Virus record (IMG/VR): IMGVR_UViG_3300042987_002524
Location: 1-46,493 of that record
Direction: 5' to 3' (one strand)
DNA from: a virus
DNA: 46,493 nt
A model generated the notes under the pieces. The model worked only from the letters and a program-made list of their open reading frames with translations. It was not told the origin of the DNA and made no database searches. A program made the translations under genes and the position numbers. Of the stretch, positions 1-46,493 are shown piece after piece (within the stretch, counting starts at the first letter, position 1; every line of letters starts with the position of its first letter).

Positions 1-55
1 GCCTTTGGCTTGACTGGGGGTCAAGAGGTCGCAGGTTCAAATCCTGTCAGCCCGA
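1..55 (+). tRNA. tRNA-Pro(GGG), 3' part only
   Basis: The window opens inside a tRNA. The anticodon arm is complete (CTTGA / CTGGGGG / TCAAG, positions 9-25), giving anticodon GGG with G37, which fits proline. A 5-nt variable loop, a T arm with loop TTCAAAT (36-42) and the 3' acceptor strand CAGCCCG (48-54) plus discriminator A55 follow. No CCA is encoded. The 5' acceptor strand and most of the D arm lie outside the window. Integrases of this type commonly recombine in the 3' half of a tRNA, so this is either the intact host gene restored by insertion or the attL half. Confidence 0.85.
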
Positions 56-57
56 TT
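1..57. other. candidate attL in the tRNA 3' end
   Basis: The truncated tRNA lies 60 bp from the stop codon of a tyrosine recombinase that reads toward it, the classical arrangement of an integrated element. No second copy of the T-arm/acceptor sequence was found in the rest of the window, so the matching attR is not in view. Confidence 0.55.
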
Positions 58-114
58 AGGTTTACGACGAATCGAGCGTTTCAAATGTGTAACCGTGGTG
101 CAACGTCGTGGGTT

Positions 115-1269
115 TCATCCAAAAAGCCTCGAAAGAGTTTCGACCGCGGAGGTTTGATGCGTCTCGAGGACATGACTGTAGATGTCCAGTGTGGTCGAGG
201 TTTTCGCGTGTCCCAGTTGTTTCGAGACGACTGTGACCGGGATTCCCGCACCCAAGGACAAAGTTGCGTAGCTGTGGCGGGTGTGGTGGAAACCTCGCCG
301 GACCAGTCCCAAGCGATCGAGGAGCGGGATCCAGAATCTTGTCCGGAAGTTGTTGCGGCTGATCAGGCCTCCCTGTGGGGCTGGCAGAACGAGCTTGGAG
401 CTTGCCAGTCCCTCTTTCAGAAGAATCGCCTTGTGAGCGTTCAGGGCGGTGATCGTTTGAGGGGTGAGGCTGACCGTTCGGATCGATGCTTTGGTTTTTG
501 GTCGTTTCAGGGTGACGCTGCCGGAAATGTCGGCCGCCTGCTGGTCGATGGTTGCTGTGGCCGCCTTCATGTCGATCTTCGACCATTCCAGACCGAAAAT
601 CTCTCCCTGCCGCAGACCGGCCTGAATTCCCAGGCAGACGGCAACGTGATGCCGATCGTCGATCGTGGCGGCGATGAGGTCCCGGGCTTCCTCCAGCGTG
701 AACGGGTTGATGTCCTTCGCTTCGTGTTCCGGTTTTTCCAGAAACTCGAACGGGTCCGAGTCGATCAAGCGCAGGTTTCGCGCGTAGGTGAATGCGGCCC
801 GCAGGACGGTAAAGGCATTTTGGCGGGCTCGGCTGCCAACCCCTTCCCGCGTCCAGTCCGCGACCAGCTGCTGAGCGTGCAACGGGGCGAATTCCTTCAA
901 GCGGACGGGCCCCACCCGGGGGATGATGTGAGTGTCGGCCGCGAACTTGTAGCTGACGGCGGTGTTTTCGGATTTCTTCAGGGTGACATGATCGGTCAGC
1001 CATGCCTCGATCAGTCCTGCGACGGTCACACGATCCGGGGCCAGGACGGCGGAGCGGTCGAGGCATCCCGCGGCGACTCGCTCCTGCAGCTGCTTGAGGG
1101 TGGCCAGAATCTCTTTGTGGGACCAAGCGGATCCGGTGAGACTTCGCATTTTGCCGTTGACCATGGCGGCGACTCGGCAGCGGTAGCGGCCGGCGTATTT
1201 TCCGGTCGCTTCCTTCCAGATCGATCCTTCACCGTTGGCTTTCTTGCGGGCCTTGGCTTCACGTTTCAT
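115..1269 (-). CDS. int: phage integrase, tyrosine recombinase family
   Basis: A 384-residue site-specific recombinase that would integrate and excise the element at the neighbouring tRNA. The N-terminus (about residues 12-65) looks like an arm-site-binding domain and residues 82-175 like the SAM-like core-binding domain. The catalytic domain has the full set: R220 (AGLRQGEIF), a beta-hairpin Lys (K258 or K260), H328-x-x-R331 (HHTRH), H354 (LGH) and nucleophile Y364 (LDIYSHV). The start is set by GGAG about 8 nt upstream. The first 11 nt overlap the end of the preceding minus-strand gene, so the two are translationally coupled. All catalytic residues are present and nothing suggests decay. 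Confidence 0.96.
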   Translation of the reverse strand: MKREAKARKKANGEGSIWKEATGKYAGRYRCRVAAMVNGKMRSLTGSAWSHKEILATLKQLQERVAAGCLDRSAVLAPDRVTVAGLIEAWLTDHVTLKKSENTAVSYKFAADTHIIPRVGPVRLKEFAPLHAQQLVADWTREGVGSRARQNAFTVLRAAFTYARNLRLIDSDPFEFLEKPEHEAKDINPFTLEEARDLIAATIDDRHHVAVCLGIQAGLRQGEIFGLEWSKIDMKAATATIDQQAADISGSVTLKRPKTKASIRTVSLTPQTITALNAHKAILLKEGLASSKLVLPAPQGGLISRNNFRTRFWIPLLDRLGLVRRGFHHTRHSYATLSLGAGIPVTVVSKQLGHAKTSTTLDIYSHVLETHQTSAVETLSRLFG

Positions 1270-1546
1270 CGTTCTGTTCTCCGGACATTACAGCCTGGCG
1301 GATGTGGTTGGCTGAAATCACAACCTGTCGGCAAAAGTTGGCTTTGGGGATCTTCAGCCTGTTGATCTTTTTCAGGAACGCCGCTTCGTCCATCGGATCC
1401 AGATTCAGGATCTGCAGCCAGAGCGGCAATATCAATTGAACATCGTCCGAAGGAATGACTCCCACGAAAAAACCTGGGGGGAGTGGTAATTTTTGCGGAT
1501 CTGGTGATTTTCCTTGACTCGATTTTGCGCTGTGCGTATTATCCAC
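1259..1546 (-). CDS. small protein co-transcribed with integrase
   Basis: A 95-residue protein of no family I recognise. It starts at GTG, chosen because a near-perfect Shine-Dalgarno GGAGGTGAT sits 6 nt upstream on the minus strand (1549-1558). It overlaps int by 11 nt. The middle is hydrophobic (positions 25-50 include GFFVGVIP and LILPLWLQI), and the C-terminal third is basic and probably helical (FLKKINRLKIPKANFCRQVV). Position as the first gene of the int operon suggests a regulator or recombination accessory factor, but no excisionase motif is visible. Its start codon lies in the -10 region of an opposing promoter (1514-1542). Confidence 0.7.
   Translation of the reverse strand: MDNTHSAKSSQGKSPDPQKLPLPPGFFVGVIPSDDVQLILPLWLQILNLDPMDEAAFLKKINRLKIPKANFCRQVVISANHIRQAVMSGEQNDET
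1514..1542 (+). promoter_or_regulatory. strong sigma70-type promoter facing away from int
   Basis: TTGACT (1514-1519), a 17-nt spacer and TATTAT (1537-1542) on the + strand. Transcription would start near 1549. The -10 box overlaps the start of the minus-strand gene at 1546. Confidence 0.65.
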
Positions 1547-1548
1547 GC

Positions 1549-1633
1549 ATCACCTCCGTGCCTGAGAAACCTGGGGTGTTGAACTGGATGATCAAGGGAG
1601 CCTGCGGCTGCAACCGCAGGCTTCCCGTTTTTT
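1549..1633 (+). ncRNA. candidate antisense small RNA to the integrase-operon leader
   Basis: Bounded by the promoter at 1514-1542 and the intrinsic terminator at 1596-1633, a transcript of about 85 nt would be made. Its first bases include CACCTCC (1551-1557), the complement of the Shine-Dalgarno of the opposing int-operon gene. Pairing could block translation of that leader and hence coupled int. Alternatively it is an attenuated leader for the rightward genes. Confidence 0.45.
1596..1633 (+). terminator. intrinsic terminator
   Basis: GGGAGCCTGCGG (1596-1607) pairs with CCGCAGGCTTCCC (1614-1626) through 12 bp with one bulged T, followed by GTTTTTT. The T-tract orients it on the + strand. 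Confidence 0.8.
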
Positions 1634-2121
1634 CGGGGCTCGCTAACGGGCTGAGATTCCCGCTGGCGATGTTTGCAGCGTCATTTCATTTGATCGCGCT
1701 CCTTTGGGGTGGCGGATTTCGATAGAGCGTGATCGGCTTCGTTGGTTCCCTGCAGAATCTGCCGGGGGACGCCTAAAGAGTTGAAGAGAACTTGCTGGAT
1801 CGCCGAATGAAGCTCGGCTATTTGACCGTCTGCGGTTGCAGGCGAACGCGCAGGGAAATACTCTGCCTGTGGCGGCATGTTGGTTTGCTTTCGTTGGGAA
1901 TCAGCATGTGTGATCGGTGGTTTCGACCACTGGTCCGGGGATGGTTGCACATCCCCCGCCTTTCTCTGAGATTCGGATGTTGATCAAATCCGTTCGGAAA
2001 TGCAAGGTTTCCTTGGGCCTTTCTTGCCAACGGGATCTCAAGTTTATGAAACCCGAGTCCGATTGTCTGTTATGAGCATTACCAGAATGCAACATTTCAG
2101 ACAGGTGATGGTAAGGTTTAT
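1634..2121. other. leader/control region without a confident gene
   Basis: Apart from the doubtful minus-strand frame at 1681-1950, this stretch between the terminator and the PAS-LuxR gene carries no convincing coding frame. A split inverted pair TGTCTG / CAGACA brackets about 28 nt (near 2065-2103) upstream of the next gene and could be a regulatory site. No clear sigma70 promoter was found for that gene. Confidence 0.3.
1681..1950 (-). CDS. possible small protein (uncertain)
   Basis: An 89-residue frame starting at GTG with a G-rich stretch (GGCGGGGGAT) just upstream. The C-terminal part (HSAIQQVLFNSLGVPRQIL) is compositionally protein-like and resembles short segments of phage portal proteins, but too little is present to name it. 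It ends 135 nt before the int-operon leader and could be the first gene of that operon or a remnant. I do not recognise a family, and an internal ATG 24 codons in is an alternative start. Confidence 0.35.
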   Translation of the reverse strand: MQPSPDQWSKPPITHADSQRKQTNMPPQAEYFPARSPATADGQIAELHSAIQQVLFNSLGVPRQILQGTNEADHALSKSATPKERDQMK

Positions 2122-2631
2122 ATGCGTCAGAAGATCGTTGCTGCCACGGATGGCATTGGCCGGTTCAAATGTGTCAATGAATTGTCCAAATCTGCGTTGA
2201 ACGCGGGGATTACGCGGCAATCTGTCGTGGGAATGCGGCTATGGGATTTTGTCGATGCCGCGGCCGCGTCTCCGATTCGGGAGAAGTTCGCCGCCTGTCT
2301 TCTCGATGGAACGGATCAGCATTACCGGCTGACGTCCAAGGTCCACAACACGACGGAACATTGGGAAACGCATCTGATGCGCTGCGAAGGGGCTGAAATG
2401 GTCGCTGTCAGCGTCGAAGTGTTTCCTGGGCTGGAATCAGAAATCACGACTGACGATCGCCGCGTATTGTGCTGCCTGGCGGAAGACATGCCGATCGAGG
2501 ATATCGGCTGCGCGATGGGCATTTCGGGGAGCTGTATCGGCGTGCGATTGAAACGCCTGCGTGACAAGGTTGGCGTGAGGACCAATCACGGGTTACTGGG
2601 CTGGGCGATGCGTCACGGGATCATTTCGTGA
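2122..2631 (+). CDS. PAS-like/LuxR-type transcription regulator
   Basis: A 169-residue protein. The C-terminal 60 residues (about 110-169) form a LuxR/GerE-type helix-turn-helix: an acidic start (ITTDDRRVLCCLAE), the turn (IEDIGCAMGISG) and a recognition helix with arginines (VRLKRLRDKVGV). The N-terminal 100 residues read like a PAS fold (IGRFKCVNELSKSAL, GMRLWDFVD). Such proteins sense a signal through the N-domain and bind promoters. Next to the integrase and on the + strand, it is a candidate lysogeny or host-signal regulator in place of a CI-like repressor, which I do not see. AAGG lies 7 nt before the ATG. It ends overlapping the convergent lipoprotein gene by 11 nt. Confidence 0.75.
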   Translation: MRQKIVAATDGIGRFKCVNELSKSALNAGITRQSVVGMRLWDFVDAAAASPIREKFAACLLDGTDQHYRLTSKVHNTTEHWETHLMRCEGAEMVAVSVEVFPGLESEITTDDRRVLCCLAEDMPIEDIGCAMGISGSCIGVRLKRLRDKVGVRTNHGLLGWAMRHGIIS

Positions 2632-3172
2632 CGCGCCTGAGCATGAACTGATAATTCGTTCCTGGCTTCGTGAGAGTCATTTCCCAGCCGGGAACAGGCT
2701 TTGGCGGCTCTTCCTGCATGATCGTTGCATAGATCGCCTCCCGCAGCGGACGGCCGCCGATCACGGCATCGGCAATGGCAGTTGACAGATAATGAGCCAG
2801 CGCCCCGCAAGCCTCGTCTGAGGTAATTCCTGTGCAGATGACTCGTTTGATCGTCTGACCATCTTCCGCCAGGTCAAAGCGGATCAGGAACGGCAATCGT
2901 TCGCCGGTCAGCGATACGGCCATGCGATGGCGACTGTCGGGATTGAGCGGGCGTTTCTCATAGAACGCCAATCCTGCGGGCCAGGGTGCCAGAGCGTCCT
3001 CGATCCGGTCCATTTCCCCGGTACCTTGCTGTTGTTCAGCCTGTTTTGCGGGCTGTTTCTCTCCGATCTGAGCCTGCAGACGGGGTTTTTCCGTGGCTTT
3101 TGAGGCTGGTTTGGAGCATCCAGCGAGTGTCAAAAGCACCAGAAAACCGGCAATTTCTCGGGGATTTCGCAT
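2621..3172 (-). CDS. putative lipoprotein
   Basis: A 183-residue protein with a lipoprotein signal peptide: basic start (MRNPR), hydrophobic core and lipobox LAGC with the acylated cysteine at residue 19. A Lys/Gln-rich linker (about 20-50) leads to a mixed alpha/beta domain ending in basic residues. It should sit on the periplasmic face of a membrane. It is transcribed against its neighbours from its own likely promoter (3218-3246), typical of a lysogenic-conversion gene expressed from the prophage, for example superinfection exclusion. That role is inferred from context only. I see no Shine-Dalgarno. Confidence 0.75.
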   Translation of the reverse strand: MRNPREIAGFLVLLTLAGCSKPASKATEKPRLQAQIGEKQPAKQAEQQQGTGEMDRIEDALAPWPAGLAFYEKRPLNPDSRHRMAVSLTGERLPFLIRFDLAEDGQTIKRVICTGITSDEACGALAHYLSTAIADAVIGGRPLREAIYATIMQEEPPKPVPGWEMTLTKPGTNYQFMLRRVTK

Positions 3173-3217
3173 GATTTGAGGCTGTTCTGAAGGGATCTCG
3201 GCGTCGGAAACGAGATG

Positions 3218-3246
3218 ATTTCGACGTTTTTTCGAACTGCTGTCAA
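3218..3246 (-). promoter_or_regulatory. promoter for the lipoprotein gene
   Basis: On the minus strand a perfect TTGACA (complement of 3241-3246) is followed after 17 nt by CGAAAT (complement of 3218-3223). The start would be near 3211, giving a leader of about 39 nt. The -10 is weak. Confidence 0.5.
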
Positions 3247-3257
3247 GACTCTTTTGC

Positions 3258-3324
3258 GGACAACCGCGACCAATAACGGACGAATAGACGCTTCATCGAG
3301 ACGGCTGCGGACAAATCCGGACAA
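3258..3324 (+). repeat. cluster of GGACAA sites in the divergent control region
   Basis: GGACAA occurs at 3258, 3309 and 3319, with a variant GGACGA at 3278. The last two are 10 bp apart and would lie near -55 and -45 of a possible start defined by TACAAT at 3352-3357, upstream of the + strand early operon. No -35 is seen there, so an activator would be needed. The same core recurs in the replication gene. Confidence 0.4.
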
Positions 3325-3413
3325 ACGAGCGAGACACCAAAAAACCCTCATTACAATCCCGCACCATCACGGCTGGCAGTTGCTGGCAACGAGATTGAAA
3401 TGAAGGGTTGAGA

Positions 3414-3872
3414 ATGTTGTCTATCGCCAATCAAACCCCCGAAGCCGACGAATACCAATTCGGTGTCGATGGGGTTTGGACTGCTGAGCAGACTCGGGAA
3501 TTCTTGGGAGTCACAACGCGGTCGCTGTTCGGTTACGTCGCCGCGGGAAACATTGAGGCTCGCCGGCTGCCGTCGACGAACGGTGACGCTGACAGCCGAT
3601 TTCAGCAACGGCGGTTCTGCGTGCGAAGTGTCCGGAACTTTGCCCGGTCGCTCGAAGTCGTCAACGATCGGCATCAATACGATTACGAGTTTGGTGTCGA
3701 TGGGCTGTGGGACCATCATCAGGTTTGTCAGCAGCTGAATGTCAGCAAGTCTTATCTCGATCGACTGATTGCCAGCGGGGCAAATATCCGCTTCGGTCGG
3801 ATTGCCGATGGTCGTGTTCGCCGGTTCTGCGTGCGAAGCGTGAAACAGTATCTGGCAGGGCTGCCGGAATAG
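3414..3872 (+). CDS. tandem-duplicated helix-turn-helix protein
   Basis: A 152-residue protein made of two copies of one unit. Each starts with FGVDG(V/L)W, runs through an excisionase/MerR-like helix-turn-helix (TAEQTREFLGVTTRSLFGYV and HHQVCQQLNVSKSYLDRLI), and ends RRFCVRSV. ATG 3414 is preferred over TTG 3408 because AAGGG lies 6 nt upstream. It is the first gene of the rightward early operon. Two linked DNA-binding domains suggest a repressor, activator or recombination directionality factor binding paired sites. It lies about 90 bp downstream of the GGACAA cluster, which could be its target. The family is inferred from the helix pattern only. Confidence 0.7.
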   Translation: MLSIANQTPEADEYQFGVDGVWTAEQTREFLGVTTRSLFGYVAAGNIEARRLPSTNGDADSRFQQRRFCVRSVRNFARSLEVVNDRHQYDYEFGVDGLWDHHQVCQQLNVSKSYLDRLIASGANIRFGRIADGRVRRFCVRSVKQYLAGLPE

Positions 3873-3953
3873 GAACGGGCGGGATGCCTGGTGGCCAGGG
3901 ATGGCCGTTCTTTTGAAGCAACGTCTCATTTTCTGCGTGAAAGGTACGCGCCG

Positions 3954-4205
3954 ATGTCTGAACCCAATTTGCAAACGACGGGCGGTGTTGAACTGTTGCC
4001 GACTCGGCAGGTCTGGGTCGCTCGTGATGTTGATGGCTGGCTGGGAGCGTTTCCCTCGCATCCAGTTTGGAATGGCAATCAGTTTGAGCCTTGCCAGCCG
4101 GGGGCGTTTCCTGCGTCTCTGCCCGATGAGTGGTTTCCGGACATTGAGCCCGGATTCTGCCAGGCGTTTGTGAGGTTTGAGAAGCCGGTTGATTGTCGGG
4201 GGTAA
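3954..4205 (+). CDS. hypothetical early protein
   Basis: An 83-residue protein, start chosen at ATG 3954 with GAAAGG upstream. It is rich in Trp and Pro (WVARDVDGWLGAF, PDEWFPDIEPGFC). No family recognised. Context: early operon between the duplicated HTH gene and csrA. Confidence 0.6.
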   Translation: MSEPNLQTTGGVELLPTRQVWVARDVDGWLGAFPSHPVWNGNQFEPCQPGAFPASLPDEWFPDIEPGFCQAFVRFEKPVDCRG

Positions 4206-4207
4206 AA

Positions 4208-4239
4208 GTTCTTGGTTCTTGGTTCTTAGTTTCTGGTTA
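4208..4239 (+). repeat. degenerate GTTCTTG heptamer repeat
   Basis: Four imperfect tandem heptamers (GTTCTTG, GTTCTTG, GTTCTTA, GTTTCTG) fill the gap before csrA, ending at its ribosome-binding site. Confidence 0.8.
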
Positions 4240-4252
4240 TGGAAGGGATGCC

Positions 4253-4495
4253 ATGCTGGTTTTATCGCGTGAAATTGGTGAGCGGGTGCGGGTTGGTCGT
4301 GACGTCATTGTGACGCTGGTAGCAATTCGCGGGAACAAGGTTCGGCTGGGCTTTGATGCTCCGTCGTCTGTGCAGATCGATCGGGAAGAGGTCTATCTGA
4401 AACTGGCACAGGCTCATTCGTCTGCGGCGAATCCTGAGAAAAACACGGAAGACATCGGATCGGCGTGTTTGTCGAAGCGGAGCGATGCGGAATGA
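4253..4495 (+). CDS. csrA: CsrA-family RNA-binding regulator
   Basis: An 80-residue CsrA homologue, which binds ANGGA motifs in mRNA leaders to block or stabilise messages. The first 48 residues match the family closely: MLVLSREIGERVRVG, then VTLVAIRGNKVRLGFDAP and VQIDREEVY, with RNA-contacting residues near L4/R6 and in the REE segment conserved. The 25-residue tail is polar and unlike the family core. ATG 4253 is chosen over an upstream in-frame start because GGAAGG lies in front of it and it begins the CsrA fold. Its own leader has ATGGA (4239-4243) and AGGGA (4244-4248) over the ribosome-binding site, suggesting autoregulation. Its stop overlaps the next start (ATGA). Confidence 0.93.
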   Translation: MLVLSREIGERVRVGRDVIVTLVAIRGNKVRLGFDAPSSVQIDREEVYLKLAQAHSSAANPEKNTEDIGSACLSKRSDAE

Positions 4496-4890
4496 GTGAA
4501 ACGATCCCGGTCACTGTCACGGATTCGATGCGGAAGTTCCTGATGAATTTCGCCGGGGGTGGCCAGGTCGTGGATATGGTCTGGCTGGCTGAAATGAAGA
4601 AGAAAAAGACCACGGATCGTGAGATTTTCAAGGCCATGCGTGCCACGGAAATGATGCACGCGATCGGCAAATACGAAAGTGCGTTTCGCCTGGGATTCAT
4701 CCGCAAGGCTCACGCGATCGACCAGAAGCATCAAGGGCTGTTGCTTTCGGATTTTGCCGAGTTGACCGCGGCTGGATGGCGAGCCCTGGGACTGGAGAAT
4801 TTGACGGTCGGGCCTGCGACACAGGCGGAATACGAGGAGCAGCGTAGAGCGGTTCTACGCCAGACGAAACTGATGTTTGGGGATGAATAA
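4492..4890 (+). CDS. hypothetical protein coupled to csrA
   Basis: A 132-residue soluble, mostly helical, Lys-rich protein with no family I recognise. The start ATG 4492 overlaps the csrA stop (ATGA), so it is translated by coupling. It ends TAATG, coupling in turn to the next gene. The csrA gene, this one and the next form a tight three-gene unit, so a role with the same early regulation or replication functions is likely. Confidence 0.7.
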   Translation: MSETIPVTVTDSMRKFLMNFAGGGQVVDMVWLAEMKKKKTTDREIFKAMRATEMMHAIGKYESAFRLGFIRKAHAIDQKHQGLLLSDFAELTAAGWRALGLENLTVGPATQAEYEEQRRAVLRQTKLMFGDE

Positions 4891-5339
4891 TGTTGACTCC
4901 GAAACTGGCAGAACAACTGCCGAAGTTCGATGCCCGCGGCATCCTGTTCATGGATGACGGTAACACGGAACGACGCCTGAACGGGCTGATTAACGATGCG
5001 ATGGACAATATCAGCCGGTATCCGTTCACTGGTAACGGCAAGGTCGAAAAGCGGAAGATCACGGTGGAAATCGAGATTGTTCCGGAGCTGAAGGAAATCA
5101 GCGTTCCGATCGAAACGAACGGCGGGCGTGTGAATCACGTCAAGTCGCATGAGCTGGCGGGGGCCATTGTGCAGGTGAAGCTGGCAGCAGGTATGCCGGT
5201 GGCAAAGTCGAACGTCGTTCGGCTGGCGTGTCAGCTGAAGAATCAAAAGATCGTCGCCGCTCACTTCAACCCTCACAACAACGACGCGCCAGAGCAGCTT
5301 GAGCTGGATCTGGACGATGAGGACGACGACGAAAAGTAA
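4890..5339 (+). CDS. hypothetical protein with acidic C-terminal tail
   Basis: A 149-residue protein, start overlapping the preceding stop (TAATG). It has a beta-rich middle (KRKITVEIEIVPELKEISV) and ends in an acidic tail (LELDLDDEDDDEK). Acidic tails of this kind occur in phage DNA-metabolism proteins, where they dock partners or mimic DNA, for example single-strand binding proteins. That similarity is compositional only, and no OB-fold motif is certain. It sits upstream of the DUF2303-like and replication genes. Confidence 0.7.
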   Translation: MLTPKLAEQLPKFDARGILFMDDGNTERRLNGLINDAMDNISRYPFTGNGKVEKRKITVEIEIVPELKEISVPIETNGGRVNHVKSHELAGAIVQVKLAAGMPVAKSNVVRLACQLKNQKIVAAHFNPHNNDAPEQLELDLDDEDDDEK

Positions 5340-5351
5340 TCGCTCCGGGGT

Positions 5352-5384
5352 GTTCCTGGTCCTTGGTGCTTAGTTCTTGGTTCA
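5352..5384 (+). repeat. degenerate GTTCTTG heptamer repeat
   Basis: Tandem heptamers (GTTCCTG, GTCCTTG, GTGCTTA, GTTCTTG, GTTCATA) immediately before the AAAGG ribosome-binding site of the next gene. Confidence 0.75.
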
Positions 5385-5400
5385 TAAGAAAGGTTTTGCC

Positions 5401-6237
5401 GTGAATTCTTTTTTGACGTTGGATGTGCTGAATCGGCTTCTTGAGACGGGTGTGGAAGCCGCAAAGATTGACGTGAGTGGTCGCGTTCATGTTAAGGATC
5501 TGGCATCTTTTGGAGTCACCGACAGGGTGTTGGTCATTGACAAAAATGGCGACGCGCTTCCGATGATGAAGTCGCAGCCTCGGCGATCAAATACGTTGCT
5601 CAGTTGTGCGGACGTCGTTCAGTATGCAAAGCATTGCCTGGAAGCGCTGGGCCAGTGTCCGATCATCTGGATCTCGCCGGAAGCAATTGTCGTTCAGGAT
5701 GATTCCGATCGATTGAAGGGGGATTTCGGTAAATACGTTCTGGCGAAAACGGATCTGTGGGACTTCATCGCCGGGATCGGATCACGCAACAGCGGGAAGT
5801 ATTCGCAGGCGGATCTTCGAAAAATGCTCCGCGTGGATCTGTTGCGTGCGTTTTCGAATGAGCAGGAACGCCTGGATTTGCTGCAGGATCTGCGAAGCCT
5901 GAAAACGTCTGTATCGCAGGGGATTACTGCCGGCAAGGGGACGCATGAAGTCGGCGTGTTCAACGATAAGGCTCAGGAAATCTCCTGGCCCGACAGTCTG
6001 CATCTGGCGACGACCGTGTTCGAGGATCCGTCGTTCAACGGAAACACCTGGCCGGTCGAAGTCGCGTTTGATGTTCGTCCAGAAGAGGGGGCGGCACACC
6101 CGTTCCAGATGTCTGCGATCCCTGCGGATCTGAAAAAGGCGGAGCAGGAGGCGTTGAACTTTGCCTCGGAGCTGATCCGCAAATCGGCGGGAGATATCCC
6201 GGTGTTCCTGGGCTCGCCGTCTCGCCGTGGCGACTGA
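5401..6237 (+). CDS. DUF2303-like (YfdQ-type) phage protein
   Basis: A 278-residue protein whose length and layout recall the DUF2303/YfdQ family of prophage early proteins of unknown function: an N-terminal segment ending in a peptide linker (SQPRRSNTLLSCADV), a central mixed domain, and a C-terminal beta-rich domain (WPVEVAFDVRPEEG). The start is GTG 5401 with AAAGG upstream. An upstream in-frame start would read through the heptamer repeat. The early operon position beside replication genes matches where such genes usually occur. Family assignment from memory, moderate. Confidence 0.65.
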   Translation: MNSFLTLDVLNRLLETGVEAAKIDVSGRVHVKDLASFGVTDRVLVIDKNGDALPMMKSQPRRSNTLLSCADVVQYAKHCLEALGQCPIIWISPEAIVVQDDSDRLKGDFGKYVLAKTDLWDFIAGIGSRNSGKYSQADLRKMLRVDLLRAFSNEQERLDLLQDLRSLKTSVSQGITAGKGTHEVGVFNDKAQEISWPDSLHLATTVFEDPSFNGNTWPVEVAFDVRPEEGAAHPFQMSAIPADLKKAEQEALNFASELIRKSAGDIPVFLGSPSRRGD

Positions 6238-6378
6238 TGCGTGAAACCGTCCGGATCCGGGCCAGCAGTCGCGGAAAGCGATTCCGGATTTGACCACTAC
6301 GCGGGGATGTGACGGCATCCGCGGCAAATGCCATCGCGTAGGTCTGATTGGACACGGATTTCACTGAGGACACGGATC

Positions 6379-7494
6379 TTGACCACCTGGATCAAATGGA
6401 CAAAGGGGCTGGTGAGGCGGCGTGAGGTTGCTGTGATCGCTGCGTCGATCGGGCGTGATCCTCATGAAGTTGCCGGGCGGCTGATGTGCCTTTGGGAATG
6501 GCTGGACGACAACACGAACGAGAGCAATGTCGATGTCCTGGATGTGTCCGTTTTGCTTCCGGACAACTCACGGACAATCCTGGACAACATTGTCGGAGCC
6601 GACGGGATGATTGAGGCCATGGCATCACAGGCTGTCGGATGGATCCGGTTTGAGGATGGCGGGCGAGTCGTCTTTCCGCGGTTTGCTCGACATAACGGAA
6701 CTACTGCTAAGACAAGGCTTTTAGACTCAGAACGAAAGAGAATCAGCCGGTCCGGTCAAAAAGAATGTCCAGAAAATGTCCGAGATATGTCCGGATTGAA
6801 ACCGGACAAAAGTGTGACCAGAGTAGAGAAGAGTAGAGTAGATAAGAGAAGAGAAGATTCTTCTTCTTCAGCGTCTTCTCAAAATTCTAAAACTACCACC
6901 ACCGCCAAGTGCGCGCAGGATCCGGTTCGTTCTGCCACGGGTGAGCCTGTGACCTGGGCGGAGGTGGCGGAGGGGATGAAAAAGTTAAAAGTCGCCAGGA
7001 TTCAGGATTCGATCGCTGCCGCACAGTCGAACGACTTCGCCCCGCCAGTTGTCCTGTCTTTGATTGAGCATTTGCAGGCCCTGCCAGCGGGGTTGGCGGA
7101 GTCTCCTGCGGGGGCTTTGGTTGATCGGCTGCGAACGGACGGGGCCGCGGAATGGCTGGTTGACGAAAACTGGCCATGGTCTGCCGGGAAGTCGGAAACG
7201 AACGCTGCCGCGCCGGAACCGTATCCGATCGGGAAGTCGAGTCTGCCGACTGCGGACGAAGAGCGGGCCAGGAATCAGGCTTCGCTGCGGGAACTGGATC
7301 GGTTGATTCAGCAGCACGGCGACACCCTGACCGCGATGTCGACCGAAGACCTCGAAGAAATGATTTTGCGATCGAGCCTTGGGACAGAGAAGTCTCGGGA
7401 AATGATTCTGGGCCTGGTGCGATCGAAGGGGCGGGACAGCCCGATTGTGCATCGGAACCTGCTGGAAATGTTGGATGTTGCGGGAAAAAGCTGA
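6379..7494 (+). CDS. phage replication-initiator-like winged-helix protein
   Basis: A 371-residue protein. Residues 1-115 resemble the N-terminal winged-helix domain of phage replication proteins (starts MTTWIKWTKGL, then DPHEVAGRLMCLWEWLDDN and FPRFARHNG). A low-complexity linker about 130-185 (VEKSRVDKRREDSSSSASSQ) leads to a helical C-terminal domain. It probably recognises the origin and recruits the helicase. TTG 6379 is chosen because homologues of this type begin at M-x-W-I-K-W and GAGG precedes it. ATG 6328, 17 codons upstream, is possible. The gene carries two clusters of GGACA/TGTCC sites, the second followed by a purine-rich, AT-rich tract encoding the linker. Confidence 0.7.
   Translation: MTTWIKWTKGLVRRREVAVIAASIGRDPHEVAGRLMCLWEWLDDNTNESNVDVLDVSVLLPDNSRTILDNIVGADGMIEAMASQAVGWIRFEDGGRVVFPRFARHNGTTAKTRLLDSERKRISRSGQKECPENVRDMSGLKPDKSVTRVEKSRVDKRREDSSSSASSQNSKTTTTAKCAQDPVRSATGEPVTWAEVAEGMKKLKVARIQDSIAAAQSNDFAPPVVLSLIEHLQALPAGLAESPAGALVDRLRTDGAAEWLVDENWPWSAGKSETNAAAPEPYPIGKSSLPTADEERARNQASLRELDRLIQQHGDTLTAMSTEDLEEMILRSSLGTEKSREMILGLVRSKGRDSPIVHRNLLEMLDVAGKS
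6545..6595 (+). repeat. iteron-like cluster 1 inside the replication gene
   Basis: GGACAA at 6561, 6572 and 6582 (spacing 11 and 10 bp), with an inverted TGTCC at 6545 and a partial TGTCGG at 6591. The spacing puts the sites on one face of the helix. Confidence 0.45.
6766..6900 (+). other. candidate replication origin inside the replication gene
   Basis: TGTCC at 6766, 6777 and 6788 are exactly 11 bp apart. The third forms a perfect 7-bp dyad with CCGGACA at 6802-6808. Next comes a strand-asymmetric purine tract (about 6820-6856, GAGTAGA and AGAGAAG units), then TTCTTCTTCTTC and an AT-rich stretch to 6890. Lambda has iterons followed by an AT-rich region inside gene O, so the layout is similar. 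Confidence 0.45.
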
Positions 7495-7662
7495 GCCATC
7501 CATCCGGCGCGGCTTGCTCTGGGTGTTCCAGAGTCGACAAGGCACTCAACGGTAGTCGTCGAATTTTAATGAAAAAATGAAAACGACATCTGTTGTTACA
7601 GATTTTCCAAGAATCGCCCGCCGCGTCGGATGGGATGTTGTTGAATCCAAAAAGAGGTTGAG

Positions 7663-8019
7663 ATGAGAGCTTATCCACCAGCGGAGCTTGAATCGTTTCG
7701 GCGGGACCATCCGCAACGCGGATCATCGCCATTCGGTGAAATGTTCGGATGGTTCGTGATCCCGGTTCTGGATGGTGAATTGCGAATCCTGAGCGGCGGG
7801 TTTGGCGATGCGTGGGAACACGTTTCGGTATCGCATCCATTCAGGTGTCCGACATGGGGTGAAATGTGTCGCGTCAAAGACCTGTTCTGGAGCGGCGGTG
7901 AAACCGTCCTGCAGTTTCACCCGATGCAAAGCGAGTATGTCAACACTTGCGAAAACTGTCTGCATCTGTGGAAGCAGGCCAAGTTCAATCATCCGCTTCC
8001 GCCTCGCGATCTGATCTGA
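7663..8019 (+). CDS. DUF7694-like phage protein
   Basis: A 118-residue protein that matches my memory of a common small phage family: HVSVSHPFRCPTWGEMC, VKDLFW, then QFHPMQSEYVNTCENCLHLW, ending in a Pro-rich tail. Function unknown. The conserved Cys/His residues (C65, C72, C101, C104, H106) could bind metal. GAGGTTGAG precedes the ATG. The preceding gap (7495-7662) holds a small CTCTGG-GTGTT-CCAGAG hairpin and no gene. Confidence 0.65.
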   Translation: MRAYPPAELESFRRDHPQRGSSPFGEMFGWFVIPVLDGELRILSGGFGDAWEHVSVSHPFRCPTWGEMCRVKDLFWSGGETVLQFHPMQSEYVNTCENCLHLWKQAKFNHPLPPRDLI

Positions 8020-8026
8020 AACTGTT

Positions 8027-8060
8027 CCCTTCGTGTCTGTTCGTGTCCTTCGTGGTGAAC
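8027..8060 (-). repeat. CACGAAG-type intergenic repeat
   Basis: Read on the minus strand, tandem CACGAAGGA / CACGAACAGA / CACGAAGG units. It fills the gap before the RusA-like gene. Confidence 0.75.
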
Positions 8061-8063
8061 ATC

Positions 8064-8585
8064 ATGCCGAAACCAATCCGCCTCAAATCAAAGTCTGCCG
8101 CAGCTGTCCTGCGAATCCTGCAGGGCAAGGAACGGCAGAAGCGGGCTGCAAAGCGTAAGGCTGCGGAAAAGCCGTTGGTCTGGCCAGGTGTCGGCGTCGA
8201 GATTCTTGCGCAGGCCGACGGGCTGCTGGATTTGGTGCTGCCGGTGCGGTTGTCGAATGACAACGACGGGCAACGTCGCCATTGGTCGAAGTCTGCCAGA
8301 CGTCGGAAAGAGCTGGGCCGGCAGGTGCGGGCCTGGTTCCCTCATGTCCAGCCGTTTCCGTTCCCGGTCCGTGTGACCGTGACGCGAGTTCTCGGCAAGG
8401 GTGAGCGGTTGTGGGATCACGATTCGGTCGGCCGCGGGAATGCGAAGCAGCTGATTGACTCATTCAAGGCGTGCGGGCTGATCGTGAACGACGATCCGCG
8501 TTGGATCGCCGCAGTTGCCTACGCACAGGATGCGACCGATCGGCGGGAGTATTCGCGAACTCGGATCAAATTTGAAAGAGCGTGA
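8064..8585 (+). CDS. RusA-like Holliday junction resolvase
   Basis: A 173-residue protein. The C-terminal 80 residues have the RusA pattern: basic beta strand (FPVRVTVTRVLGKG), acidic cluster LWDHDSVGRGNAKQLIDSF with D118 and D120, then GLIVNDDPRWI with D143/D144, matching the catalytic aspartates of RusA. Such enzymes are dimeric nucleases that resolve recombination and replication junctions before packaging. The first 60 residues are basic and not part of the usual fold. ATG 8064 is preferred, since the upstream extension is encoded by the intergenic repeat. Confidence 0.75.
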   Translation: MPKPIRLKSKSAAAVLRILQGKERQKRAAKRKAAEKPLVWPGVGVEILAQADGLLDLVLPVRLSNDNDGQRRHWSKSARRRKELGRQVRAWFPHVQPFPFPVRVTVTRVLGKGERLWDHDSVGRGNAKQLIDSFKACGLIVNDDPRWIAAVAYAQDATDRREYSRTRIKFERA

Positions 8586-8590
8586 AAGCG

Positions 8591-8821
8591 ATGTCAGAGC
8601 AAATCAAAAAACAGTTGCCGGCGTGTCCTGTCTGCAAGACGGCGGCACAGGTGAAGCGGTCGGGTGACAACTTCGTCTGCAGGCGGTGTCGCGGGATGTT
8701 TGACGGGGATCCGGATGAGGGGGGAACTCATTCGGATGATCCGACTCGGCGGATTGAGTGTGAGGAAGCTCGAGCGAACCGGCGGCCGGTTCCGCGGTTT
8801 CCTCGGCGGCGAAGATTTTGA
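8591..8821 (+). CDS. small zinc-ribbon protein
   Basis: A 76-residue protein with two CxxC knuckles (CPVC and CRRC) separated by 17 residues, a zinc-ribbon, then an Arg-rich tail ending PRRRRF. Likely a small nucleic-acid or protein-binding factor. ATG 8591 is used. GTG 8582, overlapping the preceding stop, is an alternative that adds three residues. Confidence 0.65.
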   Translation: MSEQIKKQLPACPVCKTAAQVKRSGDNFVCRRCRGMFDGDPDEGGTHSDDPTRRIECEEARANRRPVPRFPRRRRF

Positions 8822-8850
8822 AACACAGAGGCACAGAGAGACACAGAGGT
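8821..8850 (+). repeat. CACAGAGG-type intergenic repeat
   Basis: Three units (CACAGAGG, CACAGAGAGA, CACAGAGG). The last AGAGG lies about 6-8 nt before the next ATG and supplies its Shine-Dalgarno. Confidence 0.8.
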
Positions 8851-8854
8851 CATC

Positions 8855-9724
8855 ATGGGTCAAGTGAGTGCGATTGAATGGACGGATGCGACGTGGAATC
8901 CATGGCAGGGGTGTACGAAGGTCTCGCCTGCGTGTCAGAACTGCTATATGTTTCGCGAAATGGAGCGGTTTGGCAAAGATCCGTCTGTGGTCGCTCCATC
9001 TTCGGATATGACGTTGAAGCTGCCGCTGGCGAAGGGCAGGGATAAGCAATTCAAGCTGGCTCCTGGAACCAAGGTCTTTACCTGTTCCTGGTCGGACTGG
9101 TTTCATGCCGATGCGGACGCCTGGCGTGAGCAGGCCTGGGGGATCATTCGCAAGCGTCCGGATCTGATCTTTCAGATCGTTACGAAGCGGACAAGCCGGA
9201 TCCAGCAGTGTCTGCCGTCAGACTGGGGCGATGGCTACAAAAACGTCTGGCTGATTGCGACTGCGGAAAATCAGGAATGGCTGGACAAGCGGGCTGCGGA
9301 TCTGCTGCAAGTTCCCGCTGTTGTCCGCGGGTTGTCGATCGAGCCAATGCTGGGGCCGATGGATCTGCGGCCGTTCATTCCAACGATCGATTGGATCATC
9401 GTCGGCGGTGAATCTGGCAATTACGCTCGGCCCGTGCATCCGGATTGGGTGCGATCGATCCGCGACCAGTGCCAGGCTGCGGGCGTGGCGTTCTTTTTCA
9501 AGCAATGGGGCGAGTGGATCGGGTGGGATGATGCGAGTTATCACGACAGAGCAAAGCATGGCGAACACTGGATTTGCAGTGATGGGTCATTGCTGCCTCA
9601 TAGTCCGACTTCTGAGTTGGCCAGCAGGTTTGGTGCAACACGGGTCATTCGTCCCGGTAAAAAGTTGACGGGCCGCATCATCGACGGCCGCACTTGGGAT
9701 CAGTTTCCGACTGCTGGTTGCTGA
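8855..9724 (+). CDS. DUF5131 (phage Gp37/Gp68) family protein
   Basis: A 289-residue protein typical of the Gp37/Gp68 family carried by many phages and prophages. Near the N-terminus: IEWTDATWNPWQGC followed by CxxxxxxCxxCY (GCTKVSPACQNCYM), a cysteine set like that of radical-SAM or zinc-binding proteins. Then WSDWFHADAD, IVTKR, VWLIATAENQEW, LSIEPMLGP and WIIVGGESG, all hallmarks. The C-terminus ends with LTGRIIDGRTWDQFP. The biochemical function is not established. The start is set by the repeat-derived AGAGG. Confidence 0.88.
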   Translation: MGQVSAIEWTDATWNPWQGCTKVSPACQNCYMFREMERFGKDPSVVAPSSDMTLKLPLAKGRDKQFKLAPGTKVFTCSWSDWFHADADAWREQAWGIIRKRPDLIFQIVTKRTSRIQQCLPSDWGDGYKNVWLIATAENQEWLDKRAADLLQVPAVVRGLSIEPMLGPMDLRPFIPTIDWIIVGGESGNYARPVHPDWVRSIRDQCQAAGVAFFFKQWGEWIGWDDASYHDRAKHGEHWICSDGSLLPHSPTSELASRFGATRVIRPGKKLTGRIIDGRTWDQFPTAGC

Positions 9725-9727
9725 TTT

Positions 9728-9757
9728 GACCACGAAGATCACGAAGAAACACGAAGT
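9728..9757 (+). repeat. CACGAAG-type intergenic repeat
   Basis: Three CACGAAG units spaced 9 and 10 nt apart, followed by a GGGGGTGAG ribosome-binding site. Confidence 0.8.
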
Positions 9758-9769
9758 TAGGGGGTGAGC

Positions 9770-10348
9770 ATGGGAAAGAGTTTGATTTATCTGGCAACGC
9801 CTTACAGTCATCCGGACAAAGCAGTCCGGCTGGCACGGTTTGAGGCTGTGAACAAGTTTGCGGCAAAGTTGATGGCGGAAGGGCGGCACGTTTATTCGCC
9901 GATCAGCCACACTCATCCGATCGCCGAAGCGGGTGGGCTGCCGTTGGGGTGGGAATACTGGGACATCTACGATCGGACGATGATGTCCGCCTGTTCTGGG
10001 ATGATCGTGTTTTGTCAGCCAGGTTGGAGCGAATCGAAGGGCGTGAATGCCGAAATCGAAATCGCAACGGAAATGAACCTGGATATCGAGTTCGTGTGGC
10101 CAGAATCCTCAGTCGATCTGACGCCATTGCTGGAGCAACACGGTTCCTACGACTTCGGATCCGGGTTCTCGGTGACGAAACTTGCGAGCGGCTGGAATCT
10201 GTATTTCCGCGGGAAGCATGTTGACTGCTGGCGAACGGAGTTTTCCGGACAGACGGAAGACTTGAATTCGTTCTCAACTCTGGCGGCAGCATACGCGGCA
10301 TTTCAACAACAACTGAAACAACCATGGTATCGGAGCCTGGCACGATGA
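9770..10348 (+). CDS. DUF1937 / nucleoside deoxyribosyltransferase-like protein
   Basis: A 192-residue protein. Residues 1-105 fit the DUF1937 pattern: IYLATPYSHPD, then RFEAVNKFAAKLMAEGRHVYSPI, SHTHPIAEA, and MIVFCQPGWSESKGVNAEIEIA with a catalytic-type glutamate in the last segment. The fold is related to nucleoside 2-deoxyribosyltransferases, suggesting base exchange or hydrolysis on nucleotides. The C-terminal 85 residues (YDFGSGFSVTKLASGWNLYF) are a separate small domain I do not recognise. Start ATG 9770; GTG 9764 is also possible. It overlaps the ASCH gene by ATGA. Confidence 0.75.
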   Translation: MGKSLIYLATPYSHPDKAVRLARFEAVNKFAAKLMAEGRHVYSPISHTHPIAEAGGLPLGWEYWDIYDRTMMSACSGMIVFCQPGWSESKGVNAEIEIATEMNLDIEFVWPESSVDLTPLLEQHGSYDFGSGFSVTKLASGWNLYFRGKHVDCWRTEFSGQTEDLNSFSTLAAAYAAFQQQLKQPWYRSLAR

Positions 10349-10797
10349 AAGCGATCACATTACGCCATCCGTGGCCGTTTGCGGTTTGTTACTGGGGCAA
10401 GCGGATTGAAAACCGGGTCTGGCAGCCTCGGACTGAATTGAAGCCGGGGGATCGGTTTGCGATCCATGGTGGGAGGCCTCCAACGACTGCCGGCAATCGG
10501 CAGTATCTGGATGCGACGGTCAACGCGCTGCTTCAGCAATTCGGCATTCCGCGTGGGTTCGAGCGGTTCAATGCGGTGGCATTTCTCAAGGCATCCGTGA
10601 AGCCTGGGATTGTCGCAACGGCCATTCTCGATCGAGTCGTTACGAAGTCCGACGATCCGTGGTTCTGCGGCCCGTTCGGATGGGTGATGCGGGATGTGAT
10701 CGTTCTGGATGCGCCGATCACCATCAGCGGGGCTCAAGGTCTTTGGACCGTTCCGCCGTCTGTGGTCGCGGAACTGCAGCAGCTGGGAGCAGTGTAA
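10345..10797 (+). CDS. ASCH-domain protein
   Basis: A 150-residue protein with the ASCH fold signature: starts MKAITLRHPWPFAVCYWGKR, then IENRVW and PGDRFAIHGG, and ends PFGWVMRDVIVLD, GAQGLW. ASCH domains are PUA-like beta barrels that bind RNA or modified nucleosides, and some hydrolyse modified cytidine. Start ATG overlaps the stop of the DUF1937 gene, so the two nucleotide-related proteins are co-translated. A joint role in handling phage or host nucleotides is inference. Confidence 0.8.
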   Translation: MKAITLRHPWPFAVCYWGKRIENRVWQPRTELKPGDRFAIHGGRPPTTAGNRQYLDATVNALLQQFGIPRGFERFNAVAFLKASVKPGIVATAILDRVVTKSDDPWFCGPFGWVMRDVIVLDAPITISGAQGLWTVPPSVVAELQQLGAV

Positions 10798-10799
10798 CT

Positions 10800-11099
10800 A
10801 TGCCGGCCGAAAGCTCACGCAAAGACGCAAAGACGCAAAGTAATGAACCGGCGCTCTTCTGTCCAATGTGCGGTTTGAGGATGGCGGCGAAGGATAAGGT
10901 GCGGAAAGGGGATCAGATTCATCATCGGTATGATTGTGAGAATGAGTCTTGTCCTGCCCGGCAGGATGGCTATATTGTCTCCGCGGATACTGTTGAGGTC
11001 TTACTAAGGTATCGCCGCAGGCCGATTAACTCGATCTGTAGAACGAAGCGTAATAAAGTTCCAGCACTCGGCCAAATGACGCTTGCAAGTCTCGATTGA
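10800..11099 (+). CDS. zinc-finger protein with a repeat inside its 5' end
   Basis: A 99-residue protein with CPMC and C-x5-C (YDCENESCPARQ), a probable zinc ribbon, then a basic C-terminus (YRRRPINSICRTKRNK). Codons 6-14 are made of the CGCAAAGA tandem repeat (10816-10840), so either the repeat was captured into the frame or true translation starts further in (M23). It ends 24 nt before a tRNA. Confidence 0.55.
   Translation: MPAESSRKDAKTQSNEPALFCPMCGLRMAAKDKVRKGDQIHHRYDCENESCPARQDGYIVSADTVEVLLRYRRRPINSICRTKRNKVPALGQMTLASLD
10816..10840 (+). repeat. CGCAAAGA tandem repeat
   Basis: Three perfect GCAAAG units at 8-nt spacing, related in style to the CACAGAGG/CACGAAG repeats but located inside a reading frame. 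Confidence 0.75.
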
Positions 11100-11123
11100 A
11101 ACGCAAGAATTTGAGACAGCTAT

Positions 11124-11195
11124 CGCGGGGTAGTTCAGTGGTCGAACGCCAGATTCATAATCTGGAGGACGTCGGTTCGAATCCGGCCCCCGCCA
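11124..11195 (+). tRNA. tRNA with CAU anticodon (Met or Ile2)
   Basis: A complete 72-nt cloverleaf. D stem GTTC/GAAC with a short 7-nt loop AGTGGTC, anticodon stem CCAGA/TCTGG with loop TTCATAA (anticodon 11156-11158), 5-nt variable loop, T stem GTCGG/CCGGC with loop TTCGAAT, discriminator A and no encoded CCA. The acceptor pairs over six positions, but 1-72 is a C:C mismatch. That recalls initiator tRNAs, yet the three G:C pairs expected in an initiator anticodon stem are absent. It could be elongator Met, or Ile read after lysidine modification of the CAU. Confidence 0.85.
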
Positions 11196-11221
11196 TTTGA
11201 ATGTGCAAGCTGTTCGAGGTA

Positions 11222-11255
11222 GGGGACGTCGGTTGTTTTTTCGGCCGACGTCCCC
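11222..11255. other. perfect 11-bp hairpin downstream of the tRNA
   Basis: GGGGACGTCGG pairs with CCGACGTCCCC. The loop holds TTGTTTTTT. It may stop or process transcripts past the tRNA, though the T-run is in the loop rather than after the stem. Confidence 0.5.
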
Positions 11256-11355
11256 GTGAAAATCCTTTTGGGCCGACGATCCCTGTTCGCGGGGGAAGGT
11301 CACTACGACGGGAGCGACGGGCTCCAGCGGCATGTCGGTGCCGTGCGGTTGATCA

Positions 11356-11384
11356 GGCGGGGTCTGCATCGGGCAGGCCCCGCC
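11356..11384. other. 12-bp hairpin
   Basis: GGCGGGGTCTGC and GCAGGCCCCGCC pair with a single G:T wobble around a 5-nt loop ATCGG. No T-tract follows. Confidence 0.5.
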
Positions 11385-11398
11385 AGAAAATGCTGTTC

Positions 11399-11474
11399 AA
11401 CACGGAGACACAGAGAATCACAGAGGTTAAGGCTGTGAATTTCTTTTCTCTGTGATGCTCTGTGCCTCGGTGTT
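11399..11474. repeat. CACAGAG-type repeat as a long inverted repeat
   Basis: AACACGGAGACACAGAGA... (11400-11426) and its near-complement ...CTCTGTGCCTCGGTGTT (11448-11474) can fold into a stem of about 27 bp around a loop of about 21 nt, just before the holin-like gene. Confidence 0.7.
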
Positions 11475-11503
11475 TGTTTCGGATTCTTTTCTAAGGGTGC
11501 TGT

Positions 11504-12652
11504 ATGCAGTTTCTTTCCATTCTGGCGGGGTGGCGGACGTACCTGGCGAATGCCGGTAGCTTGCTGATGGGTCTGTCGCAGATCATGGTCGCAATTGCGA
11601 CGGCCACGGGCGGGCTGACCCTGGAGAATGGTGTCGCGGTCAGCGTTGTGCTGCTCGGGCTGTCGCAGGTGTTTCGTGCTGCGGCTGGGATCTTCCAGCG
11701 GATGGCGACTCAAACGGTTCAGCAGAATCTGGCCGAAATGTGGGACGATATTTCGCAGGTGCGGCAGCTGATCGACATGATGATTAAGCCTGCCGGCCCG
11801 GTGAATCCCTCGCCGCCGGTTCCGTTTCCGGATGATCCTGGGCGTCCTGTCTCTTCCGGGCTGATTCTGTTCGCGTTGCTGCTGATGGGTGGTTCAGCAA
11901 TGGCTGTCCAGCCGAAGGCGATCGTGAATGGTCCCAAGGTTGCCGAAGCCGGGGAAGAATTGATCTTCGACGCCTCGATGTCTGAGGGTGAGCCGGATCT
12001 GTTTGAGTGGCGGGTGTATCCGGCATTAGCTGGCAAAAAGCAGTTGACGGTGCTGGATGGTGGCAAGCGGGTTCGGTTGTCGTCGTATCCGGGGACATAC
12101 CTGATCCGTCTGATGGTCGCAAACCGTGAAGGGATCAGTGATCACGATCATCAGGTATATATCCCTGGTCCGGTCCCGTGTCCTCCTGCTCCGACTCCTG
12201 GGCCTGTTGTTCCGGTGCCGGTGCCTGGTCCGACACCGACACCGCCAAACCCTGCGCCTGTTCCTGTTCCGGTCCCTGTTCCGGTGCCACCCGTCCCGCC
12301 GATGCCGGATGTGTTGCCCGCGGGGGAGTTCGATGGTCTGCCCGCAGCGGTCAAGGCGTTGGCTCTGGCAGTGAACTCGGCCAGTCGAACGGCGGAAGCG
12401 GCGAAGCTGGCGGATGCCCTGGAAGCGGTCGCGGCACAGATTGCGGCGAAGTCGTTGACGACTCCTGACGCGATCGTGAAAGCGATCGGTGCGGCTTTCA
12501 ATCAGGCAGTGACGCCAGCATGGGACACCGATTTTCGCGTAAAGGCTGTTGCCAGGATGAAGGATCTCTATTTGGCAGGAAAGCTGCCGAATGGCGATCG
12601 GTGGGCGGCGATGCTGCGCGAAGTTGTTGCTGGTCTGCGGGCGGTGAAATAG
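11504..12652 (+). CDS. holin-like / PKD / proline-rich membrane protein
   Basis: A 382-residue protein. Two hydrophobic segments (about 14-36 and 42-64) look holin-like. A third, SGLILFALLLMGGSAMA (about 118-134), ends like a signal sequence. Residues about 136-222 resemble a PKD beta domain (IVNGPKVAEAGEELIFDAS, SYPGTYLIRLMVANREG). Residues 225-275 are a PVPVP/PTPTP spacer able to cross a wall. The C-terminal 100 residues are Ala-rich and helical. It lies in the place lambda keeps lysis genes, directly upstream of the protease-thioredoxin gene. I infer an envelope-spanning lysis or adhesion protein; no family is certain. AAGGGTG precedes the ATG. Confidence 0.6.
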   Translation: MQFLSILAGWRTYLANAGSLLMGLSQIMVAIATATGGLTLENGVAVSVVLLGLSQVFRAAAGIFQRMATQTVQQNLAEMWDDISQVRQLIDMMIKPAGPVNPSPPVPFPDDPGRPVSSGLILFALLLMGGSAMAVQPKAIVNGPKVAEAGEELIFDASMSEGEPDLFEWRVYPALAGKKQLTVLDGGKRVRLSSYPGTYLIRLMVANREGISDHDHQVYIPGPVPCPPAPTPGPVVPVPVPGPTPTPPNPAPVPVPVPVPVPPVPPMPDVLPAGEFDGLPAAVKALALAVNSASRTAEAAKLADALEAVAAQIAAKSLTTPDAIVKAIGAAFNQAVTPAWDTDFRVKAVARMKDLYLAGKLPNGDRWAAMLREVVAGLRAVK

Positions 12653-12696
12653 GTTTCTGGCGTTCCTGGTTCTTGGTCTCTGGTTCTTGGTTCTGG
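12653..12696 (+). repeat. degenerate GTTCTTG heptamer repeat
   Basis: About six imperfect heptamers (GTTTCTG, GTTCCTG, GTTCTTG, GTCTCTG, GTTCTTG, GTTCTGG) fill the gap before the next gene. Confidence 0.8.
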
Positions 12697-12704
12697 GGTA
12701 CGGC

Positions 12705-14414
12705 ATGAATTTTGTTCCACGATGGACGCGGGGTCAGTGGTGCGGCGCGTTGCTGATGTTTGTCGGCTGCGTCGGTGCGGGGTTGTTCGGGTCGAGTCTG
12801 ATTCCGGCTTCGCACGCGATCCCGTCTGTTCCGTTGTCTCAGCTGGGCCTGGCGGTCGATCATGCGGAAAAGTCGCAGGTTGTGGCTGCGTCTCTGCCGC
12901 CGTTTTTGCTGGTCGGTGATGCGGCTGGTGAAGACAACTCGAAAAAGAATATCCGCCTTTGGGACGCTGTTTTGCAGGTCCGGGGCGAGCATCTTCCCAA
13001 TGTGCCTCAGCAGATCGGAGATTGCGTTTCGTGGGGTGCCTGTAATGCGGTGAACTATCTGCAGGCCGTGCAGATTGTGCGGGGGCCGCCTGCGGAGTTT
13101 CATCCTGCCTTCCCGCCGTTTACTTACGGAACGTCGCGGGTCGATGTCGGCCGCAAGCATGGTTCCCGGTTTTCCGGGGATGGAAGTGTCGGGGCTTATG
13201 CGGCTGAGGCCTTGCGTGATTTTGGCGTCCTGCGTGCAGATCATGAAAAATGCCCGCCCTACAGCGGATCGGTCGCGCGGCAGTGGGGGGCGAGTGGTCC
13301 GCCAGCCTGGGCGAAGGAAATTGCCAAGTCGAATCTGGTGCAATCCGTCGCGCCAGTGAACTCAGCGGAAGAGGCCAGGGACGCGATTGCGGGGGCTCAT
13401 TGTCCCGTCACGATCGCAAGCGGCTGGTGGGGGACCAACGATATTCCCGTAGTGCATGGTCGCCGGGTCGCTCGCCGGACAACAGCGTGGGCTCACCAGC
13501 AGTGCCTGATTGCCTACGACGGATCCGGGCCTGAGCCATTGTTCTATTGCCTGAATTCCTGGGGGCCGAATGCACATCCCGCGCCGATGCAGGGTGAGCC
13601 ACCTGGGGGCTACTGGATTCGCTGGGCGGATGTTGACCGGATCTGCAAAGAGGGGGATTCGTGGGCGCTGAGTGCGTTTGATGGATTCCCGGCAGCGGGT
13701 CCGGATTGGGATGAGTTACTTCGTCGGCCGGCAACGTCGCCGGTGACGTCAATGGATGTTCCGAAAGGGGGAGGCAGGGAAATGCGTGAGTGCATGGGTT
13801 CGCCAGGGTTTTTAATGGTCTTATGTCTGGCGGTGTCGCTGGGGGGCTTGCTGCTTTTTGCAATAGCGCTCCGGGCGGAGCGAAAGCGGATGGGCCAAGC
13901 GGTAACAATGCTGCTCATCGGTCTCTGCGCAACAAGCTCATACGGCTGGGCTCAAGACTTCGAAGCGGCCGCCAGTCGGAGCGGTCCCCCGCAAAGTCCT
14001 GCGGCTGTTGCTGTCGCAAACAATGCGACTGTGACGACACCCGCTGATCCGATGGACTGGACGGCAGCGACAACCAGACCTGTGATCGATCTGCTCAATG
14101 CAGGCTGCCAGGACATTGCGTCCGATCATCCGCAGGCACTGGTTTTTCTGATGGAGCGGGGTTGCAGCGACTGTGAGCGGCTTGATGCGTATATCAAGCG
14201 TGAGCTGGTGCCGAAAGGCTGGATTGAATCCGATCGGCCCGATGCAGATTTCCGCATGGTCGACATCCGTAAAAACCCGGAAATCGCGCGGCTGTACGGT
14301 GTTGAGGTTGTGCCGACGATCGTCTACCTGAACCGATTCGGCCGCATCGTGGATCGGCGTGTCGGGTACACGGTGGGTCAGTCGTTGACGAGTCCGCTGC
14401 TTAGTTGCCGATGA
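12705..14414 (+). CDS. membrane-anchored papain-like cysteine protease fused to thioredoxin-like domain
   Basis: A 569-residue protein. TM1 is at about 13-34. Residues 85-330 form a papain-type (C1) domain with nucleophile C107 (IGDCVSWGACNAVNYL), H264 (AWAHQQCLIAYDG) and N284 (CLNSWG). TM2 spans 367-389 and TM3 399-416, flanking a basic loop RAERKR. Residues 455-569 are thioredoxin-like with C487-S-D-C490 and a cis-proline VVPT (P537). The positive-inside rule puts both catalytic domains outside the inner membrane. It would cut proteins and reduce disulfides in the envelope. With no other endolysin seen and its place before the terminase genes, it is the best lysis-enzyme candidate. ATG 12705 is chosen; the longer frame reads through the repeat. 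Confidence 0.8.
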   Translation: MNFVPRWTRGQWCGALLMFVGCVGAGLFGSSLIPASHAIPSVPLSQLGLAVDHAEKSQVVAASLPPFLLVGDAAGEDNSKKNIRLWDAVLQVRGEHLPNVPQQIGDCVSWGACNAVNYLQAVQIVRGPPAEFHPAFPPFTYGTSRVDVGRKHGSRFSGDGSVGAYAAEALRDFGVLRADHEKCPPYSGSVARQWGASGPPAWAKEIAKSNLVQSVAPVNSAEEARDAIAGAHCPVTIASGWWGTNDIPVVHGRRVARRTTAWAHQQCLIAYDGSGPEPLFYCLNSWGPNAHPAPMQGEPPGGYWIRWADVDRICKEGDSWALSAFDGFPAAGPDWDELLRRPATSPVTSMDVPKGGGREMRECMGSPGFLMVLCLAVSLGGLLLFAIALRAERKRMGQAVTMLLIGLCATSSYGWAQDFEAAASRSGPPQSPAAVAVANNATVTTPADPMDWTAATTRPVIDLLNAGCQDIASDHPQALVFLMERGCSDCERLDAYIKRELVPKGWIESDRPDADFRMVDIRKNPEIARLYGVEVVPTIVYLNRFGRIVDRRVGYTVGQSLTSPLLSCR

Positions 14415-14454
14415 GGCCATTCAACTTTTAATCTCTTGAAAAAGGAACGCCGCG

Positions 14455-15141
14455 ATGGGTAAGCGACAACCCAAAGCGGCTTCTGGTAAGTCTGCCGATC
14501 AACGTGATCCTTATGCAGCGCCGCCAGATGCCGATCTGTATTACATTCCTGATTCTCTGAAGCCGTTTGCCGTCCGGATCGATTCTCTCAAACTGGATCC
14601 GGCGAACGTGAAAGATCACGGCGAGGCGGATCTGCCGACTCACCAGAAATCCCTGCGTGATTTCGGGATTCGCCGCCTAATCGTTGTCCGGGCCGATAAC
14701 CGGCAGGTTGAGGCTGGCAACGGAACCTGCCAGGCGGCCTTGCGGAACGGTTGGGAATACGTCCCCGTCCTGTTCTGTCACGATGATGCCGGGCGAGCGG
14801 CCGCGTTTGCCCTGGCGGACAATGCCGTCTCGACGCTATCCGGCTGGAATCCGGAACGTCTGCGGGAGTTGACCAGCGAAGCCCTGGCATACGTCGGGGA
14901 TCTGGATGTCGATGCCCTGGTTCAGAGTGTTCTAGCCGATCTGGGGGAAGATGAACCGCAGGAAGAGGCCAGTGAGGATGAATCCGCGCCGGCTGCCGCG
15001 GTGCCTGTCGATCCGGATTCTGTGCTTGTCAGCCGGTCCATCATCGTGAGTGGTCTGACGGAAAAGCGTCAACGCGAACTGATTGCTGAGCTGCAAGGCC
15101 GCGGGTTCGAGTGTGAGATTCGCGATCGATTGATGAAGTGA
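14455..15141 (+). CDS. ParB-like nuclease-fold protein
   Basis: A 228-residue protein. Residues about 38-125 match the ParB/Srx fold: IDSLKLDPANVKDHG, a motif DLPTHQKSLRDFGIRRLIVV, then VEAGNGTCQAALRNGW in place of the usual GNGRxxAA and a helical tail (ALADNAVSTLSGW). No partition-type helix-turn-helix follows. Instead there is an acidic segment (GEDEPQEEASEDES) and a small C-terminal domain. Proteins of this sort next to terminase genes are common in phages, where they accompany DNA modification or packaging. AAAGGA precedes the ATG. Confidence 0.8.
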   Translation: MGKRQPKAASGKSADQRDPYAAPPDADLYYIPDSLKPFAVRIDSLKLDPANVKDHGEADLPTHQKSLRDFGIRRLIVVRADNRQVEAGNGTCQAALRNGWEYVPVLFCHDDAGRAAAFALADNAVSTLSGWNPERLRELTSEALAYVGDLDVDALVQSVLADLGEDEPQEEASEDESAPAAAVPVDPDSVLVSRSIIVSGLTEKRQRELIAELQGRGFECEIRDRLMK

Positions 15142-15157
15142 AACCGTTGGGGGTGTC

Positions 15158-15517
15158 ATGTACGAAAACGAACGCCGCAGGCCATGGACGGTTGATTTAC
15201 AGGGGATTCCTGAGCAGACCGAATTGCGGGGGGTGCTGAAGTCGGCGCTGACGCCACCCGCATCGTTCGGGCCTGCGACAATGGTTGAGGTCTATATCTG
15301 TGAGCCCGATCCGGATGGTACGGAAAGCGCGGACGGGTTTCTGCCGCTGCGGATTACGTCTGAGTCAATCAAGGTTGCTGTCTATGATCCGAGTCTGGCG
15401 ACCGTGGCGGAACCGAGTGCTGAGCAGCTGGATCCGGAAGATCCGGCGTTCAATCCGACGTATTGCCGCGTGAAGCTGATGAGCGGGGTTTGGGAGTTGT
15501 CCTGGGTTGGGTGTTGA
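15158..15517 (+). CDS. hypothetical protein
   Basis: A 119-residue, beta-rich, acidic protein with no family I recognise (starts MYENERRRPWTVDL, ends VWELSWVGC). GGGGGTG precedes the ATG. Between the ParB-like and terminase genes. Confidence 0.6.
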   Translation: MYENERRRPWTVDLQGIPEQTELRGVLKSALTPPASFGPATMVEVYICEPDPDGTESADGFLPLRITSESIKVAVYDPSLATVAEPSAEQLDPEDPAFNPTYCRVKLMSGVWELSWVGC

Positions 15518-15522
15518 AAAGC

Positions 15523-15552
15523 GTTCTTGGTTCCTGGTGCTTTGTTCGTGGG
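15523..15552 (+). repeat. degenerate GTTCTTG heptamer repeat
   Basis: Units GTTCTTG, GTTCCTG, GTGCTTT, GTTCGTG before the next small gene. Confidence 0.75.
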
Positions 15553-15569
15553 TGGAAGGCAGTTGGATA

Positions 15570-15797
15570 ATGAAAGACGCGAAGCAATGCCGTTGCAACA
15601 AATCAGCCAACGGGTCTGAATGGTCGATTTGCTCTGTTTGCGAAGGTCGCATTCATTTGAGTGGATGCACATCCCGCCGCAATAGCAACAGGGATTGTTG
15701 CCCAGAGCGGCATTTAATCTTACGGGCCGCTGGGCAGTTGGTAGGGCTGATTGACGCGTCTCAGCCGATGACAGTCGACACAGCGGCATTGACGTAA
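15570..15797 (+). CDS. small cysteine-rich protein
   Basis: A 75-residue protein with eight cysteines in the first 45 residues (KQCRCNKS, CSVCEG, LSGC, RDCCPERH), a likely two-zinc module, then a short hydrophobic/helical tail. GGAAGG lies about 12 nt upstream. Function unknown. One of four small CxxC proteins in this genome. Confidence 0.55.
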   Translation: MKDAKQCRCNKSANGSEWSICSVCEGRIHLSGCTSRRNSNRDCCPERHLILRAAGQLVGLIDASQPMTVDTAALT

Positions 15798-15810
15798 TTG
15801 GAATGCGATT

Positions 15811-15918
15811 TGAACCACAGAGGCACAGAGGACACAGAGAAGGGAATTGACGAATGTCTGCGGAATTGCCCGTCGAGATGTGTTTCTCTTCGTGCCTTCG
15901 TGTCCTTCGTGGTGAAAA
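15811..15918. repeat. paired CACAGAGG and CACGAAGG repeats, inverted
   Basis: A + oriented CACAGAGG block (15814-15840) and a minus-oriented CACGAAGG block (15881-15918) flank about 40 nt. They are similar enough to form an imperfect stem. The pair lies directly before the small terminase gene. Confidence 0.7.
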
Positions 15919-15924
15919 CTGACG

Positions 15925-16410
15925 ATGCAGTTAAAGGGGCAAACGGCCGTCGGGACTCATTACGGGGTTACTGAGAGAGCGGTACGGCTGTGGATGAAAG
16001 ATCCGCTGTTTCCTCAGCCGGTAGGAGATGTCTACGACACGGACAAGATTGATGCCTGGCGGGCGACTCGTCCCAAGGAAAAAGACTCTGAGTTGAGCCA
16101 GGCGAATGCTGCTTTGAGTCTGCAGCTGAAGCAATATAAGGTCGCCAGGGAGAAGGAAGCGGCGTTAAAGGCTCAACGGGAGCGTGAGGTTTACGAGGGG
16201 ACGCTGCTACCTCGCAAGGTCTGGGAATCGTTTGTGGCGGGGTTGTTGGCGAACCTGGCCGACTGGTGCGATCAGTTCCCGGAACTTATTGAAAATCAAA
16301 TGCCGAGACAGCATCGGCGTAAGGTGCGGGAGTGGGCTGAACAGCAGTTGAACCGGATGCGCGATCAGATGGCTGAGGATCTGAAGCGGACGCCGGAAGA
16401 TGATAGTTGA
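15925..16410 (+). CDS. terminase small subunit, Nu1-like
   Basis: A 161-residue protein with an N-terminal winged helix-turn-helix (THYGVTERAVRLWMKDPLFP) that would bind the packaging site, a coiled-coil-like stretch about 55-95 (LQLKQYKVAREKEAALKAQRE), and a C-terminal helical part for the large subunit. This is the lambda Nu1 layout. It overlaps the large terminase gene by 11 nt, as in lambda. Position, length and domain order all agree. Confidence 0.85.
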   Translation: MQLKGQTAVGTHYGVTERAVRLWMKDPLFPQPVGDVYDTDKIDAWRATRPKEKDSELSQANAALSLQLKQYKVAREKEAALKAQREREVYEGTLLPRKVWESFVAGLLANLADWCDQFPELIENQMPRQHRRKVREWAEQQLNRMRDQMAEDLKRTPEDDS

Positions 16411-18463
16411 GTTCTTGGTTGAAAGCAAAGTGATGGGTTTGCTGATGGCATTGTTTTTCGGGATCTCTCCGTCGGTCTGCGATGTCGTGAAACATCGGCC
16501 TTTCGTTTCGACGGCCGAATGGGCTCCGCAGAATATCTATCTGCCGAAGGGGTCCGAAATCAAAGGGATGTTCCGGCTGGATCTGTTTCCGCACGCTCGC
16601 GAACCGCTGGACTGCTTCGATGATCCCTACATCCGCAAGATCATCCTGCAATGGGCGGCCCGGTTGGGGAAGACCTCGATCGCGCAGGTCTGCCTGGCGA
16701 AACAGGCGGCAACTCGACCGGCTCCCATGGCGTTTGCTGATGCCGATCAGAAATCGGTTCAGCGTGTGCTGAAACGACTGTGGGCGATCCTGGCTAAAGT
16801 CCCTTCGCTGCGGGGCAAGCTGCCTCCCAAGCATCTTCGGTCGGCGGACATGATTGAGTTGCTGGATTGCCTGATCCATGGGGCCTGGTCTGGATCCGCA
16901 GCGACGGCAGCCGACTTCGGGGCTTTGGTCGTCGTGCTGAACGAAATTGACAAGATGTCCCGCAAGAAATCGAACGAAGCGGATTTCGCTCAGCAGATGC
17001 AGGACCGGGCCTTGGGTTTTGCGCGTCATAAGATTCTGGCCATGTCGACTCCCAGCCGGAAAGGGAATTCGCGTATCGAGACCTTGCGTCTCGAGGGGGA
17101 TAACCGGCGTCGGGAAGTTCCCTGCCCGTTCTGTAACGGGTGGCAGGTGTTGAATGAGGGGAACGGTCGGGATCCGGGCGGGCTGCGATGGAAAAAGGGG
17201 AAAGACGGTCACAGCGATCCGGCGATTGCTCTGGAAACAGCCTGGTACGAATGCCGCTACTGCCTGAAAGCGATCCGGGATGAGCATCGGTATGTCATGC
17301 TGCAGGCCGGGGTCTGGGTCAAGGAAGGGCAGCAGATTTCCGGCAGTGGCCGGGTGACTGGTAAGGCGTTGCGTGAGGGGCCGATTGCCTCGTTTGGTCC
17401 GCTGAGTTCGCTCTATTCGCTGTTGCCGTCGATGACATGGGGGTTTCTGGCTTCTGAATCGGTCGCCAGCCGGAAGCGTGATCCGGATGGCAGGGTCGAT
17501 CTGCGGGAAAAGCGACGGCGGTTTGTGAACTCGATCCTCGGGGAAACCTGGGACGATGCGCCTCCGGAAGTGGCTCAGCATGTTCTGGCAGAGCGGTTGT
17601 GCGTGCCTGGTCAGCAGCTGGGGATCTGTCCGGAATGGGTGCGGTTTTTGACGCGGGGGGTCGACTGCGGCGGTGTCAAGAATGATGCCGGCGGCCAGGT
17701 TTTGACGGAAATGTGGTATTGGGTCATGGGCTGGGGGCCGAATGGCCGTTGTTGCCTGATCGAGTATGGGATGAAGACTCCGGCAGAGCTGGCTCTGGAT
17801 CTGCCGACGAAAGACGCGACGAATCCCGACGGGAAGATTTACAAACATGCGGACGGCGGGCTGCCCCTGCGGCCAGTGATCACATTGATTGATTCGGGCT
17901 CATTCACGGTCGAGGTTTATCAATACTGCCGCAAGTTCCGCGGAGTCTTCCCGGTCAAGGGATCTTCGACCAGCACATTTCCGCAGACTTTCTATCTGAC
18001 GGGTCTGGATTCAGACACGGCTAAACAGGCGGCGTTGCGTGCGAATCTTGGCGGCCTGGTGCTGTTCATGGTCAACGGGGAACTGACTCAGCAGTGGATG
18101 GAATCGATCGTCCGCGGGGACAAGAAACCAACAGATGCGTATGGGCTGAGTCTGCCGGAATTGGTGGGTGAGGATATCGGGCTGCTGAATCAGCTGATGG
18201 CCGAGTATCCGGCTGAGGAGCGGACGGACAACGGTTATGACGTCCATAGCTGGAAAAAGCGGGGCAACAACGAATTCCGTGACGCGGCCCGCTATGCGTT
18301 CGTGGGGGCTCAGTTCAAGACGGATCACGGGAAGAAGTTTGCGAACCTGCCGCCACGTCTGACGCAAGCGGCGATCGATGCGCAGCGGGCGAAAGAGGCG
18401 GCAGTGCAGGAAGGGGTTACGAATGCGGCGGGGATGCCATGGTTGCCGCATCTGCGGTATTGA
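16400..18463 (+). CDS. terminase large subunit, GpA type
   Basis: A 687-residue packaging motor and nuclease of the lambda gpA group. The early part has LQWAARLGKTSIAQ (residues 84-96), the adenine/Walker A region. Walker B is VVVLNEIDKM (177-186), where Asn181 stands in the place of the usual Asp while E182, the likely catalytic base, is kept. MSTPSRKGNS is motif III-like. A zinc knuckle (CPFC and CRYC) follows. The nuclease part begins at RGVDCGG. It cuts concatemers and drives DNA into the prohead. Start ATG 16400, with 16433 as alternative. Confidence 0.92.
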   Translation: MIVEFLVESKVMGLLMALFFGISPSVCDVVKHRPFVSTAEWAPQNIYLPKGSEIKGMFRLDLFPHAREPLDCFDDPYIRKIILQWAARLGKTSIAQVCLAKQAATRPAPMAFADADQKSVQRVLKRLWAILAKVPSLRGKLPPKHLRSADMIELLDCLIHGAWSGSAATAADFGALVVVLNEIDKMSRKKSNEADFAQQMQDRALGFARHKILAMSTPSRKGNSRIETLRLEGDNRRREVPCPFCNGWQVLNEGNGRDPGGLRWKKGKDGHSDPAIALETAWYECRYCLKAIRDEHRYVMLQAGVWVKEGQQISGSGRVTGKALREGPIASFGPLSSLYSLLPSMTWGFLASESVASRKRDPDGRVDLREKRRRFVNSILGETWDDAPPEVAQHVLAERLCVPGQQLGICPEWVRFLTRGVDCGGVKNDAGGQVLTEMWYWVMGWGPNGRCCLIEYGMKTPAELALDLPTKDATNPDGKIYKHADGGLPLRPVITLIDSGSFTVEVYQYCRKFRGVFPVKGSSTSTFPQTFYLTGLDSDTAKQAALRANLGGLVLFMVNGELTQQWMESIVRGDKKPTDAYGLSLPELVGEDIGLLNQLMAEYPAEERTDNGYDVHSWKKRGNNEFRDAARYAFVGAQFKTDHGKKFANLPPRLTQAAIDAQRAKEAAVQEGVTNAAGMPWLPHLRY

Positions 18464-18492
18464 AACACAGAGGCACAGAGGACACAGAGGGG
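18463..18492 (+). repeat. CACAGAGG-type intergenic repeat
   Basis: Three CACAGAGG units. The last, AGAGGGGA, serves as ribosome-binding site of the next gene. A reverse-oriented partner lies at 18775-18804, so the two bracket that gene. Confidence 0.8.
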
Positions 18493-18497
18493 ATTTT

Positions 18498-18764
18498 ATG
18501 ACGCGGCCTGATTCTCATCAGTCGGACTTGCCTGATCGGCGTTGTGAAACGTGCCGACATGCAAAGGTGTTGGCGGAAACCTTGGATACGCTTTGCTTCC
18601 ATGGTGACACGATCAACGTCGTTGGAAAGTCGACTTATCCCGTCATCGGGTTTTATGTTGAATTGAACGGTCGAGAAATTGTGAACGACGATTCGTATGT
18701 GGAAATCTGGACCACTCGTCACGTTCAGAGCGGCGACGTTTGCGACGAATGGGAAGGGCATTGA
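18498..18764 (+). CDS. small Cys-rich protein bracketed by inverted repeats
   Basis: An 88-residue protein with C-x2-C near the start (RRCETCRHAK), a third cysteine in LCFHGD and a fourth in VCDEWEGH, a pattern seen in many small phage and environmental proteins thought to bind zinc. The middle is beta-rich. No specific function. ATG 18498 is chosen because the repeat-derived AGAGGGG lies in front of it. Confidence 0.65.
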   Translation: MTRPDSHQSDLPDRRCETCRHAKVLAETLDTLCFHGDTINVVGKSTYPVIGFYVELNGREIVNDDSYVEIWTTRHVQSGDVCDEWEGH

Positions 18765-18774
18765 ATCTCTGGCT

Positions 18775-18804
18775 TCTCTGTGATCTCTGTGCCTCTGTGT
18801 TTCA
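18775..18804 (-). repeat. CACAGAGG-type intergenic repeat, reverse orientation
   Basis: On the minus strand, AAACACAGAGGCACAGAGAT and one further unit, mirroring the copy at 18463-18492. Confidence 0.8.
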
Positions 18805-18832
18805 TGTTTTTGATTCGAAGGGATAAAACGCG

Positions 18833-19255
18833 ATGGCGAAAAAGCGGGTTGTTGACGATCTGGATTCTGTGACAGAAATTGATGACGTTCCGGCGGAGTT
18901 CAGCGGGCCTGGTGCTGGGCCTGCTGTCGATCCTGTTCCTGGAAGTGCCGGGTTGACTCTGGCCGATGGGGCGGTGTTTTCTGCGGAGCAGATATCGCGG
19001 GCGTGTGTTGACATTCCCATTCTTTTAATTGACATTGACGATCCGGGTTATTTAAGTCGTCGGATTGATCTGACTCTATCGGGCGACGAGGGCCAATTCT
19101 GGCAGCGGGCTTTGATCTCTGCCAGGAAGTTGCATCTGACGTTTCACGGACGAAGGCCGGATGAGCATGTCGAATCTTCCGCAGATTTGCTGCGGTATCT
19201 GGTTCAGAAGATGATGGAAAGCGTTTACTCTGCCGATAGCAGTTCGTCCGAATGA
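18833..19255 (+). CDS. hypothetical protein, head region
   Basis: A 140-residue protein: a Gly/Pro/Ala-rich disordered first third, then an acidic alpha/beta part (DIPILLIDIDDPGYL, RKLHLTFHGRRPDEH). No family recognised. GAAGGGAT precedes the ATG. Its position between large terminase and portal suggests a minor head or packaging accessory protein. Confidence 0.65.
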   Translation: MAKKRVVDDLDSVTEIDDVPAEFSGPGAGPAVDPVPGSAGLTLADGAVFSAEQISRACVDIPILLIDIDDPGYLSRRIDLTLSGDEGQFWQRALISARKLHLTFHGRRPDEHVESSADLLRYLVQKMMESVYSADSSSSE

Positions 19256-19317
19256 TCCGCTGAATCCGATAAGATTGCATCGCGTTTTTAATTGAAGCGA
19301 CTGGCTGCCGTCCTAAG

Positions 19318-19656
19318 ATGGCGGCCATGTCACTCAATTCTTCATCCACCCGCGACGATGCTATTGCCGAGATTAAGAATACTCTCGGCTGGCGAGATGA
19401 TACGTCTGGCGCTTTGGCTCGCCGGTTCGTGATCGCGGTGAACTTCTACATCCTGGTGACACCAGCGAACTCGTTGACGTCGCAACGTGCGGATACTCGT
19501 TTTCAAACTCAGTTTGATCACAAGTTCCTCGTTGACGAAAAGAATCAGGCGGCTTCCTTTGCGGCTGAGTGTGTCGCTCGCAGTGCTACATCACTGGCTG
19601 AGCGTGCGGATGTGCCGCGACAGATTTCTCTCGAACGAATTCGGGAGGTGATCTGA
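19318..19656 (+). CDS. hypothetical protein upstream of portal
   Basis: A 112-residue helical protein with no family I recognise. Its place directly before the portal is where lambda has the short head-tail joining protein gpW, but length and sequence do not clearly match. ATG 19318 or 19327. No strong ribosome-binding site. It overlaps the portal start by TGATG. Confidence 0.6.
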   Translation: MAAMSLNSSSTRDDAIAEIKNTLGWRDDTSGALARRFVIAVNFYILVTPANSLTSQRADTRFQTQFDHKFLVDEKNQAASFAAECVARSATSLAERADVPRQISLERIREVI

Positions 19657-21239
19657 TGGGGGCTCGTACTGACCTGAGTCTGACCGGATTCCGGGCCGAC
19701 TATGACATGATGAAAACGGGGCCGTTTCGTCCGATCCGGTCTGGTCTGGCTCCGATGGGTGCCGGGGCGGATTGGCATATTCGCAGCGATGCGCAGTATC
19801 TGCGGATGATTGAGCTTGCGCAGGATGTGATCCGCAACGACATGATTGTCGGCCAGGCGATGCGACGTCTGACCGATAACGTGCTGCAGGGTGGGTTTCC
19901 GGTCGATCCAAAGACCGGAAACGACGAAGCTGATCAGATCCTGAAAGATTCCTGGCAGGAATGGACCGGGGACAAAAAGCATTGTCATTACACCCAGACG
20001 ATGAGCTGGTCGAAAATCGAGGAGCTGACGTTTATGTCGGCCCTGGGGTGTGGTGATCATTTCAACGTGCCTACGGAATCCGGGCGGCTGGATACGATCG
20101 AGAATCATCGGTGTCGGACTCCAATGTTGGGGGCTCGCCCTGCCACAAAAAAGAATGTTGTCCTCGGCGTGCTGAAGGATGACGAAGGGATTCCGCAGGA
20201 ATTCTGGTTCACTCAGAAGGATGTCGGATTCAATCAGGTGTCGACGGTCGGGGCGATGGTTCGTCGTCCGGTCTGGCTGTCGAATGGTGAACCCGGTGTG
20301 TTTCATGCGATCGATCACAAGCGGTTTTCGCAGACGCGCGGTGTCACCTGCCTGGTGCCGATCTTTGATGCGGTCGGGATGAATGCCGATCTGCAGTTTT
20401 CCGCGTTGATCAAGCAAACGATTTCTGCCTGTTTTATCTGGGCGCGTGAGCTGGATTGGCAGGTTACCGGCGACGATCACGGGACCGCGGGTGAGGTTGA
20501 GGTACGTCAATCGTCGTCGGCCAGCCGGTTGCTGCAGCACATTTTTCCGGGTCAGGAAATCCCGCTCAAGCGGGGTGAGAAACTTGTGTCGCAGTCTCCG
20601 CAGGTTGGCGGGCATGACTTCATCAGTCATACGCATCTGGTCCTGCAGTTCATGTCTGTGAACCTGGATCTGCCGGTGTCGGTGATGCTGCTGGATCCGT
20701 CGGACACGAATTTCAGCGGGTGGCGTGGTGCGATCGATCAGGCCCGCATCAGCTGGCGACGTTGGCAGCAGTGGCTGATCGATGTTCTGCACTGTCCGAC
20801 GTACCGATGGAAAGTGCTGGACTGGGCGTCTGAGAATTCTGTCCGCGGTCAGAAACTGCGGGCGGCATTGAAGGGTGGGGCAAACCTGCTGGCTCATGTC
20901 TGGCATCCGGCAGGCTGGCCGTACATTGAGCCATTGAAAGACGCTCAAGCGGACTTCCTGGAATGGACGGGCGGGCTGAATTCGCGGCGTCGTGTTCTGG
21001 CCAGGAAGCAGCTGGATGTCCGGGTGATCGACTCGGAAGAGGTTGGTGATCTGGAATTCCGGGCCGATCTGGCGCGGGCGGCTGCAACGCGGCTGAATGA
21101 CAAGTATCCGGATCTGCCTCCGGTGGATTGGCAAATGTTCATGCCTGGTCTGCCGAAGGGCTTGACGATGGCGCTGTCGGCCGCACAGGAACCGCAGGCT
21201 CAGCCCAAGAAACTTGCTTCTGATGGGGGTGGTCAATGA
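19656..21239 (+). CDS. portal protein, lambda gpB-like
   Basis: A 527-residue portal, forming the dodecameric ring at one head vertex through which DNA passes. Early segment DAQYLRMIELAQDVIRND and MRRLTDNVLQGGFPV, middle FMSVNLDLPVSVMLLDPS and FSGWRGAIDQAR, and the tail WQMFMPGLPKG fit the lambda-type portal family. GGGAGGTGATC precedes the ATG, which overlaps the previous stop. It is itself overlapped by the protease start (ATGA). Lambda gpB is trimmed at its N-terminus, and the neighbouring protease could do the same here. Confidence 0.9.
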   Translation: MGARTDLSLTGFRADYDMMKTGPFRPIRSGLAPMGAGADWHIRSDAQYLRMIELAQDVIRNDMIVGQAMRRLTDNVLQGGFPVDPKTGNDEADQILKDSWQEWTGDKKHCHYTQTMSWSKIEELTFMSALGCGDHFNVPTESGRLDTIENHRCRTPMLGARPATKKNVVLGVLKDDEGIPQEFWFTQKDVGFNQVSTVGAMVRRPVWLSNGEPGVFHAIDHKRFSQTRGVTCLVPIFDAVGMNADLQFSALIKQTISACFIWARELDWQVTGDDHGTAGEVEVRQSSSASRLLQHIFPGQEIPLKRGEKLVSQSPQVGGHDFISHTHLVLQFMSVNLDLPVSVMLLDPSDTNFSGWRGAIDQARISWRRWQQWLIDVLHCPTYRWKVLDWASENSVRGQKLRAALKGGANLLAHVWHPAGWPYIEPLKDAQADFLEWTGGLNSRRRVLARKQLDVRVIDSEEVGDLEFRADLARAAATRLNDKYPDLPPVDWQMFMPGLPKGLTMALSAAQEPQAQPKKLASDGGGQ

Positions 21240-22621
21240 GTGGTCTTCGTCCGGCCTTGATTCGTGATCCGATGCCTTGGGAATGGAATGAACTCGAGGC
21301 ACGCATGGTGCGTCCGGAGTATTCGCGGGTGGGCGATTACTTCGATTTGTGGGCAATGCACGAACCGCAGTTTGCGGGTCTGTTCGATCTGGTGATGCGG
21401 ATGGATCTGGCGGAACATGTCAAGGCTTCACAGGCGGCTCCGGTCGCGAAGTCTGACGATCAGGGTCTGGCGGTCAGTCGTGACGGGATCGCGGTGATCT
21501 CGCTGTCTGGTACGCTGATGAAACAAGCCAGCAGTTTTTCCTCGTCAACGTCGACCGTCGATGCTCGCCGCAAGGTCCGCGATGCCAAGAGTCGGGCGGA
21601 TGTGCTGGGGGCTTTGTTTGTCATCGATTCGCCTGGCGGAACGGTGGCAGGCAATCAGGCATTGGCTGAGGACATTGCGGCACTGCAGGCCGAGAAGCCG
21701 ACGGCGGCATTTATCGAGGATCTGGGGGCATCTGCCGCGTACTGGCTGGCATCGCAGACGGGGCATATTGCGACCAATGGAACGGGCCTGGTCGGTTCGA
21801 TCGGGACGTTTATGGCTGTTCGTGACACCAGTAAGGCGGCTGAGGACATGAACGTCAAGGTTCATGTGATCCGGGCAGGTGCTTTGAAGGGTGCTGGCAC
21901 GCCTGGCACTGAGATTACCGACGAAATGCTGGCTGCGTGGCAGCAGATGGTCAATCAGTTGAATGATCAGTTTGTCGGTGCTGTGGCCAAGGGCCGCAAG
22001 ATGACTGTTGAGCAAGTCCTGGCGATTGCCGACGGTCGGGTTTTTGTGGGCCAGGAAGCGTTGAAAAACGGCCTCGTCGATGCGGTCTGGTCGATTGAGG
22101 ATTCTGTCCGGCTGCTGACCGAGCGTATCGGATCAGGCCGCAAATCAGGCTCAAATTCAAGTAAAGGAGGTCGGCAGATGACGGCGGCGACGTATCAGGA
22201 ATTGAAAGCAAATCTGGTGGGGGCTGATCCAGCCTTCATCACATCCCAGCTGGACGCCGGGGCAGAATTGCCAGCGGCAATGTCGGCATGGATGCAGGAG
22301 CAAAACAAGCGGATCCAGTCGGCCAAACAGGAAGCGGCCGATGCGGCAGCAGCTGCAGCGTTGAAGCCGGCGGCAGGTCCTGGGATCGGGGCTGGCACCG
22401 AAGACAACCCGGAAGCGGGTGGCGAGTCTGGCGATGTTGTCGCCGACTGGCACGCCTTGATGGAAGACTGTTTGGCGAAGACTGGCGGCGATCAGGACGC
22501 GGCGTTGCTGCGTGCGGCCGGAAAGAATCCCGCCCTGCACGCTCAATTCAAGGCGGCGACGAATCCCGAGTTTGCCGGGCAGATTTTGAAACACGCCAAG
22601 AAACTTGGCGTTGATGTCTGA
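21236..22621 (+). CDS. S49-family head maturation protease with scaffold domain
   Basis: A 461-residue protein equivalent to lambda gpC. Residues about 80-300 form a SppA/S49 serine protease with nucleophile S166 (DLGASAAYW) and general base K218 (GALKGAGTPG), plus the SPGG motif at 132-135. Residues 315-461 are a Gln/Ala-rich helical scaffold region. The protease clears the scaffold after the shell is built. Start overlaps the portal stop. An internal strong ribosome-binding site and ATG in the same frame make the scaffold part as a separate product. Confidence 0.92.
   Translation: MSGLRPALIRDPMPWEWNELEARMVRPEYSRVGDYFDLWAMHEPQFAGLFDLVMRMDLAEHVKASQAAPVAKSDDQGLAVSRDGIAVISLSGTLMKQASSFSSSTSTVDARRKVRDAKSRADVLGALFVIDSPGGTVAGNQALAEDIAALQAEKPTAAFIEDLGASAAYWLASQTGHIATNGTGLVGSIGTFMAVRDTSKAAEDMNVKVHVIRAGALKGAGTPGTEITDEMLAAWQQMVNQLNDQFVGAVAKGRKMTVEQVLAIADGRVFVGQEALKNGLVDAVWSIEDSVRLLTERIGSGRKSGSNSSKGGRQMTAATYQELKANLVGADPAFITSQLDAGAELPAAMSAWMQEQNKRIQSAKQEAADAAAAAALKPAAGPGIGAGTEDNPEAGGESGDVVADWHALMEDCLAKTGGDQDAALLRAAGKNPALHAQFKAATNPEFAGQILKHAKKLGVDV
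22178..22621 (+). CDS. nested in-frame scaffold protein (Nu3-like)
   Basis: Internal start at codon 315 of the protease gene: AAAGGAGG (22163-22170) lies 7 nt before ATG 22178, a stronger signal than most gene starts here. The 147-residue product (MTAATYQELKANLVG...) has the helical Ala/Gln-rich middle and C-terminal helices expected of a capsid scaffold. Lambda makes Nu3 from gene C in the same way. Same frame and same stop as the protease. Confidence 0.75.
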   Translation: MTAATYQELKANLVGADPAFITSQLDAGAELPAAMSAWMQEQNKRIQSAKQEAADAAAAAALKPAAGPGIGAGTEDNPEAGGESGDVVADWHALMEDCLAKTGGDQDAALLRAAGKNPALHAQFKAATNPEFAGQILKHAKKLGVDV

Positions 22622-22706
22622 TCAGTTCAGTCGGTGATCACAGGTTTCTCAGGCTTTGTGTGCTGTTCGTTCAATGTGCGTTTTTCTCTGTTGAGGAGTT
22701 TTCATT

Positions 22707-23345
22707 ATGGTGAGTGCTGCCTGCGTGATTGACGAAAGTCTCACGGCTCAGTCTGCGGCCGCAACAGCGCCGTATTTGCGGCTGTATCTGAATTCGTCGG
22801 GCCAATGGGCGATTGCCGGTGCGACGAAGGCCCATGAAGCGATTGCGGAAGCCAGGACGTATGCCGCGGACGAAGCGCTGTCCGGTCTGTGGCGTAATGA
22901 AGGTGCGATCGTTCGGATGATTGCTGCGGCGGCGATTGCTGTGGGTGATCCGATCTGGTCTGCGGCATCTGGAAAAGTGACCAACGTGTACGCCGAAGGG
23001 GCGGACTTCATCGGTATCTGTCATGTGGCTTCGTCTGCCGATGGTTCCATCGTTCAGGTGCGGCAGAAATCCCTCGTGCAGAAGACGGGGCAGCATACGA
23101 CTGCCGCGGCCTCGGACACGATTGTCACGGGGCTGTCTACCGTGCTGGGGGCTATCGCCACCCTGGATTCTGCTCCGGTTGATGATCCGTTCCTGGTGAT
23201 TGCCTCGATCGGTGATCAGGCCGGGACTCCTGCAGCGGGTTCGATCCTGATCAACACCTACAAAAACACGGGCGGGACCGATCCGACTCCTGCCGCGGCA
23301 ACGACTTTCAGCAAGAAAGTCAATTGGCTTGCCTGGGGTTACTGA
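22707..23345 (+). CDS. head decoration protein, DUF2190-like
   Basis: A 212-residue beta-rich protein between the protease/scaffold and the major capsid gene, the place of lambda gpD. The middle (IAVGDPIWSAASGKVTN, GADFIGICHVASSADG) recalls DUF2190 decoration proteins that cap and stabilise the capsid. The last 70 residues (TVLGAIATLDSAPVDDPFLV) form another domain common in planctomycete and myxobacterial phage capsid proteins. GAGGAG precedes the ATG. Confidence 0.7.
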   Translation: MVSAACVIDESLTAQSAAATAPYLRLYLNSSGQWAIAGATKAHEAIAEARTYAADEALSGLWRNEGAIVRMIAAAAIAVGDPIWSAASGKVTNVYAEGADFIGICHVASSADGSIVQVRQKSLVQKTGQHTTAAASDTIVTGLSTVLGAIATLDSAPVDDPFLVIASIGDQAGTPAAGSILINTYKNTGGTDPTPAAATTFSKKVNWLAWGY

Positions 23346-23454
23346 TCGGGTTTCGGTGTCGAGTTGCTTTTGAATTTGTTCCGACGATTGGCCGTCGTCC
23401 GGTTTCCTTGAATCACAGTCCGCGATGGAGCCATTGTTTCGAAAGGTGTGAAAG

Positions 23455-24456
23455 ATGGCTCAACCTACCAGCGCGATCACTCGTTGGGATCTCGCTCTGA
23501 ATTACAGTCAGTTCAGCCTGGCATACAACCGCATGGGGTTCGTCGGCCTGGCGATTTTCCCGATCATCATGGTCGGCGAGCAGGCAGCGAACTTCCTGAA
23601 AGTGAAGATTTCTTCCTTGCTGGGTCCGGTCGAGGATTTGAAACGCGCGCCGAAAGCTGAATACAAGACGGCCGATTTCGAATTCGACACCGACAGTTAC
23701 AAGACTGATGACCACGGTGCTGAGGAAGTCCTGGACGATCGGATGCTGAAGATTTACCGGAATCTGCTGCGTGCGGAAATCATTCATCGCAATCGAGCGG
23801 TGAACCGCGTGCTGCAGTCCTACGAATCGGAAGCGATCACGGCGGCTCAGAGTACGAGCAACTTCAACAATGCTGCCGCCTCGGTCCTGTGGTCGACCGC
23901 AGCGACGGCAACGCCGATTCAGGATTTTCAGGCGGCCATTGAAGCGGTCGAAGGTCGGGTTGGTCGCACTCCGGATCAGGCAACGATCGGCAAAAAGGCT
24001 TTGCGAAAGCTCAAGCTGTGTGCGCAGATCACGGATCGGATCAAGTATGACGGTTTCCACGACGCGACTTTGACCGATCCTACGGCTCTGCGAGCCCTGG
24101 CGGATCTGTTCGAGTTGAAAAAGCTGAATGTCGCGGGCGGGAACGGAGGCGGATTCAAGAACACGGCGGGCGAAGGGGATACCCCGACACTCACCCGATT
24201 CTGGGATGCCACCAAGACGCTCGTTCACTGCTCAGACGATGCTGGCGGTGACCTGGAAGCTCCATTGGCCCGCATCGGCAATACGCTGTGCTGGTCGGAA
24301 GAGTCAGCTGGCGTCAACGACGGTGAAATGGCTCTGATCGTCGAGGAATACCGCGACGACAAGACTCGCGGAAGTCGCCTGCGGGCTCGCGGTGACTGGA
24401 CTCTGAAGCTGTTGCACACGGACGCGGGGCAGCTGATCACCAGTTGCATCTCCTGA
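23455..24456 (+). CDS. major capsid protein
   Basis: A 333-residue protein in the major capsid position. The N-terminal arm is followed by SLLGPVEDLKRAP and an extended loop with KTADFEFDTDSYK and HGAEEVLDD, then a long helix (LLRAEIIHRNRAVNRVLQSY) like the spine helix of HK97-fold shells. The C-terminus is a beta-rich A-domain (ARGDWTLKLLHTDAGQLI). Size, order and a strong terminator hairpin just downstream fit a highly expressed capsid protein. GAAAGG precedes the ATG. Confidence 0.82.
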   Translation: MAQPTSAITRWDLALNYSQFSLAYNRMGFVGLAIFPIIMVGEQAANFLKVKISSLLGPVEDLKRAPKAEYKTADFEFDTDSYKTDDHGAEEVLDDRMLKIYRNLLRAEIIHRNRAVNRVLQSYESEAITAAQSTSNFNNAAASVLWSTAATATPIQDFQAAIEAVEGRVGRTPDQATIGKKALRKLKLCAQITDRIKYDGFHDATLTDPTALRALADLFELKKLNVAGGNGGGFKNTAGEGDTPTLTRFWDATKTLVHCSDDAGGDLEAPLARIGNTLCWSEESAGVNDGEMALIVEEYRDDKTRGSRLRARGDWTLKLLHTDAGQLITSCIS

Positions 24457-24495
24457 TTGAAATTGCTGGATCTCCATCGCGGAGAGAGGGGCAAA

Positions 24496-24529
24496 GGCGG
24501 CAGGTCGGCCCACCTGCCGCCCCTTCTTC
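24496..24529 (+). terminator. hairpin after the major capsid gene
   Basis: GGCGGCAGGT (24496-24505) pairs perfectly with ACCTGCCGCC (24512-24521) around CGGCCC, then CCTTCTTCC. The U-tract is imperfect, so it may be partial or protect the capsid mRNA 3' end. Confidence 0.6.
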
Positions 24530-24553
24530 CTGCCTAAAACCAAGAACGCTGTT

Positions 24554-24892
24554 ATGTCGATCAACCAGGAAAATCTGTCTGTTTTGCTGTCGACGCGCGG
24601 CACGGAAGTGACGCGGATCGTGGCGAACGGAGACGAAACTTCCGGGCTGTCGGCATTGTTCATGGAAGACACGGATACCCGGCAATTCAATCGTGATACG
24701 GAACGAACGGAACGGACGGCCACGCTGCATCTGTACTCAAATGTGGCTTATGCCGAAACCGACACGTTCCGGGTCGACGGTGAGGTTTGGCAGCAATCGA
24801 TCCGGTCATCCGTGGATGCGGGTGTTCGGACGATCAAGCTGCAACGCAAGGACGGCAGTAGAACGAGTCGGCCAAGTACGAGGGCCTGGTAA
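24554..24892 (+). CDS. head-tail connector-region hypothetical protein
   Basis: A 112-residue basic, beta-rich protein (NVAYAETDTFRVDGEVWQQ, DAGVRTIKLQRKDGS). Similar short genes follow the capsid gene in other siphoviruses and encode head completion or connector proteins. No family match claimed. It ends TAATG into the next gene. Confidence 0.6.
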   Translation: MSINQENLSVLLSTRGTEVTRIVANGDETSGLSALFMEDTDTRQFNRDTERTERTATLHLYSNVAYAETDTFRVDGEVWQQSIRSSVDAGVRTIKLQRKDGSRTSRPSTRAW

Positions 24893-25422
24893 TGGCGGTG
24901 CCACCAAAAGGGAATTGTGCCGGTCGGCGGACATCGCTGCGTAACACCGTGGCCGCATCGGCGACGTTGCGGAAGCTGCTGGGTGCGGCCAGTGAAGCGG
25001 AAGCCCTGCAGCATGTCTATGACGATTTTGCGGCGGATGAAGCCAGTGCGCCACCGGATACGTTTCCGCGAGTGATCCTGCTGGCGGAAGGGCGAACAAG
25101 GGTGGATGTGACGGGCGGACGTTCCGTCCGGTTTTCTCCGCAGGTGTTCATTCAGTTTGAGAAGTTCACAGATGCGGCCCTGGAAGAATGGTACGAAGCG
25201 GACGGGATCACCGGGCCGTTTGACGATCACGATCACAGGCAGCACCTGATCAACATATACGGTCTGATCGAGTCGGAATTTCTGGATCTGGACAGAACGG
25301 CGGGCTGCCTGGAGTTTCAAGCTCTGATGCCTATTGAGGCATCGGAAGTTGACGCAAAGTCTGAGAACGGGCAGCAGTTGTTTCAAATCGTGTTTCAGTT
25401 CGAAAGTGAGGGGTCTCCCTGA
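24892..25422 (+). CDS. connector / tail-terminator-like protein
   Basis: A 176-residue protein with VRFSPQVFIQFEKF and LMPIEASEVDAKSENGQQLFQIVFQFES, an alternating beta pattern like neck or tail-terminator proteins. Start overlaps the previous stop and its own stop overlaps the next start. Function from position only. Confidence 0.6.
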   Translation: MAVPPKGNCAGRRTSLRNTVAASATLRKLLGAASEAEALQHVYDDFAADEASAPPDTFPRVILLAEGRTRVDVTGGRSVRFSPQVFIQFEKFTDAALEEWYEADGITGPFDDHDHRQHLINIYGLIESEFLDLDRTAGCLEFQALMPIEASEVDAKSENGQQLFQIVFQFESEGSP

Positions 25423-25943
25423 TGGCTCAGCTTGTCGGCGGGACGATCACCACAAGACTCTTTCAGCAGCGGCAGCATGATCAGTTGATGAACATGCTCA
25501 ACCGTAACCTGATGGAAACCTTGCGTGATCAGTTTCTGCCGTTCCACTTCATGACGGCGGCATTTACCCGGTATCCGGGTGTATTTGCTTCTCGATCGCA
25601 GAAGTGGCGACAGATCAAGCGGCGGGTTGTGCATCACGACCGTCCGAACGAATGGACGGGGGCATTAAAGGCGGAAGTTCTGTCGGGGAATCCCCGGCAG
25701 ATCACAGCGACAAAAGACCGGGCGACGTTCCGGGCCAAGGCTCCTTTGGACAGCAAAATCCTGTCGGGGCCAAAGGCTGGGCAGACGATCCGGCGGCCGT
25801 TGACGGAGCAGCGGCGAAAAGAAATGGAATTCGTGTCACCAGAAGAGATTGAACTGCTGAAGCAGCGGCAGGCTGGGCAGTACGTTGCTGCGTTGTATCA
25901 CCCGGAATGGAACGTGTTCGCGTTGCGAAAATACAGGTTTTAA
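25422..25943 (+). CDS. neck / minor head-tail protein
   Basis: A 173-residue basic protein with a long N-terminal helical part (LFQQRQHDQLMNMLNRNLMET) and a C-terminal segment ending YHPEWNVFALRKYRF. Order in the connector block suggests a head completion or HK97 gp10-like protein. No family is certain. Confidence 0.6.
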   Translation: MAQLVGGTITTRLFQQRQHDQLMNMLNRNLMETLRDQFLPFHFMTAAFTRYPGVFASRSQKWRQIKRRVVHHDRPNEWTGALKAEVLSGNPRQITATKDRATFRAKAPLDSKILSGPKAGQTIRRPLTEQRRKEMEFVSPEEIELLKQRQAGQYVAALYHPEWNVFALRKYRF

Positions 25944-25955
25944 GGAGTCATTAAA

Positions 25956-26849
25956 ATGCCAGATGTTGTCTATAGCGCGATCCTGGGTGGTACGACTGTC
26001 AAACAGATCGCGTCGAGTTCGTTCAACGAAAACATTGCGATCCTGGCGGCCAGAACAAGCGGATCTGGTGTGATCGCCGATCAGTTCATTGACCAGATTT
26101 CTCCGATGGGAGAAATCACAACAACGGATATCGCTAACTTCCTGGCTGCGTTCGGTGTGTCGGGAAGCCAGATCACGGACGGGTCGACCGTCAAGATCCC
26201 CTATCAGAAGCGTGCTAACGGCAGCACGTTTGGCGGGGCTGGCACAAACATGATGATCAAAGGCAAAGCGGACAATCCGGTCCAGCTGGTGCCGCAATCG
26301 GTGACGGCTCCTCGCCAGGGTGCCGTGACTGCATCCGGCCAGGTTCACTTTCTGTCTTCTGACGGTCTGACGATGCCGCATGATGTGTTGACCGCGCAGG
26401 ATCTGACGGCGGAAACCTTCAACTCGATGTATCGCCTAGGTCCGGTCTATATCAACGGGACGCAATTGCCGAAAGGGGTTGGGTTCACGGTCAACTTCGG
26501 GGTTGGTCTGTCGGAAAAACAGCACTTTGACGGGGCGACGTACCCGACTGAGGTCTACAAAGAGACGTTTGATCCCTATATCGAAATCACGGCGGAAGAC
26601 TTCGATATCCTGGACACGATTTCGGGCGGTCTGGCGATCACCGATGTCCGGGCGTTCCTGCTGAAACGTGCCTCGGGTTCGACCATTGCGGCCTATGGGT
26701 CGGCAGTGCATACGAAATTCAGCTTTGCAACCGGCCTGGTGACACCGCAGCAGATTTCTGCCAGTGACACCAAGCACGGGCAGGCGGCGATCCGGTTCAG
26801 CGGTCGAACGCTGGTGGTTTCGACGTCCTCGGCGGTTGCTGGTGCCTGA
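25956..26849 (+). CDS. major tail (tube) protein
   Basis: A 297-residue, beta-rich protein placed between the connectors and the tail chaperone. It begins MPDVVYSAILGGTTVKQIA and has alternating strands (FTVNFGVGLSEKQHFDGATYP, TFDPYIEITAEDFDILD). A strong terminator hairpin follows, as expected for the second most abundant virion protein. Tube identity is from position, size and composition. AAGGAG precedes the ATG. Confidence 0.75.
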   Translation: MPDVVYSAILGGTTVKQIASSSFNENIAILAARTSGSGVIADQFIDQISPMGEITTTDIANFLAAFGVSGSQITDGSTVKIPYQKRANGSTFGGAGTNMMIKGKADNPVQLVPQSVTAPRQGAVTASGQVHFLSSDGLTMPHDVLTAQDLTAETFNSMYRLGPVYINGTQLPKGVGFTVNFGVGLSEKQHFDGATYPTEVYKETFDPYIEITAEDFDILDTISGGLAITDVRAFLLKRASGSTIAAYGSAVHTKFSFATGLVTPQQISASDTKHGQAAIRFSGRTLVVSTSSAVAGA

Positions 26850-26862
26850 TGGTTTTTCTGTT

Positions 26863-26899
26863 ACTGGTCACGAAGTTCGTTTCGTGACCAGTCTTTTCT
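26863..26899 (+). terminator. terminator after the tail tube gene
   Basis: ACTGGTCACGA (26863-26873) and TCGTGACCAGT (26882-26892) pair perfectly (11 bp) around an 8-nt loop, followed by CTTTTCTC. Confidence 0.75.
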
Positions 26900-26924
26900 C
26901 AAACTCATTCAAGGCGACAATTGA

Positions 26925-27638
26925 ATGGCAAGTTTTCTATTGTTTTTCCCGAACTCCGCCGGCCGCAGTGTGCGGTCGCTGCTGGAATCGGCGGATATGC
27001 TGGACTTTTTGCCGGGTGCCGCGCAAGCGTCAGTGGTGCTGGATGGCGTTTCGGGGACTCTGATCGGCTGGGGAGACAGAATCGGGGTTGAGCCCGATCG
27101 TCAAACCTGGGGCGAAGACTGCGGCGGCTATCGCGTCGGATTTTGGGCGGATGCAAAAGTGACTCCGGAAGACCTGGCGAAGCCTGATCAGTTTTCCGGC
27201 TATCGGGCTGTGCTGGCCGACGGCAACGAATGGGTGATTCCTGCCGCGTCGATGCTGCCGACGTCTCTGGTTCGCGACAAATCAAAGCATTGGAAGCGGG
27301 TTCGGAAACCTCAATTCGATCAGTTCTGGCGTGAGTCGGAAGTCTGGTTTCGCCGCAATCTGAAATGCGGCCTGGATCTGCAGGAGATGCTGAAGGAATC
27401 CGGGTTGTCGGAGCAGGCGTTTCTGGATGCCTGGGTCAAGTTTGTCTGTTTCGTACTGCGGCAGAATTACCGGGTGACTGAGGATGTCGTGTCGTCCCTG
27501 CGGCTGCTGGATTCCCGGTCGCTCTACATGGTGACTCTGTATGCCGTCGACGGGATGGCGATCGAGGAACTTGAAGCGGATCAGGACGCGGAGAACATGA
27601 CGGAAAAAAAAATCGCAGAGTCATCACCCCCCGGATGA
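26925..27638 (+). CDS. tail assembly chaperone (zero-frame product)
   Basis: A 237-residue protein between tail tube and tape measure, the place of lambda G. It has LLFFPNSAGRSVRSLL, WGDRIGVEPDRQTWGEDCGGY and a helical region about 140-215. An A9 run near its end (27604-27612) is in the right frame for a -1 slip. The zero frame ends six codons after the slip region, and the -1 frame stays open to 27721, as in G/GT systems that make a longer chaperone at low level. Confidence 0.7.
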   Translation: MASFLLFFPNSAGRSVRSLLESADMLDFLPGAAQASVVLDGVSGTLIGWGDRIGVEPDRQTWGEDCGGYRVGFWADAKVTPEDLAKPDQFSGYRAVLADGNEWVIPAASMLPTSLVRDKSKHWKRVRKPQFDQFWRESEVWFRRNLKCGLDLQEMLKESGLSEQAFLDAWVKFVCFVLRQNYRVTEDVVSSLRLLDSRSLYMVTLYAVDGMAIEELEADQDAENMTEKKIAESSPPG

Positions 27639-27721
27639 TGGTGACGCGATCGTGGAAGTCGGGTCTGTTACCGGACTATGCCCCAACGTGGTTTGATCTG
27701 TGGGTTTATCCTTTTGTGTGA
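27603..27721 (+). other. programmed -1 frameshift site and extension
   Basis: The zero-frame codons GAA AAA AAA contain the slippery heptamer A AAA AAA (27605-27611). A -1 slip reads 36 further codons (AAT CGC AGA... to TGA 27719-27721), adding a Trp/Pro-rich tail ending WFDLWVYPFV. The fusion would be 265 residues. A C-rich stretch follows the slip. Confidence 0.6.
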
Positions 27722-27730
27722 GGTTTGATC

Positions 27731-27955
27731 ATGGGGATGAGTGAAAAGCAGTTGCAGGAAATGCGTTCGAAGATTGAGACGCATTTGAAGTCTGGCGGGT
27801 CAGCGGATGCCCGGACGGCGCTGGATCAGTTGTATCCGGATCGTGTGACGTTGGGGGTGTTCGAGCTGGAATTCCAGTCGGTTCAGGAGTCTCTGAAGCC
27901 GAAGAAAGCTGCCCCGCCGGCGGATGAGGTTCAACCAGCGAACGATCAGGAATAG
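27731..27955 (+). CDS. hypothetical small helical protein
   Basis: A 74-residue protein, helical and charged (MSEKQLQEMRSKIETHLK) with an acidic Pro/Ala tail. GAGG lies about 7 nt before ATG 27731. ATG 27737 is possible. Just upstream of the tape measure, so it may be a chaperone or tail assembly factor. No family recognised. Confidence 0.6.
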   Translation: MGMSEKQLQEMRSKIETHLKSGGSADARTALDQLYPDRVTLGVFELEFQSVQESLKPKKAAPPADEVQPANDQE

Positions 27956-27956
27956 G

Positions 27957-27986
27957 TGACCACGAAGGACACGAAGAGACACGAAG
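27957..27986 (+). repeat. CACGAAG-type intergenic repeat
   Basis: Three units (CACGAAGGA, CACGAAGAGA, CACGAAG) between the small gene and the tape measure. Confidence 0.8.
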
Positions 27987-28040
27987 TTTTCTTTGTGAGT
28001 GTTGTTTCAGGTTTCGGCTCTTTCCCCTCTTGGTCGCATC

Positions 28041-30782
28041 ATGTCGAATGATATTACCATCGACTGGCATAGCAATCAGTCTGCGTTGATCGCGGATCTG
28101 CAGAAGCAGCTGGCTGAAATGAAGAAAAACATTTCAGGTCTGCAGCAGATCGGCCAGGCGGGGACTGCGGCGGGGAATGCGATTGTTGCGGGGGCAAAAG
28201 CGGGCACTGTCAGTCTGCGGGAAGTGGGGCAGATTTCTGAGGCGACTCGGAACTATCAGCGGGCTCAGATCGAGGCGGCCCGCGAACAGTACCGGCAGAC
28301 CAGCCAGGCGATCAGTCAGCAGCAACAGCAGAAACTGATTACCCGCGAGCTGGCGGCTGCACAACGCCAGGCGGCCAAGGATGCTCGTGATGCCAGGCTG
28401 GCCGACATTGCCGGTCAGCGGGAAGCGGCGGCAAAGTTCGAACGACATAAGCGAGAGCAGGAGGATCTGATTCGGCAGGCGGAGCGGATCCGTCAGATGA
28501 ACCGGACGCCGAAGGAAGCGGCACGGGAAAACTACGCTGCTGGTCTGGCCAAGGCTGAGGCGTTGCGTCAGGGTGGGAATCTGTCGGATGAGGATTTCCT
28601 GCGTGAGCGGTCGCGACTGATTCAGGTCTACAAACAGGAATCGGGCCTGATCGACGAACGGAACCGCAAAAAGAAGGAATCTGCCGAGATTGCGAAGCAG
28701 GCGGCCAGGGATGAGGCGGAATGGATGTCTCGGCTGGCGAAGAAGTCGCAGGATCTGTCTGCTGAGCGAGCCAAGGCGGGGGCCAGCGATCGGCATCAGC
28801 AGAAACTGGCCGAACAGGCGTCGGCGGCTGCCAGGCGGCAACAGGAAGCGGAACAGGCGGCCGCGGAGAAAGCGGCAAAAGAGTTCCTGGCATTGAAGGA
28901 TAAGGCCCGACAAGAGGCTGCCAAGGCGGATCAAAAGTCTCGAGCGGATGCTGCCAAGGTTGAGGCGGAATGGATGGCTCGGCTGGCCGAGAAATCCAAA
29001 CAGTTGTCCGGCGAGCGTGCCAGGGCTGGAGCGAGTGATGCAGCAGCACAGCAGGCGGCCGAACGTGCGTCCAGAAAGCGGGCTGACGCTGACAAAGAAG
29101 GTCTGGCGGTGACTCGTTCCGTGATGACGAATGAGGAGCGGCGGGCTCAGCAGATTGGCAGGTTGAATCGGCTTCTGTCGCAGGGTTCGATCAGCCAGGA
29201 AACGTACACGCGGGCCGTGCGTCTGGCCAATGCCGAAATGGTGTCTCAGTCAAGCCTTTGGCAAAAGCTCCCTTCGCAGTTGACCAGTTTTTTGACGGTT
29301 GCCGGCTTAACGTCTACGGCGATTGCCACGATCCGGGCCGAGTTCGAGAACCTGAAGCGGGTTCAGAAGGAAGCGGAATCGACAACGCTCTCGTTCGCGC
29401 AGGCTGAGGAGCAGGCTCAGCAATCTCTGGATGAAACGATGACTCCGGAGCAGCTGAACGAACGTATCAAGGATATGGCGCGAGCCAAGCAAATGAGTCC
29501 CACGGCATTGATGCGGCAGGCAAATCAGGTCCTGGGGGTCAAGGACGATAAGACGACGGCCAAGGAAGCTCTGGACGTCATGGAAGCGATGGTTGAGTTT
29601 TCCCGGCTGAATCCGGAAGACGCGGCAGCAAATGTCTCTGCCGTTCTGGGAATGCGGGCTGCGATGCCGGGGCAAACTCCGATGGAAATCCTGGGAGCGA
29701 TCCAACAGGCGAAGATTTCCAGCAAGGTCGCGAAAAACTCGGAATTTGCGTCAAACATCGTTCCGGGGGCTGCGGCTGCCCGTGCCTATGGTGATACGCC
29801 GCAACAGTTTTTCGGTCTGGCATCGGCGATCGGCGGCCAGATGCAGGACATCAGCGGTCGGCGAACTGGCACAGCGATCATCGATCTGGAAAAGGATCTG
29901 GCGATTCTGTCCGCCGGTGTCGAATCGGGATCCCTGGGGGGCGAGCCTGTGAAGGGCGGGCTGGGTGCGAACACATTGGAACGCCTCCGCAACATCGCCA
30001 AGAATCCCGCGTTTGCAGGTCTGCGGGACCGTCTGTTGGGCCAGAACGAAGATCCTGAGATTGAGGAGTTGTTCAAGAAAGCGGGCCGCATGACGACGGA
30101 ATCCAAGTCATTCGGTGCGATTAGGTTGCTGTATCAGAACGACGAAGCGGCTTGGAAGTCTCTGGAGTCGAAACTTCAGGAGCAGGTGACGGGCGGGGCT
30201 GCGGCGGCTGTTGTGCGTCGGCAGCTGGCGGGATTCAGCGCGACTCCTGAGCAGCAGACAGCACGGGCCCAGGATCGGGTGAAGTCTGTCGCAGAGCTGG
30301 CTCAACTGGAGAATCAGACAGGTGCGCGGGGGGCGATGTCGCGCGAGGGTCTGGAAACAATCCTGCGATCGGCGGGGATCAGCCGGACTGAGCAGTATCT
30401 GCAGGGGATTCGGTTCGAGGCGCAGAGCGATCTCGGGCGGGACGATCCGGCAACTCAATTGCAGCAGATTCTGACAGGTCGGGCTCAATCGCTGCGAGGT
30501 CCCAAGCGTGAAAGCCGGGGGGCCGGGTCTGACAAGTTCCTGGTGGCTGGTCTCGAAGCAATCGGCTTGCTGACTCCGCAAACTCGGGAAGCGACTGCGG
30601 AAGAGAAAGCGGCCGCAGACAGTTTGACGGCGGCCGCGGCGGCTTTGATGGAGCTGGTGAAACTGGAGCAGCAGCGACGGGCTCCCGTGGTGCAAGTGAA
30701 CATGCCTCCGGGCCAGGGTAACGATCGTCCGGATGTGCCGCGGGCTGAAGGGCTGCAGAACCGGCAGGGGGGTAAGTTCTGA
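28041..30782 (+). CDS. tail tape measure protein
   Basis: A 913-residue protein that sets tail length. With the usual rule of about 0.15 nm per residue it predicts a tail near 137 nm. The first 430 residues are long charged helices rich in Gln, Arg, Ala and Glu. They contain a duplicated block: EAEWMSRLAKKSQDLSAERA and EAEWMARLAEKSKQLSGERA, each followed by GASD. A hydrophobic segment (LPSQLTSFLTVAGLTSTAIA) follows, then globular helical parts and a Gln/Pro end. ATG 28041 begins a typical MSNDITIDWHSN. No ribosome-binding site is clear, so coupling is likely. Confidence 0.9.
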   Translation: MSNDITIDWHSNQSALIADLQKQLAEMKKNISGLQQIGQAGTAAGNAIVAGAKAGTVSLREVGQISEATRNYQRAQIEAAREQYRQTSQAISQQQQQKLITRELAAAQRQAAKDARDARLADIAGQREAAAKFERHKREQEDLIRQAERIRQMNRTPKEAARENYAAGLAKAEALRQGGNLSDEDFLRERSRLIQVYKQESGLIDERNRKKKESAEIAKQAARDEAEWMSRLAKKSQDLSAERAKAGASDRHQQKLAEQASAAARRQQEAEQAAAEKAAKEFLALKDKARQEAAKADQKSRADAAKVEAEWMARLAEKSKQLSGERARAGASDAAAQQAAERASRKRADADKEGLAVTRSVMTNEERRAQQIGRLNRLLSQGSISQETYTRAVRLANAEMVSQSSLWQKLPSQLTSFLTVAGLTSTAIATIRAEFENLKRVQKEAESTTLSFAQAEEQAQQSLDETMTPEQLNERIKDMARAKQMSPTALMRQANQVLGVKDDKTTAKEALDVMEAMVEFSRLNPEDAAANVSAVLGMRAAMPGQTPMEILGAIQQAKISSKVAKNSEFASNIVPGAAAARAYGDTPQQFFGLASAIGGQMQDISGRRTGTAIIDLEKDLAILSAGVESGSLGGEPVKGGLGANTLERLRNIAKNPAFAGLRDRLLGQNEDPEIEELFKKAGRMTTESKSFGAIRLLYQNDEAAWKSLESKLQEQVTGGAAAAVVRRQLAGFSATPEQQTARAQDRVKSVAELAQLENQTGARGAMSREGLETILRSAGISRTEQYLQGIRFEAQSDLGRDDPATQLQQILTGRAQSLRGPKRESRGAGSDKFLVAGLEAIGLLTPQTREATAEEKAAADSLTAAAAALMELVKLEQQRRAPVVQVNMPPGQGNDRPDVPRAEGLQNRQGGKF

Positions 30783-31180
30783 TGCCAAATCCGGGATTTA
30801 CATTCGGAACAATCTCAGCGACGGGCGTCTTGCAGGAAGTTTCCTGGGGTGTCTGGGGTCAGCGGATCCAGAAAGCGGGAGCGTTCGGGGTCGAAGGGGA
30901 ATCGGTTCTACATGGTGGCCGGACAACTCGGGAGCTGAGTTTCAATCTGACGTTGACGGGCTACGGTTCCGCGGCGGCTCTCGAGACAGCGATTCAGAAT
31001 TACGAGTCGTTTCTGGGTGCCGTGGCAACTCTGCAACTACGGGTTGGCGGCGGGACTGTGATTTCGACCGAAACGAATGTCTTGTTCAAGGGCCTGGAGC
31101 GGATGAAGTCGGGGTTTGACGCGGTTCACAGTTACTACCGGCATTGCCGATGGACGTTTGAGCAATTGAGCCCGCAATAG
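30782..31180 (+). CDS. distal tail protein (hypothetical)
   Basis: A 132-residue beta-rich protein starting TGATG over the tape-measure stop. It has SWGVWGQRIQKAGAF, ELSFNLTLTGYGSA and HCRWTFEQLSP. The position after the tape measure fits a distal tail or hub adaptor. Its stop lies inside a short hairpin CCCGC-AATA-GCGGG followed by TTTT (31171-31188), a weak terminator. Confidence 0.6.
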   Translation: MPNPGFTFGTISATGVLQEVSWGVWGQRIQKAGAFGVEGESVLHGGRTTRELSFNLTLTGYGSAAALETAIQNYESFLGAVATLQLRVGGGTVISTETNVLFKGLERMKSGFDAVHSYYRHCRWTFEQLSPQ

Positions 31181-31188
31181 CGGGTTTT
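31171..31188 (+). terminator. short hairpin overlapping the stop codon
   Basis: CCCGC (31171-31175) and GCGGG (31180-31184) around AATA, then TTTTG. Only 5 bp, so weak. Confidence 0.35.
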
Positions 31189-31228
31189 GTGTGGGTTAGT
31201 GTGGGTTTTGTGCGGGTTCCGTTGGGGT
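31183..31228 (+). repeat. GTGTGGGTT-type degenerate repeat
   Basis: Units GTGTGGGTT, GTGTGGGTT, GTGCGGGTT and GTTGGGGTT fill the gap before the next tail gene, a fourth sequence type of the same intergenic habit. Confidence 0.65.
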
Positions 31229-31235
31229 TTTCCTG

Positions 31236-31865
31236 ATGAGTCACTGGTATCTGGGTGGTCACACGATTCGAAAGGCGGGCTGGGTGAATCCTGGCGCGAT
31301 CTTCGTGGATTTTGTGAGCCAGTACACCAGCGGATGGGTTTGGCAGTTGTACTGCAATCGTCAGCTTTGCGGTGCGACTCGTGGACCAACTGAGCGGCGG
31401 GTGGTTGGGGAGATTGTCGCGTCTCCGCTTCCCTCGCCGCTCACGTTGATCCGCGTGGACGCCGCCCATGCGTTTGATGATTTTGGCGACGAACTGCCGG
31501 CGATTCCCTGCAATCGTTACCGGCTGGACTGGACGTCTGCCGGGGAGTCGGCGGATACGCATCATTTCGACGTCTGCCAGGGGGTCGAAGCGGGCGGTGC
31601 CTTGGATGAAACGAACATTCTGGGGCGAGTTCCCTATATCGGCGACGGGGCGTATTCGTTCGTGTTGCCTCCGTTCGTGGCTGATGGAACCTGGGCGGTC
31701 GGCGTGGTCCCTCGGGATGATGCCTATCCGTTGGGGAATGCGGGGACGGCCGTGGAATCCTCGGTTGTGGTGGCGACTCCTCCGCCGGATGTTTCGTGGA
31801 GTGGCGATCAGCGATTTGAGGCTTCGATGGCGGGCGGGGTGTTGACGGTCAGTTTCACGTTCTGA
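31236..31865 (+). CDS. tail tip / baseplate protein (hypothetical)
   Basis: A 209-residue protein with a Trp/Tyr/Cys-rich N-terminus (SHWYLGGHTIRKAGW, WQLYCNRQLCGAT) and a beta-sandwich-like C-terminal half (CNRYRLDWTSAGESA, YSFVLPPFVADGTWAVGVV) resembling a fibronectin-III pattern. Role by position: tail tip. No enzyme motif seen. Confidence 0.6.
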   Translation: MSHWYLGGHTIRKAGWVNPGAIFVDFVSQYTSGWVWQLYCNRQLCGATRGPTERRVVGEIVASPLPSPLTLIRVDAAHAFDDFGDELPAIPCNRYRLDWTSAGESADTHHFDVCQGVEAGGALDETNILGRVPYIGDGAYSFVLPPFVADGTWAVGVVPRDDAYPLGNAGTAVESSVVVATPPPDVSWSGDQRFEASMAGGVLTVSFTF

Positions 31866-31874
31866 GGTTGAGTG

Positions 31875-32771
31875 ATGTCTAATCCATTGATGGGCAAGAT
31901 ACTGCCGGTTGCCAGCCTGACTCGTAACGACAGCAGTGTTACGGGTACGACGGTGAAAGATGCCCTGGAAACTCTGAAAGCCGATTTCGACGGGATTGAT
32001 CTGTCGGGATTCGGCAATGTTTCTGTGGATTCACCCACGACTGAGATGACAGTTCCGGCGTGGTCATCGACAAACAAGAAACTGCGGAATTCAACGGGCG
32101 TAAAGATTCACAGCGATGCGTCGGACAAGTTTGAAACGGTCGCGAGTTTTCGCGCGGTGGGGGCCGCATCGGACGGGGCGACAATCACGTTTGACCTGAA
32201 CACTGCGGATTTCTGGACGGTGACACTGGGGGGCAACCGGACGCTGGCGGTCAGCCATGTCTCTGTCGGGCAGTTAATCGCGATCCGGTTAAAACAGGAT
32301 GCAACTGGTGGCCGGACGGTGACATGGTGGAGCGGGATTCTCTGGAATCATTCACTCGCGCCCGTTCTGGATCCGACGGCGGGCGGGACCGATCTGATCG
32401 TGTTGCTGTGCGTCGGCCTGGACGGCTACGGGGCTCCGATCTGGGAAGAGGTCTGCCGGAAGTCGTCCGCGCCGCGTAAGGAGATTTATGCCAATACGGA
32501 CGGAGCGACGATCACATTTGATCTGAGAAAGTCGCCGATGCACAAGGTAACGCTTGGTGGAAACCGGACGCTGGCTGTGGTCGAAAGTCATTCGTCTCAA
32601 TTGTTCACTGTGCGCATCACGACGGCGGGCCACACGGTTATCTGGTGGAGCGGCATCACTTGGGCGGGCGGTTCAGCACCTACTCTTTCGGCCAGCGGTA
32701 CCGATGTCTTCGGGTTCGTCCAGACGGCCAGCGGTGCCTATGATGGTTTCGTGATCGGACAGGGGCTGTAA
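31875..32771 (+). CDS. tail fibre protein with duplicated domain
   Basis: A 298-residue protein. Two copies of one beta unit of about 95 residues occur: DGATITFDLNTADFWTVTLG with GNRTLAV and WWSGILW, and DGATITFDLRKSPMHKVTLG with GNRTLAV and WWSGITW. This GNRTLA/WWSG module is common in phage fibres and decoration proteins, where copies stack. The N-terminal 90 residues (TVKDALETLKADFDGI) are a linker to the tail. GAGG precedes the ATG. Confidence 0.75.
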   Translation: MSNPLMGKILPVASLTRNDSSVTGTTVKDALETLKADFDGIDLSGFGNVSVDSPTTEMTVPAWSSTNKKLRNSTGVKIHSDASDKFETVASFRAVGAASDGATITFDLNTADFWTVTLGGNRTLAVSHVSVGQLIAIRLKQDATGGRTVTWWSGILWNHSLAPVLDPTAGGTDLIVLLCVGLDGYGAPIWEEVCRKSSAPRKEIYANTDGATITFDLRKSPMHKVTLGGNRTLAVVESHSSQLFTVRITTAGHTVIWWSGITWAGGSAPTLSASGTDVFGFVQTASGAYDGFVIGQGL

Positions 32772-33418
32772 TGGACACCAGATATTCACTGAACGCAGGA
32801 TGCGGGATCCGCTACCCAACGGCACCAGCGACTTATGGCCTGGATGACTGGGCGAATTACGCACATGCAACGGTGAAGCTGGGCCAGCAGTCTGGTGTTC
32901 AGTACACAGGGCTCGCTCTGTTCTCGTGTCCCTGCAATCGGTTTGCGACGATCAGCAGTGCGTCCTTAACGCTGGATCTGTCGGGCGGGACGCTCGGCAG
33001 TAGCTTTTTTCAGATTGCCGTTTTTGCGATTGCGGCAGACAACCAAGGATGGCCATCTGACGGGTCGCAGGTTGCCCTGGATTTCAGCCACCGCTTAACG
33101 ACCGGCGCAGGCCCTGTCAGTGCCGTGTCTGGGGCGCACGCCTATGACGTGACTGCGGCGCTGCAGGAGGTTGTCGATCGCGTTGGTTACGCTCCGGGCA
33201 ACTTTGTGATGTTTTATATCGGCTGGTCCGCGACTGGTGACTGGGCAAATATCGCGACCAAGGGGATTGACACTCCGAACGGTCCGCCAGTGTTGCAAGT
33301 AACCTGGTCTGGCGGCGATAGCGGTGGAAGTGGCGGCGGCGGTGGGGGCGGTGGTCAGTCTGGTGTCAATGCGTCGTTTTTGGTTGGGATGATGTCTCAG
33401 GATGAGGGTTTGCTGTGA
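32771..33418 (+). CDS. DNRLRE-like beta-sandwich fibre protein
   Basis: A 215-residue protein with a beta-sandwich of the DNRLRE/carbohydrate-binding type: SSASLTLDLSGGTLGSS, IAVFAIAADNQGWPSDG, YDVTAALQEVVDRVGY, and a closing PPVLQVTW. A glycine run (about 190-200, GGGSGGGGGGGG-like) links to a hydrophobic C-terminus. Probably binds a cell surface sugar. Starts TAATG over the previous stop. Confidence 0.65.
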   Translation: MDTRYSLNAGCGIRYPTAPATYGLDDWANYAHATVKLGQQSGVQYTGLALFSCPCNRFATISSASLTLDLSGGTLGSSFFQIAVFAIAADNQGWPSDGSQVALDFSHRLTTGAGPVSAVSGAHAYDVTAALQEVVDRVGYAPGNFVMFYIGWSATGDWANIATKGIDTPNGPPVLQVTWSGGDSGGSGGGGGGGGQSGVNASFLVGMMSQDEGLL

Positions 33419-34965
33419 ATTTGCTTTCTACTGCTCAACCGGCGGCTGTCCGCAGTGAATTGCGATTGCAGGAACTGCGATCGAGTTTTCCGGACGATCC
33501 GCAGCCTGCTCCGGAAATCAATCTGGGCCTGATCCTGGAAGAGAGTTCTCCGATCCCGATTACGCTGGGCGAAGGGCGGGGGATTGTGATTCCGGGGGGC
33601 GGGATCTACCTGCGATCGGCCTGGGTGACGATCCGGATGATCCGGCATTTCGGCTGTGATCTGCCGATTGAGCTTTGGTTGTTACCATGGGAAACAGTCG
33701 CCGATGACGAAATGTTTCAACTCCGTCTGCTGGGCGTGAAAATCCGGACGGCGATTCCCGGTTACTGCCTCGACGAAACGATCACGGGTTACGCCGGCGT
33801 TCCGGTCTGGCTGGCAGGCTGGCAGTTGAAAGTTCAAGCGGTCTGTCAGTCGGCGTTTCAGGAAGTGATTTTCCTGGATGCAGATTGCTATCCGGTCCAT
33901 GCGGACTGGATTAAGGCATTGACGAGCGGCCCGACGTTTCTCGGGGACATCATCGAATCCGATCACCTGCTGTCGGAAGCGTCCTGCCGGGCTATGTGTG
34001 TCGGTCGCCGCACTCCGGTGGATTCCGGGTGCTTTTACGTCGTCAAGGACAATGCCGCGTGGCTGCAGCTGCTGGCTGTCCTGAATGGTCCGAATCATGT
34101 TCGGGACACCTATCGGCTATTTTTCGGGGACAAGGATACCTGGTGGATCTCGCACGAATTAACCGGGTCTGCGTATCAGATTCTCGGCCGCGGCGGCGTG
34201 ATCGGGAATCTGGAAGGGATCTATCACGCTGTCGGTGTCGTGCATCGGACGGGCCATAAGCTCACCAGCGGTCAGCCTCGGAACACTCCGCAGCGTTCTC
34301 AGTTCAGCGGTCCCTGTGAGGATCTTGTTCAAACCAAGCTGCGCACCTGGCCGCCTCTGCATGTCCGCGGTGAACGTGATTGGGAGATTGTCCGGAGCGT
34401 GATCGAGCTGGACGAATACCACCTGCGCGATCTGTCCGATCTGAGGACGGTGATTGATTGCGGCGGGCATGTCGGTTCGTTCTCGGTGGCCGTGCTGCGA
34501 CTGTTTCCGGGGGCCAGGGTGATTGCGTTTGAACCCAGTGCTGAGAATGCGGCCGCGTTTCGCCTGAACTGTCCGCAGGCGGAATTGCATGTGACGGCAC
34601 TCGGCAAAGGGACGGGCGAAGTCGAGTTGTGGGCTGTGCCTGGTGATACAGCGTTTTCGACGGATGACCGGATTCCGGGTTCGGAAGCCAACGGGGAAAC
34701 GGCGGCGGTGTCCCGTCTGTCGGATTTCCTGGTCGATCTGCAGGCTGTCGATCTGCTCAAGGTCGACATTGAAGGGGACGAATACGCGGTTTTTGCGGAT
34801 CTGGCCGAAACCGGGCAGATTCGCAAGGTTCAGCGGATCGTCGGTGAGTGGCATCAGTTTGATCGTGTCGGTGAGTTGCTGGCGCTGTTGCGTCCGACTC
34901 ATCATGTCACGCTTTGCGTGCATCCGTGGGATCATGGCTACTTCGAAGCGGTGAGGGTCCAATGA
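33415..34965 (+). CDS. fusion of glycosyltransferase and FkbM methyltransferase
   Basis: A 516-residue fusion. Residues about 55-290 look like a mannosyltransferase-type glycosyltransferase with VIFLDADCYPV (D155-x-D157, metal and sugar-nucleotide site) and a VDSGCFYVV acceptor-side loop. Residues 340-516 are an FkbM-family methyltransferase: TVIDCGGHVGSFSVAV (SAM loop), VIAFEPSAENAAAF, and the family signature DLLKVDIEGDEYAVF. It would add a sugar and methylate it. GTG start overlaps the preceding stop, so it is made with the fibre proteins, probably to glycosylate fibres or receptors. An unusual combination for a phage tail operon. Confidence 0.8.
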   Translation: MNLLSTAQPAAVRSELRLQELRSSFPDDPQPAPEINLGLILEESSPIPITLGEGRGIVIPGGGIYLRSAWVTIRMIRHFGCDLPIELWLLPWETVADDEMFQLRLLGVKIRTAIPGYCLDETITGYAGVPVWLAGWQLKVQAVCQSAFQEVIFLDADCYPVHADWIKALTSGPTFLGDIIESDHLLSEASCRAMCVGRRTPVDSGCFYVVKDNAAWLQLLAVLNGPNHVRDTYRLFFGDKDTWWISHELTGSAYQILGRGGVIGNLEGIYHAVGVVHRTGHKLTSGQPRNTPQRSQFSGPCEDLVQTKLRTWPPLHVRGERDWEIVRSVIELDEYHLRDLSDLRTVIDCGGHVGSFSVAVLRLFPGARVIAFEPSAENAAAFRLNCPQAELHVTALGKGTGEVELWAVPGDTAFSTDDRIPGSEANGETAAVSRLSDFLVDLQAVDLLKVDIEGDEYAVFADLAETGQIRKVQRIVGEWHQFDRVGELLALLRPTHHVTLCVHPWDHGYFEAVRVQ

Positions 34966-35624
34966 GAGTTTCCATTGTGACGATCAACCGCCAGCCGTCG
35001 TATCTGCAGGAATTGCTGGCGTCGATCAGCGCAGCGGATTTTGATCAGCTGTCGCTGACGTTTTGCGTGGGCGACCGGGACGACTCGCACATTCCGGAGC
35101 AAGTCCCTGGCGATGTTCGCCGGGTGCGGACGCTGCCGAATGCGGTGAGGGAGAATCACGGTTCGCACATTGATTCTGTCGTGAATCATGCGGTCGCGAT
35201 ACTGGAATCGTCGGTGATCCTGGAAGACGACGTTGTTGTTTCGCCGCGGTTCTGTGAGCTGTTGCGGCCTGCGGTCGAGGAAGCGTATCGGCTGCGGCCG
35301 AATGGTCATTTTGTGCTGTCCCTGTCGAGCGATCAGGTCTGGCCGCGGGGTGCGGCGATCGTGCCGTATCCTCTGGATGTCTATTCGGGGACGATGGGGA
35401 TGTTCGTTCCTGCGGAGCTGCAGTTTGATCTGTTCCGGTTCATGATCAGCCATCTGGAAGCAGAATTCGTGTCGCCAGACTGCACGATTGCGGAATACTG
35501 TCAGACTCGGGGGATTCCCCTGTACTGCATCACTCAATCGATCGTGAAGCATATCGGCGTCCAGTCCGCGATTTCTGACAGGGTTGTATCGGTTCAGTGT
35601 CCCACATTTGCCGGGGTTAAATAA
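34962..35624 (+). CDS. glycosyltransferase
   Basis: A 220-residue protein of the small glycosyltransferase type: starts MRVSIVTINRQPSYLQELL, has ILEDDVVVSPRFCELL (E-D-D metal/nucleotide motif as in GT2/GT25-like enzymes) and CTIAEYCQTRGIPLYCI near the end. It overlaps the GT-FkbM gene by ATGA and the next tail gene by TAATG, so the three are one translational unit. Likely acts on the same glycan. Confidence 0.75.
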   Translation: MRVSIVTINRQPSYLQELLASISAADFDQLSLTFCVGDRDDSHIPEQVPGDVRRVRTLPNAVRENHGSHIDSVVNHAVAILESSVILEDDVVVSPRFCELLRPAVEEAYRLRPNGHFVLSLSSDQVWPRGAAIVPYPLDVYSGTMGMFVPAELQFDLFRFMISHLEAEFVSPDCTIAEYCQTRGIPLYCITQSIVKHIGVQSAISDRVVSVQCPTFAGVK

Positions 35625-36325
35625 TGGCTACCAGACGAATTACGACGATCTCAACAACCGGCTGGAACGTCTACGCGATCGTGCAACGATTGTCTGACGG
35701 GAAGTGTTTCGACTGGAACGACAACACCTGGAAGACGTTGGCGGGGGCGACAACTCCTGGCGTGGCGCTGACGTCTCTGGCGAGTTACGGTGGCTCGCAA
35801 TCGTTGTTCGGGGCTGATTTGAACCTGTCGACGATCAACGCGACGGCAACGCCTGTGGATGTGCAGGTCTCATTTCAAAAGAGGGCGGGGGTCAGTCCGG
35901 CTCCTGCGACGGATACGCTGTTTGCGGTGGCTGATCCGTTCTCGATCGTCAATGGGGGCCTGGTGGCGTTGGGTGGGCAGGGCTTCAAGGTCGATGTGAC
36001 GGCAAATCTGACGACCACGAGCGGCGTCAATATGCACTTCACGGTAGAGCTGATCGATGCGGACGGTGCGACTGTGCCACTCCATACGATCGACTCCGGG
36101 GCAACGTGTGCGATCGAGGTGACTCAGGATGCTACCTCAACGGGTGGGGCGCGGGTGCCTCAATTCAGCCTGTCGACGACGGACTGCGGGTCTGTCAACG
36201 CCGATCATCGGTTTGAAATTCAGTATTCAAACCCGAACCTGACGGCAAACCGGGGTTTTACTGCGGCGGCGACTGTGGTCTCGGGCGGTGTCACCTATCA
36301 CGGTTCCTGCAAGTTCTTTTCGTGA
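35624..36325 (+). CDS. tail fibre-region structural protein
   Basis: A 233-residue Thr/Ala/Gly-rich beta protein (STTGWNVYAIVQRLSDGKCF at the start, then repeated strands with VDVTANLTTTSGV, ATVVSGGVTYHGSCKFFS). Very rich in Thr and Ser, so it could be an O-glycosylation target of the enzymes encoded just upstream. No family recognised. Confidence 0.6.
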   Translation: MATRRITTISTTGWNVYAIVQRLSDGKCFDWNDNTWKTLAGATTPGVALTSLASYGGSQSLFGADLNLSTINATATPVDVQVSFQKRAGVSPAPATDTLFAVADPFSIVNGGLVALGGQGFKVDVTANLTTTSGVNMHFTVELIDADGATVPLHTIDSGATCAIEVTQDATSTGGARVPQFSLSTTDCGSVNADHRFEIQYSNPNLTANRGFTAAATVVSGGVTYHGSCKFFS

Positions 36326-36335
36326 GTACTGAGCG

Positions 36336-37019
36336 ATGCCGATTTTCCCGCGTGGCAGGAATCATGTGATTGTCGAGCGTCCCTATGCGGGCAGCCTGGG
36401 GGCGAAGCTGTACGTTGCGGCGGGCGAACCTACGGACATCATCTATCGGCCCAACCGGGTTTTTGATCCGCAGCATCTGAAGCTGCAGCCGGTGACGGAG
36501 CGGGATTTGTCGGTTGCGACCGTGACCGATCCGACGGAAGTCTTTCATTACACTCTGCCGGCGGCCCTGGTAGGGGTGCAGATCAGCTGCCAGGTGCGGA
36601 CGTTCGCGAACGACTACGAAAACGAGACGATCTACCGGCCGCGGACGCTCCTGAGCGACGGCGGGGGCGATGAAGTGTCGGAAATCATGGGCAGCGGCCA
36701 AATCGTTTCGACGGTGAAACTAGACGGCGGCGGGCGGCGGATCCGGTTCATTTACAAGGCGTCTCTACAGGGCGTGCAGCCTGAATCGTTCTCGCTGGTG
36801 AAGACGGCGGGGCCAGGGACGATTGCGGACGTCGTTCAAGCGGCGTTTGGCAGGGCGGACGCGATCGACGTAACCGGCCTGACGGATGGGGCAGAATACA
36901 CGTTCCGCCTGGAAGCCAGAGCGACGGGGGTAACGGCGCTGAACCTGGATACTGTCACCTTCACGGCGGACGGCAGCGGGCCGACGGGTACGATCACACT
37001 GACAGCGCGGGAGTCGTGA
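36336..37019 (+). CDS. tail structural protein
   Basis: A 227-residue protein, starts MPIFPRGRNHVIVERPYAG. It has a fibronectin-like second half (DGAEYTFRLEARATGVTALNLDTVTFTADG). Position in the fibre/tip region. No specific function. Confidence 0.6.
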   Translation: MPIFPRGRNHVIVERPYAGSLGAKLYVAAGEPTDIIYRPNRVFDPQHLKLQPVTERDLSVATVTDPTEVFHYTLPAALVGVQISCQVRTFANDYENETIYRPRTLLSDGGGDEVSEIMGSGQIVSTVKLDGGGRRIRFIYKASLQGVQPESFSLVKTAGPGTIADVVQAAFGRADAIDVTGLTDGAEYTFRLEARATGVTALNLDTVTFTADGSGPTGTITLTARES

Positions 37020-37020
37020 T

Positions 37021-38091
37021 ATGCCAGCGCGGACGGGATGCTGTGCCGAATGCTGCCGATGTTCCTTTCTGGATACGACGTTTTCTGATCCGAACGGCAC
37101 GACGATCACGGAGCAGATCACCAGTCAAGGCAATGCGTCGTATAGTGTGACGTCTGCGGTGTTTACGGGTGACGGCAGCAACATCACCTGCTCGGGGCGT
37201 GAATCGCCTGCGGATGAAGTTCCCTGCCGAAAAGTCGCGATTGAGTACACTCAAGATCCGCATCTGGTGACGTCCAGCCGATGCGGGATCGATCTGGGGT
37301 CTGTGCTGGATCCGGCGTGGGCGATCTTCTACGGCGGGAAGACGCTGGATTTCGTCAACGGTCTGGATCAATACAACTATCATCTTCCTGGTGCGCAACT
37401 GCCGTTTTCGGCTGTGCTGACGGGCTCCGGGACCAGCCTGACGCTGACGATCACGAACACAAGTGACGGAAAGTCTGTCACATACACGGCAACGGGCGAG
37501 TGGCGGGCGGATTGGGGGATCACTTACGCCAGCGCGTCTGGGGGCCTGACGTTTACGCGGGTCGGTTCGACGTTGACGTTCGCGACTCCTGCGACTGTGG
37601 GGTGGACGCCTGGGCTGTGGGTTGGGGTTGGTCATGGGGTGATCTGGTGGCGTTTTTATTCGGCTACGGCGTGGACTCCTGACGGCACGGATCCGCGTGT
37701 CGGCTGGTGCCAGGACGATTACTGCCTGCTGCAGTCGATCGAGGGGTACGATGGCAGCGATCCTGTGATTTCTGAGTATTCGAACAATCGATTTTCACTG
37801 TGCATGAAACAGGGATCTCATCTGGCGTGGGCGGATAACGGCCCGGACTGGTACACCACAACTTTCGGCGATCGGTGGTATCAGAACGGTTTCCCGGCGC
37901 GCCGCATGTCGGAAATTGGCTGGTCTGAGCTGGGCGCGGGGTTCGCCCCGGTGTCGTTCTCGCCTGATTTGTCGGTCGGCGCGGCACCGATCACGTTCGG
38001 GATCTGTCGCGTGTCTGGTGGATCCGGCGGCGTTCAAAATGTGTCGGAAGATAACCGTTTGGACCGTTTCTGCTTTCGTCGTATGAGGTAA
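37021..38091 (+). CDS. large beta-rich tail protein with Cys cluster
   Basis: A 356-residue protein. Five cysteines crowd the first 14 residues (GCCAECCRC), perhaps a metal site or disulfide knot. The rest is a beta-rich body of the concanavalin-like type (FSAVLTGSGTSLTLTITN, DWGITYASASGGLTF, GLWVGVGHGVIWWRF). Suggests a surface-binding fibre. GGGAG precedes the ATG. Confidence 0.6.
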   Translation: MPARTGCCAECCRCSFLDTTFSDPNGTTITEQITSQGNASYSVTSAVFTGDGSNITCSGRESPADEVPCRKVAIEYTQDPHLVTSSRCGIDLGSVLDPAWAIFYGGKTLDFVNGLDQYNYHLPGAQLPFSAVLTGSGTSLTLTITNTSDGKSVTYTATGEWRADWGITYASASGGLTFTRVGSTLTFATPATVGWTPGLWVGVGHGVIWWRFYSATAWTPDGTDPRVGWCQDDYCLLQSIEGYDGSDPVISEYSNNRFSLCMKQGSHLAWADNGPDWYTTTFGDRWYQNGFPARRMSEIGWSELGAGFAPVSFSPDLSVGAAPITFGICRVSGGSGGVQNVSEDNRLDRFCFRRMR

Positions 38092-38094
38092 ATC

Positions 38095-40158
38095 ATGATT
38101 TCTTCGCCGAGTTCCAAATACGATCAGCTTTCTCAGCCGTCAACGACTGTTGTTGTCTGGCTGGGGCCTGCGGACGGCAGCGCGCCGGATTCGGACGGGG
38201 AAGTCTCCTGGTTGATCCCTGTCCGATCGTCGATTCTCGCCGGGGCGCGCCGGGATGATGTCCTGATGTTTGAGACTCGGGACATGATCCGCCTGCAGGA
38301 CACAAAGCCGCCGGTCGAAGCGAAGCAACAAATCGAGATCCGCGGCCTGGATGAAGACGGGGAGCCAACAATCCTGTACGGGTGGGGTTCGGTGGCGCGA
38401 GCTCCTCAGCGGATCGATGGTCAGTCGGAGAAGTGGAGCGTGGAAGCGAGGATTGGCGATCAGCATTTCGGGCAGCGTCTGACCAAAATTCCGACGTTCA
38501 ACAAAATCGACGAAGAGCGTTTGGATGTCGATTATCCCCTGATTTTCAACCCGGAAATTGACGGGATTGTCGAGGGGAATATGTCGACGGAGATTCCGGA
38601 CGGTGAGGAATGGCACTATTTGATTCATCCGGACAGCTGCCGGACACTCGCAGCGCGCACTCTGCAGGGGCAAGACCGGGAATCCTGGAAGTTGTCGGAT
38701 GCGGTGCTGATGGTCTGCTGGTTGCTGAATCCGGATCAGGATTTCATTCTGAATCCGACTCAGAAGGAAGTCGCCGCGGCGTTCACAGCGCGCGACTCGC
38801 TCCTGAAGAATGTCGAAATTCCGACGGGCGCGTCACTTCCGGAAGTGCTGGATATCCTGCTTGATCCGTTCGAGTATTCGTGGCATCTGTGGCACTCGCT
38901 GAATGAGGACGGGGCGCGCGAGACTCGGATTAAGTTCTTTGCTCGTGGTGAAGGCTACACGGCGTTCCCGCGTTTGCAGCGCGTGGGGGATTCTCGGGAC
39001 ATCAGCCAAACGAATGTCCTGGAAATGGATGCTCACTGGTCGATCGTCGATCTGGCAAACGAAATTGTCGGGCTCGGGGATTTTGTGAAAGTCGAGGATA
39101 CGTTTGAGCTGTCTAAGGCGTGGTCGACGGATCACGATTCCCGCAAGCTTTCGGAATTGAAGCTCGGGGAATCGTTTGCGACGGACAATCCCAGCGTCGG
39201 CCGCAAGTGGGTCGTGAATGAGGCTGGGGATTATGTTGGCGTGCGTCCAGAAATCACGTTTGCCGACGGGGAAGGGGAACGGATCCGGTCGGATCTGTTC
39301 GAGGATGTTCAGAGCGTGCGGCGTCGGCGCTTGCTGCGGTGTCTCTCCGAGGATTCCGACGAAGACAATCAGCAAAGTCTCGGGGTCCGCGTGGAATGGT
39401 ACAATTGGGGCGCGAAGGGGCGCGTGAATCCAACAGCGTCGAAAACCGATCCGGGCTGGCAGCGCGTGCAATGGCCGTTCAGCGTGCTGGAAAAGGAAAT
39501 GGGGATCTATTTCGAGGGCGCGACTCCTCCTGAGCCATTGTGGCGCTATATTCAGCAAGGTCATCCAGAAAAGGCTTTGCTGCGCGTGACGGCTACGGTT
39601 GCGGCCGATCAGCGCGTGAGAAAAACAGCGGAGCGGCGCGAGACTTCGCCGAACGGGCTGCCGATGGTCCTGGTGCTTGATCTGTCGGATCGGTTCGTGA
39701 AAACATCGGTGGCTACAACGTCGGTCTTTGACGGCAAGCCGAATCACTGCCGCGATGATTCAATCGCGCTGCAGAATTACGTCGATGCGGTTCAGGAAGT
39801 CGAAGATGCCTGCCGCCTGGATATGTCCCTGCCGATCGAGGGGGTCCATCATCCTGAATTCCGGTTGTCGGATATCGTTCCGGAATTGCGGGGGCGTGGA
39901 TACTCGCTCAAGCTGAATTCTTCGGGGCGTTCTCCGCAGATCATGGGGATTGTCTGGAATTTTCAGAGTCAGCAGACCGAATTGCTGCTCGAGACGTTCA
40001 AACGAGAGCGCCCCCATTTTGTAATCAATGGGGGCGCTGGTGGAAGCGGCGCCGGTTGGGTTGGCGGTATCGGCCAGGGCCAGGGGGCGTCGGGTGTCGG
40101 CGCGGAAATGCTGCGGAAGATTCAGGAAAGCGGGTCGAGTTCCGCGGCGGGGATGTGA
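38095..40158 (+). CDS. large tail tip / hub protein
   Basis: A 687-residue protein, the last + strand virion gene. Its N-terminal half reads like baseplate hub proteins (VLMFETRDMIRL, QIEIRGLDEDGEP, EARIGDQHFGQRL), and the C-terminus ends in a Gly-rich flexible tail (GGAGGSGAGWVGGIGQGQGA). Probable hub or tip anchor of the fibres. GAGGTAAATC precedes the ATG. GCGC tetramers become much denser from this gene onward. Its 3' end overlaps the convergent minus-strand gene by 37 nt. Confidence 0.65.
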   Translation: MISSPSSKYDQLSQPSTTVVVWLGPADGSAPDSDGEVSWLIPVRSSILAGARRDDVLMFETRDMIRLQDTKPPVEAKQQIEIRGLDEDGEPTILYGWGSVARAPQRIDGQSEKWSVEARIGDQHFGQRLTKIPTFNKIDEERLDVDYPLIFNPEIDGIVEGNMSTEIPDGEEWHYLIHPDSCRTLAARTLQGQDRESWKLSDAVLMVCWLLNPDQDFILNPTQKEVAAAFTARDSLLKNVEIPTGASLPEVLDILLDPFEYSWHLWHSLNEDGARETRIKFFARGEGYTAFPRLQRVGDSRDISQTNVLEMDAHWSIVDLANEIVGLGDFVKVEDTFELSKAWSTDHDSRKLSELKLGESFATDNPSVGRKWVVNEAGDYVGVRPEITFADGEGERIRSDLFEDVQSVRRRRLLRCLSEDSDEDNQQSLGVRVEWYNWGAKGRVNPTASKTDPGWQRVQWPFSVLEKEMGIYFEGATPPEPLWRYIQQGHPEKALLRVTATVAADQRVRKTAERRETSPNGLPMVLVLDLSDRFVKTSVATTSVFDGKPNHCRDDSIALQNYVDAVQEVEDACRLDMSLPIEGVHHPEFRLSDIVPELRGRGYSLKLNSSGRSPQIMGIVWNFQSQQTELLLETFKRERPHFVINGGAGGSGAGWVGGIGQGQGASGVGAEMLRKIQESGSSSAAGM

Positions 40159-40526
40159 TCCCGAAAGTGCTTTCGGGATGATGCGGCCTGCAGTTTGGCG
40201 ATAACGTCGACGATCCGCCGGTTTTCCATCACGTTTTCGTATCCTCTGAGCATGACGACAAAGCGCGTCAGGTCGAACATAAGTCCCTGTTTGCGGGTTC
40301 GTCCTGCCAGGCAGACTCGGGGCGCGGCGCACAATTCGCCAGCGTCGAGCAATTCGGCCGCGGCGCTGGCCAGTGCGAGCGTTTGGAATCCCTGGCCATT
40401 GGGGGCCAATATCATCCGTCCCTGCGTGTCTGTCAGGTAGTACGGCCAGAGCGCTGTCGGGTGTCCACAATGCGAGATTGTGTAGTTCCCGACGGTCCAG
40501 TGTTGCGCGCGTTTCTTTTGTCTCAT
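40122..40526 (-). CDS. last gene of the minus-strand operon, hypothetical
   Basis: A 134-residue protein (WTVGNYTISHCGHPTALW, LTRFVVMLRGYENVME) with no family I recognise. AGGAG lies 9 nt before the ATG. Its 3' end overlaps the convergent tail gene by 37 nt. Confidence 0.65.
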   Translation of the reverse strand: MRQKKRAQHWTVGNYTISHCGHPTALWPYYLTDTQGRMILAPNGQGFQTLALASAAAELLDAGELCAAPRVCLAGRTRKQGLMFDLTRFVVMLRGYENVMENRRIVDVIAKLQAASSRKHFRDHIPAAELDPLS

Positions 40527-40548
40527 CGTCGTAAACTCCTGGGGCGTT

Positions 40549-41388
40549 TCAGCCGTCGATCGCCAGTGTCCCCAGCGCGCAGTCTATTGCCAGGTCGAGG
40601 GCTTTGCTGCAGGCTTCGGGGCGTGCCATTGTGAGCCTCCCGGGTCTCACCGATTCCAGCTCGGCTGCCAGGATTCGATAGACTCGTTCCGCATTGCATC
40701 CGTCGCGGATCTCATCGATCCTGGCGCTGGTGATGCCTGCGATGGTGGCAAGGTCGAGAATGATCTGCCGGGGCGTCATCACTGCCTGCGGCGTGGGGGC
40801 CTGGGCTTCGTCGGGGGCGTCGGTCAATGCCTGGCTGACCAGCGTGTCGTACTGCAAGCGGGCTGCGTTTTCCAGCTTCGCCTGATTTGCGGCGTAGCGT
40901 TCGTATTTCGGGAATCCCTGCAGGACGGAAAGCGGGTCGTATGATCGCAGCGTCTGGGCTACGTCGTTCGTGACGATGGCGGTGTGATGCTCGGTGTGAA
41001 TTCCTTTGTGGGTTTTGTGGTAGACGATCTGCGCAACGTGGGATCCGTCGGCCAGGTCGAAAATGGTGATAGTCCAGAAATCCTTGTTGACCATTCCGGG
41101 CTTCGTGTGCAGTTTCTCGCCGGAAACGGTCACGCGCAGCGCGCCGGCGAATTCCAGCGGGGCTTGTCCTGTGCGCTGGAGCGTGAAATTCTGCGGGGCG
41201 TCGGATGCGCGGGCGAGCTGCAGCAGTCGGATGATGCTGGAATTGCTGCAGCGGAAGTCCTGGGCAAGTTGAGCGTATGTGGCGCCGGCCCGATGTTTGG
41301 CCAGGGCCAGGGCAGCGTTCGCAGGTGTGATCAGTGCCGATCCGGACGGTCGGCCAGGGCTGCGGGGGGTGGTCGTGTCTTCGGTCAT
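40549..41388 (-). CDS. HTH protein of the minus-strand operon
   Basis: A 279-residue protein. Residues about 10-60 contain GRPSGSALITPANAALALAK and a resolvase-like helix-turn-helix (AGATYAQLAQDFRCSNSSII). The middle is beta-rich (FWTITIFDLADGSHVAQIVYH), and the C-terminal 70 residues are helical. Possibly a DNA-binding regulator or effector of the operon. Start ATG 41388 (MTEDTTTP...); a longer frame would overlap its neighbour. Confidence 0.6.
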   Translation of the reverse strand: MTEDTTTPRSPGRPSGSALITPANAALALAKHRAGATYAQLAQDFRCSNSSIIRLLQLARASDAPQNFTLQRTGQAPLEFAGALRVTVSGEKLHTKPGMVNKDFWTITIFDLADGSHVAQIVYHKTHKGIHTEHHTAIVTNDVAQTLRSYDPLSVLQGFPKYERYAANQAKLENAARLQYDTLVSQALTDAPDEAQAPTPQAVMTPRQIILDLATIAGITSARIDEIRDGCNAERVYRILAAELESVRPGRLTMARPEACSKALDLAIDCALGTLAIDG

Positions 41389-41404
41389 GGTTGCGGGCTT
41401 TCTG

Positions 41405-41818
41405 TTACTGGTTGGAGTCGTCGAGAGTCTCGGTAATTGCGAGTCGCAATTCCTGAACTTCCGGATCAAGGTGATCGATTTGAACTCTGGCGCGTGCCAG
41501 GGAATACCAATAGTTGAGGTCGGCCAGGGCGATACGGAAACAAATCATCCGTAGCGCGCGGAATTCTCCGCCGAGTCGGTCAAGGTCTCGGTCGTCAATG
41601 CGGACGGTGATCGGGTCGCCGCGCAGTAGCGCGCGGCATGTTGAGATTGCACGCATCAGCTTTGAGTGGGCTTCTGAAGCGTTTCGGATTCCTTCGACGG
41701 TCGGCCGATCGCCAGGGCGCGGGGTCGTGCGTGCGTCGACTGCGGCGTTCAAGCTCAATTCGCGCTGGTAGTCTCGTTCGCGCTGTCGGTCCATCATTGC
41801 GGAAAGTCTGCGGTTCAT
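41405..41818 (-). CDS. hypothetical helical protein
   Basis: A 137-residue charged helical protein (RRLSAMMDRQRERDYQREL, RDLDRLGGEFRALRMICFR). AGGAA precedes the ATG; a TTG 16 codons upstream is possible. No family recognised. Member of the MoxR-VWA operon. Confidence 0.6.
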   Translation of the reverse strand: MNRRLSAMMDRQRERDYQRELSLNAAVDARTTPRPGDRPTVEGIRNASEAHSKLMRAISTCRALLRGDPITVRIDDRDLDRLGGEFRALRMICFRIALADLNYWYSLARARVQIDHLDPEVQELRLAITETLDDSNQ

Positions 41819-41891
41819 GGCGTGGGTTCCTATCGTGCGGGCTCGAGTTCGTTGGCTGTCATCCAAGCGCCGTCAGTGAACGGGCTGCAGG

Positions 41892-43166
41892 TTAAACGGC
41901 GGGGATGTTGATCCGGTCACCGAATGGATGGGGGGCGCTGCTATCGGCCGCGGCCCAAAGTACGGGGTAGGCTGGTTGGTCGTCTGGGAATGAGCTGTAA
42001 AGGTCGGTCAAACAAATCAGAACGGCGGGGGCTTCGTCGGTGTTCTGGTCGATCCATTCAAAGACCGGCCCGTGATCGGTTCCGCCTCCCCCGCAGGGTG
42101 TGAGCGTTAACGGTCCATTGCCTGGAGTCCATTCGTCAACCCGGACGATATCAGAGTCGTGATATAGAATCGTGATCTTGCTCGCTCCCTGGCGTGCGAT
42201 GTCGTCGAGTTCTGAAGCGAAGCGGGTCAAGGTCGATTCGCCGATAGATCCGGAAGTGTCGACAGCGGCGATGATGTGACCGATCTCGAGCGAATTCATT
42301 GAGGGCAGGTAGAGTCCCTGGTGTACAAACCGGCGGTTTGGTCGTTTCCAGTTGTAATCGCGCTTTGCGGGTCGCGTGATGTACTCTCGTAGTTCTGCTT
42401 TCCAGTCGGCCGCGGGGGCCAGGACGGCGCCGCACAATCGCGACAATCCGGCGGATAGTTCGCCGCGTCGTTCCGCGGCCTGTTGAGCTGCGGCGACATT
42501 GGCGGACCACTCAGAATCGAGCTGTGTCTGTTCGGACGATTCCGCCGGCGTTCCGTCGTCTGCTTGGGGGTCGATCACTCCGCCACATTGGCCAGGGTCC
42601 GCGGATCCTGATTGATCTCCGGACTGATCGCCTGGCGTGCTGTCGTCTCCGTTGGGATCGGGTTGTTTCGATGCCTGCAGTTGTGCATAGTATTCCTCAG
42701 CCGATCGGCCAGGCTCGAAGTCGTGATATTGTCCTTCGCCTGGGATCAAAGCGCCGTCTGGCAGGGTAAAGCCGGATTCGGTCAGCAGCGGGTTAATTGC
42801 CAGGTCGGCCGCTATGTTCCAGTCAGAAGCGTCTCGGCCCGATCGCCGCGAAAAGTGCTTGTTGACACAATGCATTACTTCATGGGCCAGGAGTCCGACT
42901 AGCTCGGGTTCCGTCAAGGTCTGCAGGAAGTCGGGATTGTAGATTAACCTGCGGCCGTCGGTTGCGGCGGTGTCGACGTTCCAGTCTGGCGCGAATTTCA
43001 GGCGCATCACCAGCGAAGCGAAAAACACCGATTTTGCGTCTTTTGCGAGAATCAATCGGGTCTTTCCGGCGGATACGATCCGCGCTGCGGTCTCTTCTGA
43101 TTTCATGCGGTGCGCGGTCTGTTCGAGTTTTTCGATAGCCTGGTTGGCGGTTAGTTCTGCGGGCAT
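41892..43166 (-). CDS. metallopeptidase-like / VWA-domain protein
   Basis: A 424-residue protein of the DUF2201 type. The N-terminal half has an HExxH metal site (GLLAHEVMHCVNKHF, H95-E96-x-x-H99). A Gly/Asp/Gln-rich linker (about 165-215) follows. The C-terminal half is a von Willebrand A domain with an intact MIDAS: D303-T-S-G-S307, T363 (GGTD) and D388 (CLTDLY). Such proteins pair with MoxR AAA+ ATPases, and the adjoining operon supplies one. They act as chaperone-like complexes that load metals or remodel targets. Start ATG 43166; a longer frame begins at TTG. Confidence 0.85.
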   Translation of the reverse strand: MPAELTANQAIEKLEQTAHRMKSEETAARIVSAGKTRLILAKDAKSVFFASLVMRLKFAPDWNVDTAATDGRRLIYNPDFLQTLTEPELVGLLAHEVMHCVNKHFSRRSGRDASDWNIAADLAINPLLTESGFTLPDGALIPGEGQYHDFEPGRSAEEYYAQLQASKQPDPNGDDSTPGDQSGDQSGSADPGQCGGVIDPQADDGTPAESSEQTQLDSEWSANVAAAQQAAERRGELSAGLSRLCGAVLAPAADWKAELREYITRPAKRDYNWKRPNRRFVHQGLYLPSMNSLEIGHIIAAVDTSGSIGESTLTRFASELDDIARQGASKITILYHDSDIVRVDEWTPGNGPLTLTPCGGGGTDHGPVFEWIDQNTDEAPAVLICLTDLYSSFPDDQPAYPVLWAAADSSAPHPFGDRINIPAV

Positions 43167-43197
43167 GTCTTTCGTCTTTCGGTTTGGGGATCGGGTC

Positions 43198-43242
43198 GCC
43201 AGTGTCAACCCGCCAGGAAGTCCGGCGGGTTGTCGGTGGGGA
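43198..43242 (-). repeat. intercistronic hairpin repeat, copy 1
   Basis: About 45 bp nearly identical to the copy at 44160-44203. CAACCCGCC and GGCGGGTTG (43206-43232) form a 9-bp stem. It sits in the gap between two minus-strand genes. Confidence 0.7.
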
Positions 43243-43247
43243 TCCGG

Positions 43248-44102
43248 TCAATTCGACATTGAGAACAACAGCAAGGGGCCAGCGGATGCCGCGTCGAGTA
43301 GGTTGGCTGTAGCCTCTTGGTTGGTTGCATCGTCCAAAGCGCGTTTCAGGTCGGGCAGCGCCATTGAGAAAGCGCTTTCGTAGGCTTCAATTTTCGCGCG
43401 GAGTGACCGGGCTTTTTTCTTGGCGGTTGCAGCTGCTTTCAATCCGGTTACGGGATCGTGCAAAGTCTCGTCAATTGATCGGGCTTCCCTGGCGATTTCT
43501 GCGGACAATGCGGCCCGCAGGACGGTTGCCGAGTGTTCGTCTAAGAATGTCCGCAGGGCGAATGCCTGGTTTTTGCTTCCAGCGGATTCGACTGCGGCCG
43601 CGACGGTTTCCCAGCGTTCAAAGTTGTTATTCGGGATCCAGTAGATTCCGCCGGAAGGTCGCAACGTCGTTCCCTGCAGGTCAAATACGATGTCGACCAG
43701 ACATCGCGAGACGTTGTGATATGGGACGGTGTTACGATTGATCTGGAATTGTTCCGTGATCCTGGCATCGATCGCAGTATCAAACTGATCGGTATCGATC
43801 GTCAGTGATGCTGTCGCTGATGCGGTCAGAACGTGTGAGAAGTTGTTGCGCTTGTCGAATTGATCCCGCCGGACTGAGACTACTTCGAAAGTCGTCCCAG
43901 CACCTTTGACGGGGAATATTTCGTGATCGGGGAAACAGTGTTCCAGCGCGGCCTTGAGTGCGGCGTAGTCTGTCATTCGTTCCGGAATGAATTTCCGGAA
44001 TCCGCAGGCCGAAAGCGCGTTCGAGAGTGCGTTGTAGTCTGTCGATTCTCCCAGCGTCCAGAATACGGCGGATCCGGCGATGTCGTTTTGCAGTGCTGTC
44101 AT
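43248..44102 (-). CDS. DUF6744-like partner of the MoxR-VWA pair
   Basis: A 284-residue protein. The N-terminal 120 residues read as a mixed fold (VFWTLGESTDYNALSNAL, FEVVSVRRDQFDKR), and LRPSGGIYWIPNNNFERWE recalls the LRPxGGxYxxP motif I associate with the DUF6744 family found beside MoxR ATPases in phages. The last 110 residues are long helices (TAAAKKKARSLRAKIEAYE). It may be the substrate or adaptor of the ATPase. AGGAAA precedes the ATG. Family name is from memory, moderate confidence. Confidence 0.6.
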   Translation of the reverse strand: MTALQNDIAGSAVFWTLGESTDYNALSNALSACGFRKFIPERMTDYAALKAALEHCFPDHEIFPVKGAGTTFEVVSVRRDQFDKRNNFSHVLTASATASLTIDTDQFDTAIDARITEQFQINRNTVPYHNVSRCLVDIVFDLQGTTLRPSGGIYWIPNNNFERWETVAAAVESAGSKNQAFALRTFLDEHSATVLRAALSAEIAREARSIDETLHDPVTGLKAAATAKKKARSLRAKIEAYESAFSMALPDLKRALDDATNQEATANLLDAASAGPLLLFSMSN

Positions 44103-44159
44103 GATCGATTTCCTTTGTCGGGGATATTCGCGCCCCTGGTCGCGTTTGGCGGATAGGTT

Positions 44160-44203
44160 GCCAGTGTCAACCCGCCAGGATTCCGGCGGGTTGTCGGTGG
44201 GAA
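44160..44203 (-). repeat. intercistronic hairpin repeat, copy 2
   Basis: Second copy of the 45-bp element, stem CAACCCGCC (44168-44176) / GGCGGGTTG (44185-44193), between the MoxR and DUF6744-like genes. Both copies follow a stop codon on the minus strand. Confidence 0.7.
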
Positions 44204-44204
44204 T

Positions 44205-45197
44205 CTATGCGCGGGAGCTAGTGAAAATCTCCTTATGTTGATTGATCCATGCGCCGGCCGCGGGGACGGTCAGAATCGACGGGGCGATTGATAGAACGTC
44301 GGTAAACAGCACAGCGCCGAATTCGACGGGCAGGCGCGTTAGATAGGTGATCAGCGCCGGGTATTTGTTGGCGGGCAGGGTTCGGGATCGGTCCGCCAGG
44401 GCAGCGCACACGGCAAAAAGCGCGGACGGTTCGCGCGGGATTGCGGTATTAACGGGATCGGCCAGGATTGCATCGGGTTGTGGAAGTTCGTTGAAAATCC
44501 GCAGGAATCCGACGAATTCCGCAGCAGCGCCGGCGCCGATCGTTCCGGTTAAAACTTCCAGCTGCGTAGCGTCGGTGAGTGTCGGCAGAAGTCGCGAAAC
44601 TCGATGCCATGATCGGGGCGAACAATTGGCGCGATCAGCCTGAACGGTCTTTGCGTCAAACGAAAAAAGCAAGCCAGGCCGAAAGTCGATAAACGCGCGG
44701 ACGGCGGGATTGATCCCAGCGCCGGCGGCCCAGTGTTGCCAGTCCTGCCGAGAGACTTCTACGTCGACGTGTGTAAATCGACTGAGAACATGCGTAGCCA
44801 CTTGACCAGCGCCGGCGCGGTCTGTCGATCGGTTTGAGGCGGCGATAACCTGCCAGGATTCGGGCAGGTTGTCGACCAATCGCATTGCAGCGCATTGAGT
44901 AGCCTGCGGCGCCTGCGCGAATTCGTCGAGAAACAATATTCCGCGGGTTTCTGGTCGTGGCAGAAAATCTGGTGCGAGCCATTTGACGCGCTGACCGTCG
45001 TCCGCCGGCGCAGGCAGGCCGAGAAAGTCGACGGGCTCGAGCAGATTAACGCGCAGCGTCAGTAGCTCGATTCCCAACAATTCGGCCGCGGCCGAGACAA
45101 TCGCCGTTTTACCGATGCCAGGGGCGCCCCAAAGGTATAGCGGGGCGCCGGCTGAATTGGCGGATTGAATGGTAGATACAACGTCGGAAAGCTTCAT
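44205..45197 (-). CDS. MoxR-family AAA+ ATPase
   Basis: A 330-residue AAA+ ATPase. Walker A GAPGIGKT (24-31), Walker B ILFLDEF (87-93), sensor-1 ASNR (120-123) and an arginine-finger-like LSRF (R140) are all present. MoxR ATPases work with VWA proteins to remodel or activate client proteins; the VWA partner is two genes downstream. Start ATG 45197 with AGGAG 7 nt upstream; the longer frame reads through the leader. It would form a hexameric ring in the cytoplasm. Confidence 0.9.
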   Translation of the reverse strand: MKLSDVVSTIQSANSAGAPLYLWGAPGIGKTAIVSAAAELLGIELLTLRVNLLEPVDFLGLPAPADDGQRVKWLAPDFLPRPETRGILFLDEFAQAPQATQCAAMRLVDNLPESWQVIAASNRSTDRAGAGQVATHVLSRFTHVDVEVSRQDWQHWAAGAGINPAVRAFIDFRPGLLFSFDAKTVQADRANCSPRSWHRVSRLLPTLTDATQLEVLTGTIGAGAAAEFVGFLRIFNELPQPDAILADPVNTAIPREPSALFAVCAALADRSRTLPANKYPALITYLTRLPVEFGAVLFTDVLSIAPSILTVPAAGAWINQHKEIFTSSRA

Positions 45198-45256
45198 TTC
45201 GTCACTCCTGCAGGGAAATTCGCGCCCCGCCTCGCGCTTGGCCAAAACTGGCCAGG

Positions 45257-45448
45257 TTAATTGTGTGCTAGTTCCATCGTGAGCTGATAATGTCTGCGCA
45301 GGACGCGCTGACAATCCGCGCCGATCACGCATCGGCCGTCGGGAAGCGCTTTCGCCCAAAGACCGGCGCTATTCGCCTCGAATTCCGTGCAATCCCCGAT
45401 GGATACGGTTTGATGGGATTGAAGTAGCCTGGCGAATACGGATTGCAT
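45257..45448 (-). CDS. small protein of the operon
   Basis: A 63-residue protein (MQSVFARLLQSHQTVSIG, QRVLRRHYQLTMELAHN) with GAGGAG about 6 nt before the ATG, a strong start. No family recognised. Between the first gene and MoxR. Confidence 0.65.
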   Translation of the reverse strand: MQSVFARLLQSHQTVSIGDCTEFEANSAGLWAKALPDGRCVIGADCQRVLRRHYQLTMELAHN

Positions 45449-45457
45449 GTGAACTCC

Positions 45458-45991
45458 TCAAAATGGGACTGTTTCTGCAGTCGATCGGGATTGAATCGCC
45501 GCAATGGCACTATCGACGATCGATTTATCGGTAATTCGTGGGCGCTTGGCAGGCCTGCGGGAAACTATTTCCCACATTGCAGCGCCGTTATCATCGTCGG
45601 GATTCCATCCCAGCTCTGGTATTTCATACGCTGCCGATTTGCAGGCATCGTCAAACCCGATCACCGTCGAATGGTCGAGATATTGATTCTCGATCTTTGA
45701 GACTCGGCGATAGTCAACGTTGGCGAGTTTGACGCATTGTTTACGGATCGTTTCGGACTGTTCCCAATTGGCCAATTCCATTGCGTGAATTGACTCAATT
45801 GCATCGGCAAGCGCTACACGATCCGCAGGGATTCCCGCAATTTTGCTTTTTGCGGTGTGTGTGATCTGGTGCGCCGTCGGGAAACTCGGCGCCGGCAGAT
45901 CGGCTAATTCAACCCGGACATTCTGACCGCCAATTGACACGTTCCACGCAATGATTTTCCCGCGGGTTGTGATCGGCTGAATGTCGGTCAT
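45458..45991 (-). CDS. first gene of the minus-strand operon, hypothetical
   Basis: A 177-residue protein with a beta-rich start (GKIIAWNVSIGGQNVRVEL) and helical middle. No family recognised. GGAGA lies about 9 nt upstream of ATG 45991. A start 16 codons upstream (46039) lies before the predicted transcription start, so 45991 is preferred. Confidence 0.65.
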   Translation of the reverse strand: MTDIQPITTRGKIIAWNVSIGGQNVRVELADLPAPSFPTAHQITHTAKSKIAGIPADRVALADAIESIHAMELANWEQSETIRKQCVKLANVDYRRVSKIENQYLDHSTVIGFDDACKSAAYEIPELGWNPDDDNGAAMWEIVSRRPAKRPRITDKSIVDSAIAAIQSRSTAETVPF

Positions 45992-46026
45992 TGGGATTCT
46001 CCGGACTGGAATTGATCGGCCCGCAA

Positions 46027-46054
46027 TTATTATCGGCAATCAACTCTGAGTCAA
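46027..46054 (-). promoter_or_regulatory. promoter of the MoxR-VWA operon
   Basis: On the minus strand TTGACT (complement of 46049-46054), a 16-nt spacer and TAATAA (complement of 46027-46032). Transcription would begin near 46020, giving a leader of about 29 nt. Confidence 0.65.
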
Positions 46055-46060
46055 CTCAGA
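46045..46060. promoter_or_regulatory. palindromic operator over the -35 box
   Basis: TCTGAGTCAACTCAGA is a perfect 7-bp dyad around a 2-nt centre, covering the -35 of the operon promoter. A repressor dimer bound here would block RNA polymerase. Confidence 0.6.
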
Positions 46061-46140
46061 ATTATTCAAAAAAACGAAATAGGCTGAAAATCGCCGATTC
46101 TGCCGTTGGGGACAATTAGATTATCGAGAATTGCCAGGCA

Positions 46141-46493
46141 GGATGGTCTCACCGATCGTCTGCACAGCTTGCCAGGCAGGATGGTCTCACCGATCGTCTG
46201 CACACCTGGCCCGGCGGATGGTCTCACCGATCGTCTGCACAGCTTGCCAGGCAGGATGGTCTCACCGATCGTCTGCACAGCTTGCCAGGCAGGATGGTCT
46301 CACCGATCGTCTGCACAGCTTGCCAGGCAGGATGGTCTCACCGATCGTCTGCACACCTGGCCCGGCGGATGGTCTCACCGATCGTCTGCACGCCTGCCAG
46401 GCGGATGGTCTCACCGATCGTCTGCACAGCTTGCCAGGCAGGATGGTCTCACCGATCGTCTGCACAGCTTGCCAGGCAGGATGGTCTCACCGA
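46141..46493 (+). repeat. 36-38 bp tandem array, cut by the window end
   Basis: Nine complete units and a partial tenth begin at 46141, 46179, 46216, 46254, 46292, 46330, 46367, 46403, 46441 and 46479. Each has an invariant 25-bp core starting GGATGGTCTCACCGATCG, then a linker of 13 (type A), 12 (B) or 11 nt (C), order A B A A A B C A A. Every linker keeps a GCC-n-GGC dyad. Confidence 0.9.

Follow-up and report, generated by a model that had tools for sequence, protein, structure and literature searches.

A papain-thioredoxin fusion and its membrane-hairpin partner as the probable core of a phage lysis cassette

Introduction

Muralytic endolysins are the usual explanation of phage lysis. In phage lambda, the S-R-Rz/Rz1 genes bring together a membrane-hairpin protein, an exported lytic-type hydrolase and an exported proline-rich element in a cluster upstream of the terminase. 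A different type of lytic enzyme is represented by PeiW and PeiP (MEROPS C71), virus-encoded cysteine peptidases with a C-H-D triad and pseudomurein-binding repeats that lyse the walls of archaeal hosts; for cell lysis PeiP requires an anaerobic, reducing environment (PMC2989375). The SAR endolysin Lyz of phage P1, a lysozyme, is exported by an N-terminal anchor and, as cited in PMC6116005, is under thiol-disulfide control through isomerisation of its own disulfides. Papain-clan proteases also occur on prophages, as exemplified by bfp3 of the Bacteroides prophage Bfgi2 (PMC2873492). Here we analyse a viral locus that shares features with each of these systems and carries a papain-type enzyme in the endolysin position.

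Results

Gene pair and its genomic setting

The window, that is, the whole stretch of DNA analysed, is the IMG/VR virus record IMGVR_UViG_3300042987_002524 (positions 1 to 46,493; 46,493 bases). An earlier note made from the sequence alone had proposed that two of its genes form a lysis system directed at a protein wall. The open reading frame list contains both genes, at 11504-12652 and 12687/12705-14414, and their lysis-type position was borne out, with the pair immediately preceding the packaging genes. Downstream follow a ParB-like protein, the small and large terminase subunits (GpA type), the portal, an S49 head protease and the major head protein.

Several other features of the window were recorded. 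A tRNA-Met gene (11123-11196) lies immediately 5′ of the two genes. Positions 1-57 resemble the 3′ end of a tRNA gene beside an integrase-bearing region, comparable to a prophage attachment site; a second copy of this tRNA-like left end was sought within the window and not found. At the opposite end, in positions 46131-46493, a 38-base unit is repeated in tandem about 9.7 times, up to the right end of the record. The tail region includes an FkbM methyltransferase, a mannosyltransferase-like protein and a possible glycosyltransferase (33415-35624), which may modify the tail fibre or the host surface. On the minus strand, a putative metallopeptidase/VWA protein (DUF2201), a DUF6744 protein and an AAA ATPase adjoin one another (41892-45359).

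The partner protein

The upstream gene of the pair, hereafter the partner, has the following features:

11504..12652, plus strand: partner gene, 382 aa (open reading frame and model; homologue immediately upstream of the protease in pPLIM01 and in 24 loci)
11504..11785, plus strand: membrane hairpin, residues 1-94 (hydropathy; model helices 2-35 and 40-94)
11903..12172, plus strand: PKD domain, residues 134-223 (VIA Z 11.5 to the collagenase G PKD, 81 residues aligned)
12167..12334, plus strand: proline-rich linker, residues 222-277 (up to 26 Pro per 50 residues)
12338..12640, plus strand: C-terminal helical domain, residues 279-379 (model pLDDT about 90 or more)

From N to C terminus, the partner thus consists of the membrane hairpin, an internal signal or TM segment, the PKD domain, the proline-rich linker and a helical bundle. 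The PKD domain named in the earlier note was upheld by the fold match to collagenase G; its sequence match is weak (Pfam PKD 0.07-0.15, below the cut-off). The helical C-terminus was conserved more widely than the rest of the protein, with profile matches also in loci that lack the PKD domain. The partner had further been called holin-like. Hydropathy and the model agree with this in the topology of the hairpin, but the holin-like profile built from the relatives gives the window protein 1.7 bits only, and we rejected the N-terminal hairpin as a member of that profile. A comparison of the partner with the holin families of PHROGs likewise yielded no significant match. Its resemblance to a holin would accordingly be one of topology only.

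The papain-thioredoxin fusion

The downstream gene encodes a multidomain protein with the following features:

12705..14414, plus strand: papain-thioredoxin fusion, 569 aa (ATG start; an alternative TTG at 12687 is possible)
12747..12803, plus strand: N-terminal membrane anchor or signal, residues 15-33 (hydropathy; model helix 9-26)
12831..13682, plus strand: papain-fold catalytic domain, residues 43-326 (xylellain fold match, Z 23.1; Q102, C107, H264, N284)
13023..13025, plus strand: codon of the catalytic cysteine C107 (43-member alignment; site of intein-like inserts in relatives)
13803..13973, plus strand: two membrane helices with a basic loop, residues 367-423 (hydropathy; model helices 367-390 and 394-423)
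14124..14411, plus strand: thioredoxin domain, residues 474-569 (Pfam Thioredoxin_2; CSDC 487-490; VPT at about 536-538)

Basic residues precede the N-terminal anchor, and the helices at 367-423 connect the papain domain to the thioredoxin domain. Numbered from the ATG at 12705, the previously named papain triad (C107, H264, N284) and the thioredoxin CSDC motif (487-490) were both correct, and we add Q102 as the oxyanion residue. Of the three TM segments that had been assigned to the protein, two are clear by hydropathy, whereas the third (about residues 399-417) is a helix in the model with weaker hydropathy. From this topology we infer that the papain and thioredoxin domains both lie outside the inner membrane.

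The papain family was not detected when the window protease alone was compared with Pfam, and a phmmer search of the PDB with the window papain domain alone gave no match. Across the family, Peptidase_C1 (Pfam) was matched by 10 of 43 members (best 3.6e-7), and a profile of the 43 relatives identified a PDB cysteine protease, xylellain (1.2e-5). Xylellain was also the best PDB match of the AlphaFold model, in which the papain part has a pLDDT mostly above 90 (Foldseek 5.6e-11; VIA Z 23.1 over 238 residues, best here and in the other VIA comparisons meaning among the matches listed). Residues Q102, C107, H264 and N284 were invariant in all 43 aligned members and were kept in every full-length copy. 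Judged by alignment and model, the window enzyme is a C1-type papain fold with the Q-C-H-N active-site residues in order, and a predicted peptidase. The identity of a pseudomurein endoisopeptidase (C71) was considered and rejected: the triad is C-H-N with an NSW motif, and Pfam gave no C71 or repeat match.

For the thioredoxin domain, the Thioredoxin_2 match was 9.8e-6, at 26.3 bits against a Pfam cut-off of 27, and thioredoxin matches were also obtained in a BFVD search; the CxxC motif is followed by the later conserved proline (VPT motif). In PHROGs the protease is hardly represented, with 2 of the 43 members matching a 'peptidase' family. We saw no peptidoglycan-binding domain in the protease, and no known peptidoglycan hydrolase family matched the window protein or its 43 relatives. 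We class the enzyme, as a working term, as endolysin-like; by sequence it appears to be no member of the known endolysin families.

Relatives and the conserved module

When IMG/VR was scanned with single sequences (the full-length protease, the terminase, the papain domain or the partner's N-terminal part), at most one near-identical record was obtained, and the relatives were recovered by alignment-based scans. These gave at least 512 matching IMG/VR stretches, of which the best 80 loci were used, and all loci collapse to 55 clusters at 90% identity. The alignment scans also recovered five bacterial contigs, four from Planctomycetota and one labelled Proteobacteria; the hosts of the related viruses appear to be planctomycetes and other uncultured bacteria. 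Among named relatives, the first to be recognised was pPLIM01, a phage-gene-bearing 37-kb plasmid (phage-plasmid) of Planctopirus limnophila. In it, homologues of both genes adjoin, the protease gene being PLIM_RS21800, and are followed by HNH, terminase and portal genes of another type. When the same pair was looked for ahead of the terminase in other phages, a check that the earlier note had proposed, it was found in pPLIM01 and in several relatives. Overall, large terminases of three unrelated types follow the module at a distance of 0.8-7 kb.

The partner profile matched 24 loci, always on the same strand and immediately upstream of the protease, and nowhere else in those loci. Large viruses carry a shorter protein that resembles the partner C-terminus and either adjoins the protease or lies within about 5 kb of it; this protein is probably homologous to the partner C-terminus, as suggested by profile comparison (hhalign E 6.7e-6, probability 67%). 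In some of the large viruses, the partner homologue is located 0.7-5 kb downstream of the protease and does not adjoin it. Taken together, a partner or C-terminal homologue was present in 47 of 55 clusters, in all cases on the same strand and mostly beside the protease, while the partner profiles found no match in five clusters (L044, L074, L076, L080 and L090). Such tight pairing with a proline-rich partner might also arise if the papain enzyme served as a timer, with a lysis protein of the phage itself (partner or spanin) as its substrate and not the host envelope; we regard this as highly improbable, as no candidate would then remain for cutting the wall.

A small two-TM holin-like gene was found by profile near the protease in 25 of 55 clusters; the comparison of these proteins with PHROG holins was not significant (E 0.13-0.35). 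In large viruses, membrane-anchored proteins judged PAS-like by eye lie just 5′ of the holin-like gene (L026 2704-3270, L061 8033-8626, L071 5985-6563) and could be a sensor tied to lysis timing. Directly 3′ of the protease, three other loci encode small proteins rich in proline, each with a single TM segment at the N terminus (L005 2215-2622, L013 5558-5965, L019 9825-10547), which are possible spanin-like partners.

Thioredoxin was detected in 20 of 55 clusters, and in 15 of these 20 it was fused to the protease or encoded no more than 600 nt downstream (binomial about 5e-16, assuming uniform placement); it was not detected near the protease in the other 35. It is fused in L007 (WCGFC) and is a separate secreted gene in L014, L026 and L071. 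Since the thioredoxin gene of L014 has its own signal peptide and stands directly 3′ of the protease, the window protein looks like a fusion of two adjacent exported proteins. A small downstream gene in pPLIM01 was also considered as a thioredoxin and was ruled out by BLAST.

At the codon of the catalytic cysteine, the protease genes of L025, L049, L052, L071, L075 and L077 are interrupted by about 180-390 additional codons. Four of these inserts (L025, L071, L075 and L077) have intein-like termini, with a GxC start and an end in HN followed by C. Inteins favour such sites in important proteins.

Export modes

Three modes of delivery occur among the relatives: an N-terminal membrane anchor as in the window, a Tat signal (L032, L034 and L077), and no signal, the last of which may result from wrong start sites in L010 and L011. 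About five changes between delivery modes fall on the tree, and well-supported branches force at least two of them for the larger groups. Known endolysins likewise differ in export mode. Phages also employ proteases in assembly, and in some relatives the protease lies near tail genes, so that a role in the virion, in entry or in head maturation has to be weighed. Such a role is very unlikely: the membrane anchor or Tat signal directs the enzyme out of the cytoplasm, an S49-type head maturation protease is already present in the window at 21236-22621, and the papain-partner pair stands outside the run of head and tail genes both in the window and in pPLIM01.

Search for ordinary lysins

The earlier note had reported no lysozyme, amidase or endopeptidase in the window, and our Pfam, PHROGs and targeted searches agreed (one of them covering the best 25 of 53 families). 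Among protease-carrying records (40-46 per family), nothing exceeded the cut-off for any of eight peptidoglycan-hydrolase families: Amidase_2, Phage_lysozyme, SLT, Peptidase_M15_3, NLPC_P60 and CHAP were each found in 0 of 46 module-carrying records and Amidase_3 in 0 of 40, and M23 gave a single match, below the cut-off, in the record of L086. As controls we used 23 records picked by their GpA-type terminase, whose hosts differ from those of the module carriers. NLPC_P60 was detected in 11 of the 23 and Phage_lysozyme in 3, with either present in at least 12; Amidase_2 was found in 0 of 23. The module-carrying records are mostly metagenome contigs, many of them probably fragments, so an endolysin could lie on an unsequenced part or belong to an unrecognised family. 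The lack of ordinary lysins in the module carriers is therefore strong evidence, short of proof.

These counts also bear on whether the protease is a secreted cargo enzyme (moron) that alters the lysogen surface or blocks superinfection while an unrecognised enzyme performs lysis. The precedent is bfp3, carried by the Bacteroides fragilis prophage Bfgi2 beside that prophage's own amidase and holin (PMC2873492). In the present family, by contrast, no separate known lysin was found in the records searched, the protease occurs in many diverse viruses, and its linkage to an exported partner, and often to a holin-like gene, is nearly fixed; we consider the cargo role distinctly unlikely.

Discussion

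The planctomycete wall

Planctomycetes have long been described as protein-walled. The genome paper of P. limnophilus quotes, from another planctomycete, an SDS-resistant, proline- and cysteine-rich envelope with disulfides, and the same passage states that comparable data were lacking for P. limnophilus (PMC3035269). In 2015, intact peptidoglycan sacculi, stable in boiling SDS and sensitive to lysozyme, were isolated from P. limnophilus (PMC4432640). The earlier note had suggested an exit route independent of peptidoglycan, with proteolysis and disulfide reduction together breaking down a wall made of disulfide-linked protein. The older envelope chemistry, the recurring protease-thioredoxin linkage and the absence of a detected peptidoglycan hydrolase from the module-carrying records searched speak for such an exit. 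Its premise is weak, however, as P. limnophila, the host of the module-bearing pPLIM01, has a lysozyme-sensitive sacculus, and thioredoxin was not detected nearby in most clusters; we judge this route unlikely. Since the pPLIM01 host has a peptidoglycan sacculus, its phage most likely has peptidoglycan to overcome, either with the protease or with something unrecognised. In our judgement, peptidoglycan peptides and envelope protein have about equal odds of being the target of the protease.

Proposed lysis cassette

The wide conservation of the pair, its pre-terminase position, the retention of catalytic residues, the varied export and the lack of a recognisable canonical endolysin are consistent with the behaviour of a lysis module. 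The intein-like inserts at the catalytic cysteine of several lineages point the same way. We infer that the pair probably has a role in lysis. Because the enzyme occupies the position of a lysis gene and no ordinary wall-cutting enzyme was found, it is also likely that the two genes form the core of a phage lysis cassette with a papain-family cysteine peptidase in the endolysin's place. Known C1A peptidases cut proteins, which, like the lack of a visible peptidoglycan-binding domain, counts against an endolysin role.

In the proposed mechanism, the hairpin of the partner would open or mark the inner membrane, and its exported PKD, proline-rich and helical parts would extend into the envelope. 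The N-terminal anchor would export the peptidase, which, once released or activated, would cleave peptide bonds on which the cohesion of the envelope depends, in peptidoglycan peptides or else in a layer of protein and its links. Facing the same compartment as the peptidase, the thioredoxin would maintain the catalytic cysteine in reduced form against oxidising surroundings, open disulfides in the target, or both; protection of the cysteine could equally well be its role as opening of wall disulfides. A broader proposal, that a widespread class of phages opens the envelope with a papain protease and a dedicated thioredoxin and has no dedicated peptidoglycan hydrolase, is doubtful.

Our results indicate that a conserved papain enzyme occupies the endolysin position in many phages, some of which, at least, are phages of Planctomycetota, and that these phages have no recognised muralytic enzyme. 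Confirmation would provide a new class of enzyme for lysis and a means of probing what gives planctomycete envelopes their cohesion. In the literature covered, with subscription journals mostly outside its scope, we found no description of such a papain cassette, and nothing direct on pPLIM01 and planctomycete phage lysis. The cassette is testable because P. limnophila, which carries the module on pPLIM01, is a cultured species, with gene deletions described according to PMC6952346.

Comparison with known systems

The locus resembles lambda S-R-Rz/Rz1 in its membrane-hairpin partner, exported proline-rich element and exported hydrolase clustered upstream of the terminase, and differs in having a papain-type hydrolase, a PKD-fused partner and thioredoxin; a counterpart of the spanins would be putative. 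Xylellain (PDB 3OIS, papain family C1A) shares the fold and the catalytic set with the window enzyme at 15% identity, but does not come from a phage lysis locus and lacks thioredoxin. The protease bfp3 is likewise papain-clan and prophage-borne, but belongs to family C10. With P1 Lyz, as far as it is cited in PMC6116005, the fusion has in common an N-terminal anchor for enzyme export, whereas its thiol chemistry would reside in a distinct thioredoxin domain. PeiW and PeiP offer a parallel as virus-encoded cysteine peptidases with lytic action on a host wall, an action proposed for the window enzyme, which departs from them in its C-H-N papain fold and lack of a wall-binding repeat. By analogy with the need of PeiP for reducing conditions (PMC2989375), the thioredoxin may serve to keep the catalytic cysteine of the papain enzyme reduced.
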